Below, piece by piece: positions 1 through 64,000 of a stretch of DNA of 64,000 bases. Under the pieces are notes generated by a model that saw only the letters and a program-made list of their open reading frames with translations, made no database searches and was not told the origin of the DNA. The number at the start of each line of letters is the position of its first letter. Within the stretch, counting starts at the first letter, position 1. The DNA is from Enhydrobacter aerosaccus (GTDB taxonomy: Bacteria > Pseudomonadota > Alphaproteobacteria > Reyranellales > Reyranellaceae): contig NZ_FUWJ01000002.1 of the NCBI RefSeq assembly GCF_900167455.1, positions 1,116,305 through 1,180,304 of the forward strand. Reading direction: 5' to 3'. A program made the position numbers and the translations under genes.

Positions 1-1890
1 CTGATCCGCGGAAGCGTCCCGCTGCGAAAGAGGCTTGAGACTGGCGAACAGAAAGCCGGAGTTGGTCTGGAACCCGCCGGTGAAGCCCGCCACGTTGTCG
101 ACCGCCGGGTCGGAGCGCACGATGGCCATGAATTGGCGGAACTTCCGGCGCATTGCCTGAAACGAGATGCTCTGGTCGGCGCGGATCCCACCAATGATGC
201 GGCCCGTGTCCTGTTGGGGAAAGAAACCCTTGGGCACCTCGTAGTACAGGAAGACGTTCAGGAACACCGTGCCGAGAAAGACCAGGATCGTCGCACGGGG
301 ATGGCGCAGCACCCAAGCGAGGGTGCGCCCGTAGAAGCCCTGCACGCCATCGAAGACGCGCTCGCTCACCCGCGCGAACCAGCCCGGCGGCCGTTGCACT
401 TCGTCTTGCCGAGGCGCGCGCAGCACGTAGGCGCACATCATCGGCGTGGTGGTCAGCGACACCACCATGGAAATGACGATGGCGATGGTCAGGGTGACGG
501 CGAATTCCCGGAACAAACGGCCGACGATGCCGCCCATCAACAGAATGGGAATGAAGACGGCGATGAGCGACAGACTCATGGAGATCACGGTGAAGCCAAC
601 TTCCTTCGCCCCTCGCACCGCCGCCTGCCGCCGCGGCATGCCCTCCTCGATATGCCGCGAAATGTTCTCCAGCACGATGATCGCATCGTCGACGACGAAG
701 CCGGCGGCGATCGTCATGGCCATGAGCGACAGATTGTTGAGACTGAAGCCCATCAGGTACATGACGCCGAAAGTCCCGACCAGCGACACGGGCACGGCCA
801 CCGACGGCACCAGAGCCGCCCGCACCGAGCGCAGGAAGGCAAAGGTCACCAGCACCACCAGGATGACACTGAGACTCAACGCTCGCTCGACCTCCTTGAG
901 GGAAGCGCGAATGGTGGTTGTCCGATCCGACACCAGGTTGACGTCGATCTCGGGCGGCAATGCCGCCTGCAGATCCGGCAGCTCCGCTTTCACCTGATCC
1001 ACGGTGGCGATGATGTTGGCGTTCGGCTGAAGGTAGATGATCACCAGCACCGACCGCTTGCCGTTGGCCTGGCCCTCGTTGCGCAGGTCCTCGACCGAGT
1101 CGTCCACCTGGGCCACATCGGACAGCCGCACCGGCGCGTTGTTACGCCAGGCGATCACCAGGTCACGGTAGTCGGCCGCCGCGCGCGACTGGTCGTTGGT
1201 ATAGATCTGGTAGCGGCGGTCGCCGACCTCGACAGCTCCCTTGGGCGAGTTTGCGTTCGCTGCCGCGAGAGCCGCGCGCACGCTTTCCAGGCCGATCTGG
1301 TACTTCGACAGGGCGTTCGGATTGATCTCCGCCCGCACCGCCGGCAACGAGCTGCCCCCCAGCGTGACCTGCCCGACACCGGTCACTTGGCTCAGTTTCT
1401 GCTGCAGGATGTTCGAAGCAGCGTCGTAGAGCTGGCCTTGCGGCAGCGTATCCGACGTCAGCGCGAGGATCACCGCAGGAGCATCGGCCGGATTGATCTT
1501 GCGATAGACCGGGTTGCTCTTCAGGTTGACCGGCATGTCCGCACGTGCGGCGTTGATGGCCGCCTGAACGTCGCGAGCCGCTCCATCGATATCGCGCGAC
1601 AGGTCGAACTGCAGCGTAATGCGCGAGTTGCCGACCGTGCTCATCGAGGTGATCTCGCTGACGCCGGCGATCGCCCCCAATCGTCTTTCGAGCGGTGTCG
1701 TCAAGCTGCTTGCCACCGTATCCGGCGAGGCGCCCGGAAGCTGGGCCTGGACCTGGATCGTGGGGAAATCGACCTTGGGCAGCGGCGAGACCGGCAAGGC
1801 GATGAAGCCCATCAATCCGGCCAGCAGGATGCCGATCGTCAGCAAGGTGGTGGCGACCGGCCGGGCAATGAAGAGGGCGGAGAGATTCAC
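1..1890 (-). CDS. mdtC: RND efflux pump permease, MdtC-type (partial, C-terminus beyond left edge)
   Basis: Inner-membrane, proton-driven RND drug exporter subunit. Only the first 630 codons lie in the window; the family is about 1030 residues long, so roughly 60 percent is visible. The reading frame is open to base 1. I place the start at a GTG at 1890, which overlaps the stop of the preceding pump gene as GTGA, a typical coupled start. The N-terminus ([12 protein letters not shown]) is the usual RND helix leading into TM1. The TM4 proton-relay motif [13 protein letters not shown] is present with its two aspartates. Segments such as [10 protein letters not shown] and [11 protein letters not shown] fit MdtC better than MdtB. 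It probably works as a heteromultimer with the MdtB-like protein and the adaptor encoded upstream. No outer-membrane partner is seen on this side; it may lie beyond the edge. Confidence 0.9.
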
Positions 1891-4800
1891 GGCTGGAATC
1901 CCTCGGGCAGTTCACTGACGTCCGGCGCATCCTCCGAGGCCAGGGGATAGGCCGGCGTATCGAGCGGCACGCCCCGCAGACGCCGGCCGACACGGTCGAA
2001 AGCGAGGTAAATCACCGGTGTCGTGAACAGCGTCAGCATCTGGCTGACGATCAGGCCACCGACGATGGTGAGGCCAAGCGGATGGCGCAGCTCCGAGCCG
2101 GTGCCGGTTCCCAGCATCAGCGGCAAGGCTCCCACCAGGGCGGCGATGGTCGTCATCAGGATCGGCCGAAAACGCAGCAGGCAGGCCTGGTGGATGGCTT
2201 CCTGCGGCGCCTTGCCTTCGTGGCGTTCGGCTTCGAGCGCGAAGTCGATCATCATGATCGCGTTCTTCTTGACGATACCGATCAGGAGCACGATGCCGAT
2301 GATGGCGACGACGCTAAGATCGTCGCCGGCGATCATGAGCGCGAGCAGCGCGCCGATGCCGGCCGATGGCAGGGTCGAAAGGATCGTGATGGGATGAATG
2401 TAGCTTTCGTACAGCACGCCCAGCACGATGTAGACCGTGACGATGGCGGCAAGGATCAGCATGAGCTGGCTGCTCAACGCCTTCTGGAAGGCCAGCGCCG
2501 CACCCTGGAAGTGCGTCGAGATCGAGCGTGGCATGCCGATCTCCTTCTGCGCCGCCGTGATCGCCTCGACGGCATCGCCGAGCGACGCGCCGGGCGCCAG
2601 GTTGAACGAGATCGTGGTTGCCGGAAACTGGCTGAGCCGATCCTGGCGCAACGGCGCCGTCCGCTCCTCGAATGTCGCGATCGCGGAGAGAGGGACCTGT
2701 CTGGTCGAGCTCGAGCCGGGAAGATAGAGGTTGTTCAGCGCGTCCAGCGTGCGAGCCATCGAGGGCTCGAGCTCGTAGATGACGCGATACTGGTTGGACT
2801 GCGTATAGACGGTCGAGACGATGCGCTGACCGAAGGAGTCATAAAGCAGATTGTCGACCGTGGCGGCGGTGACGCCGAACCGCGCCGCGGCGTCGCGGTC
2901 GATCTTGATATACATGGCGAGCCCCTGGTTCTGGAGCTCGCTGGTCACGTCGACGATCTCGGGGATCTGCGACATGCGCGATATCAGCCGCGGCACCCAT
3001 ATGTCGAAATCCTTCGGATTGGGACTTTCGAGCACGAACTGGTACTGCGTCCGGCTGACGGTCGAATCGATCGTCAGGTCCTGGGCCGGCTGCATGTAGA
3101 GCTGGATGCCCTGCACGCTGGCGGTCTCCTGCAGCAGCCGGCGGATGATCTGGCTGGCCGTCAGAGAGCGTGCGTCGCGATCCTTGAGGTTGATCAGCAT
3201 CCGGCCCGAGTTCAACGTGGGATTGGTTCCGTCGACACCCACAAAGGAACTCAGGCTCTCGACGTCGGGGTCCTTCAGGATGATTTCGGCCAGCGCTCGC
3301 TGCCGTTCGCGCATGGCGTCGAAGGATATAGTCTGGGATGCCTCGGTCACTGCCTGGATCAGGCCGTTGTCCTGGACCGGAAAGAAGCCCTTCGGGATGA
3401 CGATATAGAGCACGACCGTGAGCGCCACGGTGGCCACTGCGACCAGCAGGGTCAGCGTCTGGTGGCGGAAGACGACGACCAGCCCCCGGTCATAGAGGTC
3501 GATCATCCTCGCGAACCAGCGCGCGCCCAGCGCCTGCGCTTCTGGATGCGATTCGGCAGCGCTCGCTGCTCGCGGCCCCGGGCCTTCTACCGTCCGCCCT
3601 CCCGGAACGTCGCGTCGACGCAGCAGCTGGGCACACATCATCGGCACCAGAGTCAGCGACACGACCGCCGAAATCAGGATGGTCACGGAAAGCGTGACCG
3701 CAAACTCGCTGAACAGCCGGCCCACGACGTCGCCCATGAACAGCAGCGGGATCAGCACCGCGATCAGGGAGACGGTCAGCGACACCACGGTGAAGGCGAT
3801 CTGGCTGGAGCCCTTGAGAGCCGCCTCGACCGGGTTCTCGCCCTCCTCGATGTAGCGAGCGATATTCTCGATCATGACGATGGCATCATCGACCACGAAG
3901 CCGGTCGCGATGGTCAAGGCCATGATCGACAGATTGTTGAGAGAGAATCCCGCCAGGTACATCACGGCCAGGGTGCCGACCAGCGACAGCGGCACCGAGA
4001 GGCTGGGAATGATCGTCGCCCGCCAATCGCCCAGAAACAGGAAGATCACCGCCACGACCAGCAGGACGGCGAAAGACAGCTCGATCTGCACGTCTCGTAC
4101 GGAGGCGCGAATGGTCAAGGTACGGTCGGTGAGAACCGACACCTCGATCGAGCTCGGCAAGGTCTCTTGCAACTGCGGCAGCAGCGCCTTGATGTTGTCG
4201 ACGACGGCGATGACGTTGGCGCCGGGCTGGCGTTGTACGTCGATGATGACCGCCTGGGTCAGGTTGGCCCAGGCCATCAGGCGATTGTTCTCCTGGCCAT
4301 TCTCGACCGTGGCCACGTCGGATAAACGGACCGGAGAGCCATTGCGATAGGCGACGATCACATCCTTGAAGACGTTCGGATCGGTGATCTGGTCGTTGGC
4401 GTTGATGGTGTAGTTGCGCGTCGGCCCGTCGAAATTGCCCTTGGGCGTATTGACGTTGGCGTTGGTGATGGTGGTCCGCAGGTCATCGACATTGAGCCCG
4501 TAGGCGGCCAGCGCCGTCGGGTTGGCGCGGATGCGATAACCGGGCTTCTGGCCGCCACCGAGCGAGACGAGACCGACTCCGGGCACCTGCGAGATCTTCT
4601 GCCCGAGCCGGACGTCGACCAGATCGTAGACCTTGGTGAGCGGATCGGTTTTCGATGTCACCGCCAGCGTCAGGATCGGTGCATCGGCCGGATTGACCTT
4701 GGCATAGATGGGGGGCGCCGGAAGGTCGGCGGGCAGCAGATTGCCCGCGGCATTGATCGCCGCCTGCACTTGTTGTTCGGCGATATCGATGCCGAGGGAG

Positions 4801-5090
4801 AGGTCGAACTGCAGCGTGATCGACGACGCGCCGGCCGAGCTGGTCGACGTCATCTGGTTGAGTCCCGGCATCTGCCCGAACTGACGCTCGAGCGGCGCCG
4901 TCACCGACGAGGTCATCACTTCCGGGCCGGCTCCCGGGTAAAGGGTCAGGACCCGGATGGTCGGATAATCGACCTGAGGCAGGGCAGCGAGCGGCAGGAA
5001 GCGGTAGGCGATCAGGCCCACCAGCATGATCGCCACCATCAGCAGCGACGTGGCGACCGGCCGCTCGATGAAGATCCGCGACGGGTTCAT
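1887..5090 (-). CDS. mdtB: RND efflux pump permease, MdtB-type
   Basis: Full-length RND multidrug exporter subunit of 1067 residues. It starts with [12 protein letters not shown] and TM1, has a large periplasmic loop (about 35-340), then TM2-TM6 with the TM4 proton-relay aspartates D401-D402 in [14 protein letters not shown] second periplasmic porter domain and TM8-TM12 follow. Segments such as [20 protein letters not shown] and QRQPGANVI match MdtB. It lies 15 bases downstream of the adaptor gene and overlaps the next pump gene by 4 bases, so adaptor, MdtB and MdtC form one operon. MdtBC pumps in enterobacteria export bile salts, novobiocin and similar amphiphiles; the substrate here is not known. 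A charged, Pro-rich C-terminal tail follows TM12. Confidence 0.93.
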
Positions 5091-5105
5091 GTCGCGTGGA
5101 TAGCG

Positions 5106-6362
5106 CTAATTGCTGGACTGGCCGCGCCGTCCGGCGCCGCGGCCTGGTCCGGGGGCTCCGTCAGCGCCGGCATCCCGGCCGCTCGCTCCCGCACCCTCGG
5201 GAGGAGCTGCCGCGACGGGCGCGCCCGCCGGCGGTGGGCGCCGAATCTTGGAGCCGTCGCGCAGCCGGTCGGTGCCGTCGACGACGACCTGGTCGTTGAG
5301 CGCGAGCCCCTTTGTAATGGCAATCCTGTCGCCATCGCTTGCGCCCGTCTCGACGACCCGAATCTCGACCGTGTCATCCGGCTTGACGCGATAGACGAAC
5401 GTTCCAGGCTGGCCTTTCTGGATGGCCGCCACTGGAACCACCAGCGCATCCTTCACCGTGTCGACGAGAAGACGAATGTTGACGAACTGATTGGGGAAGA
5501 GCGCCTCGTCCGAATTGTCGAACGTCGCGCGCAGCTTCACGGTGCCCGTGGTCGTGTCGATCTGGTTGTCGGTGGTTTCGAGCTTGCCGACGCCGAGTTC
5601 GATCTTTTGGGCCCGGTCGAGTGCCGTTGCCTGCAGCGTCGCGCCCTCGCGCAGACGCTTGCGCACCGGCGGCAGGGAATCCTCAGGAATGCTGAAGACG
5701 ACCGACATCGGCTTCATCAGGGTGATGACGCAGATCCCCGTACTGTCGCCTATGGTGACGTAATTGCCGGCGTCCACCAGGCGCAGGCCGATGCGGCCGT
5801 CGGTCGGGGCAATGATGCGCGTGTAGACGAGATTAAGCTTCGCAGCGTCGACGGCCGCGCGGTCGGTAACGACCGTCGCTTCGTATTGACGGACAAGCGA
5901 GGCCTGGGTGTCGTAGGTCTGCCGTGCCACGGAATCCTGGGCAACCAGCTTCTGGTAGCGGGTGAGATCGAGCTGCGCGTTCTTGAGAAGGGCCTCGTCC
6001 TTGTCCAGCGTACCGATGGCCTGCTGCAAGGCCACCTCGTAGGGACGCGGGTCGACAACGGCGAGCAGATCGCCCTTCTTCACAGCTTGGCCCTCGGTAA
6101 AGGCCACCTGCATGAGCTGTCCCGTGATCTGTGTCTTGACGGTAACGGTCGCCAGAGGCGTGACCGTGCCCAAGGCCCTGGTGACCAGAGGGATGTCACC
6201 CTTGGCCACCGTGGCAAGTCCGACCGTGACCGGCTGGTTCGCCATATTGGGACGGCCGGCTGGGCCGTTGGATGCGGTACGCGAGGAAGCGAAGTACCAG
6301 CCGGCTCCCACGACTACGGCAAGTCCCAAGCCGATCCCAAGCAGGGTCCGCAGTCGTTTCAT
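5106..6362 (-). CDS. mdtA: RND efflux periplasmic adaptor, MdtA-type
   Basis: Membrane-fusion adaptor of 418 residues that links the MdtBC-like pump to an outer-membrane channel. Residues 5-24 form an N-terminal membrane anchor. Two lipoyl half-motifs (about 73-105 and 183-215) flank an alpha-helical hairpin (about 108-180), followed by beta-barrel and membrane-proximal domains. The last 40 or so residues are a Pro/Gly/Ala/Arg tail, longer and less structured than in E. coli MdtA, and probably dispensable. It is the first gene of the minus-strand operon and the following pump gene starts 15 bases after its stop. The intergenic space to thiC (6363-6579) must hold its promoter, but I cannot single out a convincing one. 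No lipobox is seen. Confidence 0.9.
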   Translation of the reverse strand: MKRLRTLLGIGLGLAVVVGAGWYFASSRTASNGPAGRPNMANQPVTVGLATVAKGDIPLVTRALGTVTPLATVTVKTQITGQLMQVAFTEGQAVKKGDLLAVVDPRPYEVALQQAIGTLDKDEALLKNAQLDLTRYQKLVAQDSVARQTYDTQASLVRQYEATVVTDRAAVDAAKLNLVYTRIIAPTDGRIGLRLVDAGNYVTIGDSTGICVITLMKPMSVVFSIPEDSLPPVRKRLREGATLQATALDRAQKIELGVGKLETTDNQIDTTTGTVKLRATFDNSDEALFPNQFVNIRLLVDTVKDALVVPVAAIQKGQPGTFVYRVKPDDTVEIRVVETGASDGDRIAITKGLALNDQVVVDGTDRLRDGSKIRRPPPAGAPVAAAPPEGAGASGRDAGADGAPGPGRGAGRRGQSSN

Positions 6363-6521
6363 CGCCTCATCCGCCCCAAGCTGAGCCTTTCCACCCTGTG
6401 CTATACGCAGGGAAGGAACGGAGTCTCCCCTAACCGGTGGCTGGGGCGCAAGGCGACCATTCGGCTCCCCTTCCGCGGTAGCCGGCGCCGGATGCTCTTT
6501 GGAACCTCAAATAATAGTGAA

Positions 6522-6557
6522 GCCGCCAGCGCATCCCGGCAAGGGCGCACTGGCGGC
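6522..6557 (-). terminator. Hairpin downstream of thiC, probable intrinsic terminator
   Basis: An inverted repeat begins 22 bases beyond the thiC stop. The arms GCCGCCAG(C/T)GC pair across a loop of about a dozen bases. Read on the minus strand, the stem is followed by an A/T-rich run (TTCACTATTATTT). The tail is not a pure U-tract, so termination strength is uncertain. Confidence 0.55.
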
Positions 6558-6579
6558 AGTGGTTTATTCGGCCTGGCTG

Positions 6580-8563
<1,984 letters not shown>

Positions 8564-8619
8564 CGAATGCATCCTAGACTGAAGCGCGACTGGAAAAAAC
8601 CCGGCTTCAGATTGGAACT

Positions 8620-8636
8620 TTGGCGGCAACCGCCAA
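8620..8636 (-). terminator. Short perfect hairpin between sensor kinase and thiC leader
   Basis: TTGGCGG and CCGCCAA form a 7-bp perfect stem with a 3-base loop, downstream of the sensor-kinase stop and upstream of the thiC leader. It lacks a U-tract. It may end the two-component transcript, perhaps Rho-dependently. The rest of 8564-8758 shows no gene. Confidence 0.3.
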
Positions 8637-8758
8637 TTGCTCCTGCTCGAGCGCCAAACGCTTGATTGGATTGGTGAATCCTGCCGCTTCCTGTCATCGG
8701 CGACAAACCGGTCGTTCCGCTCTGCGTCGCGAGGCCAAAATGTCGATCCAGCGCCCGG

Positions 8759-10138
8759 TCAGGCGGGACGAAGTTTCAAGGTGAACACCGCGCCACCTTC
8801 CGGACGGTTGGCGACGGCAACACTGCCGTCATGGGCCTCGGCCACACGGGCAACGATCGCGAGACCCAGCCCTCGGCCCTCCGGCTTCTCGCGATCCCGG
8901 CGCCAGAACCGGCGGAAGATCGATTCCCGATCTCCCGCGGGCACGCCCGGCCCATCGTCCATGACCCGCACGATGCCCTCCTTTGTCACTTCGACCTCGA
9001 TCGAGGTGCCGGTCGGCGTGTGGCGGATGGCGTTTTCGATGAGATTGCGCACGGCCCGGAACAGCGCTTCGGCCTGACCGCGCACCCATACCGGACTGGA
9101 ATCGCCGGTCAGGGCGATCGTCTTGGACAATTCGACAGCGAGCGGCGCCATAAAGGCGACGGCATCGGCGCAGACGGCATGGAGATCGGCCTTTGCGTCC
9201 GTCGCGACGATAAAAGCCTCGAGTTCGGCGATGTCGAGCACCTGGTTGACGGTGCGCGTCATGTTGACGAGATCCGCCCGCAAGGCATCGCGCACCGGCC
9301 CAGGCTCCAGCGTATCCACGCGGGCGCGCACGATGGCGAGCGGGGTTCGCAATTCATGGGCCATATCCGCCGTGAAATCGCGTTGAGCGCGGAAGCCCCC
9401 TTCGAGGCGCTCGAGCGCCAGATTGACGGCATGGACCAGCGGCTGAATTTCCGTCGGCATCGTCTGCTCAGGCAGACGAACGTCGGTACGGCGCGGGCCG
9501 ATCGCGGCCGCTGTCTTCGATGCCTCGCGCACCGGCTCGAGCGCGCGACGAAAGATCAGGATATCGATCAGCAGCAGCAACAGCAGGATCGGGAAGGTGA
9601 TCCAGGCGACATGCGGAAGAAATGACGTCACCACGTCGTCGATGATCACATCCCGATGCGCCAGGTCCTGGCCGACCTGGATGTAGTACATCTTCTCGCC
9701 AACCGGCCGCGCCACGGTAACCCCGAACAGTTCCGAGCCGCTGGAACGGCGACGAATGAACCAGTCGTTGAGGGCCGACTCGTCGGATACGAACAGCGCC
9801 TTGCCATCGGGTTGGGACGAAAACAGGACATGTCCGTCGGTATCGAGGACGGCATAGGAGTAGAGGCCGTAATCAGACGAATAAAGCGGTCGAATCTCCT
9901 TCGGCATGTCCATCGACAGGGAGCCGTCCGATTGCGGCCGCAGGAAGCTGCCGATGATGAAAGCCTCACTGCGCAATGCATCGCGATGCAGGTTGTTGGC
10001 GGCCTGGTTCAATAGCCAATACAGCGCAAGCGGCATCAGGATCGAGGTCGCGGCGATCGCCACCACGTGCAGCACGACGATCCGGGTGATGATCGACTGG
10101 AAGCGCGTCACACCATGCTCCCGCACATGACGGATCAA
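8759..10138 (-). CDS. Sensor histidine kinase with 2CSK_N-type periplasmic domain (TctE/QseC-like)
   Basis: Membrane sensor kinase of about 459 residues. TM1 lies at about 18-42 and TM2 at about 175-195. The periplasmic part (about 43-174) resembles the two-component sensor kinase N-terminal domain. A HAMP-like linker precedes the H-box DMAHELRTPLA with phospho-acceptor H261. N-box (RNLIENAIRHTP), G1 (DDGPGVP) and G2 (GRGLGLAIV) follow. The longest frame begins with TTG at 10138 overlapping the regulator stop as TTGA; a GTG four codons later, at 10126, is an alternative. It forms an operon with the response regulator and faces a heavy-metal-type RND system. The adjacency suggests that it controls that pump, but the N-terminal domain family is better known from organic-acid and stress sensors, so the signal is unknown. 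Confidence 0.9.
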   Translation of the reverse strand: MIRHVREHGVTRFQSIITRIVVLHVVAIAATSILMPLALYWLLNQAANNLHRDALRSEAFIIGSFLRPQSDGSLSMDMPKEIRPLYSSDYGLYSYAVLDTDGHVLFSSQPDGKALFVSDESALNDWFIRRRSSGSELFGVTVARPVGEKMYYIQVGQDLAHRDVIIDDVVTSFLPHVAWITFPILLLLLLIDILIFRRALEPVREASKTAAAIGPRRTDVRLPEQTMPTEIQPLVHAVNLALERLEGGFRAQRDFTADMAHELRTPLAIVRARVDTLEPGPVRDALRADLVNMTRTVNQVLDIAELEAFIVATDAKADLHAVCADAVAFMAPLAVELSKTIALTGDSSPVWVRGQAEALFRAVRNLIENAIRHTPTGTSIEVEVTKEGIVRVMDDGPGVPAGDRESIFRRFWRRDREKPEGRGLGLAIVARVAEAHDGSVAVANRPEGGAVFTLKLRPA

Positions 10139-10812
10139 CCCTTTTCTTCAGACATCAGATAGCCAACGCCGCGTACGGTATGGATCTTTACGGACGCACC
10201 GGCGTCGGCAAGCATCTTTCGCAGGCGATGGACATAGACTTCGACCGCGTTCGAGCCGACATCACCGGACAGTCCGAACAGGTGATCCTCGAAAAGCCGC
10301 TTCGGCGCCACATTTCCGCCTCGACGCAACAAAAGTTCGAGAACCGCTGTTTCACGTGCCGGGAAGGCCCGTGGCTTGCCGTCGACAAAAACCTGCCTAC
10401 CCTCGGTATCGAGCGAAACGTTGCCGAAGGTCAGCATTCGACCCAGCAGGTTGCCGGGCCGACGCAACAGGGCCTGCAGGCGAGCGACCAGTTCCTCCAT
10501 CGCAAACGGCTTGGCGAGATAGTCGTCGGCGCCTTCGCGCAGTCCGGTGACTCGGTCGGTCACGCCATCGCGCGCCGTCAGGACCAGCACCGGCGTCGCA
10601 TCGCTCCGCCGGCGCATCTCCCGCAGCAGGACAAGCCCATCCTCGTCGGGCAGTCCAAGATCGAGGACGATCGCGGCGTACTTCATCGTCGCGAGGACGT
10701 GGCGAGCATCCTCGACCGTGGCGACGGAATCCGCAGCAAAGCCGCCGTGAGCCAGACCTTTGATCAGTAACGATACCAGGTCCGGGTTATCTTCGACGAT
10801 GAGTACTCTCAT
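10135..10812 (-). CDS. OmpR-family response regulator (TctD/QseB-like)
   Basis: DNA-binding response regulator of 225 residues. The receiver domain (1-115) has the acidic pair E7-D8, phospho-acceptor D51, T79 and K101. The C-terminal winged helix (about 125-222) includes SNAVEVYVHRLRKML, the usual recognition-helix region. It is the first gene of the pair and overlaps the kinase gene by 4 bases. Its ATG at 10812 lies 147 bases from the divergent adaptor gene. That shared upstream region is where a regulator of this family would be expected to bind for autoregulation and for control of the pump; I see no clear direct repeat that I would defend. Confidence 0.93.
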   Translation of the reverse strand: MRVLIVEDNPDLVSLLIKGLAHGGFAADSVATVEDARHVLATMKYAAIVLDLGLPDEDGLVLLREMRRRSDATPVLVLTARDGVTDRVTGLREGADDYLAKPFAMEELVARLQALLRRPGNLLGRMLTFGNVSLDTEGRQVFVDGKPRAFPARETAVLELLLRRGGNVAPKRLFEDHLFGLSGDVGSNAVEVYVHRLRKMLADAGASVKIHTVRGVGYLMSEEKG

Positions 10813-10959
10813 GAGTGGCGCGACCGCCTTGATTTCCGGGCAAACATGACTGTAGCACGACCCCTGCAGATCTGTCCGTCAGGTTAAAGTAATGAGCGCA
10901 CGCTAGATGTTCATTGTCTCGTTCCACTCTTTCGCCGCGTATCGGAACGCTTTCCGGCC

Positions 10960-12213
10960 ATGACGATCACCGAACCCGCCCCCGCCGCAAGGACCAGGCG
11001 CAATCGCCTTTGGATCGCGAGCGGCGGAGCCGTGGTTGTCGCGGTTGGCGTGGCTGCGTTCTGGATGCTCGATAGCGGTGCGGGCAATGCGGTAGGCCGA
11101 TCAGACAACAAAATCACCGCCGAGTCCGACGGTGCATTCGCCCCCAGCGAAACGCAGTGGAGCAGCCTGAAGCTGGCGCCGGTGCGGCAGGTGGCGTTCC
11201 GTGACGAGCGGACGACGGACGGCAAGATCGCCATCAATGAGGATACGACCACGCCGGTATTCTCGCCCTATTCCGGCCGGGTGACCCGCCTTATCGCCAA
11301 GCCCGGCGACCACGTCGAACGCGGCGCTCCGCTGTTCTCGATCGAGGCCACGGAATTCGTCCAGGCCCAGAACGATCTGGTTACGGCCGTGGCGGGAGTC
11401 GAAAAGGCCAAGTCGCGTCTCGAGCTCGCGCAGACGGTGGAGAAGCGGCAACGCGAGCTGCTGGCGATCCGCGGCGGCGCGCTGAAGGATCTGGAGCAGG
11501 CACAGTCGGATCTGGTGGCCGCGCAGGGGGACATGCGTTCGGCCGATATCGCGCTGGCGGCAACACGCAACCGGCTGCGCATTCTCGGTCGCTCGGACGA
11601 GGAGATCGCCAAGCTCGAAAAAGTCGATCATATCGGCGCCGAGACCGTGGTCACCGCGCCGATCGCCGGAACCGTGATCCAGCGCAAGGTCGGGCTGGGT
11701 CAATACATCACGGTGGGCGCGACCGATCCGGTATTCACCGTCGGTGACCTGGCGGCCGTGTGGCTGGTCGCCAACGTGCGGGAATCGGACGCACCGTTGA
11801 TGAAGGTGGGCGCGCCGGTCGAGGTTTCGGTGTTGGCCTATCCGGGCCGCGTGTTCAACGCCCGGCTTTCTTATGTGGCGCCAGCACTGGACCCCAATAC
11901 ACGTCGCCTGCCGGTGCGTGCCGAGATCCAGAATCCGGGTCGCGAGCTGCTGCCCGAAATGTTTGCCACTTTCCGTATCATCTCGGGTGAAACCCGGTTG
12001 ATGCCGGGCGTGCCGCAAGATGCGGTGATCTACGAGGGCTCCAAGGCTCGGGTCTGGGTCGCGCGGCCACAGGACAAGAAGGTGGTGAGCCGCTCGATCG
12101 ACATCGGCTCGACCGAGAACGGGATCGTCGAGGTCCGCAAGGGCCTCTCGGTCGGAGAGTCGGTTGTGACGTCGGGTACGCTGTTCATCGACCGCGCTGC
12201 TGCGCGGGATTGA
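10960..12213 (+). CDS. RND efflux periplasmic adaptor, CusB/CzcB-type
   Basis: Membrane-fusion protein of 417 residues for the pump encoded next. An N-terminal membrane segment (about 19-39) is followed by a beta-barrel and lipoyl arrangement (VFSPYSGRVTRLIAKPGDHV, about 99-118), a long helical hairpin (about 135-205), and a second lipoyl half near ETVVTAPIAGTV. It ends with membrane-proximal domains. No Met- or His-rich metal-binding N-terminus like that of CusB is visible, so direct metal binding is not supported. The ATG at 10960 has only a weak ribosome-binding site. It is the first gene of an adaptor, pump and outer-membrane-channel operon, divergent from the two-component genes. Confidence 0.9.
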   Translation: MTITEPAPAARTRRNRLWIASGGAVVVAVGVAAFWMLDSGAGNAVGRSDNKITAESDGAFAPSETQWSSLKLAPVRQVAFRDERTTDGKIAINEDTTTPVFSPYSGRVTRLIAKPGDHVERGAPLFSIEATEFVQAQNDLVTAVAGVEKAKSRLELAQTVEKRQRELLAIRGGALKDLEQAQSDLVAAQGDMRSADIALAATRNRLRILGRSDEEIAKLEKVDHIGAETVVTAPIAGTVIQRKVGLGQYITVGATDPVFTVGDLAAVWLVANVRESDAPLMKVGAPVEVSVLAYPGRVFNARLSYVAPALDPNTRRLPVRAEIQNPGRELLPEMFATFRIISGETRLMPGVPQDAVIYEGSKARVWVARPQDKKVVSRSIDIGSTENGIVEVRKGLSVGESVVTSGTLFIDRAAARD

Positions 12214-12262
12214 TCCGTCCGAATACGCTGCGCTCCCTTCCCCAAACCCGCTTTTCCCCATC

Positions 12263-15200
12263 ATGCAAGCCATCGTCGCAGCCGCCCTCAAGCAGCGCAT
12301 TCTCGTCATCATCCTGGCGGCAGTGCTGATGGCGGGCGGCCTGTTCGCCTACAATTCGCTCAACATCGAAGCCTATCCTGATCCCGTTCCGCCGCTGGTC
12401 GACATCATCACCCAGAATCCGGGGCAGTCGTCGGAGGAGATCGAACGCTACATCACGATCCCGATCGAGATCCAGATGGCGGGGCTGCCGCACGTCCAGG
12501 CCATCCGGACCATCTCCCTATTCGGCCTCTCGGACGTCAAGGTTCAGTTCACCTACGACCTCACCTACCAGCAGGCCTCGCAGTACGTCATCAACCGGCT
12601 GTCGCAGCTCGCCCCTCTGCCCAACGGGGTGCAGCCGCAAATCTCGCCCACCAGCCCGATCGGCGAGATCTTCCGCTACCGGGTCGTGGGTCCTCCCGGC
12701 TACTCGGTGACCGACCTCAAGACGATCCAGGACTGGATCCTGCAACGCCGCTTCAAAGCCATCCCCGGTGTGATCGATGTGACGGGATGGGGCGGCAAGA
12801 CCAAGACCTACGACATCACCGTCGATCTGGCCCGGCTGCAAGCCTACAACCTGACCCTCAAGCAGGTGCTGGACGGGCTGAACAACGCCAACATCAATGT
12901 CGGCGCCAACACGGTGAACATCGGGCCGCAATCGGCGATCGTGCGTTCGGTCGGCCAGATTCGCTCCATGGACGACATCCGCAACACCATGTTGGCGTCG
13001 CCCAACGGTTCGCCGATCCTGGTGTCGGACGTCGCCACCGTAACGGTTGGAAACCAGCCTCGACTGGGAATCGCTGGTCAGAACGACGACGACGATATCG
13101 TGCAGGGCATCGTGCTGATGCGCCGCGGCGCCGAGACGCTGCCCACACTGACCGGCGTGCTGGCGGAGGTGAAGAAGATCAACGCCTCCGGCATCCTCCC
13201 ACCCGGCGTGCGGATCGAACGGATCTACGATCGCAGCGTGCTGGTCGGCGTCACCACCCATACCGTGCTCCACAACATGGTGGTGGGCGTCGTGCTCATC
13301 TTCCTGATCCAGTGGCTTTTCCTGGGTGACCTGCGCAGCGCCCTGATCGTCTCCGCCACCATTCCCTTCGCCTTGCTGTTCGCAGTGACCATCCTGGTCC
13401 TGAACGGCGAATCGGCCAACCTGCTGTCGATGGGCGCCATCGATTTCGGCATCATCGTCGATGCCACGGTGATCATGGTCGAGAACATCTTCCGTCACCT
13501 GACCCTGGCCAGCCATGGTGCCGCGGTCCGGACTGGGCGGCCAACACCCGCCGGACTGACCGGCAGGATAGCGGTGATCTACCAGGCGTCGACGGAAGTG
13601 ACGCAGGCCATCTTCTTCGCCGCCACGATCATCATCGCCGGCTTCCTGCCGCTGTTCACCTTGTCGGGCGTCGAGGGCCACATCTTCGGGCCGATGGCCA
13701 AGACCTACGCCTATGCGTTGTCCGGCGGCCTGCTCGCGACCTTCACTGTCTCGCCCGCCCTGTCAGCCCTGATCCTGCCAGAGAACGTCGCCCACACCGA
13801 GACGCGTGTCGTGCGTGCGCTGTCGCGGTTCTATGGGCGTGTCCGCGACCAGGTGCTGAGGCGTAGAGGGACGACGGTTCTGGCTGGTGTCGGTCTCGTC
13901 GCCCTCGCAGCGCTGGCCGGCAGTTCTATTGGCCTCGAGTTCCTGCCCAAGCTCGAGGAAGGCAACATGTGGATCCGGGCCACGATGCCGACCTCGATCT
14001 CGCTGGAGGAGGGCAACGACTACGCCAACCGGATGCGCAAGCTCATCAAGGGCTTCCCCGAAGCCGAGACGGTCATCTCGCAGCACGGCCGGCCCGATGA
14101 CGGCACCGACTCGACAGGGTTCTTCAATGCCGAATTCTTCGTCCCGCTCAAACCCTTCGACAAGTGGCGCAAGGGGCTCGACAAGGAGCACTTGATCGCC
14201 GAGATCAACGACGCGCTCGTGAAGGCCTTCCCCGGCGTCGAGTTCAATTTCTCGCAATACATCCAGGACAACGTTCAGGAAGCCGCTTCCGGCGTGAAAG
14301 GCGAGAACTCGGTCAAGGTCTTCGGCAATGACCTCGAGACACTGGCGAGACTGGGCGACGAGATCAAGGATGCGATGTCGACGGTGCCGGGCATCGCCGA
14401 TCTGTCGGTGTTCGCGTCGCTGGGCCAGCCCACCATCCGCATCGATATCAACCGCAGCCGGGCCGCCCGCTACGGCCTCGCGCCGGGCGACATCAATGCG
14501 ACCGTCCAGGCCGCCATCGGCGGACAGGCCGCCGGTGACCTGTACGAGAATGGTAGCGACCGGCACTTCCCGATGGTCGTGCGCCTGGCGCCGCGCTACC
14601 GCGAGAATCTCGAAGCGATCAAGCGCATCCCGATCGGTGTTCAGGGACCCAACGGCGTCACGCAGGTGCCACTCAGCGAGGTCGCCACCGTGCAGCTGGT
14701 GTCGGGTGCCTTCTACATCTACCGCGAGCAGCAGGAACGCTACATCCCGGTGAAGTTCAGCGTACGCGGTCGCGATCTTGGCAGTGCCGTCCTCGAGGCG
14801 CAGCAGCGCGTGGCGGAGAAAGTGAAGCTGCCCGGCGGCTATCATCTCGAGTGGGTCGGCGAGTTCGGCAATCTCAAGAATGCCCTCAACCGACTGGCCA
14901 TCGCGGTGCCCATCGCGATCTCGCTGATCCTGCTTCTGCTGTATGTGAGTTTCGGCAGCGTGCGCGACATGCTGCTGGCCGGCAGCGCCATTCCCTTGGC
15001 CTTGACCGGCGGATTGCTGTCCTTGTTCCTCTTCGGCATGCCCTTCAGCATCTCGGCAGCCATCGGTTTCGTGGCGCTGTTCGGCATCGCGGCCATGAAC
15101 GGCATCATGGTACTGTCGTGCTACAATCGACTGATCGATTCCGGACTAGAACCGAACAATGCCCTGCGCCAGACCTGCGAGCAGCAGATGCGGCCGGTCC

Positions 15201-15418
15201 TGATGACCTGCGTCGCCGCCTGCGTCGGACTGCTGCCGGCCGCCTTCTCGACCGCGATCGGCAGCCAAGTGCAGCGGCCGCTGGCGGTGGTCATCGTCGG
15301 CGGCACCTTGCTCGCACCGTGCCTGTTCCTCACGGTCCTTCCGGCGGCGATCGGCCTCTTCTCGCGACGCCGGCCCAGAATAGACGTGCCGGCTCCGAGC
15401 GAGACGGAGGCACACTGA
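12263..15418 (+). CDS. Heavy-metal-efflux-type RND permease (CzcA/HME family)
   Basis: Proton/substrate antiporter of 1051 residues. The TM4 motif DFGIIVDATVIMVEN carries D394, D400 and E407, which correspond to D402, D408 and E415 of CzcA at a constant offset of 8. This DFG...D...E pattern marks the HME rather than the drug-exporting HAE1 family. The N-terminus with NIEAYPDP also fits HME pumps. Twelve transmembrane segments and two large periplasmic loops are present. The gene begins 49 bases after the adaptor stop and its TGA shares a base with the ATG of the outer-membrane channel gene. The substrate is probably a divalent cation or copper/silver. I cannot choose among these from sequence, and some HME-like pumps export organic compounds. 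Confidence 0.9.
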   Translation: MQAIVAAALKQRILVIILAAVLMAGGLFAYNSLNIEAYPDPVPPLVDIITQNPGQSSEEIERYITIPIEIQMAGLPHVQAIRTISLFGLSDVKVQFTYDLTYQQASQYVINRLSQLAPLPNGVQPQISPTSPIGEIFRYRVVGPPGYSVTDLKTIQDWILQRRFKAIPGVIDVTGWGGKTKTYDITVDLARLQAYNLTLKQVLDGLNNANINVGANTVNIGPQSAIVRSVGQIRSMDDIRNTMLASPNGSPILVSDVATVTVGNQPRLGIAGQNDDDDIVQGIVLMRRGAETLPTLTGVLAEVKKINASGILPPGVRIERIYDRSVLVGVTTHTVLHNMVVGVVLIFLIQWLFLGDLRSALIVSATIPFALLFAVTILVLNGESANLLSMGAIDFGIIVDATVIMVENIFRHLTLASHGAAVRTGRPTPAGLTGRIAVIYQASTEVTQAIFFAATIIIAGFLPLFTLSGVEGHIFGPMAKTYAYALSGGLLATFTVSPALSALILPENVAHTETRVVRALSRFYGRVRDQVLRRRGTTVLAGVGLVALAALAGSSIGLEFLPKLEEGNMWIRATMPTSISLEEGNDYANRMRKLIKGFPEAETVISQHGRPDDGTDSTGFFNAEFFVPLKPFDKWRKGLDKEHLIAEINDALVKAFPGVEFNFSQYIQDNVQEAASGVKGENSVKVFGNDLETLARLGDEIKDAMSTVPGIADLSVFASLGQPTIRIDINRSRAARYGLAPGDINATVQAAIGGQAAGDLYENGSDRHFPMVVRLAPRYRENLEAIKRIPIGVQGPNGVTQVPLSEVATVQLVSGAFYIYREQQERYIPVKFSVRGRDLGSAVLEAQQRVAEKVKLPGGYHLEWVGEFGNLKNALNRLAIAVPIAISLILLLLYVSFGSVRDMLLAGSAIPLALTGGLLSLFLFGMPFSISAAIGFVALFGIAAMNGIMVLSCYNRLIDSGLEPNNALRQTCEQQMRPVLMTCVAACVGLLPAAFSTAIGSQVQRPLAVVIVGGTLLAPCLFLTVLPAAIGLFSRRRPRIDVPAPSETEAH

Positions 15419-16959
15419 TGCGCCTCGGGTCGCTGCTTCTCGCTGGCGTCGTTTGCACCGCATTGACTGGCTGCATGGTCGGCCCGGATTTCCAGAATCC
15501 GGCGCCGCCCAAGGCCAGTTCGTTCCTGCCGGATACGCCCACGGACCTCGTCGCCGGCGGCATTCCGGGTGGTGACGCACAAAAGCTGGTTCAGGGGCTC
15601 GATATTCCGGGCCAATGGTGGGAGGTGTTTCAGTCACGACCGCTGAACGGCCTGATCGAGAGTGCCTTGCGGGCCAATCCCGATGTGCACGCGGCCGTGG
15701 CCGGGCTGAAGCAGGCGCAGGAGAATGCCCGGGCCCAGCGCGCCACCCTGTTCCCGACGCTTCAGGCCGGTCTTGGGGCGTCCCAGAACCAGACTCCGAC
15801 CAGCCTGTCGCCGGCGACGTCCACCGGCTCCACGGTCTACGGGCTGTTCACGCTGGGCCTCAGCATCAGCTATGCCCTCGACATCTGGGGCGGCAACCGC
15901 CGCCAGATCGAATCGCTCGAAGCGCTGGCCGAGGCGCAATGCTTCCAGCTCGAAGGCGCCTACCTGTCGCTGGCCTCGAACGTGGTTGCCGCGGCGATCC
16001 AGGAAGCCTCGCTGCGGGCTCAGATCGACGCCACGCAACGCATCATTGCGGCCCAGCGCGAAACGCTTGGTATCCTGCAGCGCCAATCCGGCCTGGGAGC
16101 AATTCCCGGCGGCGATGTGGCGACGCAGCAGGCCGCCCTGGCCCAGTCCGAAGCGACACTGCCGCCGCTGCAGAAGGCTCTTGCTCTGCAACGTGATCTC
16201 CTCGTCACGCTCACCGGACGGTTGCCGAACGAGGATGTCGCCGCGAAATTCCGGCTCGAAGACCTGACCCTGCCACGCGACTTGCCTCTCAGCCTCCCGT
16301 CTCGCCTGGTCGAACAGCGGCCGGATGTACGGGCGGCCGAGTCCAATCTTCATTCGGCCAGCGCGCTGGTCGGTGTGGCGACTGCCAATCAGCTTCCGCA
16401 GATCACCCTCAGTACGAGTGTCAACACGCAGTCGCTCAGCACGGATACGCTGTTCGGCCCCGGCCTGATGGGCCTGTCGGTCGGGGCAAGCGCGCTTCAG
16501 ACCGTGCTCGATGGCGGTGCGCTGGCCGCCAAGAAGCGAGCCGCCATCGCCGGACTGGAACAGGCCGATGCCCAGTATCGTTCGACCGTGCTGCTGGCCT
16601 TCCGCAATGTCGCCGATACGCTGCGCAGCCTGCAGTATGATGCGATCACGCTGAAAGCCTCGGTCGATGCCGAGAATGCAGCCGCAACCAGCCTCGACAT
16701 CGCCCAGCGCCGGCTGGCCTTGGGTGATACGACCTATCTGACGGTCCTGATTGCGCAGCTCACCTATCAGCAGGCGTTGCTCAATCGGGTCCAGGCGCAG
16801 GCCTCTCGCCTGACCGATACGGCGGCGCTGTTCCAGGCGCTTGGCGGCGGCTGGTGGAATCGCGACGCCGGGCCCGAGGAACAGGCACGCCGGCTGCATT
16901 GTCAGCCGCCGGCACGACCTGCCGCCAGCGCAAAGCCGACGGTCGCGCAGGCGCTCTGA
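15418..16959 (+). CDS. Outer-membrane efflux lipoprotein, NodT/OprM family
   Basis: Outer-membrane channel of 513 residues completing the tripartite pump. A lipoprotein signal ends in LTGC, with the acylated Cys near residue 19. Two OEP repeats follow (about 70-260 and 290-480), with the NodT-typical start MVGPDFQNP and long coiled-coil helices. The start ATG 15418 shares its A with the TGA of the pump gene. The frame is open further upstream, but that part overlaps the pump gene and lacks a signal peptide. Being in the same operon, it is the likely partner of the HME pump; it could also serve the MdtABC-like system, which has no channel gene in view. Confidence 0.93.
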   Translation: MRLGSLLLAGVVCTALTGCMVGPDFQNPAPPKASSFLPDTPTDLVAGGIPGGDAQKLVQGLDIPGQWWEVFQSRPLNGLIESALRANPDVHAAVAGLKQAQENARAQRATLFPTLQAGLGASQNQTPTSLSPATSTGSTVYGLFTLGLSISYALDIWGGNRRQIESLEALAEAQCFQLEGAYLSLASNVVAAAIQEASLRAQIDATQRIIAAQRETLGILQRQSGLGAIPGGDVATQQAALAQSEATLPPLQKALALQRDLLVTLTGRLPNEDVAAKFRLEDLTLPRDLPLSLPSRLVEQRPDVRAAESNLHSASALVGVATANQLPQITLSTSVNTQSLSTDTLFGPGLMGLSVGASALQTVLDGGALAAKKRAAIAGLEQADAQYRSTVLLAFRNVADTLRSLQYDAITLKASVDAENAAATSLDIAQRRLALGDTTYLTVLIAQLTYQQALLNRVQAQASRLTDTAALFQALGGGWWNRDAGPEEQARRLHCQPPARPAASAKPTVAQAL

Positions 16960-17007
16960 CCCCACCATCGGCTTGACCATGGCACGCGCACTCGGGAAAA
17001 GAGCGCG

Positions 17008-17805
17008 ATGCCTCCCTCAGACGATTTCATTGACCTTGGCGACCGGACCCTTCGCGTGCGACGGCTCGAGCCGCAGCGCAGCGATGGACTGGAGCGCACC
17101 ACGCTGATCTTCCTGCATGAAGGGCTGGGCTGCATCGAGATGTGGCGCGACTTCCCGCAGAAGCTTTGCGACGCCACGCAGTGCACCGGGCTGATCTATG
17201 ATCGCACGGCCTACGGCCAGTCGAGCCCGTGGCCGTCCGACCCCGGCGTCCGTTATATGGAGATCGAGGCCGACCTGATTCTGCCCAAGTTGCTGGCTGC
17301 CACCGGTATCGAGGACTGCGTTCTGGTGGGCCATAGTGACGGTGGCACCATTGCCCTGAACTATGCCGCCGCCGATCCCGAGCCGCTTCGCGCGGTGACG
17401 ACGCTCGCCGCCCACGCCATCAACGAACCGATCTGCGTCGATCGCATCCGCGATGCCCAGGCTGCCTTTACCGTGGGCGATCTACGGCAGCGCCTGCTGA
17501 AGTACCATGGCGACAATGTCGATCGCGCCTTCCATCTCTGGGCCGATGCATGGTCCGCTCCCGGCTTCCAGCCGATGGACGCGGACGGACGGCTGCCGGG
17601 TATCCAGGTGCCGGTGCAGGCGATCCAAGGCGAAGACGACGAATACGGCACCGAACTTCAACTCGGCATCATCGCCGGCAAGGTGGGCGGCTACTGCGAA
17701 ACCCGCCTCGTCCCGGATTGCGGGCACAGCCCGCATCTGCAGCAGCCCGCCTATGTCCTGTCGGAAATAGCCCGCTTCATCGCCCCCTTGGCGTTGTTGG
17801 GATAA
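17008..17805 (+). CDS. Alpha/beta hydrolase
   Basis: Soluble alpha/beta-hydrolase of 265 residues. The nucleophile elbow is GHSDGG with S110. The oxyanion region LHEGLGCIEMW is near residue 36, the acidic residue is probably in the GEDDEYG segment, and the histidine is in DCGHSPHLQQP near the C-terminus. The LHEGLG motif is shared with many esterases and meta-cleavage-product-like hydrolases annotated only generally. It starts 48 bases after the outer-membrane channel gene, with a GA-rich ribosome-binding site, and could be co-transcribed with it. Substrate unknown. Confidence 0.85.
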   Translation: MPPSDDFIDLGDRTLRVRRLEPQRSDGLERTTLIFLHEGLGCIEMWRDFPQKLCDATQCTGLIYDRTAYGQSSPWPSDPGVRYMEIEADLILPKLLAATGIEDCVLVGHSDGGTIALNYAAADPEPLRAVTTLAAHAINEPICVDRIRDAQAAFTVGDLRQRLLKYHGDNVDRAFHLWADAWSAPGFQPMDADGRLPGIQVPVQAIQGEDDEYGTELQLGIIAGKVGGYCETRLVPDCGHSPHLQQPAYVLSEIARFIAPLALLG

Positions 17806-18129
17806 GGACCCGAACTTCGGTCGCCGAGAGCGTCCGGTAACGGCCCGAAGCAGACTCCGCCCTACAACTTGAGATTGCTGCACTCAACAATGCGGAGAAG
17901 CCGGTGCTCGCAGACAGCAGGCTTGTCAGCCCAGAATTTGACCAAATGGACAAGAAAATTTGCCCACTTATCAAGCGTATGGCAAGATTTTCCGGGATGA
18001 TGCCGAATGGCCTGTGGCGGAGGAGCAGTGTCCCGGCTGGCATTTCGGTTGCATATCAGCCCTCGACGCGTCCATTTCGGCGCACGGTTGCGATCGGCAG
18101 CCAACGGCAAACGAGGAAAGGGAGACGAG
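17806..18129 (+). other. Intergenic leader of the BMP transporter operon (no gene)
   Basis: This 324-base gap holds no convincing coding sequence. Its middle (about 17930-17995) is markedly more A/T-rich than the surroundings and contains a near-perfect palindrome, annotated separately. TTGCCC at 17960 could be a -35 box, but the -10 candidate 17 bases on is poor. GGGAG just before 18130 is the operon's ribosome-binding site. Confidence 0.6.
17938..17953. promoter_or_regulatory. Palindromic candidate operator for the BMP transporter operon
   Basis: TTGACCAAATGGACAA is an inverted repeat: TTGaCCA and TGGaCAA match in 6 of 7 positions around an AA centre. It lies in the A/T-rich part of the gap, about 177 bases upstream of the substrate-binding-protein gene. 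The size and symmetry resemble GntR-family operators. No regulator gene is adjacent, so the binding protein is unknown. Confidence 0.35.
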
Positions 18130-19155
18130 ATGGGAGTTTTCAAAGCCGGGCGCGCGATCGTCGCGCCACGTCGCGCCGTGTTGCGCGCCGCCGCCGCGAT
18201 GGCCGTTGCTGGCGCGCTGCCCGCCTGGGCGCAGAGCGTGAAGGGCAAACTGAAGGTTGCCGGCATCTACACCGTTCCGGTCGAACAGCAGTGGGTCGGC
18301 CGCATCCATACGGCCCTCAAGGCTGCGGAGGCCCGTGGCGACATCGATTATGTCTGGGCGGAGTCCATCGCCAATACGGACTATGAACGGGTGATGCGCC
18401 AATACGCCGAGGGCGGCCAGCAGCTGGTGTTCGGCGAGGTGTTCGGCGTGGAACGTGCCGCCCGCACTGTGGCCAAGGATTATCCCAAGACCGCGTTCGT
18501 CATGGGTTCGAGCTTCAAGCCACAGGAACCGAACTTCTCGGTCTTCGACAACTACATCCAGGAGCCGGCCTATCTCACCGGCATGATCGCCGGCGGCATG
18601 ACCAAATCGAACATCATCGGGATGGTCGGGGGCTATCCGATCCCCGAGGTCAACCGCCTGATGAATGCCTTCATGGAGGGAGCCAAGGAGGTAAACCCGC
18701 AGGTGAAGTTCCTCGTCGGCTTCATTGGCTCGTGGTTCGATCCGCCCAAGGCCAAGGAAGCAGCTTTCGCCATGATCGACCGCGGCGCGGACGTGATGTA
18801 TGCGGAACGCTTCGGCGTGTCGGATGCCGCCAAGGAGCGCAAGGTGTTGGCGATTGGCAACGTGATCAATACCCAGCCGCAATATCCGGATACCGTCGTC
18901 GCCAGTGCGCTGTGGCACATGGAACCGACGGTGGACCGCGCGATCGCGGCCGTGAAAGCGGGAACCTACAAGGCCGAAGATTACGGCCCGTACAGCCGGA
19001 TGGAGTACAAGGGCTCTAGCCTTGCTCCCTTGGGAACCTTCGAATCCAAGGTTCCGGAGGCGCTGAAGGAAAAGGTCAAGGCGCGCGAGCAGGAGATCCT
19101 TGCCGGCAAGTTCACGGTCAAGGTGAACGACGCCGAGCCGAAAGCGACGATGTGA
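18130..19155 (+). CDS. BMP-family ABC transporter substrate-binding protein
   Basis: Periplasmic solute receptor of 341 residues in the basic-membrane-protein (BMP/PnrA) family, which binds nucleosides and related bases. A twin-arginine-like signal (APRRAVLRAAAAM, then a hydrophobic stretch ending ALPAWAQ) replaces the lipobox seen in Gram-positive members. I start at ATG 18130 because GGGAG lies just ahead; the frame is open to 18007, but that extension spoils the signal peptide. Family segments visible include AYLTGMIAGGMTKSN and GMVGGYPIPEVNR. It is the first gene of a five-gene operon with an ATPase, two permeases and a CodA-type deaminase, which points to cytosine-type bases or nucleosides as ligand. 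Confidence 0.92.
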   Translation: MGVFKAGRAIVAPRRAVLRAAAAMAVAGALPAWAQSVKGKLKVAGIYTVPVEQQWVGRIHTALKAAEARGDIDYVWAESIANTDYERVMRQYAEGGQQLVFGEVFGVERAARTVAKDYPKTAFVMGSSFKPQEPNFSVFDNYIQEPAYLTGMIAGGMTKSNIIGMVGGYPIPEVNRLMNAFMEGAKEVNPQVKFLVGFIGSWFDPPKAKEAAFAMIDRGADVMYAERFGVSDAAKERKVLAIGNVINTQPQYPDTVVASALWHMEPTVDRAIAAVKAGTYKAEDYGPYSRMEYKGSSLAPLGTFESKVPEALKEKVKAREQEILAGKFTVKVNDAEPKATM

Positions 19156-20729
19156 CGGCGGCGTCCGCGTCACGCTCGCTCTCCACCAAAGGTAAGCCGG
19201 AGGTCGTCCTCCGGCTTACCGGCATCACCAAGCGCTTCGGTCCGCTGCTTGCCAACGACGCGATCTCGTTGACGTTGCATGCCGGCGAGGTCCTTGCCTT
19301 GCTGGGAGAGAACGGCGCCGGCAAGACAACCTTGATGAATATCCTGTTCGGCCATTACGTCGCCGAACAGGGCACCATCGAAGTCTTTGGCCGCCCTTTG
19401 CCGCCAGGCTCGCCGCACGCCGCACTGGAAGCCGGCATCGGCATGGTGCACCAGCATTTTACCCTGGCAGACAACCTGTCAGTGCTGGACAACGTCGCGG
19501 TCGGCACCGAATCGCTGTGGCGCCTCCGATCGGATCGGAGGGCCTCACGGACACGCTTGCTGGAGCTGGCACAACGGTTCGGATTGGACGTGCGCCCCGA
19601 CGCGCTCGTGGCGGACCTGTCGGTCGGCGAGCGACAGCGCGTCGAGATCCTGAAAGCCCTCTATCGCGATGCTCGCATCCTCATCCTGGACGAACCCACG
19701 GCGGTCCTGACGCCCCAGGAAGCGGCCGGCCTGTTCGAGACATTGGGGCGGCTGACAGCCGATGGCCTGGCCATTGTCTTCATCAGCCACAAGATGAACG
19801 AAGTTTTCGCGGCCAGCGATACGGTCGCCGTGCTGCGCGCCGGCAAGCTGGTCGCCACCCACGCAACGAATAGCACCGACCGCGCCAAATTGGCGGAGCT
19901 CATGGTCGGCCGAACGGTGACACCCCCCGCCCCCCTGCCGCTCCTCGCCGGCGATCCGGTGCTGGATCTGTCTCGGGTGACGGTGGTTTCTGGCCATGGC
20001 CAACCCTTGCTGGATGCGGTGGACCTGACCGTGTGCCGACATCAGGTCGTTGGCATCGCCGGCGTATCGGGCAACGGTCAGACAGCGCTGGCCGAACTGG
20101 TCAGCGGTTTGAGCGCCCCCGACTCCGGACGCGTAACGATCAAGGGCGTTGGCGTCGAGCGGGCCGATCCGAAGGCCATGGTCCATCGCGGCGTGGCGCG
20201 GATCCCCGAGGACAGGCACAGCGCCGGCCTCGTCGGCGCCATGACGGTATGGGAGAACCTGATCGGCGAACGCTACCGTGACCGCGCGTTCTCGCGGTTC
20301 GGCATCTTGCGCCGCAGCGCCGCCCGCACTTATGCACGCGAGGTGATCAAGGACTTCGACGTTCGCTGCCCTGGACCGGATGCGCGCACGCAGCTCTTGT
20401 CGGGCGGCAACATGCAGAAGCTCATCCTCGGCCGAACGCTTGCCTACAGGCCGGATCTGATCCTGGCCAGCCAGCCTACACGCGGCTTGGATATCGGCGC
20501 GGTGTCCTACGTCCACGGTCGACTGCTGGAGGCACGGGCCGCCGGTGCCGGCGTGCTGCTGATTTCCGAGGACCTGGACGAGATCCTGGCTCTGGCCGAC
20601 AGGATTGCGGTGATCCATCAGGCCCGGCTGACTCCACTTCTGCCAAACGGCCATGTGTCGATCGGCCAGCTCGGCCTGCTGATGGCCGGTCACTGGGACA
20701 TCCTTCCGGAGATTCTCGATGCGGCTTGA
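19152..20729 (+). CDS. ABC transporter ATP-binding protein, nucleoside/sugar (YufO/RbsA-like) type
   Basis: Cytoplasmic ATPase of 525 residues with two fused nucleotide-binding domains. The first has a full Walker A (GENGAGKTT), signature LSVGERQ and Walker B ILILDEPT. The second has the degenerate P-loop GVSGNGQT and signature LSGGNMQK, as is normal for this transporter class. The start is a GTG at 19152 overlapping the receptor gene's TGA by 4 bases, which implies coupled translation. It powers the two permeases encoded immediately downstream. Confidence 0.93.
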   Translation: MTAASASRSLSTKGKPEVVLRLTGITKRFGPLLANDAISLTLHAGEVLALLGENGAGKTTLMNILFGHYVAEQGTIEVFGRPLPPGSPHAALEAGIGMVHQHFTLADNLSVLDNVAVGTESLWRLRSDRRASRTRLLELAQRFGLDVRPDALVADLSVGERQRVEILKALYRDARILILDEPTAVLTPQEAAGLFETLGRLTADGLAIVFISHKMNEVFAASDTVAVLRAGKLVATHATNSTDRAKLAELMVGRTVTPPAPLPLLAGDPVLDLSRVTVVSGHGQPLLDAVDLTVCRHQVVGIAGVSGNGQTALAELVSGLSAPDSGRVTIKGVGVERADPKAMVHRGVARIPEDRHSAGLVGAMTVWENLIGERYRDRAFSRFGILRRSAARTYAREVIKDFDVRCPGPDARTQLLSGGNMQKLILGRTLAYRPDLILASQPTRGLDIGAVSYVHGRLLEARAAGAGVLLISEDLDEILALADRIAVIHQARLTPLLPNGHVSIGQLGLLMAGHWDILPEILDAA

Positions 20730-21768
20730 ACCGCGCGCCGACAGCCCTCTTTCCCTCCAGTTGATCGCGCCCCTCGGAGCAATAGCGGCGGCACTCGCGC
20801 TCTGCGCGGTGCTCGTCGCGTGGACCGGGGCGCCGGTGCTGCGCGCCTACGGACTGCTGATCGAGGGGGCGCTGGGCTCGCGCTTCGCGCTGACCGAGAC
20901 GCTCACCCGGGCAACGCCTCTGATCCTGACCGGCCTCGCCGCGGCTGTCGCCTTTCGGGCCAAGCTCTGGAACATCGGCGCGGAAGGGCAGCTCTACATG
21001 GGCGCGCTGACGGCCGTGATCCTGGGAGGCGGGATGATCGATCTGCCGGCGGGGTTGCTTGTCCCCCTCGTGATGCTGGCGGCGATGGCAGTGGGCGGGG
21101 CGACCCTTCTCGGGCCGGCGGTGTTGAAGGTCCGCTTCGGCGTCGACGAGGTGGTGACCACGCTGCTCCTGAATTTCGTCGTGCTGCTGTTGGTGTCGAT
21201 GCTGCTCGAGGGGCCGTTGAAGGACCCGATGGGAATGGGCTGGCCGCAATCGGCGCCAGTGATCTCTGCCGCGGAACTACCGAAGCTGATCGCCCGTACG
21301 CGCCTGCATGCGGGATTGGCCATCGCCGTGGGATTGGCGATCCTGCTGTGGTTGATCGATACGCGCACCATCTGGGGCTATGAGAACCGCGCGGTGGGCG
21401 CCAATCCTCGGGCCGCCGCCTTCGCCGGTATGCCGGTGACCTGGATCATGCTGCGCACGGCGCTGCTGTCGGGCGGCCTGGCTGGACTGGCCGGTGCGGC
21501 CGAAGTCTGCGGGCTCAAAGGCTATCTGACACTCGATCTGTCGCCGGGCTTTGGCTATAGCGGCATCGTCGTCGCCATGCTGGCGCAGCTGCATCCATTG
21601 GGCGTGGTCGGCGCGGCTGTATTCATCGCCGCCATCTTCGTCGGAGCCGACGCGATGAGCCGGGCGATGCCGATCCCGAACTACATCGCCGACGTGATGG
21701 TTTCCACGAGCCTGCTGTGCATGCTCGTTGCCGGCTTGCTGGTGCGCTACCGGTTACGGCGCGGATAG
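20719..21768 (+). CDS. ABC transporter permease, nucleoside type (BPD_transp_2)
   Basis: Integral-membrane permease of 349 residues with about 8-10 hydrophobic segments. Family landmarks include LTRATPLILTGLAAAVAFRA, FRAKLWNIGAEGQ (the cytoplasmic coupling region) and DEVVTTLLLNF. It is a YufP-like member of the BMP-associated permease family. The ATG at 20719 lies inside the end of the ATPase gene (11-base overlap). It should pair with the next permease to form the translocation channel. Confidence 0.92.
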   Translation: MRLEPRADSPLSLQLIAPLGAIAAALALCAVLVAWTGAPVLRAYGLLIEGALGSRFALTETLTRATPLILTGLAAAVAFRAKLWNIGAEGQLYMGALTAVILGGGMIDLPAGLLVPLVMLAAMAVGGATLLGPAVLKVRFGVDEVVTTLLLNFVVLLLVSMLLEGPLKDPMGMGWPQSAPVISAAELPKLIARTRLHAGLAIAVGLAILLWLIDTRTIWGYENRAVGANPRAAAFAGMPVTWIMLRTALLSGGLAGLAGAAEVCGLKGYLTLDLSPGFGYSGIVVAMLAQLHPLGVVGAAVFIAAIFVGADAMSRAMPIPNYIADVMVSTSLLCMLVAGLLVRYRLRRG

Positions 21769-21775
21769 AAAAGAC

Positions 21776-22699
21776 ATGGATATCGTCGCGACCCTCCTCG
21801 ACACCCTGATTTCCGCTGCTTTCTGGACGGCGGTGTTGCGCATCGCCACTCCGTATGTGCTGGGAACGCTCGGCGAGTTGATCTGCGAACGGGCCGGCGT
21901 CCTCAATCTCGGCATCGAAGGCATCATGACCCTGGGCGCGATGGCCGGTTGGATGACCGTCTATCAAGGCGGCGGGCTTTGGGCCGGTGTTCTGGCCGCA
22001 GCGGCCTGCGGAGCCTTGTTCGGCCTGCTGCATGCCGCACTGACCGTGCCTCTGGGCCTGTCGCAGCACGTTACCGGCATCGGCGTGACGCTGCTGGGCA
22101 CCAGCCTGTCCTCCTTCGTCTATCGCCTCGTCCTGCCGCAGGCCAGCACGCCCCCGACCATCGTTCCCTTCCAGCCATTGCCTCTGCCGGGCGCGCTGGC
22201 GCAGACGCCGCTGACCTACTCGGCCTTGGCGCTGGTGGGCGGAATTGCCTATGTCCTTTATCGCACCCCGGTCGGGCTGGCGGTCCGGATGGTCGGCGAG
22301 AATCCAGCCGCCGCCGAAGCGCAAGGCCTCAACGTCACAGCGCTGCGCGTAGGAGCGGTCATGGCGGGGAGCGCCCTGATGGCATTGGCGGGTTCCTTCC
22401 TCACGCTCTCGGCCTTCAACGCTTTCTTCTTCAATATGGTGAACGGGCGTGGCTGGATCTGCATTGCGTTGGTCGTTTTCGCCTCGTGGCGACCGGGGAA
22501 GGCTCTTGTTGGCGCCCTCCTGTTCGCCGTCTTCGACGCCCTGCAAGTGCGCTTGCAGCAAGCGTCCGGTGGTGTGTTGCCGTATCAGGTCTTCCTCATG
22601 ATGCCCTATCTGCTCAGCATCCTGGCGCTGGTGCTGGTTGCGCGCCGCGCCTCCTACCCTCATGCGCTGATGGTTCCATACCGCAAAGGAGAGCGCTGA
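21776..22699 (+). CDS. ABC transporter permease, nucleoside type (YufQ-like)
   Basis: Second integral-membrane permease, 307 residues, with about 8 hydrophobic segments. The motif TLGELICERAGVLNLGIEG is the classic signature of this subfamily. I start at ATG 21776, 7 bases after the previous stop; the frame is open to 21728 but that part overlaps the previous gene. Its TGA shares a base with the ATG of the deaminase gene. With the upstream genes it completes an importer. Confidence 0.92.
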   Translation: MDIVATLLDTLISAAFWTAVLRIATPYVLGTLGELICERAGVLNLGIEGIMTLGAMAGWMTVYQGGGLWAGVLAAAACGALFGLLHAALTVPLGLSQHVTGIGVTLLGTSLSSFVYRLVLPQASTPPTIVPFQPLPLPGALAQTPLTYSALALVGGIAYVLYRTPVGLAVRMVGENPAAAEAQGLNVTALRVGAVMAGSALMALAGSFLTLSAFNAFFFNMVNGRGWICIALVVFASWRPGKALVGALLFAVFDALQVRLQQASGGVLPYQVFLMMPYLLSILALVLVARRASYPHALMVPYRKGER

Positions 22700-23988
22700 T
22701 GTTCGATCTCGTTCTGCGCGGCGCTTCCTTGCCTGACGGCCGCAGCGGCGTCGATATCGGTATCCGGGATGGACGCATCATCGCGGTCGAGTCGGCGCTG
22801 GCCGGCCAGGCAGGCCAGGAGATCGATGCAAACGGCCGGCTGGTCACGCCGCCCTTTGTCGATGCGCATTTCCATATGGATTCGACCTTGAGCTACGGGC
22901 TGCCGCGCGTGAACCGGTCCGGCACGCTCCTGGAAGGCATCGAGCTGTGGGGCGAACTGAAGCCACAGCTCGTTCAGGAGGCCATCGTCGAGCGGGCGCT
23001 GGCCTACTGCGATTGGGCCGTGGCGCGGGGGCTGCTGGCGATCCGCAGTCACGTCGATATCTGCGATCCACGCCTCCTGGCCGTCGAGGCATTGCTGGAG
23101 GTGAAGAAGCGGGTCGCCCCCTATCTCGACCTTCAGCTGGTGGCCTTCCCGCAGGACGGCGTGTTGCGCTCGGCGGGCGCGAAGGACCAGCTGGTCCGCG
23201 CGCTCGACCTCGGCGTCGATGTCGTCGGCGGTATTCCCCATTTCGAACGGACCATGGCCGAGGGCGCCGCCTCGGTTCGGCTGCTATGCGAGATTGCCGC
23301 CGCGCGTGGATTGCTGGTCGACATGCATTGCGACGAGAGCGACGACCCGCTGTCGCGTCACGTCGAGACCCTGGCCTGCGAGACACAGCGGCTGGGCCTG
23401 CAGGGCCGGGTGACGGGCTCGCATCTCACCTCGATGCACTCGATGGACAACTACTACGTCTCGAAGCTGATTCCGCTGATGGCGGAGGCGCAGCTTGGCG
23501 TGGTCGCCAACCCGTTGATCAACATCACTCTGCAGGGGCGTCACGATACCTATCCAAAACGCCGCGGCATGACGCGCGTGCCCGAGCTGATGGCGGCCGG
23601 GCTTACGGTGGCATTCGGGCACGATTGCGTCATGGATCCCTGGTATCCGCTCGGATCAGGCGACATGCTCGACGTGGCAAACATGGGCCTGCATGTCGCG
23701 CAGATGACCGGCCAGGAGGGCATGAAGGCCTGTTTCGACGCCGTCACGATCAATGCCGCGCGGCTCCTGCATCTCGATGGCTACGGCCTTGCGCCCGGAT
23801 GCCACGCCAATCTCGTGGTGCTGCAGGCCGGCAACCCGGTGGAGGCAATCCGGACCCGGGCAACGCGCCTGTTCGTGGTGCGGCGCGGCCGGATCGTCAG
23901 CCGATGCGAGCCAGCGCGCGCAGCACTGAACCTGCCGGAACGCCCGGCAAGCGTCGATTTTACGTTCGGCCCGACCCGGCCCGTTTAG
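22699..23988 (+). CDS. CodA-family amidohydrolase with Asp314-to-Cys change; probable 5-methylcytosine/cytosine deaminase
   Basis: Amidohydrolase of 429 residues, close in length to E. coli cytosine deaminase CodA (427). All catalytic positions appear at a constant offset of minus 4 from CodA: H57 and H59 (metal), Q152, H210 (metal), E213, H242 and D309. The downstream DPWYPLG motif is also kept. The residue matching CodA Asp314 is Cys310 (TGC at 23626-23628). CodA homologues lacking that aspartate, described from Klebsiella, Rhodobacter and Corynebacterium, deaminate 5-methylcytosine to thymine. I therefore infer a 5-methylcytosine or broad cytosine deaminase, acting in the cytoplasm on what the linked importer brings in. 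The TGATG overlap with the permease gene couples the two. Isocytosine, isoguanine or other pyrimidine-like substrates remain possible. No CodB symporter is nearby. Confidence 0.85.
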   Translation: MFDLVLRGASLPDGRSGVDIGIRDGRIIAVESALAGQAGQEIDANGRLVTPPFVDAHFHMDSTLSYGLPRVNRSGTLLEGIELWGELKPQLVQEAIVERALAYCDWAVARGLLAIRSHVDICDPRLLAVEALLEVKKRVAPYLDLQLVAFPQDGVLRSAGAKDQLVRALDLGVDVVGGIPHFERTMAEGAASVRLLCEIAAARGLLVDMHCDESDDPLSRHVETLACETQRLGLQGRVTGSHLTSMHSMDNYYVSKLIPLMAEAQLGVVANPLINITLQGRHDTYPKRRGMTRVPELMAAGLTVAFGHDCVMDPWYPLGSGDMLDVANMGLHVAQMTGQEGMKACFDAVTINAARLLHLDGYGLAPGCHANLVVLQAGNPVEAIRTRATRLFVVRRGRIVSRCEPARAALNLPERPASVDFTFGPTRPV

Positions 23989-24053
23989 CGCGAATTCGGC
24001 CGGCTCCTCTGCGGCTGCCGTTTTTCGACGCCCGATGCGCCATGACTGCGGGC

Positions 24054-25037
24054 TTACAGGCGCTTGAGTTCGCTGGAGGCGGCCCAATTGATCTCGGAGA
24101 CGGTGGGGCAGCGCGCCTGTGCAAGCTGGAACTGCTCGCGGGCGCGCTGGCGATCGCCCTGGCGCAGGGCTTCCATGCCGATGAAGAAGGCGGCTGGGCA
24201 TTTGCCGTTGGTGCGCTTGGCGCTGTCATCGGACTCGGCCACGACCTCGAGCTCTCCGGGCGAGAGCCGTCCGAGCAGGAACTTGGCGATCGGCGCCGGC
24301 CATTCGGTGAGATCCTGCTTGTCGACGGCCCGGGCCAGCAATGCACGGCCATCGCGTCGGGTATGCACGTCCGCCGCATAGCGCCAAAGCAGCGGCGGCA
24401 GACGTGCCCGCAGCGAGGTCCGCCCGGCCAGGGAGCCGTCGAAATCCTCGGCCGCCTGTCGGTAGTTGCCCAGATTGAAATTGGCATGTCCCCGGAAATA
24501 GAGGGCTGTCCGACGCTCTCCTTCGCTCGAGGCAGCGGCGACGGCGCCGTCGAGCAGCTCCAGCGCCTTGTCGAAGTCGGCGATCTGCATGTTCACCTGG
24601 GCCTGGGCGATCATCAGCCAGGGATCGCCCGGCTTGCGTTGCAGCCCGTATTCCAGGGTCCGCAAGGCGGCGGCCCGGTCTCCCCCGCCCGCCAATTCAG
24701 GTTGCGTGCTGGAAAGCACCACCTGCCAGACATTGGGCATGAGCTTGCCCATTTCGGCTACGTCCTTCTGGCTGTCCGCATCGCGGCCGGCCTGGCTCAG
24801 CTGATAGGCGCGGATGCTGAGATAGACGGTCCGATCGACGGGCGAGAGCTGGCTGGCGGACAGGATCCTGTTCAGCGTGTCGATCTGCGTATTGCGGGAC
24901 GTCCCGACGGGTAGGCGGCCAAAATCGCGGGCAGCGGCTGCGCCCTCGCCGTCACCATTGCGTGAACCGGCACTGTCGCAGGCGGCAACGAGAAGGACGG
25001 CCAGAATGCCCAGGATGCGGCTGATCTTCGAGGCCAT
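24054..25037 (-). CDS. TPR-repeat lipoprotein
   Basis: Secreted lipoprotein of 327 residues. The signal peptide ends at the lipobox LLVAAC (Cys near 20). The body is alpha-helical with tetratricopeptide-like repeats; clear units lie around 130-165, 170-205 (YFRGHANFNLGNYRQAAEDF) and 285-315. No enzyme motif is seen. TPR lipoproteins usually scaffold envelope complexes; the partner is unknown. It is convergent with the deaminase operon and divergent from acnA, so it is a single-gene unit. Confidence 0.8.
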   Translation of the reverse strand: MASKISRILGILAVLLVAACDSAGSRNGDGEGAAAARDFGRLPVGTSRNTQIDTLNRILSASQLSPVDRTVYLSIRAYQLSQAGRDADSQKDVAEMGKLMPNVWQVVLSSTQPELAGGGDRAAALRTLEYGLQRKPGDPWLMIAQAQVNMQIADFDKALELLDGAVAAASSEGERRTALYFRGHANFNLGNYRQAAEDFDGSLAGRTSLRARLPPLLWRYAADVHTRRDGRALLARAVDKQDLTEWPAPIAKFLLGRLSPGELEVVAESDDSAKRTNGKCPAAFFIGMEALRQGDRQRAREQFQLAQARCPTVSEINWAASSELKRL

Positions 25038-25078
25038 GGATCAATCTCGCACATGGCGGCGCGGCGCGCATCCGCCGA

Positions 25079-25107
25079 TTGCCTGTCTCCGTCCATGCTC
25101 CTATTTT
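25079..25107 (+). promoter_or_regulatory. Candidate sigma-70-type promoter of acnA
   Basis: TTGCCT (25079-25084) and TATTTT (25102-25107) are separated by 17 bases and lie about 40 bases before the acnA start. Each matches the consensus in four positions. CAGGAG further on is the ribosome-binding site. Confidence 0.35.
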
Positions 25108-25148
25108 GCAACCGAATTTCGCCCAAACCGATCGCAGGAGTTAGCATC

Positions 25149-27836
<2,688 letters not shown>

Positions 27837-27845
27837 TCGGGCTCG

Positions 27846-28406
27846 ATGCAGGCCATGGCGACGGGGCTGGTCGGCCATTTCGTTGCCATGGCTCGCAACA
27901 ACGCCTGGGCAAACCATCGCCTGCTCAGCGCCTGCGAGGCGCTGAGCCCCGAGGCCTTCGCAGCGCCGCGCACCGGCTTCTTTCCGTCGCTGCGCGCCAC
28001 CTTCAATCACATCCTCGTCGTCGACTACTATTATCTCGATGCGCTCGAGGATCGGGATGCACTGCGCCGCTACAGTCTGCCCGATCCGGATTTCGCCGAC
28101 GGCCGCTCGATGCGTCAGGCCCAGACGGCCAGCGACAAGCGGCTGATCGCCTTCTGCGAGCGCCAAACCGAGGACAGCGTCGAGCGCCTGTGCGCGCTGC
28201 CGCGCCCCGATCGCCAACCACCGCCGACGCGCGTCGCCGCAGTGCTCGAGCATCTGTTCCAGCATCAGATCCACCATCGCGGCCAGGCCCACGCCATGCT
28301 GTCGAGCACCTCCATCAAGCCCCCCCAGCTCGACGAGTTCTTCCTGGCCGGCGAGGAGCATCTGCGCCGCGACGAGCTGCGGGCCCTGGACCTTCCCGAG
28401 ACCTGA
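27846..28406 (+). CDS. DinB-family protein (metal-dependent four-helix bundle)
   Basis: Protein of 186 residues in the DinB/YfiT-like putative metalloenzyme superfamily. The pattern NNAWANHRLL near the N-terminus, the first His ligand in FNHILVVDYYYLD and the HQIHHRGQ motif near 140 are typical of the metal site. Some relatives are thiol-dependent transferases; the substrate here is unknown. It lies 9 bases after acnA and overlaps the following gene by one base (TGATG), so the three are probably co-transcribed. A second ATG three codons in is also possible. Confidence 0.85.
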   Translation: MQAMATGLVGHFVAMARNNAWANHRLLSACEALSPEAFAAPRTGFFPSLRATFNHILVVDYYYLDALEDRDALRRYSLPDPDFADGRSMRQAQTASDKRLIAFCERQTEDSVERLCALPRPDRQPPPTRVAAVLEHLFQHQIHHRGQAHAMLSSTSIKPPQLDEFFLAGEEHLRRDELRALDLPET

Positions 28407-29527
28407 TGCGGCAACGGTCCTCTTTTGCCGGCGCCGCGATCGAAGTGAGCGACCTTGCCCGCTCGATCGCCTTCCATCGCTTGTGGCTGCCCACCCTTGG
28501 CTTTCAACGAGTCTGGGAAGGCACGGGCAGCGTGCTGTGGGCCCGAGGCTACGACCAGCTCGTGATGCGCCAGGCCAAGGAAGGCGTTTCCTACGGGCCG
28601 GGAGCGCTTTCACTCGCCGTCTCGGCGGAGAGCCGCGGCCTGGTCGACCAGGTCTTTTCCGACCTGCGCACGGCGGGTGCCGCGGTCGAACAACCGCCGA
28701 TCGATCGCGAAGACTTCGCACCGGGGTGCTACTCGATGCGTTTCCGCGATCCCGATGGCGTTCCTATCGAGGTCGTATATCGCTGGCAGGAACTGCCCGA
28801 ACTCGCCGATGCCGAGCTGGTCAGCATTCCCGGCGTGGGCATCACCCTCGGCGGCTATTTCTTCAAGCCGCAAACCGGGCAGCCGCCCTATCCTGCTCTT
28901 GTCCTGCTGCACGGCTTCGCCGGCCATGCCCACAATCTCGCCGGCCTGGCCCGGAGGGCGACGGCCAATGGCTATGCCGCGCTCGCCCTGTCGTTGCGCG
29001 GATGGCTCGGCTCGGGAGGCGAGAACGATCAGGGATTGCGCCAGCCGCTCGACGTCCTCGCCGCCATCGACTGGTTGCTGCACCGGCCGCTGGTCGACCG
29101 CACCCGTATCGGTCTCGTCGGCGCCTCCATGGGGGGTCAGGTGGCGCTGCTGACCGCCGCCCACAAGCCGCCGATCGCCGCCGTCGCTTCCTATTTCGCG
29201 CCCACCGATCTCGCCCGCTGGCGCGACGCCAACCCCTTCATCCGCGACTATCTCGACGATCTGTGCGGGCCCGAGGGCCTGCCGGTACGTTCGCCGTTGT
29301 TGCGCGTGGCGCAGATCGACGTGCCGGTCCTGCTGATCCACGGCGACCAGGACGAAAACGTGCCGGTGCAACAGACTCTCACCATGGCCCAATCGCTGCG
29401 CGAACATGGCAAGGACGTGGAAACCCTGATCATCGAAGGCGCAACCCACTACTTCGACGACAAGGAATATGGCATTGCCTTGCGCAAGCTGTTCGAGTTC
29501 CTGCGGCGTCATCTCAATCGGAGCTAG
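28406..29527 (+). CDS. VOC (glyoxalase-like) domain fused to an alpha/beta hydrolase
   Basis: A 373-residue two-domain protein. Residues 1-128 form a vicinal-oxygen-chelate domain: it opens with GAAIEVSDLARSIAFHRLWL and ends with RFRDPDGVPIEVVYRW. From about 140 a dienelactone-hydrolase/S9-like hydrolase follows, with LLHGFAGH, nucleophile S241 in GASMGG, D316 in HGDQDENVP and H348 in GATHYF. The frame is continuous and I see no frameshift or linker stop. I start at ATG 28406, overlapping the DinB stop; the frame is open much further upstream but only as antiphase reading of acnA. The VOC half may bind or open a substrate for the hydrolase. The pairing is unusual and the substrate is unknown. 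Confidence 0.82.
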   Translation: MRQRSSFAGAAIEVSDLARSIAFHRLWLPTLGFQRVWEGTGSVLWARGYDQLVMRQAKEGVSYGPGALSLAVSAESRGLVDQVFSDLRTAGAAVEQPPIDREDFAPGCYSMRFRDPDGVPIEVVYRWQELPELADAELVSIPGVGITLGGYFFKPQTGQPPYPALVLLHGFAGHAHNLAGLARRATANGYAALALSLRGWLGSGGENDQGLRQPLDVLAAIDWLLHRPLVDRTRIGLVGASMGGQVALLTAAHKPPIAAVASYFAPTDLARWRDANPFIRDYLDDLCGPEGLPVRSPLLRVAQIDVPVLLIHGDQDENVPVQQTLTMAQSLREHGKDVETLIIEGATHYFDDKEYGIALRKLFEFLRRHLNRS

Positions 29528-29533
29528 CGGTTC

Positions 29534-30205
29534 ATGCGCGTGTCGGAAGCCATCAACTCCCGTCGGTCCATGCGGGTGTTCAAGCCGGATCCCGTGTCGA
29601 AGGCCGACATCGAATGGATCATCAGCAACGCCAACCGAGCCGCATCCAACGGCAACCTTCAGCCGTGGAAGCTGTACGTCACCATGGGCCCGGCACGGCA
29701 ACGCCTGTCGGCGGCGATCCTGAAGGCGATGGACGAGAATGATCTCGGGCCCGGCGCCGAGTACGACATCTATCCGAGAGAATTCAAGCCGGTCTACGAC
29801 CAGCGCCGCAAGCTGGTGGGCAAGCAGCTCTATACGCTGCTCGGCGTGCCCAGAGGCGATTCCGCCGGCATGCTGAGGCAGTTCCGCAAGAACTACGAGT
29901 TCTTCGATGCGCCGGTCGGCATGATCCTGTGTGTCGAGCGCGGCATGGGCAACGGCCAATGGATCGACTGCGGCATCTTCCTCGACCAGCTCATGCTGCT
30001 GGCACGCGAGAAGGGCCTGCATACCTGCCCGCAGGCCGCGTTCAGCCGCTTCCAGCACGTCGTTCGCCGCGAGCTCAAGATCCCCGACGACCAGATCGTG
30101 ATCTGCGGCCTGGCCCTGGGCCATGCCGATCCGGATGCCGTTCCCAACAACCTGGTGACCGAGCGCGCTCCGATCACTGACTTCACGACCTGGTTCAGCG
30201 AATGA
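29534..30205 (+). CDS. Nitroreductase-family FMN oxidoreductase
   Basis: Flavoprotein of 223 residues. The N-terminal phosphate-binding motif INSRRSMRVF and the flavin-contact segment NRAASNGNLQPW are classic for the nitroreductase family. The C-terminal part CGLALGHADPDAVPNN is also typical. It reduces nitro groups or quinones with NAD(P)H in related enzymes. It lies 6 bases after the hydrolase fusion gene, at the end of the acnA run. Confidence 0.9.
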   Translation: MRVSEAINSRRSMRVFKPDPVSKADIEWIISNANRAASNGNLQPWKLYVTMGPARQRLSAAILKAMDENDLGPGAEYDIYPREFKPVYDQRRKLVGKQLYTLLGVPRGDSAGMLRQFRKNYEFFDAPVGMILCVERGMGNGQWIDCGIFLDQLMLLAREKGLHTCPQAAFSRFQHVVRRELKIPDDQIVICGLALGHADPDAVPNNLVTERAPITDFTTWFSE

Positions 30206-30328
30206 CAATCGCCCGGCCTCAGCACGGCCTCGGCCTTTAGGTCGCGGCCAAAGTCGAATTGCCGGGGCCGGCGGCAGCGCGGTAAAACCCGAACAATTCG
30301 TGCTGATAAGGTTCTTGGGAGGAATTTC

Positions 30329-32266
<1,938 letters not shown>

Positions 32267-32278
32267 AGAAGGAGCACG

Positions 32279-33619
32279 ATGGCCAAGCCGACGATCCAAC
32301 AGCTCGCTGCGGACCTGGCCGCCGGGCGCACCACTTCCCGCGCCCTGACCGAACAGGCGCTGGCCCGCATCGAGGACCCAAAGGGCGAGGGCCAGCGCGT
32401 CTTCATCAAGGTCTACAAAACGCAGGCACTGGCCGCGGCCGACGCGAGCGATGCGCTGCGCAAGGCGGGGCTCGTGCCCTCGCCGCTCGCCGGCCTTCCG
32501 GTCTCGATCAAGAACCTCTGCGATGTCGCGGGCGAGACGACGCTCGCCGGCTCCAGGGCGCTCGATGACGCACCGCCGGCCAAGCAGGATGCACCCGTGC
32601 TGGCCCGCTTGCGAGCGGCCGGCGCCGTGATCGTCGGCAGCACCAACATGAGCGAGTTCGCCTTCTCGGGCGTAGGCTTCAACCCGCATTACGGCACGCC
32701 CGGCAATCCGGCAGACCGCACCCGCGTACCGGGCGGCTCGTCCTCGGGCGCCGCCGTCTCTGTTGCGGATGGCATGGCAGTCGTCGCGCTCGGCACGGAC
32801 ACCGGCGGCTCGGTGCGCATCCCATCCGCCGTCTGCGGCCTGGTGGGCTTCAAGCCGACGGCGCGGCGCGTACCGATCGACGGCGTGGTGCCGCTTTCGA
32901 CCTCGCTCGATTCGATCGGGCCGCTCGCCCAGTCGGTCGAGTGCTGCGCCATCGTCGACGCCGTCTTCGCCGGCGAGCCGATCACGATCCCTGATGCCGT
33001 GCCGCTGGCGGGCCTGCGTTTCGGCGTGCCGCGGCACTTCGTGCTCGACGACCTCGACAGCACGGTTGCCAAGGCCTTCGAGCGCGCCTGCGCCGCTTTG
33101 TCGGCCAAGGGCGTCCGCATCGAATCCTTCGACTTGCCACAGCTCAACGAGCTGCCGGCCATCAACGCCAAGGGCGGCTTCGCGGCCTCCGAAGCCTATG
33201 CCTGGCATCAGAAGCTGATCGGCCGCCGTGGCAAGGATTACGACCAGTTCGTTCATCCCCGCATCATGCGCGGCAGGGAGATGAGCGCTGCGGATTACAT
33301 CGATCTGCTGCAGGCGCGCGCCGATCTGCAGAAGCGTGTAGCGGCGATTACCTCGAACTACGACGCGGTGATCATGCCGACCTGCGCCATCGTGGCGCCG
33401 ACATTGGACGAGGTCTCGACGCCCGACGGCTTCACCAAGAAGAACCTGGCGCTGCTGCGCAACACCACGGTCGGCAACTTCCTCGATCGCTGCGCCATCA
33501 GCCTGCCCTGTCATGGCGGGAGCGAGCTGCCCGTCGGCTTCATGCTGATGGGCGAGACCATGGCCGACAAGCGACTGCTCGGCATCGCGCGCTCCGTGGC
33601 ATCAGTCGTGAAAGGCTAA
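32279..33619 (+). CDS. Amidase (amidase-signature family)
   Basis: Ser-cisSer-Lys amidohydrolase of 446 residues. The triad is K78 (SIKNL), cis-Ser S154 (GGSSSG) and nucleophile S178 (DTGGSVR); the 24-residue spacing between the serines is that of the family. Length and order fit single-domain members such as AtzF-, indoleacetamide- or malonamidase-like enzymes, not GatA, since no gatB or gatC is near. It begins 12 bases after acs with a GAAGGAG ribosome-binding site, so it is probably co-transcribed. Substrate unknown. Confidence 0.9.
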   Translation: MAKPTIQQLAADLAAGRTTSRALTEQALARIEDPKGEGQRVFIKVYKTQALAAADASDALRKAGLVPSPLAGLPVSIKNLCDVAGETTLAGSRALDDAPPAKQDAPVLARLRAAGAVIVGSTNMSEFAFSGVGFNPHYGTPGNPADRTRVPGGSSSGAAVSVADGMAVVALGTDTGGSVRIPSAVCGLVGFKPTARRVPIDGVVPLSTSLDSIGPLAQSVECCAIVDAVFAGEPITIPDAVPLAGLRFGVPRHFVLDDLDSTVAKAFERACAALSAKGVRIESFDLPQLNELPAINAKGGFAASEAYAWHQKLIGRRGKDYDQFVHPRIMRGREMSAADYIDLLQARADLQKRVAAITSNYDAVIMPTCAIVAPTLDEVSTPDGFTKKNLALLRNTTVGNFLDRCAISLPCHGGSELPVGFMLMGETMADKRLLGIARSVASVVKG

Positions 33620-33980
33620 GCGGGTGCTCCGCTGCGGGACAGACGTTCCCGCCAAACTCCTCATCTGCGGCGCGACACACCCGCGCTGCGGAAAGTTCGC
33701 GAATTCCTCTGCTCGCCGATCGAATCGCCAGAGTTTTCAGCTCCTTAAGGCCCGTTTCGCGAAACCCTCGCGAATCTTCGCGATCCCTTCGCGAAATTGG
33801 CAGCACCCGATCAAGGGTGCGGTGGGCAATGGAGCCGTGGGCGGAGACAATCGAAACCATGCCGGCAAGATACGCGCGCCCGGATGGTTCCAACGAATCC
33901 GGTCGTCAATGGCAGCAAGTGGCGATGTCGCGTATGACGCTGGGAGGAAAGGCTCTCGAGAGCGCGCGACGCGGCGCTCC
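33620..33980. other. Convergent intergenic region without a gene
   Basis: A 361-base gap between the amidase (plus) and flavin reductase (minus) stops. Short open frames here have no domain or credible start. It contains a cluster of TCGCGA palindromes (annotated separately) and a small hairpin GCACCC-loop-GGGTGC at 33803-33820 without a U-tract, which may help end one or both transcripts. Confidence 0.5.
33696..33795. repeat. Cluster of five TCGCGA palindromes
   Basis: TCGCGA occurs at 33697, 33757, 33769, 33778 and 33789, the last four within 38 bases and mostly as TTCGCGAA or close variants. Adjacent copies can pair with each other to make alternative stems. Confidence 0.5.
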
Positions 33981-34616
33981 TTACTGATATCGTGGATCGT
34001 CGGGCCGGCGCATTTTCCAGACGTTGTCGGTCGTGCTGTACTCGCTGTAGCCGAGGCGGGCGACCGGCTTGAAGGCGAGGACATCGACACGGCCGTCCTT
34101 CAGGATGCTGTCGTCGATATGCACGCCGACGACCTGGCCGAACACCACCGAGCCGCGCTGCGCCTCGTGGCCCTTCTCGACCGGCAGCTCGATCGTCTTC
34201 CAGTACTTGCACTCCAGCGCCACTGGCGATTCCTTCACCCGCGGCGGCTTCACATAGCGACAGGGTGCCGGTGTCAGGCCGGCCAGCTTCATCTCGTCGA
34301 TGCCGTAGGGGACCATCGACGTCGTGACATTCATCTTCTCGGCCAGTTCCGCCGAGACCATGTTGACCACGAACTCCCCGGTTTCCTCGGCGTTCATGCG
34401 GCTGTGCTTGGTCGGCGTATCGCCATAGGTGCCGGTGATGGCGAAATAGACCATCGGCGGAAATTCGCTCACGCCATTGTAGAAGCTGTAGGGCGCGAGA
34501 TTGACGCGGCCCTGCCGGTCGACGGTGGAGATCCAGCCGATCGGCCGCGGCACGATCAGCGCCTTGAGCGGATCGACGGCAAGACCGTGATCGCGCTTGG
34601 CCGCATCATAGAACAT
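33981..34616 (-). CDS. Flavin reductase family protein (FMN-binding split barrel)
   Basis: A 211-residue protein of the flavin-reductase-like/DIM6 group. It begins MFYDAAKRD, followed by PRPIGWISTVD, NLAPYSFYNGVS and the acidic VNMVSAELAEKMN segment. Relatives bind FMN and supply reduced flavin, or act as oxidoreductases on aromatic compounds. I choose ATG 34616 because GGGGAG lies about 10 bases upstream; the 90-residue open extension has no conservation and overlaps the divergent SCO gene. It is convergent with the amidase. Confidence 0.88.
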   Translation of the reverse strand: MFYDAAKRDHGLAVDPLKALIVPRPIGWISTVDRQGRVNLAPYSFYNGVSEFPPMVYFAITGTYGDTPTKHSRMNAEETGEFVVNMVSAELAEKMNVTTSMVPYGIDEMKLAGLTPAPCRYVKPPRVKESPVALECKYWKTIELPVEKGHEAQRGSVVFGQVVGVHIDDSILKDGRVDVLAFKPVARLGYSEYSTTDNVWKMRRPDDPRYQ

Positions 34617-34794
34617 TCGCTTGTCTCCCCTCGGACGCAGAACTGAACGCTCGCTTGCGCAATAAACCGCCGAGCCGCTCCTCTGTCCATCCCGCCGGTA
34701 ACCTGTCGGCAATCCGGGGGCTTTGCCAATGGGACACGCGTGCGACGAGCGGTCCGGCTTGCCGAGTCCCCACGCCGGCCTCATCTTCGCATCC

Positions 34795-35373
34795 ATGTCA
34801 CGTACGATGAAGGCGCTGCTCGGCGTCTGGATCCTGGTGTTGGTCGGCGCCGCCGGCTGGATCGGTTGGGACGCCTGGAAGGGCAATCAGCCCACCATCG
34901 GCGGTCCCTTCTCGCTGACCGATCAGAACGGCCGTACGGTGACGGATGCCGATCTCAAGGGCAAACCGACGCTGATCTATTTCGGCTACACTTATTGCCC
35001 CGATGTCTGCCCGACATCGCTGCTCCTGATGGAGACGGCGGCGGAGAAGCTGGGCGCGGACGGTCCCAAGAAGATCAACATGGTGTTCATCACCATCGAT
35101 CCCGAACGCGACACGCCGCAGCTGATGAAGGGCTATGTCACCAACTTCGGTCCGACGATCGAAGGCCTGACCGGAACGCCGGAGCAGATCGCAGCCGTGG
35201 CGCATGCCTACCGGGTCTATTATCAGAAGGTGCCCGGCAAGGACGGCGCCCCCTATCTGATGGATCATTCCTCCATCGTGTATCTACTCGACAGCCGTGG
35301 CCGCTTCGTGACCCACTTCACCCACGAAGCCAATGCCGACACCATCGCCGCCGCCGTGGGACGCCTTCTGTAA
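34795..35373 (+). CDS. SCO1/SenC-family copper chaperone
   Basis: Membrane-anchored thioredoxin-fold protein of 192 residues that helps assemble the CuA site of cytochrome oxidase. TM at about 7-24. The copper-binding CPDVC gives C68 and C72, and the third ligand H158 is in LMDHSS, so all three ligands are present. The start is ATG 34795; ATG 34807 (MKALLG) is an alternative. No oxidase gene is adjacent, so it may serve a distant oxidase or have a thiol-redox role. Confidence 0.92.
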   Translation: MSRTMKALLGVWILVLVGAAGWIGWDAWKGNQPTIGGPFSLTDQNGRTVTDADLKGKPTLIYFGYTYCPDVCPTSLLLMETAAEKLGADGPKKINMVFITIDPERDTPQLMKGYVTNFGPTIEGLTGTPEQIAAVAHAYRVYYQKVPGKDGAPYLMDHSSIVYLLDSRGRFVTHFTHEANADTIAAAVGRLL

Positions 35374-35450
35374 GACATTGATCTGCCACAATTTTTGCAC
35401 CGCAATATCCCCGTGACAAGGCGCGGGCGAAGCGTACAATCCGCGCCCCC

Positions 35451-36674
35451 ATGCTTTACTACGCGTACGAACTGCATCGTCATCTCGCCCAGCCTGTCCG
35501 GCTGTGGGCGAACGCCGTCGAGCGCGTCTATTCCAGCCCGTACAACCCGCTGACCGACACCTGGCTCGGCAAGTCGATGGCTGCGGGCGCCGAAATCGTC
35601 TCGCGCCTGACGCAGAACTACGGCAAGCCCAGCTTCGGACTGGCCACGACACAAGTGGACGGCGAAACCGTCGCCGTGAACGAAGAGATCCTGCTGCGCA
35701 AACCCTTCTGCCAGCTGGTGCGTTTCCGGCGCGACACGGCGCAGCGCCATCCCAAGGTCCTGCTGGTCGCGCCGATGAGCGGGCATTTCGCCACGCTGCT
35801 GCGGGGCACCGTCGAGGCGCTGCTGCCCGAACACGACGTGCACATCACCGACTGGGTGGATGCCCGCGAAGTGCCGCTGTCACAGGGCAACTTCGATCTC
35901 GACGATTACGTCGACTACATCATCGACTTCTGCCGCTATCTCGGCCCCGACGTGCACGTGATCGCCGTATGCCAGCCCTCCGTGCCGGCATTGGCAGCCG
36001 CAGCGCTGATGGCGCAGGCCCAGGATCCCCGTCAGCCGCGGTCGCTCACCTTGATGGGTGGACCGATCGACACACGTATCAGCCCGACCGTGCCGAACGA
36101 TCTGGCGATGCGCAATTCGATGATGTGGTTCCGGCAGAACGTGATCTCGACCGTGCCGATGAGTTATGCCGGCGCGATGCGACGCGTCTATCCGGGCTTC
36201 GTGCAGCTCACGAGCTTCATCTCGATGAATCTCGATCGACACATCAACGCCCACATGCGCCAGTTTGAACATCTCATCAAAGGCGACGACGACAACGCCG
36301 AGGCGCATCGGACGTTCTACGACGAATACCTCGCCGTCATGGATCTCACGGCCGAGTTCTACCTGCAGACGATCCAGGTCGTATTCAAGGAACACCAGTT
36401 GCCGCGCGGCCTCTGGGTGAGCCGCGGCCGGCAGATCGATCCGTCCGCCATAGAAACGGCCCTGATGACCGTCGAAGGCGAGCTGGACGATATCTCCGGC
36501 ATCGGCCAGACCAAGGCGGCACATACACTGACGCCGAACATTCCCGGCGCCCGCCATGTCCACTGGGAGCAGCCGCGGGTCGGCCATTACGGCATCTTCA
36601 ATGGCCGCAAATGGCGGGAGCAGATCATGCCGCGCGTGCGCGATTTCATCCGCGCCAACGACACGGCATCCTGA
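35451..36674 (+). CDS. phaZ: Intracellular polyhydroxyalkanoate depolymerase
   Basis: Hydrolase of 407 residues that mobilises intracellular PHB granules. It opens MLYYAYELHR, typical of PhaZ, and places the nucleophile cysteine C174 in VCQPSVPA, the unusual Cys-type elbow of PhaZ1 enzymes. The C-terminal domain motifs (TVEGELDDISG and HWEQPRVGHYGIF) are also characteristic. It is a single gene; acs and other acyl-CoA genes in the window fit a cell that stores and uses PHA. No PHA synthase or phasin gene is nearby. Confidence 0.93.
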   Translation: MLYYAYELHRHLAQPVRLWANAVERVYSSPYNPLTDTWLGKSMAAGAEIVSRLTQNYGKPSFGLATTQVDGETVAVNEEILLRKPFCQLVRFRRDTAQRHPKVLLVAPMSGHFATLLRGTVEALLPEHDVHITDWVDAREVPLSQGNFDLDDYVDYIIDFCRYLGPDVHVIAVCQPSVPALAAAALMAQAQDPRQPRSLTLMGGPIDTRISPTVPNDLAMRNSMMWFRQNVISTVPMSYAGAMRRVYPGFVQLTSFISMNLDRHINAHMRQFEHLIKGDDDNAEAHRTFYDEYLAVMDLTAEFYLQTIQVVFKEHQLPRGLWVSRGRQIDPSAIETALMTVEGELDDISGIGQTKAAHTLTPNIPGARHVHWEQPRVGHYGIFNGRKWREQIMPRVRDFIRANDTAS

Positions 36675-36736
36675 CCACAGGCCCGGGCAACCTCTCGCGG
36701 CAGCGGACGTTCGACCACCAACGAGGAGGTCGAGCC

Positions 36737-37069
36737 ATGCAGGCGCTTTCCCGTCGGTCGCTGGTCAGCGGCCTGTTGATTTTCGCCAGCGTGGGCACCG
36801 CCGCCACAGCGGTCTGCGCCCAGCCGCAGGCCGAGATCATCGTTCCGACAGCGCCGCCGCCACCACGGGAAGAGGTTGTGCCGGTCCTGCCGTCCGAGAG
36901 GCTCGAGCGGGACGTGTGGCGCCCCGGACACTGGCAATGGAACGGCCACGAGTATGTGTGGGTCGCCGGCCATTACGTCGAACGCCCGCGCCGCGGCGCC
37001 GTCTGGGTTCCCGGCCGTTGGGAGCGCCGGCCGCACGGCTGGGTCTATATCGAGGGACATTGGGGCTAG
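36737..37069 (+). CDS. Secreted WXXGXW (YXWGXW) repeat protein 1
   Basis: Small exported protein of 110 residues. A signal peptide (about 1-29, ending VCAQ) is followed by a Pro-rich stretch (APPPPREE). Two or three repeats follow, built around W-P-G-x-W and YVWVAGHY, ending GWVYIEGHWG. This is the pattern of the YXWGXW/BcpO-like envelope family; its function is not known. ATG 36737 is chosen because GAGGAGG lies just ahead. It is a tandem paralogue of the next gene. Confidence 0.8.
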   Translation: MQALSRRSLVSGLLIFASVGTAATAVCAQPQAEIIVPTAPPPPREEVVPVLPSERLERDVWRPGHWQWNGHEYVWVAGHYVERPRRGAVWVPGRWERRPHGWVYIEGHWG

Positions 37070-37165
37070 GAGGCCTGTCTGTTGCCAAGCGGTGGCGCGA
37101 CTGACGCTCAGGAACCGCTTCCGTCGAGGCGCCGTTTCTACTCCGAAATCTGTACGGAGGAAGAC

Positions 37166-37486
37166 ATGGCAAGCTTTAGCCGAAGCGGCGTTCTCGGCGG
37201 CCTGACGCTGGTCGTCGGCGCGAGCGTCCTCGCAGGTGTTGCTTCCGCGCAAGATGTTATCTATGTGCCCGCTGCACCGCCGCCGCCACGCGCCGAAATC
37301 GTTCCGACCGTGCCGGCCGACCGCGTCGTGACCTGGCAACCCGGATACTGGCGCTGGACCGGCGCGGAGTATGCATGGGTCGCCGGCCATTACGTCGACG
37401 CGCCACGCCGTGGAGCGGTCTGGATCCCCGGTCGCTGGGAGCAGCGGGCACGGGGCTGGGTGTATGTCGATGGACATTGGAACTGA
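37166..37486 (+). CDS. Secreted WXXGXW (YXWGXW) repeat protein 2
   Basis: Small exported protein of 106 residues, clearly duplicated from the gene before it: same signal-peptide length, the same APPPPRAE block and the same W-repeat spacing (WQPGYWRW, YAWVAGHYV, WIPGRWEQ, VYVDGHWN). GGAGG precedes ATG 37166. The 96-base gap between the copies has no terminator-like hairpin, so they may share a transcript. Confidence 0.8.
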   Translation: MASFSRSGVLGGLTLVVGASVLAGVASAQDVIYVPAAPPPPRAEIVPTVPADRVVTWQPGYWRWTGAEYAWVAGHYVDAPRRGAVWIPGRWEQRARGWVYVDGHWN

Positions 37487-37535
37487 CCATTCCTCCCCAT
37501 GCCGTCTTGACTCTGCCATGGCCTGAGGCCCGCTG

Positions 37536-38342
37536 ATGGGCCTCGAGCAGGAAGGCGTTCACGCCGCAAACGTCCTTGTCGCGCTGATCACCACCTACGG
37601 CCTCAGGGTGATCGGCGCGATCGCGATCCTGCTCGCGGGATGGATCGCGGCGCGTCTCGTTCACTCCGCCATCGTGCGCTTGTGCGTGCGGTCGCCGAGG
37701 ATTGACCGTACCGTCACGCTGTTTCTCGCCAACGGCGCCCGCTACAGCGTCCTGATGTTCACTTTCGTGGCGGTGCTGACAAGCTTCGGCATTGCCACCA
37801 CGAGCATCGTCGCTGTCCTCGGCGCGGTGGGGCTGGCCATCGGCTTGGCGTTGCAGGGCACGCTCAGCAATCTCGCGGCCGGCATCATGATCGTGGTGTT
37901 CCGCCCCTTCCATATCGGCGATCGCGTGGAGAGCGGCGGTGTTGTCGGCATCATCCGCGAGATCAATTTGTTCTATAGCGAGCTCGACACCGACGATAAT
38001 GTCCGCGTCATCTATCCCAACGGCCTGCTATGGGGCCAGATCGTCAAGATCCCATCCCGGAACGACACCGAACGCGTGGAGTTGAAGTTCGTTCGGCCCC
38101 TGAGCGACGATGTCGGGCTTGCCATCGAGCGCGTCCGGCATGCCGTCGCGGAAGACAAGCGCATTACGCGAATGGCACAGATCGGCGTCGACACGGTTGC
38201 CGACGACCACTACGTACTGGTTGCGAGGATGTGGGTAGCCCGGCCTGATGCCATGCAGGTCCACTTCGACATCAACCGCGCCGTAAAGGAAGCGCTCCAG
38301 CAGCATCCGCCCACGCCCGAGCAGACGCAGGCGGCGGACTAA
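37536..38342 (+). CDS. Small-conductance mechanosensitive channel (MscS family)
   Basis: Membrane channel of 268 residues, about the length of E. coli MscS (286). Three hydrophobic segments (about 15-45, 65-85, 90-125) are followed by the pore-lining TM3 with glycine/alanine repeats (AVLGAVGLAIGLALQGTLS). The beta-domain motif PFHIGDRVESGGVVG comes next, then a mixed alpha/beta C-terminal domain. It should release solutes upon hypo-osmotic shock. It starts 49 bases after the second WXXGXW gene. Confidence 0.93.
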   Translation: MGLEQEGVHAANVLVALITTYGLRVIGAIAILLAGWIAARLVHSAIVRLCVRSPRIDRTVTLFLANGARYSVLMFTFVAVLTSFGIATTSIVAVLGAVGLAIGLALQGTLSNLAAGIMIVVFRPFHIGDRVESGGVVGIIREINLFYSELDTDDNVRVIYPNGLLWGQIVKIPSRNDTERVELKFVRPLSDDVGLAIERVRHAVAEDKRITRMAQIGVDTVADDHYVLVARMWVARPDAMQVHFDINRAVKEALQQHPPTPEQTQAAD

Positions 38343-38376
38343 CGACATCAACCCGGCCCGACGGTACCATGCGGCG

Positions 38377-39228
38377 ATGCCGGTCCCCGTCGATATCTCT
38401 GCCTGGAAGCCCGCGCCCTTTGCCGTTGAGGGCGAAACGATCTTCGCCGTCGGCGACGTCCATGGATGCGCCGACGAGCTGCGGACGTTGCTCGACGCCG
38501 TCGGAACATCTGCTGCCGAATGTCCTGTCGGCAAGCGGCGCCTGGTCTTTCTGGGCGACATGGTCGATCGCGGACCGGATACGATCGGCGCGCTTCGCCT
38601 CTGGAGCGCGGAGGCACGGGAACATGGCGTCGATCGGATCGACCGCATCATCGGCAATCACGAGATCATGATGCTACTGGCGGGTGAAGGTGGTCCATCC
38701 GCGCCGAAGTATGAGGCGATGTGGCTGGCGGGCCATTCTGGCGGTCGAGCAGCGCTCGAGGAGATGCGCACGGCCTGTCAGGATCCGGCCGCTCCGCCCA
38801 GCCATGCGCTGTTCGTTTCAGCCCTCGGCGAAGGGATCGTCCGCCAGCTCCTGACGCAGCGTTCACACCTGCGCATCGGCAATACGCTCTTCATCCATGG
38901 AGGGCTCGATCCAAAAGCCGATCAGGCGACGTTTCTGGCCACTCCCTGGACAGCCGGGCGGGAAGCACGCTGGGCCTGGATCAATCGGGGCTTCCTCGAT
39001 TGGCAGGGTGGGTTCGGCGGAACGCTGGTGGTGCACGGCCACACGCCGCCCGCCAAGCATTTCCCGCTCACGCACATGGCGGATCCACACCTTTTCCTGC
39101 ACGACCGCCTTGGCCTCGATGGCGGGAGCGCCGTCACCGGTTTGGTGGTCGGTGCCGAGATCCAGGATGGCCGTTATCGAATCTTCAAGGCCGGCAAGCG
39201 AAGAGCCGGCTCCTCCGGAATTCCCTGA
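38377..39228 (+). CDS. Metallophosphoesterase (PPP-type phosphatase)
   Basis: Calcineurin-like phosphoesterase of 283 residues. The three metal motifs GDVHGC, GDMVDRGPD and GNHE are in order, followed by a late VVHGHTP histidine motif. This arrangement is that of bacterial PPP-type serine/threonine phosphatases and symmetrical Ap4A hydrolases. Family length does not decide between them. It starts 34 bases after mscS and ends 4 bases before the convergent recQ stop. Confidence 0.88.
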   Translation: MPVPVDISAWKPAPFAVEGETIFAVGDVHGCADELRTLLDAVGTSAAECPVGKRRLVFLGDMVDRGPDTIGALRLWSAEAREHGVDRIDRIIGNHEIMMLLAGEGGPSAPKYEAMWLAGHSGGRAALEEMRTACQDPAAPPSHALFVSALGEGIVRQLLTQRSHLRIGNTLFIHGGLDPKADQATFLATPWTAGREARWAWINRGFLDWQGGFGGTLVVHGHTPPAKHFPLTHMADPHLFLHDRLGLDGGSAVTGLVVGAEIQDGRYRIFKAGKRRAGSSGIP

Positions 39229-39232
39229 TGGC

Positions 39233-41044
39233 TCATCGCGGGAAATTCTGCACGACGTCGAGGAACGCCACGCCATAGCGTTCGAGCTTGCTGTCACCGA
39301 CGCCATGGATCTCCCGCATCGCCGACAGGGTGATCGGGCGGTGAGTCGCCAGCTCGATCAGGGTGCGATCGGAAAAGACGACGTAGGCTGGCACCTTCTG
39401 CGATAGGGCAAGCTTCGACCGCAATGACTTGAGGGCCGCCAGCAGCGGTTCGTCCGCATCGCCCACTTCCACCTGGGGCGCTTGACGGCCCTGACGGCCT
39501 TGCTTGGGCCGAGCGACATCCTTGCGCAACTCGATGCGTTCCTGGCCCTTCAGGACCCGCCAACCGACCTCGGTCACCGACCAGCGGCCATGTTCCATCA
39601 GATCCTGGGAAATGAGGCCCAGCGCGGACAGTTGGCGAAAGATCGCACGCCATTCGACAGCGCGGCGGCCGGCGCCGACACCGAATGTCGGCAGCTTGTC
39701 GTGACTGAACTTCAGCACGTTCTCCGTGCGCTCACCCAACAGGATGGCGATCACGTGCTCCATGCCGAACCGCTCGCCCGTACGCACGATCGCCGACATC
39801 GCCTTCTGGGCTTCGATGGTGCCGTCGAAGCGCTCGACGCCTTCCTGGCAGAGATCGCAGTTGCCGCAAGGCTCGGACGCCTCGCCGAAATAGGTAAGCA
39901 ATGTCTGTCGTCGGCAGCGCGGCGCCTCGGCGAGAGCCAGCAGCGCATTGAGGCGCTGTCGTTCGATGCGCTTGCGTTCTTCCGACGACTCGGCCTGTTC
40001 GATCTGCAGGCGTCGAAGACGCATGTCGTCGAGGCCGTAGAGCGTGAGCGTATCGGCCGCCAGACCATCGCGGCCGGCACGGCCGATCTCCTGGTAATAG
40101 GCCTCGACGTTGGCCGGCAGATCGGCATGGCAGACGAAGCGCACGTCCGGTTTGTCTATGCCCATGCCGAAGGCGACGGTGGCAGTCATCACCACGCCGT
40201 CCTGCTGCTGGAAGGCATCCTGATTGGCGTCGCGCACCGCTTTGTCCAGGCCGGCATGGTACGGCAATGCCTTGACCGACGCCTTGTTCAGCGTCTCGGC
40301 GAGCTCCTCGACCTTGCGCCGCGAGGCACAATAGACGATGCCGCTCTGGCCTTCATGCGCGCGCACGAAATCCAGGATCTGGCGCGACGAGCGATCCTTG
40401 GCCTTGAAGGCAAGCCGGAGATTGGGGCGATCGAAGCTGCGCACGAAGACGCGAGGCGCCGCGGCGAACAGCTTGTCGACGATATCGCCGCGCGTGGGCG
40501 CATCGGCGGTGGCCGTCAGGGCGATGGTTTGCAGCCGCCCGCCGATCTGGCGCGCCAGACTGCCGAGCGTCAGATATTCCGGCCGGAAGTCGTGTCCCCA
40601 TTGCGACACGCAATGGGCTTCGTCGATCGCCATCAGCGTGACGTTGGACTCGGCCAGCAACTCCACTGTGTCGGGGCGCGCCAGCCGTTCCGGCGCCAGG
40701 TAGAGAAGGCGAAGCGAGCCGCGCCGCAGCAGATCCATCACACGCGCATTTTCGCCCGGCTCGTTACTCGAGTTGAGGCTGCCCGCCGCCACGCCCGCTG
40801 CTGCAAGCGCGCGCACCTGATCACGCATCAGCGCAATCAACGGCGAGATGACCAGTGTCAAACCGGATCGCGCGATCGCAGGGAGCTGATAGCAAAGCGA
40901 CTTGCCTGAACCGGTCGGCATAACGGCAAGCACATTCTCGCCCGTCAGAACGGCGCGCACGATTTCTTCCTGCCCTGGGCGGAAAGCGTCGAAACCGAAG
41001 ACGGAATGAAGCAGGGACCGTGCGGTCGAGAGCGGATCGGACAT
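39233..41044 (-). CDS. recQ: ATP-dependent DNA helicase RecQ
   Basis: 3'-5' DNA helicase of 603 residues, about the length of E. coli RecQ (609). Walker A PTGSGKS is at 43-49, the DEAH box at 141-144, and motif VI QEIGRAGRDG is present. The zinc site includes CRRQT and CGNCDLC. A winged-helix domain and a C-terminal HRDC domain (about 520-595) complete it. It acts in RecF-pathway recombination and fork repair. It is divergent from the beta-barrel gene across a 274-base gap (41045-41318) in which I see no gene. Confidence 0.97.
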   Translation of the reverse strand: MSDPLSTARSLLHSVFGFDAFRPGQEEIVRAVLTGENVLAVMPTGSGKSLCYQLPAIARSGLTLVISPLIALMRDQVRALAAAGVAAGSLNSSNEPGENARVMDLLRRGSLRLLYLAPERLARPDTVELLAESNVTLMAIDEAHCVSQWGHDFRPEYLTLGSLARQIGGRLQTIALTATADAPTRGDIVDKLFAAAPRVFVRSFDRPNLRLAFKAKDRSSRQILDFVRAHEGQSGIVYCASRRKVEELAETLNKASVKALPYHAGLDKAVRDANQDAFQQQDGVVMTATVAFGMGIDKPDVRFVCHADLPANVEAYYQEIGRAGRDGLAADTLTLYGLDDMRLRRLQIEQAESSEERKRIERQRLNALLALAEAPRCRRQTLLTYFGEASEPCGNCDLCQEGVERFDGTIEAQKAMSAIVRTGERFGMEHVIAILLGERTENVLKFSHDKLPTFGVGAGRRAVEWRAIFRQLSALGLISQDLMEHGRWSVTEVGWRVLKGQERIELRKDVARPKQGRQGRQAPQVEVGDADEPLLAALKSLRSKLALSQKVPAYVVFSDRTLIELATHRPITLSAMREIHGVGDSKLERYGVAFLDVVQNFPR

Positions 41045-41318
41045 TGCGGCGCGCGACAGTAGCGTCTCGTGCTGTCACCCGCACTGTGGATGAACGCCCG
41101 GCGGGTTTTGGCCGCATTGGATTCATGAAGAGTTCGCGCGTCGCGGCGGATTCACCCCCGTGTCACCAAGTACCACCGGCCCGACTGATGCGGCGACGTC
41201 ACAGCGGAGCGCTGCCTTTTCTCCTTCAAGCTGATGCCCCGCCACTGCCGCTTTTTGACGGCTGATTCCCTCCACCCACCGACACTAGTCCCTCTTCACT
41301 TGTCGAATGGAGCGTACG

Positions 41319-41996
41319 ATGTCTTTCAAGAAGAATACGATCAGCATCGCAGCCGCCGTGGCGGCGATAATCGCGGCACCGCTCGCCGCACATGCCCAGA
41401 CCCCCGCCGCGCCGTATTGGCAAGGCTTCTACGCCGGCATCAATCTGGGCGGCATCTGGAACAACAATGCCACGGCGATCACGGAGAACGGCACCACCGG
41501 CGGCTTCTCGGGCACGAGCGGCGGCATCCTCGGTGGCGGTCAGGTCGGCTACAACTACATGCTTGGTCCGGTGCTCGTCGGCCCTGAATTCGACTTCCAG
41601 GGCACCTCATTGAGCACGAATGTCTCCGGCGGTGCTGGCCCGTCGACGATTTCGGCACAGTCGACGGTGCCGTGGTTTGCGACCTTCCGTGCCCGTGCCG
41701 GTTATCCGGTCGGATCGGTGATGCCCTATGTCACGGGCGGCGCGGTGTGGGGACATCAGACCCTGAGCGGCTATGACACGGCTGGCGGCGGCTACTTCAA
41801 CGCCTCCAACAACTTCTGGACCTGGACCGCTGGTGGCGGCGTCGAGGGCCACATCACCGATCGGTGGAGTGCCAAGCTCGAATATCTCTACATCGGCACG
41901 CCCAGCACGCCGCTGTCGACGCCCTACACGACCAGCGTGTCTGGCAGCGGTGTCGGCAACGTCATCCGCGTGGGCCTGAACTACAAGCTCTACTAG
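41319..41996 (+). CDS. Outer-membrane beta-barrel protein (Omp25/Omp31-like)
   Basis: Porin-like protein of 225 residues. A signal peptide ends AAHAQ at about 27. The mature part begins YWQGFYAGINLGG, the classic opening of rhizobial/Brucella Omp25-Omp31 barrels, with alternating strands and a C-terminal aromatic strand (VIRVGLNYKLY). Loops are Gly/Ser/Thr-rich. I choose ATG 41319 because GGAG sits 6 bases before it; ATG 41307 is in frame but lacks a ribosome-binding site. It is likely abundant in the outer membrane. The gene is followed by two hairpins. Confidence 0.88.
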   Translation: MSFKKNTISIAAAVAAIIAAPLAAHAQTPAAPYWQGFYAGINLGGIWNNNATAITENGTTGGFSGTSGGILGGGQVGYNYMLGPVLVGPEFDFQGTSLSTNVSGGAGPSTISAQSTVPWFATFRARAGYPVGSVMPYVTGGAVWGHQTLSGYDTAGGGYFNASNNFWTWTAGGGVEGHITDRWSAKLEYLYIGTPSTPLSTPYTTSVSGSGVGNVIRVGLNYKLY

Positions 41997-42002
41997 GAGA
42001 TC

Positions 42003-42021
42003 TTGCCGCAAGGCGGCAAGA
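42003..42021 (+). terminator. Hairpin after the beta-barrel gene
   Basis: CTTGCCGC and GCGGCAAG form a perfect 8-bp stem with a 3-base loop, starting 7 bases after the stop codon. There is no U-tract, so it may stabilise the 3' end of the transcript instead of terminating it. Confidence 0.45.
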
Positions 42022-42033
42022 ACAAGGCGGAAC

Positions 42034-42083
42034 CCACGTGCTCTCCCTTCGTTCCTACACAAAAGGAACGGGAGAGCACGTGG
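42034..42083 (+). promoter_or_regulatory. Long stem-loop covering the RBS and start of the DUF3309-like gene
   Basis: A 14-bp arm beginning CCACGTGCTC (42034-42047) pairs perfectly with its complement at 70-83. After a 3-base bulge (48-50), GTTCCT pairs with AGGAAC (51-56 with 64-69), leaving a 7-base loop. The 3' arm contains GGGAG, the likely ribosome-binding site, and the GTG start codon at 42080. Folded RNA would therefore block translation. The stem could instead be the terminator of the preceding gene. Confidence 0.5.
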
Positions 42084-42391
42084 TGCTTCTGGGATTTGCC
42101 CTGCTGCTGGCGGCGTCGAGCGTCGCCGTCTTCCCCTGCTGGCGCCACAGCCAGCAGTGGGGGTACACGCCCTCGGTGACAGCGGGAATTCTGCTCTTCT
42201 GCCTCGCGATCATGACGGTGGGCGGAAAGCCGGCCAACGGCTTTGTCCGCACCGGTGCAACAACGGTCTACCGGGCCGACGGTCACAGTGTCTGGCCCTA
42301 CGCTTACAGCTTCCAGCCCAGGACATCGCGGCCTTACGACGGTCGCGACCTTGCGCGGTCCGAACCGCTGGACGTCTCCCCCGGCACCTGA
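42080..42391 (+). CDS. Small DUF3309-like membrane protein with C-terminal extension
   Basis: About 103 residues from GTG 42080 (GTG 42083 also possible). Two hydrophobic segments flank the motif P-C-W-R-H-S-x-x-W-G-Y-T-P-S, which matches the P-W-x-H-S-x-x-W-G-Y-x-P-S core of DUF3309 small membrane proteins. The usual family member stops soon after the second segment. Here a polar tail of about 50 residues follows, rich in Arg, Tyr, Ser and Pro. The GGGAG ribosome-binding site is buried in a long stem-loop. An earlier GTG at 42038 would put the stem inside the gene. DUF3309 has no established function. The opposite strand is open as well but shows no domain. Confidence 0.5.
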   Translation: MVLLGFALLLAASSVAVFPCWRHSQQWGYTPSVTAGILLFCLAIMTVGGKPANGFVRTGATTVYRADGHSVWPYAYSFQPRTSRPYDGRDLARSEPLDVSPGT

Positions 42392-42405
42392 CCGAATGCG
42401 CGAGG

Positions 42406-43179
42406 TCAGTTGCGCGCTGCTTGGCCGCCATCCAGAGTCATCACCACACCGCTGATGTAGCTCGCGCGATCCGAAGCAAGGAACACAGCAAGGTCGGCGA
42501 CTTCGTCCGGCTCGGCCGGACGTCCGAATGGCATATGTGTAGTGAGCTCGCGCCAACGTTCGGCATCACCAAATTTCTGTTCCGCCTGGCCGCGCAACAG
42601 CGTGAGCATCCGATCTGTGCGGGTGGCGGGGGGATTGATAGCCACGACGCGAACGCCTTGGTCGACGCTCTTTGATCCGACGGCGCGTGTGAAGGCCATC
42701 AACCCGGCATTGGCCATGGTGCCGGCGACATAATCGTAATTGTACACCTCGCCAGCGAGCCCGATCACATTGACGACGACGCCCTTCTTCCGCGCGTACA
42801 TCCGCTCCAGCATGGCGCGCGTGGCGTTGATATAGCCGAACACCTTCAGTTCCCAGGCCTCGCGCCACTTGGGCTCGCTCATGGCAAAGATGTCACCGCG
42901 GGGGATGGCTCCGGCGTTATTGACGAGAATGTCGGCATGGCTCACGGCGTCGACCACCGCACGCACCGTGTCTCCCTTGGAGAAGTCGGCGACGTGGATC
43001 TCGACCGGCACGTTGTGGCGTCCGCGGATGGCGTCGCGCGCCTTCTCGAGTGAATCCGCCGAGCGGGAGGCGATATGTACAGCACAGCCCTCGGCCGCGA
43101 AGGCCATGGCGCAGGCCAGGCCAATTCCGCGGCTGCCGCCCGTGATCAGAACCGTCCGACCGTTGAGCTTGAGATCCAT
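42406..43179 (-). CDS. SDR-family oxidoreductase (3-oxoacyl-ACP reductase-like)
   Basis: NAD(P)-dependent short-chain dehydrogenase of 257 residues. The cofactor motif TGGSRGIG is near 15-22 and NNAG at about 87-90. In place of the usual Tyr-x-x-x-Lys with a preceding Ser, I read a VIGLAGEVYNYDYVAGTMANAGL region, so the catalytic Tyr is present (YDYVAG) but the lysine is not obvious. This departs from canonical SDRs. GGAGGAG precedes ATG 43179; the much longer open frame upstream overlaps the divergent gene and is rejected. Substrate unknown. Confidence 0.85.
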   Translation of the reverse strand: MDLKLNGRTVLITGGSRGIGLACAMAFAAEGCAVHIASRSADSLEKARDAIRGRHNVPVEIHVADFSKGDTVRAVVDAVSHADILVNNAGAIPRGDIFAMSEPKWREAWELKVFGYINATRAMLERMYARKKGVVVNVIGLAGEVYNYDYVAGTMANAGLMAFTRAVGSKSVDQGVRVVAINPPATRTDRMLTLLRGQAEQKFGDAERWRELTTHMPFGRPAEPDEVADLAVFLASDRASYISGVVMTLDGGQAARN

Positions 43180-43251
43180 GAACCCTCTCCTCCGAGAACC
43201 GATCGCAACTCCTATATGAGCATGGAATCGCGGGTACACTAACGGCGTCGC

Positions 43252-44271
43252 ATGTCCGCTTCCTCTCCGCGAACGGCGCCCAGCCGCCCTCTGCCGTCGG
43301 TACCACCTCGCGCCGGCTGGCGTCGAATATTGGCTTGGCTGCCGGCGTTGATCGTGGCGCCGGGCCTGATCGCGGTCGTACTGCACTATGGAAGCCTCGC
43401 GAAGTTCGCGGAGCTGGCGCGCAATGCGCACCCCGGATGGCTCCTGCCGGCGCTTGGGGCGCAGATTGGAACCTATGTCTTCGCCGCCCTGTCCTGGCGC
43501 CAGGTCCTGCATCGCGCCGGCGAGCGGCGCCCATTTCGTACCCTGTTCCGACTGAGCGTAGCCAAGCTCTACACCGATCAGGCCATCCCCACCGGAGGCG
43601 TCAGCGGGTCGATCCTCGTCATGAAGGCGTTGAATCGCCGCGGCCTGTCCAACAGCATCGGCATGGCCGCCCTGCTCGTCAGCATGGTGACACATTATGC
43701 TGCCGACGTGGTGGCAGCGATCACAGCGTTGGGGCTGCTGTGGCTGCATCAGGATGCGGATCTGGCGGCGCTCGGGCTCGTCAGCGCCTTCGTCGTCGTC
43801 GAGATCGCGATTCCCGTTGCCGTGCTCTGGGCCAAGAGCCGCGCGAGCGACGGGCAGCTTCCTGCCTGGATCACAAGGCTGCCCGTGACCGAGGATGCCA
43901 TCGAAGCCGTTGCCGCTGCCCCTGACGAGCTGCTGCGCGATCCCCGGCTGATCGCCGAGACCTTCTTGTGTCAGCTCGCCATTATCCTGCTCGACTCCCT
44001 CACCCTCTGGCTGGTGAGCCGCGCAATCAGCGCCCCGATCGACTACTGGATGGCGTTCTGCGGCTATACCATCGGCGACGCGGTCGCCATGGTGGCGCCG
44101 AGCCCGCTCGGCCTCGGCACCTTCGAAGCCGGCACCACGGGCACCCTCGCACTTCTCGGCATGCCGGTTGAAGCGGCCTTGTCCGCCACCATCCTGCTGC
44201 GCGGACTGACATTCTGGCTACCCATGATCCCAGGCCTTTGGATCGCCCGTCACGAAGTTAGCCGACTCTAG
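43252..44271 (+). CDS. Flippase-like integral membrane protein (LPG synthase TM / UPF0104 family)
   Basis: Polytopic membrane protein of 339 residues with about 8 hydrophobic segments. The segment YTDQAIPTGGVSGS and the late APSPLGLGTFEAGTTG match the lysylphosphatidylglycerol-synthase transmembrane family (UPF0104), whose members lack the synthase domain. Relatives are proposed to flip lipids or glycolipids. It is divergent from the SDR gene (72-base gap) and its TAG shares CTAG with the stop of the convergent MBL gene. Confidence 0.82.
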   Translation: MSASSPRTAPSRPLPSVPPRAGWRRILAWLPALIVAPGLIAVVLHYGSLAKFAELARNAHPGWLLPALGAQIGTYVFAALSWRQVLHRAGERRPFRTLFRLSVAKLYTDQAIPTGGVSGSILVMKALNRRGLSNSIGMAALLVSMVTHYAADVVAAITALGLLWLHQDADLAALGLVSAFVVVEIAIPVAVLWAKSRASDGQLPAWITRLPVTEDAIEAVAAAPDELLRDPRLIAETFLCQLAIILLDSLTLWLVSRAISAPIDYWMAFCGYTIGDAVAMVAPSPLGLGTFEAGTTGTLALLGMPVEAALSATILLRGLTFWLPMIPGLWIARHEVSRL

Positions 44272-45161
44272 AGTCTATAGAGGCTTTCAATGGTGGCTCG
44301 ACCGTCCTCCGTCTTCGCACGCCCGTCCTTCACCATCTGGATGAGATGCGCCAGCATCGAGCGACCGGCGGCGGCATGAAGATAGGCGGGCGTGTCGGCA
44401 TAATTCTTCGCCACCATCTGCGGAATTGTCTGCGGCCCTTCCTTCAGGCGCGCCAGGATCTGCGCCTCGCGGCCGAGCCGGTGCTCGATATAGGCCTCGA
44501 CGAACGGACGCGGGTCGCGGATCTCGGCGCCATGCGTGGGAATGTAAAGCGCTTCCTCGCGCGGCAGCAGCTTGCGCAGGCTGGCGAAGTAGTCGGCCAT
44601 GTTTCCGTCGGGCGGCGAGATGACCGCCGTCGACCAGCCCATCACATGGTCGCCCGACAGCAGCGCATTGTCCTCGCGCACCGCAAAGCAGAGATGGTTG
44701 GAGATATGGCCAGGCGTGTGGATCGCCTCGACGTTCCACCCGTCACCCTGCACGACGTCGCCATCACCGAGCTTGACGTCCGGCGCGAAGGAAAGATCGC
44801 CGGGTTCCTCGGCGTGCTGGTCTGCGGGGGGCTTGGGATGGGGCCCGAAGGAATAGACCTTCGCGCCGGTTGCCGTGGCGATCGCGGGCGTCGCCGGCAC
44901 ATGATCGATATGCGTGTGCGTGACAAAAATATGCGTCACCGTCTCGCCGCGCACGGCCTTCAAGACCGCGTCGATGTGCTCCTGCTGATCCGGACCGGGA
45001 TCGACAATGGCGACTTTGCCGTGGCCGACAATGTAGGTGCCCGTCCCCTTGAAGGTGAATGGGCTGGGATTGTTGGCGACAACACGACGGATCAGCGGTG
45101 TGACCTCCATCGCCGTGCCATAGTCGAACTTGAAATCCTTGATGAAGGGAATACCAGCCAT
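44268..45161 (-). CDS. MBL-fold metallo-hydrolase (LACTB2-like)
   Basis: Metallo-beta-lactamase-fold hydrolase of 297 residues. The metal motif THTHIDH gives H82, H84, D86 and H87; HTPGHISNH and SGDHVMGW supply the remaining ligands. A C-terminal winged-helix-like part (about 215-290) is typical of the LACTB2/RNase Z-like branch, so both nuclease and thioester hydrolase activities are possible. It lies 22 bases downstream of the propeller gene on the same strand and is probably co-transcribed with it. Confidence 0.88.
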   Translation of the reverse strand: MAGIPFIKDFKFDYGTAMEVTPLIRRVVANNPSPFTFKGTGTYIVGHGKVAIVDPGPDQQEHIDAVLKAVRGETVTHIFVTHTHIDHVPATPAIATATGAKVYSFGPHPKPPADQHAEEPGDLSFAPDVKLGDGDVVQGDGWNVEAIHTPGHISNHLCFAVREDNALLSGDHVMGWSTAVISPPDGNMADYFASLRKLLPREEALYIPTHGAEIRDPRPFVEAYIEHRLGREAQILARLKEGPQTIPQMVAKNYADTPAYLHAAAGRSMLAHLIQMVKDGRAKTEDGRATIESLYRL

Positions 45162-45183
45162 CGAGCACTCCTCCCGGAGTCTA

Positions 45184-46881
45184 TTATTTTTCGGGCGGCG
45201 TCAGCTTGTAGAGCGCGTTGCGCAAATCCGAGCTGACATAGATCGCGCCGGACTTGGCAACGGCCACGCCCGTGGTCACCAGCGCCGGCGGACCGCCGGG
45301 ATAAGTGGGCAGGCCGATATCGAGGTTGGAGGCGACGACCGTCTTGGCGCCACTTGCCGGGTCGATCGCAACCACGCGCTTTTGTCCCACTTCGGCGACA
45401 TAGAGCTTGTTGTCCGGACCAACGTCTATACCCTCCGGCGCAGACAAGCCGTCCGCGACCACCTTGCGGGCACCAGAGGCGACATCGATCTGCGTCACGG
45501 CACCGGCGGCGATTTCGGTGATGTAGACGACATTGTTCGGTCCCTGCGCCATCGCCACCGGCGCGCGCAGATCCTTGGCCACCGTCGTGCGTGTCTTGCC
45601 GTCGGGGCTCACCTTGACGAGGTTGCCGCTGCCCAGCTCGGCAACGTAGAGCGTACCATCATTGCCTTCGAGGGCATCGACGGGAGCGGCGAAATCGCCA
45701 AGCGTCGCCACCAGCTTGCCCGTCTTGCGGTCGACCTTTTGCACCGTATTCGAGAACCAGCTCGACAGCAGGACGTTCTTGGGCCCGACGGAAAGCCCGG
45801 TCGGATAGGAATGCGTGTCGCCGTGCACGCGCAGGACGTCGCTCACCGCGCCGGTCGTCCCGTCGACGGTCCGATAGCTGAACACGTCCGCCACGTGCAC
45901 CGTCTCCTTGCCCCCCTCGCTGACTACGGCGAGATCGGAGGGGATCGCCAGCTTGCCATCGACGACGGCCTTGGCCGCCCCCGTCTGCTTGTCGACCAGA
46001 TAGATCGCGTTGTCGGTCATCGAAGTCACGAACAGCCGCCCGCGCGAATCGAAGGCGAGATTGTCCAGGCCGGATCTCAGGGTCGCGACCAGCTTCTTGG
46101 CCTTGCTGGTCAGGCTGACGCTCCAGATATTGCCGTTCGCCGCATCGACGACGAAGAGATTGTCGCGGTTCTGCGGATCCAGATTGGCGGCTGCCGGTGT
46201 GACGAAACCGGAGGCGACGACCTCGACCGCACCCGTATCGACGTTGATCTTCACGGCCTCGCCCTTGAACCAGAGCGGGCCATATAGGAAGCCGTCATCG
46301 CGATGGATCTCGAAGCCATTCAGGCCACCGAGCTTGTCGGCGATCTTGCGCAGCTCCTTCTGTGCGAAAGGCTTGAAATCGGGTTTGTCCACATTCTTGA
46401 GATCGATCTCGTAGAGCGCATCGCCCAGGAACACCTCCGACACGAACAGTCGGCCATCCTTGCTGAAGGCGATGCTGTTGGGACCGGACAGGCCATTCGC
46501 TACTTCGATGGTCTTGTTGCCCTTGCGGATATAGACCTTGCCCATCAGGAACGCGGTCCAGGCCATGGTTCCGTCTTCGGCAAAGGCGATGTCGTCGGCC
46601 ATGCCGACCGGCGGCTCGATCACGCGGTCGACCTCACCCGAATCGACCTGGACGTGATAAATCGACTGGCCGATCACGGACCCTGCGAACAGCTGGTCGT
46701 CCTTGTTGAAGGCGATGCCGTGCACGCCATGAAAGGACGATCCCGGGACCAGGAACTGCTGGCTGTATTCCTTGCGCGCGTCGGACGCGGGAGCCGTCGC
46801 AGGCGGCGTCGATTGCGCCAGCACCGATCCTGATACGGCGAGCACAACCACCGCTGACGTCAAATACCGGCCCAGACTCAT
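45184..46881 (-). CDS. Secreted beta-propeller (SMP-30/NHL-like) protein
   Basis: Exported protein of 565 residues with a signal peptide ending SVLAQ (about 1-23). The rest is a run of about ten four-stranded propeller repeats of the form G-P-N-x-V/L-Y-I-T/A-E, for example GLSGPNSIAFSKDGRLFVSE and APEGIDVGPDNKLYVAE. The length suits two propellers or one large one. Relatives include gluconolactonase/SMP-30 and NHL proteins. I cannot trace a full metal-binding set, so a lactonase activity is only a possibility. It is the first gene of a two-gene run with the MBL hydrolase. Confidence 0.8.
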   Translation of the reverse strand: MSLGRYLTSAVVVLAVSGSVLAQSTPPATAPASDARKEYSQQFLVPGSSFHGVHGIAFNKDDQLFAGSVIGQSIYHVQVDSGEVDRVIEPPVGMADDIAFAEDGTMAWTAFLMGKVYIRKGNKTIEVANGLSGPNSIAFSKDGRLFVSEVFLGDALYEIDLKNVDKPDFKPFAQKELRKIADKLGGLNGFEIHRDDGFLYGPLWFKGEAVKINVDTGAVEVVASGFVTPAAANLDPQNRDNLFVVDAANGNIWSVSLTSKAKKLVATLRSGLDNLAFDSRGRLFVTSMTDNAIYLVDKQTGAAKAVVDGKLAIPSDLAVVSEGGKETVHVADVFSYRTVDGTTGAVSDVLRVHGDTHSYPTGLSVGPKNVLLSSWFSNTVQKVDRKTGKLVATLGDFAAPVDALEGNDGTLYVAELGSGNLVKVSPDGKTRTTVAKDLRAPVAMAQGPNNVVYITEIAAGAVTQIDVASGARKVVADGLSAPEGIDVGPDNKLYVAEVGQKRVVAIDPASGAKTVVASNLDIGLPTYPGGPPALVTTGVAVAKSGAIYVSSDLRNALYKLTPPEK

Positions 46882-46954
46882 GCAATTCCCTCCAAGCTCT
46901 TCGGGCGCCGCGGACTTTAGACTGCGACAGCAGCATCGGCTACTGTGCTAGGAA

Positions 46955-47827
46955 ATGCGACCTTTGCGCGTTCTTTGCATCCTCGTTTTGGCCACGTTGT
47001 CCGTGGCCGCAGCCGCGCAGGAGAGAGTTCGCTTCCCGTCACTGGACGGCAAGAACGGCGAGCAGCCCACGGAACTCGACGGCTATCTGTTCCGTCCCGA
47101 ACGCGGCGACGACCCGTTCCCGATGGTCATCTTCCAGCACGGCTGCGGCGGGCTGTTCTCCACGACTACCCATCGGATCACATCGCGAGAACGCGATTGG
47201 GCCGACCGATTCAATTCACGAGGCATCGGCGTGCTGATGGTCGACAGCTTCACGCCGCGGGGCTCCACCGGGATGTGCTCGCACAGCAGTTTCAAGGAAT
47301 GGATCTATCTACGGCGTCCGGCCGATGCCTATGGGGCACTGGTCTATCTGCAAAAGCAGCCCTTCGTTGCCAGGGACCGCATCGCCCTGATGGGCTGGTC
47401 AAATGGCGGCGGCTCCGTCTTGTATGCCGTCGGACGCCGCAGCCTCGGCCGGCCCGCCGATTTTGGCGGTCCCGACTTCCAGGCCGCCATCGCTTTCTAT
47501 CCCGGCTCGTGCAGCGAGAAACGCCTCGGTGCCGATTGGAGCACCTCGATCCCGCTGTTGATCCTGGTGGGCGAGGCGGATGTATGGACGCCAGCAGAGC
47601 CGTGCCGACAGGTTGCCGAGCAAGCCGTGGCACGCGGGGCGCCAGTCGAGTTCCATGCCTATCCCGGCGCCTATCACGATTTCGACTGGCCAGGCATGAA
47701 GCGGCATGAGGTGCCTGCCTTCACCACGCGCGACGGCGTGGTGCCGATCGAGGGCGAGGACCCGGCCGCCCGAGCCGATGCCATCCGCCGGGTCGACGCC
47801 TTCCTCGCCGATCACCTCCTGCATTGA
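46955..47827 (+). CDS. Secreted dienelactone-hydrolase-family protein
   Basis: Alpha/beta-hydrolase of 290 residues with a signal peptide (about 1-22, ending AAAAQ). The oxyanion region is QHGCGG, the nucleophile elbow GWSNGGG, the acid probably in VGEADVWTP, and the histidine in YPGAYHDFDW. It is a periplasmic esterase or hydrolase of unknown substrate. It is divergent from the propeller gene over 73 bases. Confidence 0.85.
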   Translation: MRPLRVLCILVLATLSVAAAAQERVRFPSLDGKNGEQPTELDGYLFRPERGDDPFPMVIFQHGCGGLFSTTTHRITSRERDWADRFNSRGIGVLMVDSFTPRGSTGMCSHSSFKEWIYLRRPADAYGALVYLQKQPFVARDRIALMGWSNGGGSVLYAVGRRSLGRPADFGGPDFQAAIAFYPGSCSEKRLGADWSTSIPLLILVGEADVWTPAEPCRQVAEQAVARGAPVEFHAYPGAYHDFDWPGMKRHEVPAFTTRDGVVPIEGEDPAARADAIRRVDAFLADHLLH

Positions 47828-47893
47828 CTCGGCGGCGCGAGCCAACGAAAGCTGTGCTCAAACAGCGATCGGATATTTCGCAGGAGGAAAATC

Positions 47894-49045
47894 ATGGCGG
47901 GTCCGCTCTCGGGATTGACGATCATCGAACTGGCCGGAATCGGCCCGGGCCCGATGTGCTCGATGATGCTGGGCGATATGGGTGCCGATGTGATCCGCAT
48001 CGACCGCACCAAGAGCCACGTGATGGATCGGCTCGCCGATCCGAAATTCGCCGTTCACAATCGCAGCCGTCGCTCGGTTTCGATCGACCTTCAGAAGAAG
48101 GAAGGCATCGAGGTTGCGCTGCGCCTGATCGACAAGGCTGACGGCGTGACCGAGCCGTTCCGGCCGGGCGTGGCGGAGCGATTGGGCGTGGGCCCCGAGA
48201 TCTGCCTCAAGCGCAATCCCAAGCTGGTCTATGGTCGCATGACCGGCTGGGGTCAGGAAGGACCGCTCGCCAAGGCAGCCGGCCATGACATCAACTACAT
48301 CGCCCTGACCGGCGCCCTGCATGCCATCGGCTCCAAGGAGAAGCCGATGCCGCCACTCAACTTGGTTGGCGATTTCGGCGGCGGCGGCATGCTGCTCGCT
48401 TTCGGCATGGTGTGCGGCCTGCTCGAGGCGCAGCGTTCAGGCAAGGGCCAGGTCGTCGATGCGGCGATGGTGGATGGAGCGGCCCTGCTGCTGGGCGGCA
48501 TCTATGGCATGGCTGGGGCCGGCCTGTGGAACGAGAGCGAACGCGAAGCCAACATGCTGGATGGCGGCGCGCATTTCTACGGCACCTACGAAACCAGGGA
48601 CGGCAAGTTCGTCTCGATCGGCTCCATCGAGCCACAATTCTACGAGCTGCTGCTCGAGAAGACCGGCCTCAAGGGTGAATCGCTGCCGGCTCAGATGGAC
48701 CGCAAGGCTTGGGCCCAGCTCAAGGGCCGGCTGGCACAGATCTTCAAGACCAAGAGCCGGGACGAATGGTGCGCGATCATGGAAGGCACCGACATCTGCT
48801 TCGCGCCCGTGCTCACCATGACGGAGGCCTCGCAACATCCGCACGCCAAGGCGCGCAACGCCTATGTCGATGTCTCCGGCTTTCCGCAGCCCGCAGCGGC
48901 CCCGCGCTTCTCGCGGACCAAGGAAGGCGTGAAGGGACCGGCGGCCAAACGGGGCGAGCATACCGACGCCGTGCTGAGCGAGCGCGGCTTCTCGGCCAAG
49001 GAGATCAGCGAGCTCAAGGCAGCGGGGATCGTCGGCCCGCAATGA
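47894..49045 (+). CDS. Alpha-methylacyl-CoA racemase (CaiB/BaiF family III CoA-transferase fold)
   Basis: Enzyme of 383 residues. The residues matching the catalytic set of Mycobacterium MCR are H131 (GHDINY), D160 ([10 protein letters not shown]) and E246 (SIEPQFY). This combination indicates a racemase acting at the alpha carbon of 2-methylacyl-CoA instead of a CoA-transferase, which would use a single Asp. It would let 2R-methyl-branched acyl-CoAs enter beta-oxidation. GGAGG lies just ahead of ATG 47894. The EI24-like gene follows 19 bases later. Confidence 0.9.
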
Positions 49046-49064
49046 TCGTGGTAATCCGGACGGC

Positions 49065-49778
49065 ATGATTCGCGCTTTCGAGCTTGCCGTCCGTCAATTG
49101 GGAGACCCGCGACTGCGCAGTGTGATCTGGCAGTCTCTGGCGCTTTCCGTGATCCTGCAGGCGGCCATTATCGGCCTCGCCTGGTGGGCCCTGCAGTCCT
49201 TCGCCAGCTTTCGTTGGGAGTGGGCCAACAGCGCCGTCCACTGGCTGGGCGGCGCGGCGGTCCTGGTCGTGGCGTTGATGCTGTTCCCGGCCAGCTTCGG
49301 CCTCGTCATCTCCATCTTCCTCGAGCGCATTGCCGACATCGTCGAAAGCACCCACTACCCGCAGCTGGGCAAGGCGCGCGGCATCCCGATCGGGACCGCG
49401 ATCTGGACCGGCCTCGCCTTCACCGTGGCGGTGGTGGTGCTGAACCTCGTCATGCTGCCCTTCTACCTGCTGGCCCTGTTCGTGGCCGGCCTGGGGGCGC
49501 TGCTGTTCTACGGGCTGAATGGCTGGCTGACGGCGCGGCTCTATTACGAGCAGGTGGCACTGCGGCGCATGGGGGCAGCCGAGGTCAAGGCGTGGCGGCG
49601 GGCCAATGCCGGCACGCTCTGGGCCACCGGCATGGTCATCGTCCTGCTCGGGACAATCCCGGTCGTGAACCTCATCGTGCCCGTGGTGGGCACGGCCGCC
49701 ATGGTGCATGTGGCACAAACGCTCACGCCGCCGACGCCGCGCGCACGTCCCTTTAATCCACCGGCGCAAAGGCGTTAG
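49065..49778 (+). CDS. EI24-domain integral membrane protein (CysZ-like)
   Basis: Membrane protein of 237 residues with about five hydrophobic segments. The opening pattern (AFELAVRQLGDPRLRSVIW) and SFGLVISIFLERIADIVE fit the EI24/CysZ family (DUF540). CysZ transports sulfate in enterobacteria; alphaproteobacterial homologues have no proven role. It lies 19 bases after the racemase gene and 13 bases before the lipoprotein gene. Confidence 0.78.
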   Translation: MIRAFELAVRQLGDPRLRSVIWQSLALSVILQAAIIGLAWWALQSFASFRWEWANSAVHWLGGAAVLVVALMLFPASFGLVISIFLERIADIVESTHYPQLGKARGIPIGTAIWTGLAFTVAVVVLNLVMLPFYLLALFVAGLGALLFYGLNGWLTARLYYEQVALRRMGAAEVKAWRRANAGTLWATGMVIVLLGTIPVVNLIVPVVGTAAMVHVAQTLTPPTPRARPFNPPAQRR

Positions 49779-49791
49779 ACTTGATATCGAT

Positions 49792-50169
49792 ATGAAACCG
49801 GCGTTCTGGCCTCTTGCCGCGGCCTGTCTTCTTCTCGGCGGCTGTGTCTCGGACTCCGATCCGCACTACTCCCTCTCGGGTGGCGAGCAGGGCATCTTCC
49901 GCTCCGCCAATGCCGGGCGGCCCATCCCCGTCAGCGAGATCAAGGGCATGGACGAGGCGCAACTGCGCGCCCGGTTTGGTGCGCCGTTGCTCGACCGCAA
50001 GGACGGCACGGCCCGCGTGCTGCGCTACCAGTCCGATGCCTGCAGCCTGTTCGTCTACATGGCCAAGGACCGGGTCGACTATGTCGACGCCTACGACCCG
50101 AAGCTGCGTCCCTTGATGAACGTCAACGAGTGCGCCGGCTCGGTTGCAGCGCAGCGAAGGACCAGCTAG
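49792..50169 (+). CDS. Small lipoprotein of unknown function
   Basis: Lipoprotein of 125 residues. The signal peptide ends at LLGGC (Cys 18). The segment MDEAQLRARFGAPLLDRKDGTARVLRYQSDACSL resembles the SmpA/BamE-like pattern seen in small alphaproteobacterial lipoproteins, but I cannot assign it. ATG 49792 is chosen because the signal peptide starts there. Its TAG shares CTAG with the convergent gentisate dioxygenase stop. Confidence 0.75.
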   Translation: MKPAFWPLAAACLLLGGCVSDSDPHYSLSGGEQGIFRSANAGRPIPVSEIKGMDEAQLRARFGAPLLDRKDGTARVLRYQSDACSLFVYMAKDRVDYVDAYDPKLRPLMNVNECAGSVAAQRRTS

Positions 50170-51209
50170 CGGCCGCTGCGATCCTCGCGCCAGAGGTCGA
50201 GGCGCTCCTGAACCGGGCGATCGGAGAAGGAGAACAAAACGGCCTCGCTGTCGGCCTTGTGCACGACCCTGGCCCAACTCGGCACCACGAAGTGATCGCG
50301 CTTCTTCCAGCGGAAGACCTGATCGCCGACGCGGCTCTCGCCCTCGCCCTCGACGACCGAGAACACCGTGCCGTCGGTGCTGCGATAGGGCGCCGTCTCG
50401 AAGCCCTGGGGCAGAAGCTGCATGAAGGTGCCCATCGTCGCCATCGGCGAGCCGCCATTGGCTGGATTGACGTAGCGCAGCTTGTAACCGTGGCAGGCAT
50501 CCGGCGGCCCCGCCTTCTTCAGACCGTGCAGCGCCTCGCGCGTGCGCGCATAGGGATAGTTGAAGATCGGCGAGGTCTGTCGTGTCGGCTTCCAGTCCAC
50601 GGGTAGAAGACCGCTCGCGAACTTGGCATCCGACGTACCGGGCGGCGTTGTGATCGGCTGCTCATCCGTTTCGCCATTCTCGGCGAAGCCGGCGTTGAAC
50701 AGCGCCACCAGCGGGATGTCGAGACCGTCCAGCCATACCATCGGCCTGGAGGAGTCGTTGCCGTGATCATGCCAGGTCCAAGTCGGCGTGATGACGAAGT
50801 CGCCCTCGTGCATGATGGTGCGCTCGCCATCGACGGCGGTATAGGCCCCTTCGCCTTCGACGATGAAGCGCAGCGCCGATTGTGTATGGCGATGGCTGGG
50901 CGCGACCTCGCCCGGCAGGATGAGCTGCAGCCCGGCATAAAGGGTCGGCGTGGTGCAGGCGGTTCCCCGCAAGGCCGGGTTCTCGAGGATCAGCACCCGC
51001 CGGACCGCCTCCTTGGCGGTAATCAGTGAGCCCGATTCCATCAGGAACGGCCGGACCTTGTCGTAGTCCCAGGCCACGGGCACGTACTTCGGCGCCGGGC
51101 TGGGTGGCACGAGCTGATGCAGGGACTCCCACAGCGGCGCCATCGAAAGCCCGTCGATCCGCTCATAGAAGTCGCGGCGAGCATTGTTGCGGGTAGATGC
51201 TCCGTCCAT
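50166..51209 (-). CDS. Gentisate 1,2-dioxygenase-type bicupin
   Basis: Ring-cleaving Fe(II) dioxygenase family member of 347 residues with two cupin domains (about 95-170 and 265-335). The first carries the metal histidines in SHRHTQSALRF and in TWTWHDHGN. These residues and the DGLDIPLVALFNAGF segment match gentisate dioxygenases. Salicylate and 1-hydroxy-2-naphthoate dioxygenases share the same fold, so the exact substrate is open. No maleylpyruvate isomerase or fumarylpyruvate hydrolase gene is adjacent. It starts 9 bases after the amidotransferase gene's stop. Confidence 0.85.
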   Translation of the reverse strand: MDGASTRNNARRDFYERIDGLSMAPLWESLHQLVPPSPAPKYVPVAWDYDKVRPFLMESGSLITAKEAVRRVLILENPALRGTACTTPTLYAGLQLILPGEVAPSHRHTQSALRFIVEGEGAYTAVDGERTIMHEGDFVITPTWTWHDHGNDSSRPMVWLDGLDIPLVALFNAGFAENGETDEQPITTPPGTSDAKFASGLLPVDWKPTRQTSPIFNYPYARTREALHGLKKAGPPDACHGYKLRYVNPANGGSPMATMGTFMQLLPQGFETAPYRSTDGTVFSVVEGEGESRVGDQVFRWKKRDHFVVPSWARVVHKADSEAVLFSFSDRPVQERLDLWREDRSGR

Positions 51210-51218
51210 GACGGCCTC

Positions 51219-52049
51219 CTATTCGGCTGCGGCGCGCAGCGGCTCGCTGAGACGGGCGGCGGCCCGTTGCCGGCAGGCATCGGCGAAAGCATCGAACAGT
51301 TTCATCGATACCGGATTTTCCAGAGCACGATGCTCCGGATGCCATTGCAGCGCCAGCAGAAAGCCCGGCGCATCCGGTACGGTAAAGGCCTCGACCTGCC
51401 CGTCGTCCGCGACCGCCTCAAGCCGAGCGCGCGGCGCGAGCTGGTCGACGCCCTGAGCATGAAGGGAATTCACGCGCACGCGCTTCTCACCCAGCAAACG
51501 ATGCAGCAGGCCACCTTCCAGGATCTCGATCTCGTGGGCCGGTGCGTAGTTCACGTCCATGTCGGGCGACCTGGGCGAGCGATGGTCGCGCCGCCCTTCC
51601 ACCTCGTGCACCAGCTGATGCAGGGTACCGCCTAGCGCGACATTCACCTCCTGAAGGCCGCGGCAGATGGCAAAGACCGGCACGGCGTGATCGACAGCGT
51701 GGCGGATGAGAGGGAGGGTCGTCGCGTCACGTGCCGGATCGTGGGCCGTGCCGTCCCGGCTTGGCTCACCGCCGTAGTGATGCGGCTCGACGTTCGAAGG
51801 ACTGCCGGTCAGCAGGATCCCGTCGAGTGTATCGAGCAGTCGGTCGAGCGCCTCGGTCATCGCCTGATCCTCGAACTCGCGTCCGAAGGCCGGAATCAGG
51901 ATCGGTAACCCGCCTGCGGCGCGGATGGCAGCCTGCACGTACTTGTCGCCAACCGCGTGATGCCAGCCGCCCCTGCCATTTTCCTTGAGGCAGGCGGTCA
52001 CACCGATGAGAGGACGCAAGGACGAGAGGGTCATTCGTTGTCGAGCCAT
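51219..52049 (-). CDS. Class I glutamine amidotransferase-like hydrolase (PuuD-type, peptidase C26)
   Basis: Protein of 276 residues resembling gamma-glutamyl-gamma-aminobutyrate hydrolase. It opens PLIGVTACLKENG, has LLTGSPSNVEPHHYG and places the nucleophile Cys in FAICRGLQEVN, with the His and Glu in LQWHPEHR. It may hydrolyse gamma-glutamyl compounds. No puuA, puuB or puuC is nearby; the only operon partner is the gentisate dioxygenase. ATG 52034 (MTLSSLRP) is an alternative start. Confidence 0.85.
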   Translation of the reverse strand: MARQRMTLSSLRPLIGVTACLKENGRGGWHHAVGDKYVQAAIRAAGGLPILIPAFGREFEDQAMTEALDRLLDTLDGILLTGSPSNVEPHHYGGEPSRDGTAHDPARDATTLPLIRHAVDHAVPVFAICRGLQEVNVALGGTLHQLVHEVEGRRDHRSPRSPDMDVNYAPAHEIEILEGGLLHRLLGEKRVRVNSLHAQGVDQLAPRARLEAVADDGQVEAFTVPDAPGFLLALQWHPEHRALENPVSMKLFDAFADACRQRAAARLSEPLRAAAE

Positions 52050-52186
52050 GCAGAATATGAGCTTTTATTTTCTCCAACGACACAGAGCTTGGCAATTACT
52101 GCCACGTGGCCCCCTGCGCGTCTTGTGCAGTGCAGCTTTGCGTGGTACCGCCGCGCCACCAATCAGGCCACCGCAGCGAGCACAAT

Positions 52187-52702
52187 ATGACCACGACCCC
52201 TCCGCCTTCCGGATCCGCTGGCGCCCAGCCTCAAGCGCAGGCCAATCCGCTCACCCTGCACGGCCAGTACATCAAGGACCTGAGCTTCGAAAATCCGCGC
52301 GCGCCGCAGAGCCTGATCGAGCAGAAGCAACCGCAGCTCACTCTGAATGTGAACGTCACGACGCGGCAGTTCGAGGCCAAGACATTCGAAGTGTCCCTGA
52401 CCCTCGAGGCGAGCGCTCATACGCCGGAAAAAGAGCCGCTGTTCATGCTAGAGCTGATCTATGCTGGCACCGTCACCCTGGGTGAGGTGCCGCAGGAGGC
52501 TTACGGCCCGCTGCTGCTGATCGAGACGCCGCGGCTGCTCTTTCCGTTCGCCCGCGCCATCGTCGCCAACGCGACGCGCGAAGCAGGCTTTCCGCCGCTC
52601 AATATCGCGCCGGTCGACTTCGTGGCGCTCTACCGCCAGCAGCTCGAGGCGGCCAGCGGGCAGATCCCGGGTATTCCCGGCGGTCCGGTCGGTCACGCCT
52701 GA
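52187..52702 (+). CDS. secB: Protein-export chaperone SecB
   Basis: Cytosolic homotetrameric chaperone of 171 residues that keeps preproteins unfolded and delivers them to SecA. The peptide-groove segment DLSFENPRAPQSL and the VTLGEVPQE and LLFPFARAI regions are typical. The frame is open to 52106, but I choose ATG 52187 because the family starts here with a short Pro/Thr-rich tail. It is convergent with dnaQ; this secB-dnaQ-coaE proximity is common in alphaproteobacteria. Confidence 0.97.
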   Translation: MTTTPPPSGSAGAQPQAQANPLTLHGQYIKDLSFENPRAPQSLIEQKQPQLTLNVNVTTRQFEAKTFEVSLTLEASAHTPEKEPLFMLELIYAGTVTLGEVPQEAYGPLLLIETPRLLFPFARAIVANATREAGFPPLNIAPVDFVALYRQQLEAASGQIPGIPGGPVGHA

Positions 52703-52822
52703 GGCATTCGAGGGAAGGCTCCTCGACTGAACTCGGAACAGCCGCTTCGTCGCGTAAGCTGGCCGGATGGCCAGCGGCCGATTGCGAATTTCTTGCAGAA
52801 CTGCTGATCAGTCCCGGACTGC

Positions 52823-53503
52823 CTATTCGGCCTTCAGCCAGATGGGGTCCTTGAGCCTCTTCACGAATTCGGCGTGGGCGGCGAGTTCCAGCTCGGTCGG
52901 CGCATGCGGGCGCGGCGGCCGGATCGTCACCGTCGTCGTGACCGCCAGTTCGACCGCGGCGGCCGCCACTCCGGCCGCCAGGCCGAGATCGCGCTGCCGG
53001 CCGCCATTGAGTTCGAGATAGACCTCGGCCAGGAGCTCGGAATCGAGCAGTGCGCCATGCTTCGTGCGGCTCGAATTGTCGACGCCCAGCCGCTCGCATA
53101 GCGCATCCAGGCTGACCCGTTGGCCCGGAAACTTGCGGCGCGCCATCGATACGGTGTCGATATAGGCGTTGGCGAGCTTGGGCTTGCCGGCCCGCTCGAG
53201 CTCGGCATTGAGAAAACCGATATCGAATTGCGCATTGTGGATGACGAGCCGGGCGTCGCCGATGAACTCCAGGAACTCATGGACACGATCCGCGAAGGGC
53301 GGCTTGTCGGCCAGGAATTCGTCGCTCAGCCCGTGCACGTCCTGGGCGCCGGCCGGCATCGGCATTTCCGGGTTGAAATAGGCGTGGAAAGTTTTGCCTG
53401 TTGCAACGGTATTGAATAGCTCGATGCAGCCGACCTCGACCACGCGATGGCCGGCCTGTGGATCCAGACCCGTCGTTTCCGTATCGAGGACGATCTCGCG
53501 CAT
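52823..53503 (-). CDS. dnaQ: DNA polymerase III epsilon subunit
   Basis: Proofreading 3'-5' exonuclease of 226 residues. Exo I is DTETTG with D7 and E9; Exo II is HNAQFDIGFLN; Exo III-epsilon is HGALLDSELL. The C-terminal tail that binds the alpha subunit follows. I choose ATG 53503; the longer open frame to 53662 reads back through coaE. It lies 25 bases after the coaE stop and is co-directional, so it is probably in the same transcript. Confidence 0.96.
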   Translation of the reverse strand: MREIVLDTETTGLDPQAGHRVVEVGCIELFNTVATGKTFHAYFNPEMPMPAGAQDVHGLSDEFLADKPPFADRVHEFLEFIGDARLVIHNAQFDIGFLNAELERAGKPKLANAYIDTVSMARRKFPGQRVSLDALCERLGVDNSSRTKHGALLDSELLAEVYLELNGGRQRDLGLAAGVAAAAVELAVTTTVTIRPPRPHAPTELELAAHAEFVKRLKDPIWLKAE

Positions 53504-53528
53504 GAGGCTCTTGTAACCGGAAGCGTCG

Positions 53529-54191
53529 TCAGGCGCGACGGGCGCGCGCGAGCTGCGCTGTGAATTTCTCCCGCCAGGGATTGGGCGGCCACGACCGGCC
53601 CGGGCCCTGACTGAGACGAGCGACAGCCCTTTGCAACGCCATCCGCGTCGGCGCCAGGCCAAGTCCGGTGGGGATGACGAAGGTCGCCAGGCGCCGCTTG
53701 GTGCGGTCCGGCACTTGCTGGCGCAGGATGCCGGTGAATTTCTCGGCTGTCATGCCGGGCCGAGCCAGAACCCGCCGCCGTTGCAGGAAGGCCGGAGCGC
53801 TTACCACCAAGGTGGCATCGACACGTCGCTCGCCGCGCCCCTCGAACAGCAAGGGGATATCGAGAACGACCAGCGGCATGCCGCGTTGAGCTGCCCGCTT
53901 GAGGAAAGCCCGCTGCCGCGCGGCGACCAGCGGATGGACGATCGCCTCGAGCTTGCGTAGCGCATCTTTGTTGCCAAAGACACGCGCGCCCAAGGCCTGG
54001 CGGTCGAGCACCCCCTCCTTCACGACCCCAGGAAAAGCGGCCTCGATCGGAGGCAGCGCACGTCCGCCCGGCGCCTGCAAGGCGTGCACGGCCGCATCCG
54101 CGTCGTAAACCGGTATCCCCATCTGCCGCAGCATCTTGGCCGCGGTCGACTTGCCCATCCCGATCGAGCCGGTCAACCCGACGATCACCAT
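53529..54191 (-). CDS. coaE: Dephospho-CoA kinase
   Basis: Last enzyme of CoA synthesis, 220 residues. The P-loop GSIGMGKST (8-16), VYDADAAVH and DIPLLFEG motifs are those of CoaE. Helical C-terminal residues follow. ATG 54191 is chosen since the conserved MVIVGLTG begins there; the upstream open extension overlaps the TMEM43 gene. The TMEM43 gene ends 10 bases before and dnaQ begins 25 bases after. Confidence 0.96.
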
Positions 54192-54201
54192 CTCGTGCCC
54201 T

Positions 54202-55371
54202 TCATTCGACAGCCGCAGCGTCCCTCTTCGCCTTGTGCCAATGCGCGAGCCACAGCGCACCGAGGGCGAGAACAGCTCCCGCCGCGATCACCGCCACGGC
54301 AATATCCGGGCGATACATGACCCAGGCACCGGCGACGATCAATGGCGCCAGGACAGCGGTAAAGAACAGGCCGATCGCGGCCACGCCCGCTTCGACGACG
54401 GCAATCAGGATGGGCACGATGTCCGCCAGCGCGGAGATCGGGCCCATCACCAGGACGAAGCCCAGGAACATCAGAAGGCCGCCGCCGACACGGATCGCCC
54501 AAGCCCAGGCGCTCCCGCCATCCTCCGGCATCGTGAACATCTTCGTGGCTGGAACATCTCCCGGCAGCATGACTTCGATGGGGCCTCCGACCTCCGGATG
54601 ATAGGCGTCGAATGTTCGGCCCGCTTGCTCGGCGACTACGCTGGCTGTCTGCAACGGGACATGTCGGAAGGTTATGCGCAGATCGCCAATCTGGGGATCG
54701 GCGGGATCGCTGCCGACGTAAAGAGCGCCGTCGACCACCTTCACCGGCCTGTTCAACCGCTTTCGCAGCAAGGCCGCCTGCTCGTCACCGGCTGCCAGAG
54801 GTTCCTCGACACCGAACCGGTACAGAAGATTGGGGGGCACGATGAACGCCCCGAGCCTCGGCCCGGGCGCCAGGGCGAGATGGGTCCGGTACGGCATCTC
54901 GGGATTGGCATGGCCACGCCATTCTTGGAAGTCATCCGAGTCGACCGGATATTCCGCCCATGCGCGAACATAGACGTACTTCCGTGCCGTGCCGTTGCCA
55001 TTTGCCTTCCCCGGCTCGGACTCTTCCCGCCACTGAAACATCTCGACGATGCGATGCAGCCGGATGCCAGGACTTCGCATGCCGAATTCCAGGTCCGTTG
55101 CCGGCCCCACCGCCGTCAGTGTGCCGACGACGTGGACGAGCTTGCCGTCATTGTCCGGATTGATCCGGTCGGCGGGCACCGAGAGGACTCCAGCGCCTTG
55201 CGCCATCCCCTTCTCGTTGCTGACAGCCTGGCGTTCGTTCCAGAACAACAGCGACGAGGCCGCGACGATCAAGACAACGCCCAAGACGATGGCACCCACC
55301 GAATCGCCGAGGCGTTCGAGCCACGAGCCCTCTTCGTCAGTCGGCGCTTCGCCCTGCTGCGTGTCGTTCAC
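54202..55371 (-). CDS. TMEM43 (LUMA) family membrane protein
   Basis: Membrane protein of 389 residues. One TM segment near the N-terminus (about 24-44), a large soluble domain (about 50-285), and three hydrophobic segments at the C-terminus (about 290-385) reproduce the layout of eukaryotic TMEM43. Opening segments such as [10 protein letters not shown], the late [11 protein letters not shown] and ITFRHVPLQ fit the family. The function in bacteria is not known; the eukaryotic protein sits in the inner nuclear membrane and ER. It is 10 bases ahead of coaE and 55 bases after the quinone-reductase stop. Confidence 0.82.
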
Positions 55372-55426
55372 GGTGCCAGCCCCCTCTTCTCCGGCCCCGT
55401 CCTATCCGCGTCTCGGAAACGCTCAG

Positions 55427-56404
55427 TTAGGGTACGAGAATCGTCTGGCCCGTCGTCTTGCGGCTCTCCAGATCGATATGCGCCTGGCCGGCTTCCGCGA
55501 GCGGATAGCGCTGATCGATCGAGATCTTCACCTTGCCGCTCTTCACCATCTTGAACAGCGACTTGGCGGACGCCTCGAGATCCTTGCGCGTGGCCGTGTA
55601 GGCATTGAGGCTCGGCCTGGTCAGATAGAGCGAGCCCTTGGCATTGAGGATACCGACCGGCTGCGGCGGCACGGCTCCGGAGGCGTTGCCGAACGAGACC
55701 ATCAGGCCGCGAGGCTGCAGACAGTCGAGCGACGCATTCCAGGTGTCCTTGCCGACACCGTCGAACACCACCGGCACACCCTTACCCTTGGTGATCTTCT
55801 TCACCTCGGCGACGATGTCCTCCTTGGTGTAGTCGATCACCCACTTGTAGCCGTTCCTCTTGGCCAGGGCCGCCTTTTCAGGTGAAGACGTGGTACCGAT
55901 CACCTTGTAGCCCCGGGCCTTTGCCCATTGGCCGAACAGCAGGCCGACGCCGCCCGCAGCGGCATGGAACAGGATGATGTCGCCTTTCTTTAGCCAGGGC
56001 TTGGCGCAGCGATCGACCAGATATTCGGTCGTCATGCCCTTGAGCATGATCGCTGCCGCCTGCTCGTCGCTGACCCCCTTGGGCACGTGCACGAGCTGGT
56101 CGACGCCCATCAGCCGCTCCTCGCAGTAGGCGCCGAGAACGCCGCAATAAGCGACGCGATCGCCCTTCTTGAAGCCCTTGGTCCGCGGCCCGACCTCGAG
56201 CACGACGCCCGCCGCCTCGCGACCAACGGCATTGGGCAACGGGGTCTGGTAGAGGCCGCTACGCGTATAGACGTCGATGAAGTTGAGGCCGATAGCCGTG
56301 TGCTTGACCTTGACCTGTCCCGGACCGGGGCTGCCGACCTCGACATCGGCCAGCTGCATCTTCTCCGGTCCGCCATTCTCATGGATCAGAATCGACTTCG
56401 ACAT
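55427..56404 (-). CDS. Quinone oxidoreductase (zinc-free MDR, Qor-type)
   Basis: NADPH-dependent enzyme of 325 residues. The cofactor motif AAAGGVGLLFGQWAK and the MLKGMTTEYL segment are the usual marks of NADPH:quinone reductases. The catalytic-zinc ligands of alcohol dehydrogenases are absent. It is the second gene in a minus-strand run beginning with the LLM-class oxidoreductase, 28 bases after it. It may reduce quinones or enones. Confidence 0.92.
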   Translation of the reverse strand: MSKSILIHENGGPEKMQLADVEVGSPGPGQVKVKHTAIGLNFIDVYTRSGLYQTPLPNAVGREAAGVVLEVGPRTKGFKKGDRVAYCGVLGAYCEERLMGVDQLVHVPKGVSDEQAAAIMLKGMTTEYLVDRCAKPWLKKGDIILFHAAAGGVGLLFGQWAKARGYKVIGTTSSPEKAALAKRNGYKWVIDYTKEDIVAEVKKITKGKGVPVVFDGVGKDTWNASLDCLQPRGLMVSFGNASGAVPPQPVGILNAKGSLYLTRPSLNAYTATRKDLEASAKSLFKMVKSGKVKISIDQRYPLAEAGQAHIDLESRKTTGQTILVP

Positions 56405-56432
56405 TGAAAACTCCCCCTTGAAAGGTTTGCGC

Positions 56433-57605
56433 TCACTCGGCCGCGCGATTGGATTTGGCAGATGCGTATTTCTTGATCTCGCCTTCGACCGCCGCCTGGC
56501 TCTCGGCCGAATAGGTGCCGCGATTGGAGGTGGCGATATCGTAGCTGAGCTGGCGCAACGTGTTGGCGTTGCGCTGGAAATGCGGATGGACGAACCGCGC
56601 CATCAGTTCGTACGAGCGCAGCGTCGCCGGCCAGTCCGCCCAGTTGTTGGCGAGCAACAGGACAGCGCCGAAGCCGCCCTCCGAGCCCTGCCACAACCGT
56701 TCGAAGTGCCTCACGCAGTCGTCCGGCGTTCCGATGCAGGCAATGCCTTCCTTGGTCAGGAACTCGACCGCGTCGGTGATGCCGGGCGGCAGGATCGGAA
56801 AGGTCGCGACGTCGGTGAAATACTTGGCATATCGATCGAGGCCGAACTTGACGTCCTCGCGCGCCTTCTCTCGCGTCTCCGCCACATGGGCGAAGGTGAC
56901 GATGCGCCACTTCGAGCGATCCGCCGTCTTGCCATGCTGACGCGCATTCTCGGTATAGATGCTCCAGTTGTTGGCGTGGGCCTTCAGGGCCTCGTCCGAG
57001 GTGCCGCCGATCGACAGCATGCCGATGCCGTGGCGGCCGGCCGCCACCGCCCCCACCGGAGACCGCGCGCAGGCCACGGCCATTTCCATGCCGGGCTGGC
57101 TGTAGGAAGGCAGCTGCAGCTGGGCGCCGTTCAGGTCGAACCACTCGGTCTTGCGGGTGACCGACTTGCCGGCCATCAGCTCGACGATCACATCGAGCGC
57201 CTCGTTCATGCGGCTGCGCTGATCGGCAGCCCTGACGCCGATCTTGGCCGCGTCGTGCACCAGGGCGCCGGGCCCGACCCCGAACATCGCGCGACCGCGC
57301 GTCATGTGATCGAGCTGGGTCATGCGCGAGGCCAGCATGAACGGGTTATGGTAGGGCAAGGACACGACGCCCGTTCCGAGCCGGATATGCCGCGTGCGCT
57401 CCGCCGCGGCGGCGATGAACATCTCGGGACTGGCGATGATCTCGAACCCGCCCGAATGGTGCTCGCCGACCCAGCCCTCGTGATAGTTCAGCCGATCGAG
57501 ATGCTGGAGCAGCTCCATGTCCCGCTCGAGGGCCAGCGTCGGATTCTCGTCGAGCGCGTGGAACGGGGCGAGAAAAATACCGGTACGAAGATAACGATCG
57601 GTCAA
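56433..57605 (-). CDS. LLM-class flavin-dependent oxidoreductase
   Basis: Luciferase-like monooxygenase fold protein of 390 residues (TIM barrel with F420 or FMN). Landmarks are GIFLAPFH at the start, GWVGEHHSGG near 45, RLGTGVVSLPYHNPF and MFGVGPG. I place the start at a TTG at 57605, where GGGAG lies about 6 bases upstream; the longer open frame to 57809 would add 68 residues with no family match. Relatives oxidise alkanes, sulfonates or aromatic compounds; substrate unknown. It is first in the minus-strand run leading to coaE and dnaQ. Confidence 0.87.
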   Translation of the reverse strand: MTDRYLRTGIFLAPFHALDENPTLALERDMELLQHLDRLNYHEGWVGEHHSGGFEIIASPEMFIAAAAERTRHIRLGTGVVSLPYHNPFMLASRMTQLDHMTRGRAMFGVGPGALVHDAAKIGVRAADQRSRMNEALDVIVELMAGKSVTRKTEWFDLNGAQLQLPSYSQPGMEMAVACARSPVGAVAAGRHGIGMLSIGGTSDEALKAHANNWSIYTENARQHGKTADRSKWRIVTFAHVAETREKAREDVKFGLDRYAKYFTDVATFPILPPGITDAVEFLTKEGIACIGTPDDCVRHFERLWQGSEGGFGAVLLLANNWADWPATLRSYELMARFVHPHFQRNANTLRQLSYDIATSNRGTYSAESQAAVEGEIKKYASAKSNRAAE

Positions 57606-58002
57606 GCAACGCTCCCTGTGTCCGCGCCGAGTATAATGACCGGTCCTTCCGGCGCCAGTGCGCACGCGCCGCGCTCTTGCGGGAGGGTCACGGTTCGATG
57701 CCATTTCTCCTTTGCTGCAACTGCGTGCCGGGCGGCGGTAGCGGGCGATCGAAATGCCCACACGGCAGGCAGGGCACCCTGGCAGCACCATCACCGACGG
57801 TCGATGCACGGACGGCTTGGGCTTTGCCAGGTGGCGCCGCCCTTCTCGCCGTGCGGATTCGACGGTCGCCGAGGAGAGGTTGCTCGTCGAGCGTCTTCCC
57901 TATATTCGCGACGTGCGCCGGGGGCCTGAGGGGCGTTAGACCTCGCCCCCCGAGCGACCATGGCGGGCTGTTCCGCCTCGAACCCGCGTAAGTCCAGCAT
58001 CC
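57606..58002. other. Divergent intergenic region LLM / maf without a gene
   Basis: A 397-base gap with no credible gene. TATAAT occurs at 57632 but lacks a -35 partner. TTGCTC (57880) and TATATT (57901) with a 15-base spacer are a weak maf promoter candidate. GGGGCG and CGCCCC (57930-57949) can form a stem in the maf leader. Confidence 0.5.
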
Positions 58003-58620
58003 ATGCCCGTCCCTCCGTTGATTCTTGCCTCTACGAGTCACTCCCGTCGGCAGCTCCTCGCCAATGCCGGTCTTGCCTTCCGAACGGAACCTTCGGGCCT
58101 CGACGAGGAGGAAGCCAAGCGCAGCCTGCTGGGCGAACGGGCGGCCCCCCAGGAGATCGCCGAAGCGCTAGCCGAGATGAAGGCCCTTCGGGTCTCCAGC
58201 AAGCATCCGGACGCGATGGTCGTGGGGGGCGATTCGACCCTTGCCTGCCAGGGCCGCTTTTTCGACAAGCCGTCGTCGATGGAAACCGCCCGCAAGCAGC
58301 TCCTCGCCCTCCGCGGCCAGACGCACGAGCTGTTTTCCTCCGTCGTCGTGGTTCGCGGCGGCACCCGGTTGTGGCACTGGAACGAGCGGGCGCGCCTCAC
58401 CATGCGCCCATTCAACGAGGCCTTCCTCGATACCTATCTGGCCTGTGCCGGAGAGGCGGTGTTGAACTCGGTCGGCGCTTATCAGCTGGAGGGCCTGGGC
58501 GCTCATCTCTTCAGTCGGGTCGATGGCGACTATTTCACCATCCTCGGCCTGCCGCTCCTGCCGCTCTTGTCGTTCCTGGCCGGCCACGGCATTGGCCTCG
58601 CGCGGGCGCAGGCGGCCTGA
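58003..58620 (+). CDS. maf: Maf-family nucleotide pyrophosphatase
   Basis: Nucleoside-triphosphate pyrophosphatase of 205 residues that removes non-canonical or excess pyrimidine nucleotides. Family motifs: LILASTSHSRRQLL at the start, GGDSTLACQGRFFDKP and the NSVGAYQLEG region. It lies 6 bases ahead of aroE on the plus strand; the pair is a conserved alphaproteobacterial arrangement. Confidence 0.95.
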   Translation: MPVPPLILASTSHSRRQLLANAGLAFRTEPSGLDEEEAKRSLLGERAAPQEIAEALAEMKALRVSSKHPDAMVVGGDSTLACQGRFFDKPSSMETARKQLLALRGQTHELFSSVVVVRGGTRLWHWNERARLTMRPFNEAFLDTYLACAGEAVLNSVGAYQLEGLGAHLFSRVDGDYFTILGLPLLPLLSFLAGHGIGLARAQAA

Positions 58621-58626
58621 CGTCAC

Positions 58627-59517
58627 GTGAGTGCCTACGACGTCCTTCTCGCCGAGGCTCATGGCCGGCCGTTCGCCGCCATCGTCGGCTGGCCGGTCGA
58701 CCATTCCCGCTCACCGGCCCTGCATGGCTTCTGGCTGAAGCAGCACAGGATCGACGGCCACTACGGGCGCCTGCCGGTCGAGCCGACGCGGTCGGCGCTC
58801 GAAGCGCTTGTCGCCTTCCTGCGGCGCACCCCGAATGCGCGCGGCTGCAACCTGACGCTGCCGCACAAGGTCGAGATCATGCCGTTGCTCGACCGCATCG
58901 ATCCCGAAGCCGCCCGGATCGGTGCCGTGAATACGGTCATCAAGCATGCCGACGGCATGCTCGAGGGCCGCAACAGCGATGCCTTCGGCTTCATTGCCGC
59001 CCTGAAGGAAGGTGCCCCGGATTGGCGGGCTTCAGCCGGACCCGTCGTTGTGCTGGGCGCGGGTGGCGCCGCACGGGCAATCGTCGCATCCCTGGTCGAG
59101 GCCGGCGTGCCGGAGCTGCGGCTCGTCAACCGCACCCAGCAGGCCGCGATCGAGCTCGGCCTCGCTTTTACGCCGCGCGATGGACGGCGCATCGCCATCG
59201 AGCGCTGGGACGAGCGCGCCGCCAGTCTCGAGGGCGCGACATTGCTGGTGAACACGACCTCGCTCGGCATGAAGGGGCAGCCGCCGCTCGATCTCGACCT
59301 CCGTCACCTTCCTGCCAGCGCGGCGGTCGACGATATCGTCTATGTCCCGCTCGAGACGCCGTTGCTGGCCGCCGCGCGCGCGCGCGGCAACCACTGCATC
59401 GACGGGTTGGGCATGCTGCTACATCAAGGCCGCATGGGTTTCGAAGCCTGGTTCGGCACCCACGTTGCCGTCAGTGCCGCGCAGCGCCATGCCGTGGCGG
59501 CCGATCTGGGAGCGTAA
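58627..59517 (+). CDS. aroE: Shikimate dehydrogenase
   Basis: NADPH-dependent enzyme of the shikimate pathway, 296 residues. The shikimate site includes VDHSRSP, K81 (LPHK), N102 (VNT) and D118 (NSDAFG). The nucleotide motif GAGGAARA follows. The start is a GTG at 58627, 6 bases after the maf stop. Its stop is 86 bases from the convergent rho stop. Confidence 0.96.
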   Translation: MSAYDVLLAEAHGRPFAAIVGWPVDHSRSPALHGFWLKQHRIDGHYGRLPVEPTRSALEALVAFLRRTPNARGCNLTLPHKVEIMPLLDRIDPEAARIGAVNTVIKHADGMLEGRNSDAFGFIAALKEGAPDWRASAGPVVVLGAGGAARAIVASLVEAGVPELRLVNRTQQAAIELGLAFTPRDGRRIAIERWDERAASLEGATLLVNTTSLGMKGQPPLDLDLRHLPASAAVDDIVYVPLETPLLAAARARGNHCIDGLGMLLHQGRMGFEAWFGTHVAVSAAQRHAVAADLGA

Positions 59518-59584
59518 TCGCGGCAACTGCGTTCGTTCTGCACCGGGCGACGTTCCTGCGCTCGGTGCCGGCGTTGCCGCCTAT

Positions 59585-59603
59585 GCGCGCTTGTGAAAGC
59601 GCG

Positions 59604-59604
<1 letters not shown>
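59585..59604. terminator. Perfect hairpin between aroE and rho stops
   Basis: GCGCGCTT and AAGCGCGC form an 8-bp stem closed by the tetraloop GTGA, which is GNRA-type in the plus-strand RNA. It touches the rho stop codon. No U-tract follows on either strand, so it may act as a stabilising or Rho-assisted end. Confidence 0.35.
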
Positions 59605-60983
<1,379 letters not shown>

Positions 60984-61121
60984 GGGTCTTCAGTGTTTGG
61001 GAAATGACGCACGCGCTCGGGCGACCCGAGGGTCGAACCTGTATGTTGAGAGTCGTGTCGTTCGAAATGGGTCCCGTCGATCACCGCCGGGCGGCAGCGC
61101 CAGGGACCCTGAGGCGGCGCT

Positions 61122-61150
61122 TATATAGGGTTGCGCTGCGGCGCTGTCAA
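61122..61150 (-). promoter_or_regulatory. Consensus sigma-70-type promoter of rho
   Basis: On the minus strand a perfect TTGACA (61150-61145), a 17-base spacer and TATATA (61127-61122) stand about 140 bases ahead of the rho start. Transcription would start near 61115. It lies beyond the stop of the dehydrogenase gene, so rho has a unit of its own. This is the best-matching promoter I find in the window. Confidence 0.8.
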
Positions 61151-61172
61151 AGGCCCTGTTGACGAAAGGGTG

Positions 61173-62081
61173 TCAGTCCGCCTCAGCCAGCATCTCGGCG
61201 TAGCGGAAGATCTCGGTGTGGTCGGCACCCTTGCCGAGCCTGGCATCGGCGTCGGTCCAGTAGGCCACGGCCTGTTCGAGGTTGGGCATCTTGAGCTTGA
61301 GATGGGCGGCGACCTCGCCGGCCGTACGCAGGTCCTTGGCCATCAGGGCCGTCGTAAAGCCGGCGGCGAAGGTGCGGGAGACCACGAACTGGCGGCCTTT
61401 CACCTCGGTGGCGTTGCTCTTGCCCGTCGAGCTGTTGAAGACATCGACCATGGTACCGGGATCGAGGCCGAACGCCTCACCCACCACCAGCGCCTCGCAC
61501 ATCGCCACCAGGCCGGCGGCGGAGAGGTAGTTGTTGAGGGCTTTCAGCGCGTGCCCGGCGCCCGCCGGACCGCACAGCGTGATGGTCTTGCCCATGGTCG
61601 CGAATACCGGCCGGGCCCGCTCCAGGTCGGCCGCCGCTCCGCCCACCATGATGCTGAGCGAGCCATCGACGGCGCGTTTCACGCCGCCCGAGACCGGGGC
61701 ATCGAGCAGCGCCATGCCGCGGAGCGCGAGATCGCGCGCGAGTTGCTGCGTTGCGACCGGATTGGACGAACTCATATCCATCACCAGTGCACCCGCTTCG
61801 AGGCCGTCGATGGCGGGATCGCGGCCTTCGAGCACGGCCTGCCGCACGATCTTGGCATCGGGCAGCATGGTGATCAGTGCCGCGGCTCCCTGAGCGGCAG
61901 CCTTGGCCGAAGCGGTGGCGATGGCGGAGGGATGGGCGCCGACGAAGTCCGATACCGCCTTCTGCGAGACGTCGAAGACGCGCAGCGTGAAGCCGGCTTC
62001 GGCGAGCCGCGTCGCCATGGGACGGCCCATCATGCCGAGACCGATGAAGGCGATGGTGGCGGGCGGGACGAGGGTGGTCAT
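61173..62081 (-). CDS. 3-hydroxyisobutyrate dehydrogenase-family NAD(P)-dependent oxidoreductase
   Basis: Beta-hydroxyacid dehydrogenase of 302 residues. The dinucleotide motif FIGLGMMGRPM is near 12-22, the substrate segment DAPVSGGVKRA near 120, and the catalytic lysine in GHALKALNNYL. Members act on 3-hydroxyisobutyrate, tartronate semialdehyde or related acids. I choose ATG 62081, overlapping the GNAT stop as ATGA, with AGGAG upstream. It is last in the dut-led minus-strand run. Confidence 0.92.
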   Translation of the reverse strand: MTTLVPPATIAFIGLGMMGRPMATRLAEAGFTLRVFDVSQKAVSDFVGAHPSAIATASAKAAAQGAAALITMLPDAKIVRQAVLEGRDPAIDGLEAGALVMDMSSSNPVATQQLARDLALRGMALLDAPVSGGVKRAVDGSLSIMVGGAAADLERARPVFATMGKTITLCGPAGAGHALKALNNYLSAAGLVAMCEALVVGEAFGLDPGTMVDVFNSSTGKSNATEVKGRQFVVSRTFAAGFTTALMAKDLRTAGEVAAHLKLKMPNLEQAVAYWTDADARLGKGADHTEIFRYAEMLAEAD

Positions 62082-62551
62082 GGGACGACTCCTGAGGTGA
62101 GATCGTATTCGTAGAACGGCAGCGTGCGGCCGGGAATCGCATCCGACGGCGCGTTTCGCAGGAAGCGCGCGCCCATATGCTCGTAGAACGCCGCCGCATG
62201 CGGGTCGGCCAGGATGGTCATGCGTTGGGCACCGAGTGTGCGTGCGAGTTGCACTGCGGCCTCGAACAAGATTCGGCCCGCGCCGGTCCCGATCGCCGGC
62301 GGATCGACGAACATCAGGCCGAGACTGGCGGTCTTGCCGCGGCGACGGACGCGGACCAGGCCAACCACGTGCCCTCTGGCGTTGCAGCCGACCAGCACGC
62401 GGCCGGCCGCAATGTCGGCTTCGCGCACGATGATCGCTGGCGTGCTCAACCGCATGAACTCGGCGTCGTAGCCCCAATGGGCCTTCGATCGCACGCAGAG
62501 CGCGGTCAGACTCTTGGCCTCACCGCGCTCCGCCGGCCGGATGGTTGTCAC
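62078..62551 (-). CDS. GNAT-family N-acetyltransferase
   Basis: About 157 residues from a GTG at 62551. The acetyl-CoA motif region is DPPAIGTGAGRILFEAAVQLAR, preceded by the beta-4 strand LGLMFVD; TILADPHAAAFYEHMGA is the typical C-terminal part. The frame is open to 62635, but the extra residues overlap the preceding gene. The ribosome-binding site is weak, which fits coupled translation. Substrate unknown. Confidence 0.8.
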   Translation of the reverse strand: MTTIRPAERGEAKSLTALCVRSKAHWGYDAEFMRLSTPAIIVREADIAAGRVLVGCNARGHVVGLVRVRRRGKTASLGLMFVDPPAIGTGAGRILFEAAVQLARTLGAQRMTILADPHAAAFYEHMGARFLRNAPSDAIPGRTLPFYEYDLTSGVVP

Positions 62552-62565
62552 GACGGGAACGCAGC

Positions 62566-62994
62566 CTAGAGGCCGCGTTCCTTGAACACGTCGCGCGCGA
62601 TCTTGAAGGCGTCCAGGCTGGCGGGAATGCCGCAATAGATCGCGACCTGCAGGAAGATCTCCTTGATCTCGTCCTTGCTGAGACCGTTGGTCAACGCGCC
62701 GTTGATATGCAGCTTGAGCTCGGGCCCGCGATTGAGCGCCGCCAGCATGGCGAGGTTCAGCATCGATCGAGTCTTCTTGGGCAGACCCGGCCGGGTCCAG
62801 ACATAGCCCCAGCAGTACTCGGTCGTGACGTCCTGGAACGCCATCATGAAGTCGTCGGCACTGGCCACCGAATTGTCGACATAAGCCGAGCCCAGCACGG
62901 CTTTGCGCACCTTCATGCCCTCGTCGTAGAGCTTCCGGTTGCGCGGGTTCGGTTTGCTCTTCTTGGCTGCCGTCTTGGCTTTGGCCTTGGCCAT
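62566..62994 (-). CDS. Carboxymuconolactone decarboxylase-family protein (PcaC-like)
   Basis: Protein of 142 residues. After a Lys/Ala-rich tail (1-15), the segment CWGYVWTRPGLPKKTRSMLN and the HINGALTNGLSKDEIKEIFLQVAIYCGIP region closely follow PcaC, the gamma-carboxymuconolactone decarboxylase of the protocatechuate pathway. There is no CxxC, so it is not an AhpD-type peroxidase. No other pca gene is near; it is placed between an Rrf2 regulator and a GNAT gene. A related decarboxylase or isomerase role is possible. Confidence 0.88.
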   Translation of the reverse strand: MAKAKAKTAAKKSKPNPRNRKLYDEGMKVRKAVLGSAYVDNSVASADDFMMAFQDVTTEYCWGYVWTRPGLPKKTRSMLNLAMLAALNRGPELKLHINGALTNGLSKDEIKEIFLQVAIYCGIPASLDAFKIARDVFKERGL

Positions 62995-63042
62995 TGTCTG
63001 CTCCTCCGTTTCAAAAAGCGGCGGAGCATAGCGCAGCTCTTT

Positions 63043-63504
63043 CTAGAGGACGACCTGCGTCGCGTGCAGACGATTCTGAACCGTGCGCAGGCCTTTGGCT
63101 CGAGCCTGCTGGCAGAGCTCCTCTATGGTAATGGTATCGAGCTGAGACATCATGTCGTCGCGCAGCTTCTCCCACATCGGCCACACCACCTCGTGTGCGA
63201 GCGGCGAGCCGACGGAAAGATCGCTCGGCTCCGTCTCCGCTTCGAGCTTGCGCACGACGCGCACAACCTCGCCCAGCGTGATCTGCTCCTTGTCGCGGCC
63301 GAGACGATAGCCGCCGCGAGGGCCGCGCTTGCCGGAGAGAATGCCGGCCCGCACCAGGTGCTGCAGAACCTGTTCGAGATAGCGCTTGGGAATGCGCTGC
63401 CGTTCGGTGATGTCCCCGCTGCGCACGGGATGGTCACCGACATGGAAGGCGACATCCAGAACCGCCTCGATTGCGAACATCGTCTTCTTGCTGAGCCGAG
63501 GCAT
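63043..63504 (-). CDS. Rrf2-family transcriptional regulator without Fe-S cysteines
   Basis: Winged-helix regulator of 153 residues. The N-terminal helix-turn-helix (about 25-50, ERQRIPKRYLEQVLQHLVRAG) and wing (GPRGGYRLGRDKE) are typical Rrf2. The region that holds three cysteines in IscR or NsrR (about 90-110) has none; the only Cys is near 130. It cannot bind a cluster in the IscR manner, so it is apo-acting or senses something else. It is 22 bases after dut and 48 bases ahead of the PcaC-like gene. Confidence 0.9.
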   Translation of the reverse strand: MPRLSKKTMFAIEAVLDVAFHVGDHPVRSGDITERQRIPKRYLEQVLQHLVRAGILSGKRGPRGGYRLGRDKEQITLGEVVRVVRKLEAETEPSDLSVGSPLAHEVVWPMWEKLRDDMMSQLDTITIEELCQQARAKGLRTVQNRLHATQVVL

Positions 63505-63526
63505 CTGCTCAATTTCCTCTTAGCCC

Positions 63527-64000
63527 TTAGCCGCGCGTCGACGACCCCGCTGCGACACCTGTCGATCCGAAGCCGCCGGCGCCCCTTTCCGTCTCGTCCA
63601 GCGCGGAGACCTCCCGCCAGATCGCCCGGGCATGGCGCGCCACCACCAACTGTGCAATTCGCATGCCGCGGCTGATACGGAACGACTCCTTGCTCAAATT
63701 GACCAGAATCACGCCCACTTCACCGCGATAATCGGCATCGATAGTGCCCGGCGCGTTGGCGACCGTGATGCCGTTCTTGGCGGCCAGCCCGGAACGCGGG
63801 CGAACTTGAGCCTCAAAGCCTACCGGAAGGGCAATCGAGATGCCGGTCGGCACGATCCGCCGCTCCAGCGGTCCGAGCTCGATATCCTGGTCGATCGCCG
63901 CCAGCAGATCAGCGCCTGCCGCAGCCGCGGTCGCATAATCGGGCAGCGCCAGGTCGCGGCCATGGGCCAGCCGGACCACCTTGATCTCCACACCTTCCAC
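63527..64000 (-). CDS. dut: Deoxyuridine 5'-triphosphate nucleotidohydrolase (N-terminus at right edge)
   Basis: dUTPase of at least 157 residues, hydrolysing dUTP to dUMP. Conserved motifs include SGLAAKNG (motif 2 region: [11 protein letters not shown]), motif 3 [16 protein letters not shown] and motif 5 [11 protein letters not shown] at the C-terminus. A GTG at 63998-64000 is the last codon in the window and the visible length is near complete, but the true start may lie a few codons beyond the edge. Confidence 0.95.

Follow-up and report, generated by a model that had tools for sequence, protein, structure and literature searches.

A CodA-type deaminase with cysteine at the discriminating position ends a predicted nucleobase-uptake operon and probably acts on cytosine

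The gene analysed here lies on a 64-kb stretch of DNA, which we call the window. It probably encodes a metal-dependent cytosine deaminase that ends a nucleobase-uptake operon and supplies uracil to a reductive and a URC degradation route, with 5-methylcytosine (5mC) as a probable additional substrate; we assign this reading a probability of about 0.72. The protein is an ordinary but informative cytosine deaminase and represents no new kind of system. The argument rests on the following features of the window:

17938..17953, no strand assigned, RutR-type operator candidate TTGACCAAATGGACAA, a near-palindrome differing at one position from the E. coli RutR consensus
18130..19155, plus strand, BMP-family (PnrA-like) substrate-binding protein (Pfam Bmp, 9e-37; nearest to 3s99 and AtzT 6pi5)
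19152..20729, plus strand, ABC transporter ATPase with two ATP-binding domains (Pfam ABC_tran in two stretches; overlaps the preceding frame)
20719..21768, plus strand, ABC transporter permease 1 (Pfam BPD_transp_2, 2.4e-36)
21776..22699, plus strand, ABC transporter permease 2 (Pfam BPD_transp_2, 6e-35)
22699..23988, plus strand, predicted CodA-type cytosine deaminase with Cys310 at the position of CodA Asp314 (NF005748, match to 1k6w, residues)

The deaminase frame, open from the ATG at 22699 up to a stop whose last base is 23988, encodes 429 amino acids. Its HMMER alignment with the CodA chain 1k6w is near full-length (E = 1.9e-113) and runs, beyond a two-residue gap near its beginning, at an unchanging offset of 4; given an E value of 1e-113 to a solved CodA, the CodA fold is not in doubt. 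The residues H57, H59, Q152, H210, E213, H242, D309 and C310 are all present in the translation. At the offset of 4 the first seven coincide with H61, H63, Q156, H214, E217, H246 and D313, the metal/catalytic set of CodA in the numbering of the sequence-only reading, and place the protein among the CodA-type amidohydrolase deaminases. Cys310, encoded by TGC at 23626, lies opposite the Asp at chain position 314. Both the seven catalytic residues and the Cys in place of Asp314 had been proposed from the letters alone, and both are borne out by the translation and by the alignment to 1k6w. Cys310 is neither a sequencing nor an alignment accident, because the identical eight residues, Cys included, recur in 80/80 of the nearest loci, i.e. 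the best 80 of at least 590 confirmed ones among at least 597 stretches from a named genome collection. The site has been varied before, as the CodA chains 1r9y, 1r9z and 1r9x carry Ala, Ser and Gly at it, respectively. E. coli CodA (1k6w, 3o7u; PRK09230) shares with the window enzyme the metal/catalytic residues and the DPWYPLG stretch; it differs in Asp314 versus Cys310, in belonging to a separate clade, and in its transport partner, the CodB permease instead of an ABC importer.

Among the family models the deaminase clearly belongs to NF005748 (PRK07572, ‘cytosine deaminase’), which it matches over profile positions 1-422 of 426, scoring 814 bits (cut-off 438). In contrast, it stays below the cut-off of the E. 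coli CodA model PRK09230 (439.8 versus 483 bits), and with Cys310 it lacks the Asp at 314 characteristic of that subfamily. Absence of the discriminating Asp314, a feature of the 5mC deaminase class, is seen in the window enzyme with its Cys310 as in the Klebsiella member of that class, which has Ser. The PRK07572 cut-off is also passed by an Asp enzyme (L127, 483.6 bits) and a Ser enzyme (L133, 458.2 bits), so that the Cys clade constitutes the high-scoring core of this subfamily and not the whole of it. In a phylum sample, 57/299 genomes contain an NF005748-type match at E 1e-100. Scores of at least 737 bits are reached in 32 of the 57; the other 25 lie at 421-484 bits, and 19 of these exceed the PRK07572 cut-off. 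The 20 loci fetched from the lower-scoring part of this list include Asp and Ser enzymes.

The distribution of the residue was followed in a wider set of 185 loci whose homologue reaches E 1e-20 or better; this set contains the window twice and at least one further duplicate. The residue signature with Cys is found in 150/185 loci, and one further Cys locus (L147) carries H57Q and an internal stop. Ser occupies the position in 14/185, comprising two loci of the window's genus (L145 and L146, 73-75% identity), eleven grouped with Klebsiella and one uncertain case (L124); Asp is present in 10/185, and the remaining 10/185 are distant homologues with other residues. Within the window's clade as sampled, Asp was not found at position 310, which is occupied by Cys or rarely Ser. 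Cys310 marks a large clade, where it is the usual state, and is not peculiar to the window gene. The distant homologues include a second copy in the window's own genome (L002, G000:C5:16406-17635; about 30% identity) with Leu at the place of Gln152 and Asn at 310.

A tree was calculated from 66 hand-chosen rows, including 36 Cys rows out of those available, by a quick IQ-TREE run with SH-aLRT values only and without bootstrap. The window falls into a clade on a long branch, made up of 36 Cys rows and one Ser row (SH-aLRT 100), in which its nearest relatives are from Azospirillum (about 86-87% identity). A separate group (98) unites nine Asp rows including E. coli CodA with twelve Ser rows including 4r7w, which we take to be the Klebsiella pneumoniae 5mC deaminase Kpn00632 (listed in the PDB table as cytosine deaminase); the window clade thus stands apart from the Klebsiella-type 5mC deaminases. 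The placement of a long Asp row (L144) and a long Ser row (L124) is unsure, the program warning of long branches meeting, and the homologues of about 30% identity form the outgroup. An origin from the triazine enzymes AtzC/TrzC was considered and rejected: AtzC matches at 3.9e-45 compared with 1.9e-113 for CodA, and the tree also argues against it. Such kinship had been named beforehand as an observation that would speak against a 5mC deaminase, and it did not appear, the AtzC-type matches being much weaker.

The alignment of 174 sequences in which group-specific positions were compared excludes the distant homologues, both copies of the window and L146, whose sequence is too short, and treats L145 apart. 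At 18 further positions, each at least 85% conserved per group, the Cys group is unlike both the Asp and the Ser groups, for example with L78 for Phe, L243 for Thr and M249 for Tyr. At positions 178 and 256 it has the residue of the Ser group rather than that of the Asp group; at 273 and 275 the reverse holds. Kpn00632 (4r7w, 4r85, 4r88) basically resembles the window enzyme in lacking Asp at 314, in the catalytic set and in G178 and K256. It differs in having Ser instead of Cys, TES instead of LIN at 273-275 and Gln instead of His just before the catalytic Asp, as well as in being grouped with the Asp enzymes. On account of the 18 differing positions and the mixed agreement elsewhere, the Klebsiella result is not transferable by one residue alone.

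Homologues from Klebsiella, Rhodobacter and Corynebacterium that lack this Asp reportedly deaminate 5mC to thymine, which E. coli CodA is said to be unable to do (work attributed to Hitchcock, 2014). The Rhodobacter enzyme may be close to the window gene: Rsp0341 of Rhodobacter sphaeroides, said to have been characterised as a 5mC deaminase, probably lies in the window's Cys clade, as judged from the genes of near relatives (G402, G509 and G518). C. sphaeroides itself was not found among the overlapping sets of 149, 18 and 394 genomes, the best identity of the kdsA plasmid stretch being 86%. Three of the four genomes nearest to it by kdsA (G509, G402 and G518, 84-86%; the fourth is G675) each contain one clade gene with Cys, 63-65% identical to that of the window and directly preceded by two permease genes, and one distant homologue. 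In the Klebsiella 5mC deaminase the discriminating position is occupied by Ser, and CodA gains 5mC activity when this Asp is exchanged for Ala, as stated in excerpts of PMC6186785; the latter result supports carrying 5mC activity over to the window clade. Since Cys takes the place of the discriminating Asp, we consider it likely that the window deaminase accepts 5mC.

The sequence-only reading had proposed 5mC and probably also cytosine as substrates. One step beyond it would be a dedicated 5mC deaminase, whose operon would import 5mC released from decaying methylated DNA and feed the resulting thymine into the reductive pathway, cytosine being a secondary substrate. The disappearance of Asp314 from the whole clade seen (Cys, or Ser in two same-genus relatives), the Ser-type residues at 178 and 256, the Klebsiella and CodA results from the same excerpts (PMC6186785) and the Cys clade genes in the three near relatives of the Rhodobacter source of Rsp0341 are consistent with this proposal, as are PreA and dihydropyrimidinase in the own genome, which can take thymine. 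However, the Asp-type residues at 273 and 275, the 18 positions shared with neither group and clade members lying near upp, URC1 and URC4 of the uracil route argue against it, and we regard it as unlikely.

The genomic neighbourhood of the relatives was surveyed by tblastn with identified families, which replaced a generic ORF-based clustering discarded as noisy because of antisense frames. As matches were accepted anywhere in loci of unequal length, the counts are lower bounds, and a match near the deaminase does not prove a shared operon. The family assignments were verified with one or two examples per family, for which a few dozen neighbour proteins were scanned; confirmed in this way were Upp, a URC1-like GTP cyclohydrolase II (PRK07198) and DUF1688, whereas the RutR-like TetR protein of L011 scores 193 bits, below the RutR cut-off of 368. 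At least two of upp, URC1 and URC4 accompany the deaminase in at least 15 of the best 80 loci (L011, L012, L013, L014, L015, L018, L020, L030, L040, L041, L049, L052, L057, L070 and L071), often together with a RutR-like gene, and 7 of the 15 also contain the complete importer. A RutR-like gene is found in at least 11 and PreA in at least 4 of the best 80 loci; by tblastn, 50 of them have neither a complete importer nor two URC genes. PRK07198 and DUF1688 are presumably the counterparts of yeast URC1 and URC4. The URC pathway works through uracil phosphoribosyltransferase, and Upp acts on uracil and is not expected to accept thymine. Because the Upp/URC neighbours need uracil, the deaminase substrate in those genomes should be cytosine. 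Excerpts of PMC7530994 describe the URC pathway from uracil as running via URC6, URC1 and URC4. An association of URC1, URC4, DUF1688 or RutR with cytosine deaminase was not found in the titles and abstract openings of the papers listed, which does not establish its absence from the literature.

A derivation of 5mC specificity from Cys310 alone was therefore rejected as too strong, since this residue is near-constant in the clade and the neighbours in at least 15 of the best 80 loci demand uracil. Of the candidate 5mC deaminase put forward by the sequence-only reading, the acceptance of 5mC stands as likely, given the missing Asp and the Asp to Ala exchange in CodA (excerpts of PMC6186785). 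As a headline it gives way to the separate clade, the 18 positions and the uracil-degrading partners, and that 5mC is the main job of the enzyme appears unlikely. The surroundings rather point to cytosine as the main substrate, with 5mC as a plausible additional one. One discriminating residue is usable for predicting 5mC deaminases; because the Cys clade is partly found among uracil-degrading genes, prediction from this residue alone would name too many dedicated 5mC enzymes.

The gene order in the window suggests how the substrate might reach the enzyme. The frame of the binding protein is mechanically open from 18007, and its likely start is the ATG at 18130 behind AGGAAAGGGAG, followed by a signal-like N-terminal segment containing R-R. 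Permease 2, mechanically open from 21728, likely starts at the ATG at 21776, and its stop shares base 22699 with the ATG of the deaminase (TGATG). In this arrangement the deaminase is the last gene of a tight operon of five, the other four encoding a BMP-type ABC importer. The full set of importer genes is found near the deaminase in at least 22 of the best 80 loci (tblastn), a lower bound because 23/80 loci are shorter than 17,000 bases. In Rhodovulum sp. P5 (L120:3175-9236) a clade deaminase follows an ABC importer annotated as polyamine-type, not BMP; the transporter partner thus changes within the clade.

The nearest solved structures of the binding protein are 3s99 and AtzT (6pi5). As reported in excerpts of PMC6834077, AtzT binds free bases with a preference for purines: guanine (0.11 uM) and adenine (2.5 uM) are bound far more tightly than thymine (620 uM) and cytosine (800 uM). 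When its pocket was matched by hand (chain number + 5 corresponding to the number in the paper), Glu165 and Trp194 were retained in the window protein and Ser97, Asn218, Asn220 and Tyr45 were not. As the pocket is only partly retained, the bound base may differ; the importer likely carries a free base, and which one it takes is uncertain.

The purine-binding relatives of the binding protein also lend some plausibility to another substrate (isoguanine, creatinine or a triazine, for instance) and to the import of a purine-like base. The enzymes of the CodA cluster are promiscuous, s-triazines included, according to excerpts of PMC12828455; the annotation of E. coli codA reads cytosine/isoguanine deaminase; and hydantoinase and M20 hydrolase neighbours alone would suit other ring compounds as well. 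This possibility is nevertheless judged very improbable, as the AtzC-type match is far weaker (3.9e-45 versus 1.9e-113), the homologues of about 30% identity are placed in the outgroup, and the recurrent neighbours upp, URC1, URC4 and PreA are pyrimidine genes. Creatinine in particular is considered unlikely because of this pyrimidine gene context, as judged from the few dozen neighbour proteins scanned.

Cytosine as the main substrate is compatible with the pathways encoded elsewhere in the window's own genome. PreA (710 bits, cut-off 335) is located behind a preT-like oxidoreductase gene, which matches wider oxidoreductase models only and stays below their cut-offs, and after PreA comes an M20 hydrolase of the allantoate/hydantoinase-carbamoylase type. 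About 5 kb on from this cluster lies a dihydropyrimidinase (588 bits, cut-off 393). A RutR-like gene, 55% identical to that of L011, is arranged divergently from the preT-like gene. The URC route is represented by URC4/DUF1688 (467 bits) with Upp (275 bits) beside it and, on a different contig, a URC1-like gene (748 bits, cut-off 403). The reductive pathway could take thymine besides uracil. With a reductive and a URC pathway in the same genome, both uracil and thymine have a likely outlet.

Consistent with the gene content, we propose the following scenario. The periplasmic binding protein would capture a free nucleobase, which the BMP-type ABC importer would bring into the cell, where the deaminase would hydrolyse cytosine to uracil and ammonia. 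Uracil might then enter the reductive pathway (PreA, dihydropyrimidinase, carbamoylase) as well as the URC pathway (Upp, URC1, URC4). Conversion of 5mC to thymine would probably be catalysed by the same deaminase, and the reductive pathway could process the thymine. The operon may be controlled by a RutR-like repressor that is relieved by uracil or thymine. Points that speak against this scenario are the 50 of the best 80 loci with neither a complete importer nor two URC genes, the weak binding of cytosine by AtzT, the low scores of the RutR-like protein of L011 and of the preT-like gene, and the failure to find the operator at related importer loci and at the URC genes of the own genome. The Cys clade also ties a cytosine deaminase to the little-studied bacterial URC genes and to a nucleobase-type ABC importer, for both of which it offers testable roles.

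The regulatory step of this scenario is based on the operator candidate at 17938-17953, scored against the E. coli RutR consensus and located 176 bases before the likely start of the binding protein. It is the sole match with at most one mismatch in the 64 kb, where 0.01 is expected; up to three mismatches, the window contains 3 matches against 1.22 expected, a number reached in 11/100 shuffles and therefore unexceptional. In the own genome the motif recurs with one mismatch between the RutR-like and preT-like genes and with two at the dihydropyrimidinase start; it was not found in the fetched stretches with URC4-upp and URC1 (L209, L211). Among 16 of the 22 loci with all four importer genes (22 among the best 80), 0/16 contain the motif at up to 2 mismatches in the 400 bases ahead of the binding-protein match (the best sites have 4-6 mismatches), and a RutR-like operator is not a general rule for importer loci. 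Elsewhere in the relatives it occurs at the URC1 start (L011, L012, L020), before upp (L032) and before the deaminase (L125); in L032, which is outside the tested 16, upp lies ahead of the importer genes. Up to 2 mismatches, the best 80 loci contain 8 matches, 4 of them at URC1/upp starts (L011, L012, L020, L032) and the other 4 elsewhere (L035 and three in L071). Since 30 control motifs with shuffled halves reach 0 to 7 matches in the same 80 loci, the count of 8 is weak evidence by itself, and more significance attaches to where the matches lie. Excerpts of PMC10891134 describe the RutR box as a palindrome of approximately 16 bases, and the reference list of that paper cites RutR as a uracil/thymine sensor.

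Combining these elements into a RutR-controlled operon for 5mC scavenging, in which the BMP importer would bring in 5mC, the Cys310 deaminase would convert it to thymine and the reductive pathway would yield nitrogen, seems improbable to us. If true, it would be a pathway devoted to importing and breaking down a methylated base of DNA, and many proteobacteria would have its relatives.

The deaminase gene has a patchy distribution. It is present in 57/149 genomes of another alphaproteobacterial family (E 1e-60) and in only 4/61 genomes of the window's own genus, the window included. Identities to Azospirillum amount to 86-87% for the deaminase and 82-90% for the importer genes. Kinship with Azospirillum together with the patchy presence suggests that deaminase and importer were gained horizontally. 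A plasmid collection yielded 377 records with a match at E 1e-40. The other copies in the genus are variable: L145 and L146 have Ser at 310, and two of the three (L146 and L147) contain an internal stop, which may reflect decay or an assembly error.
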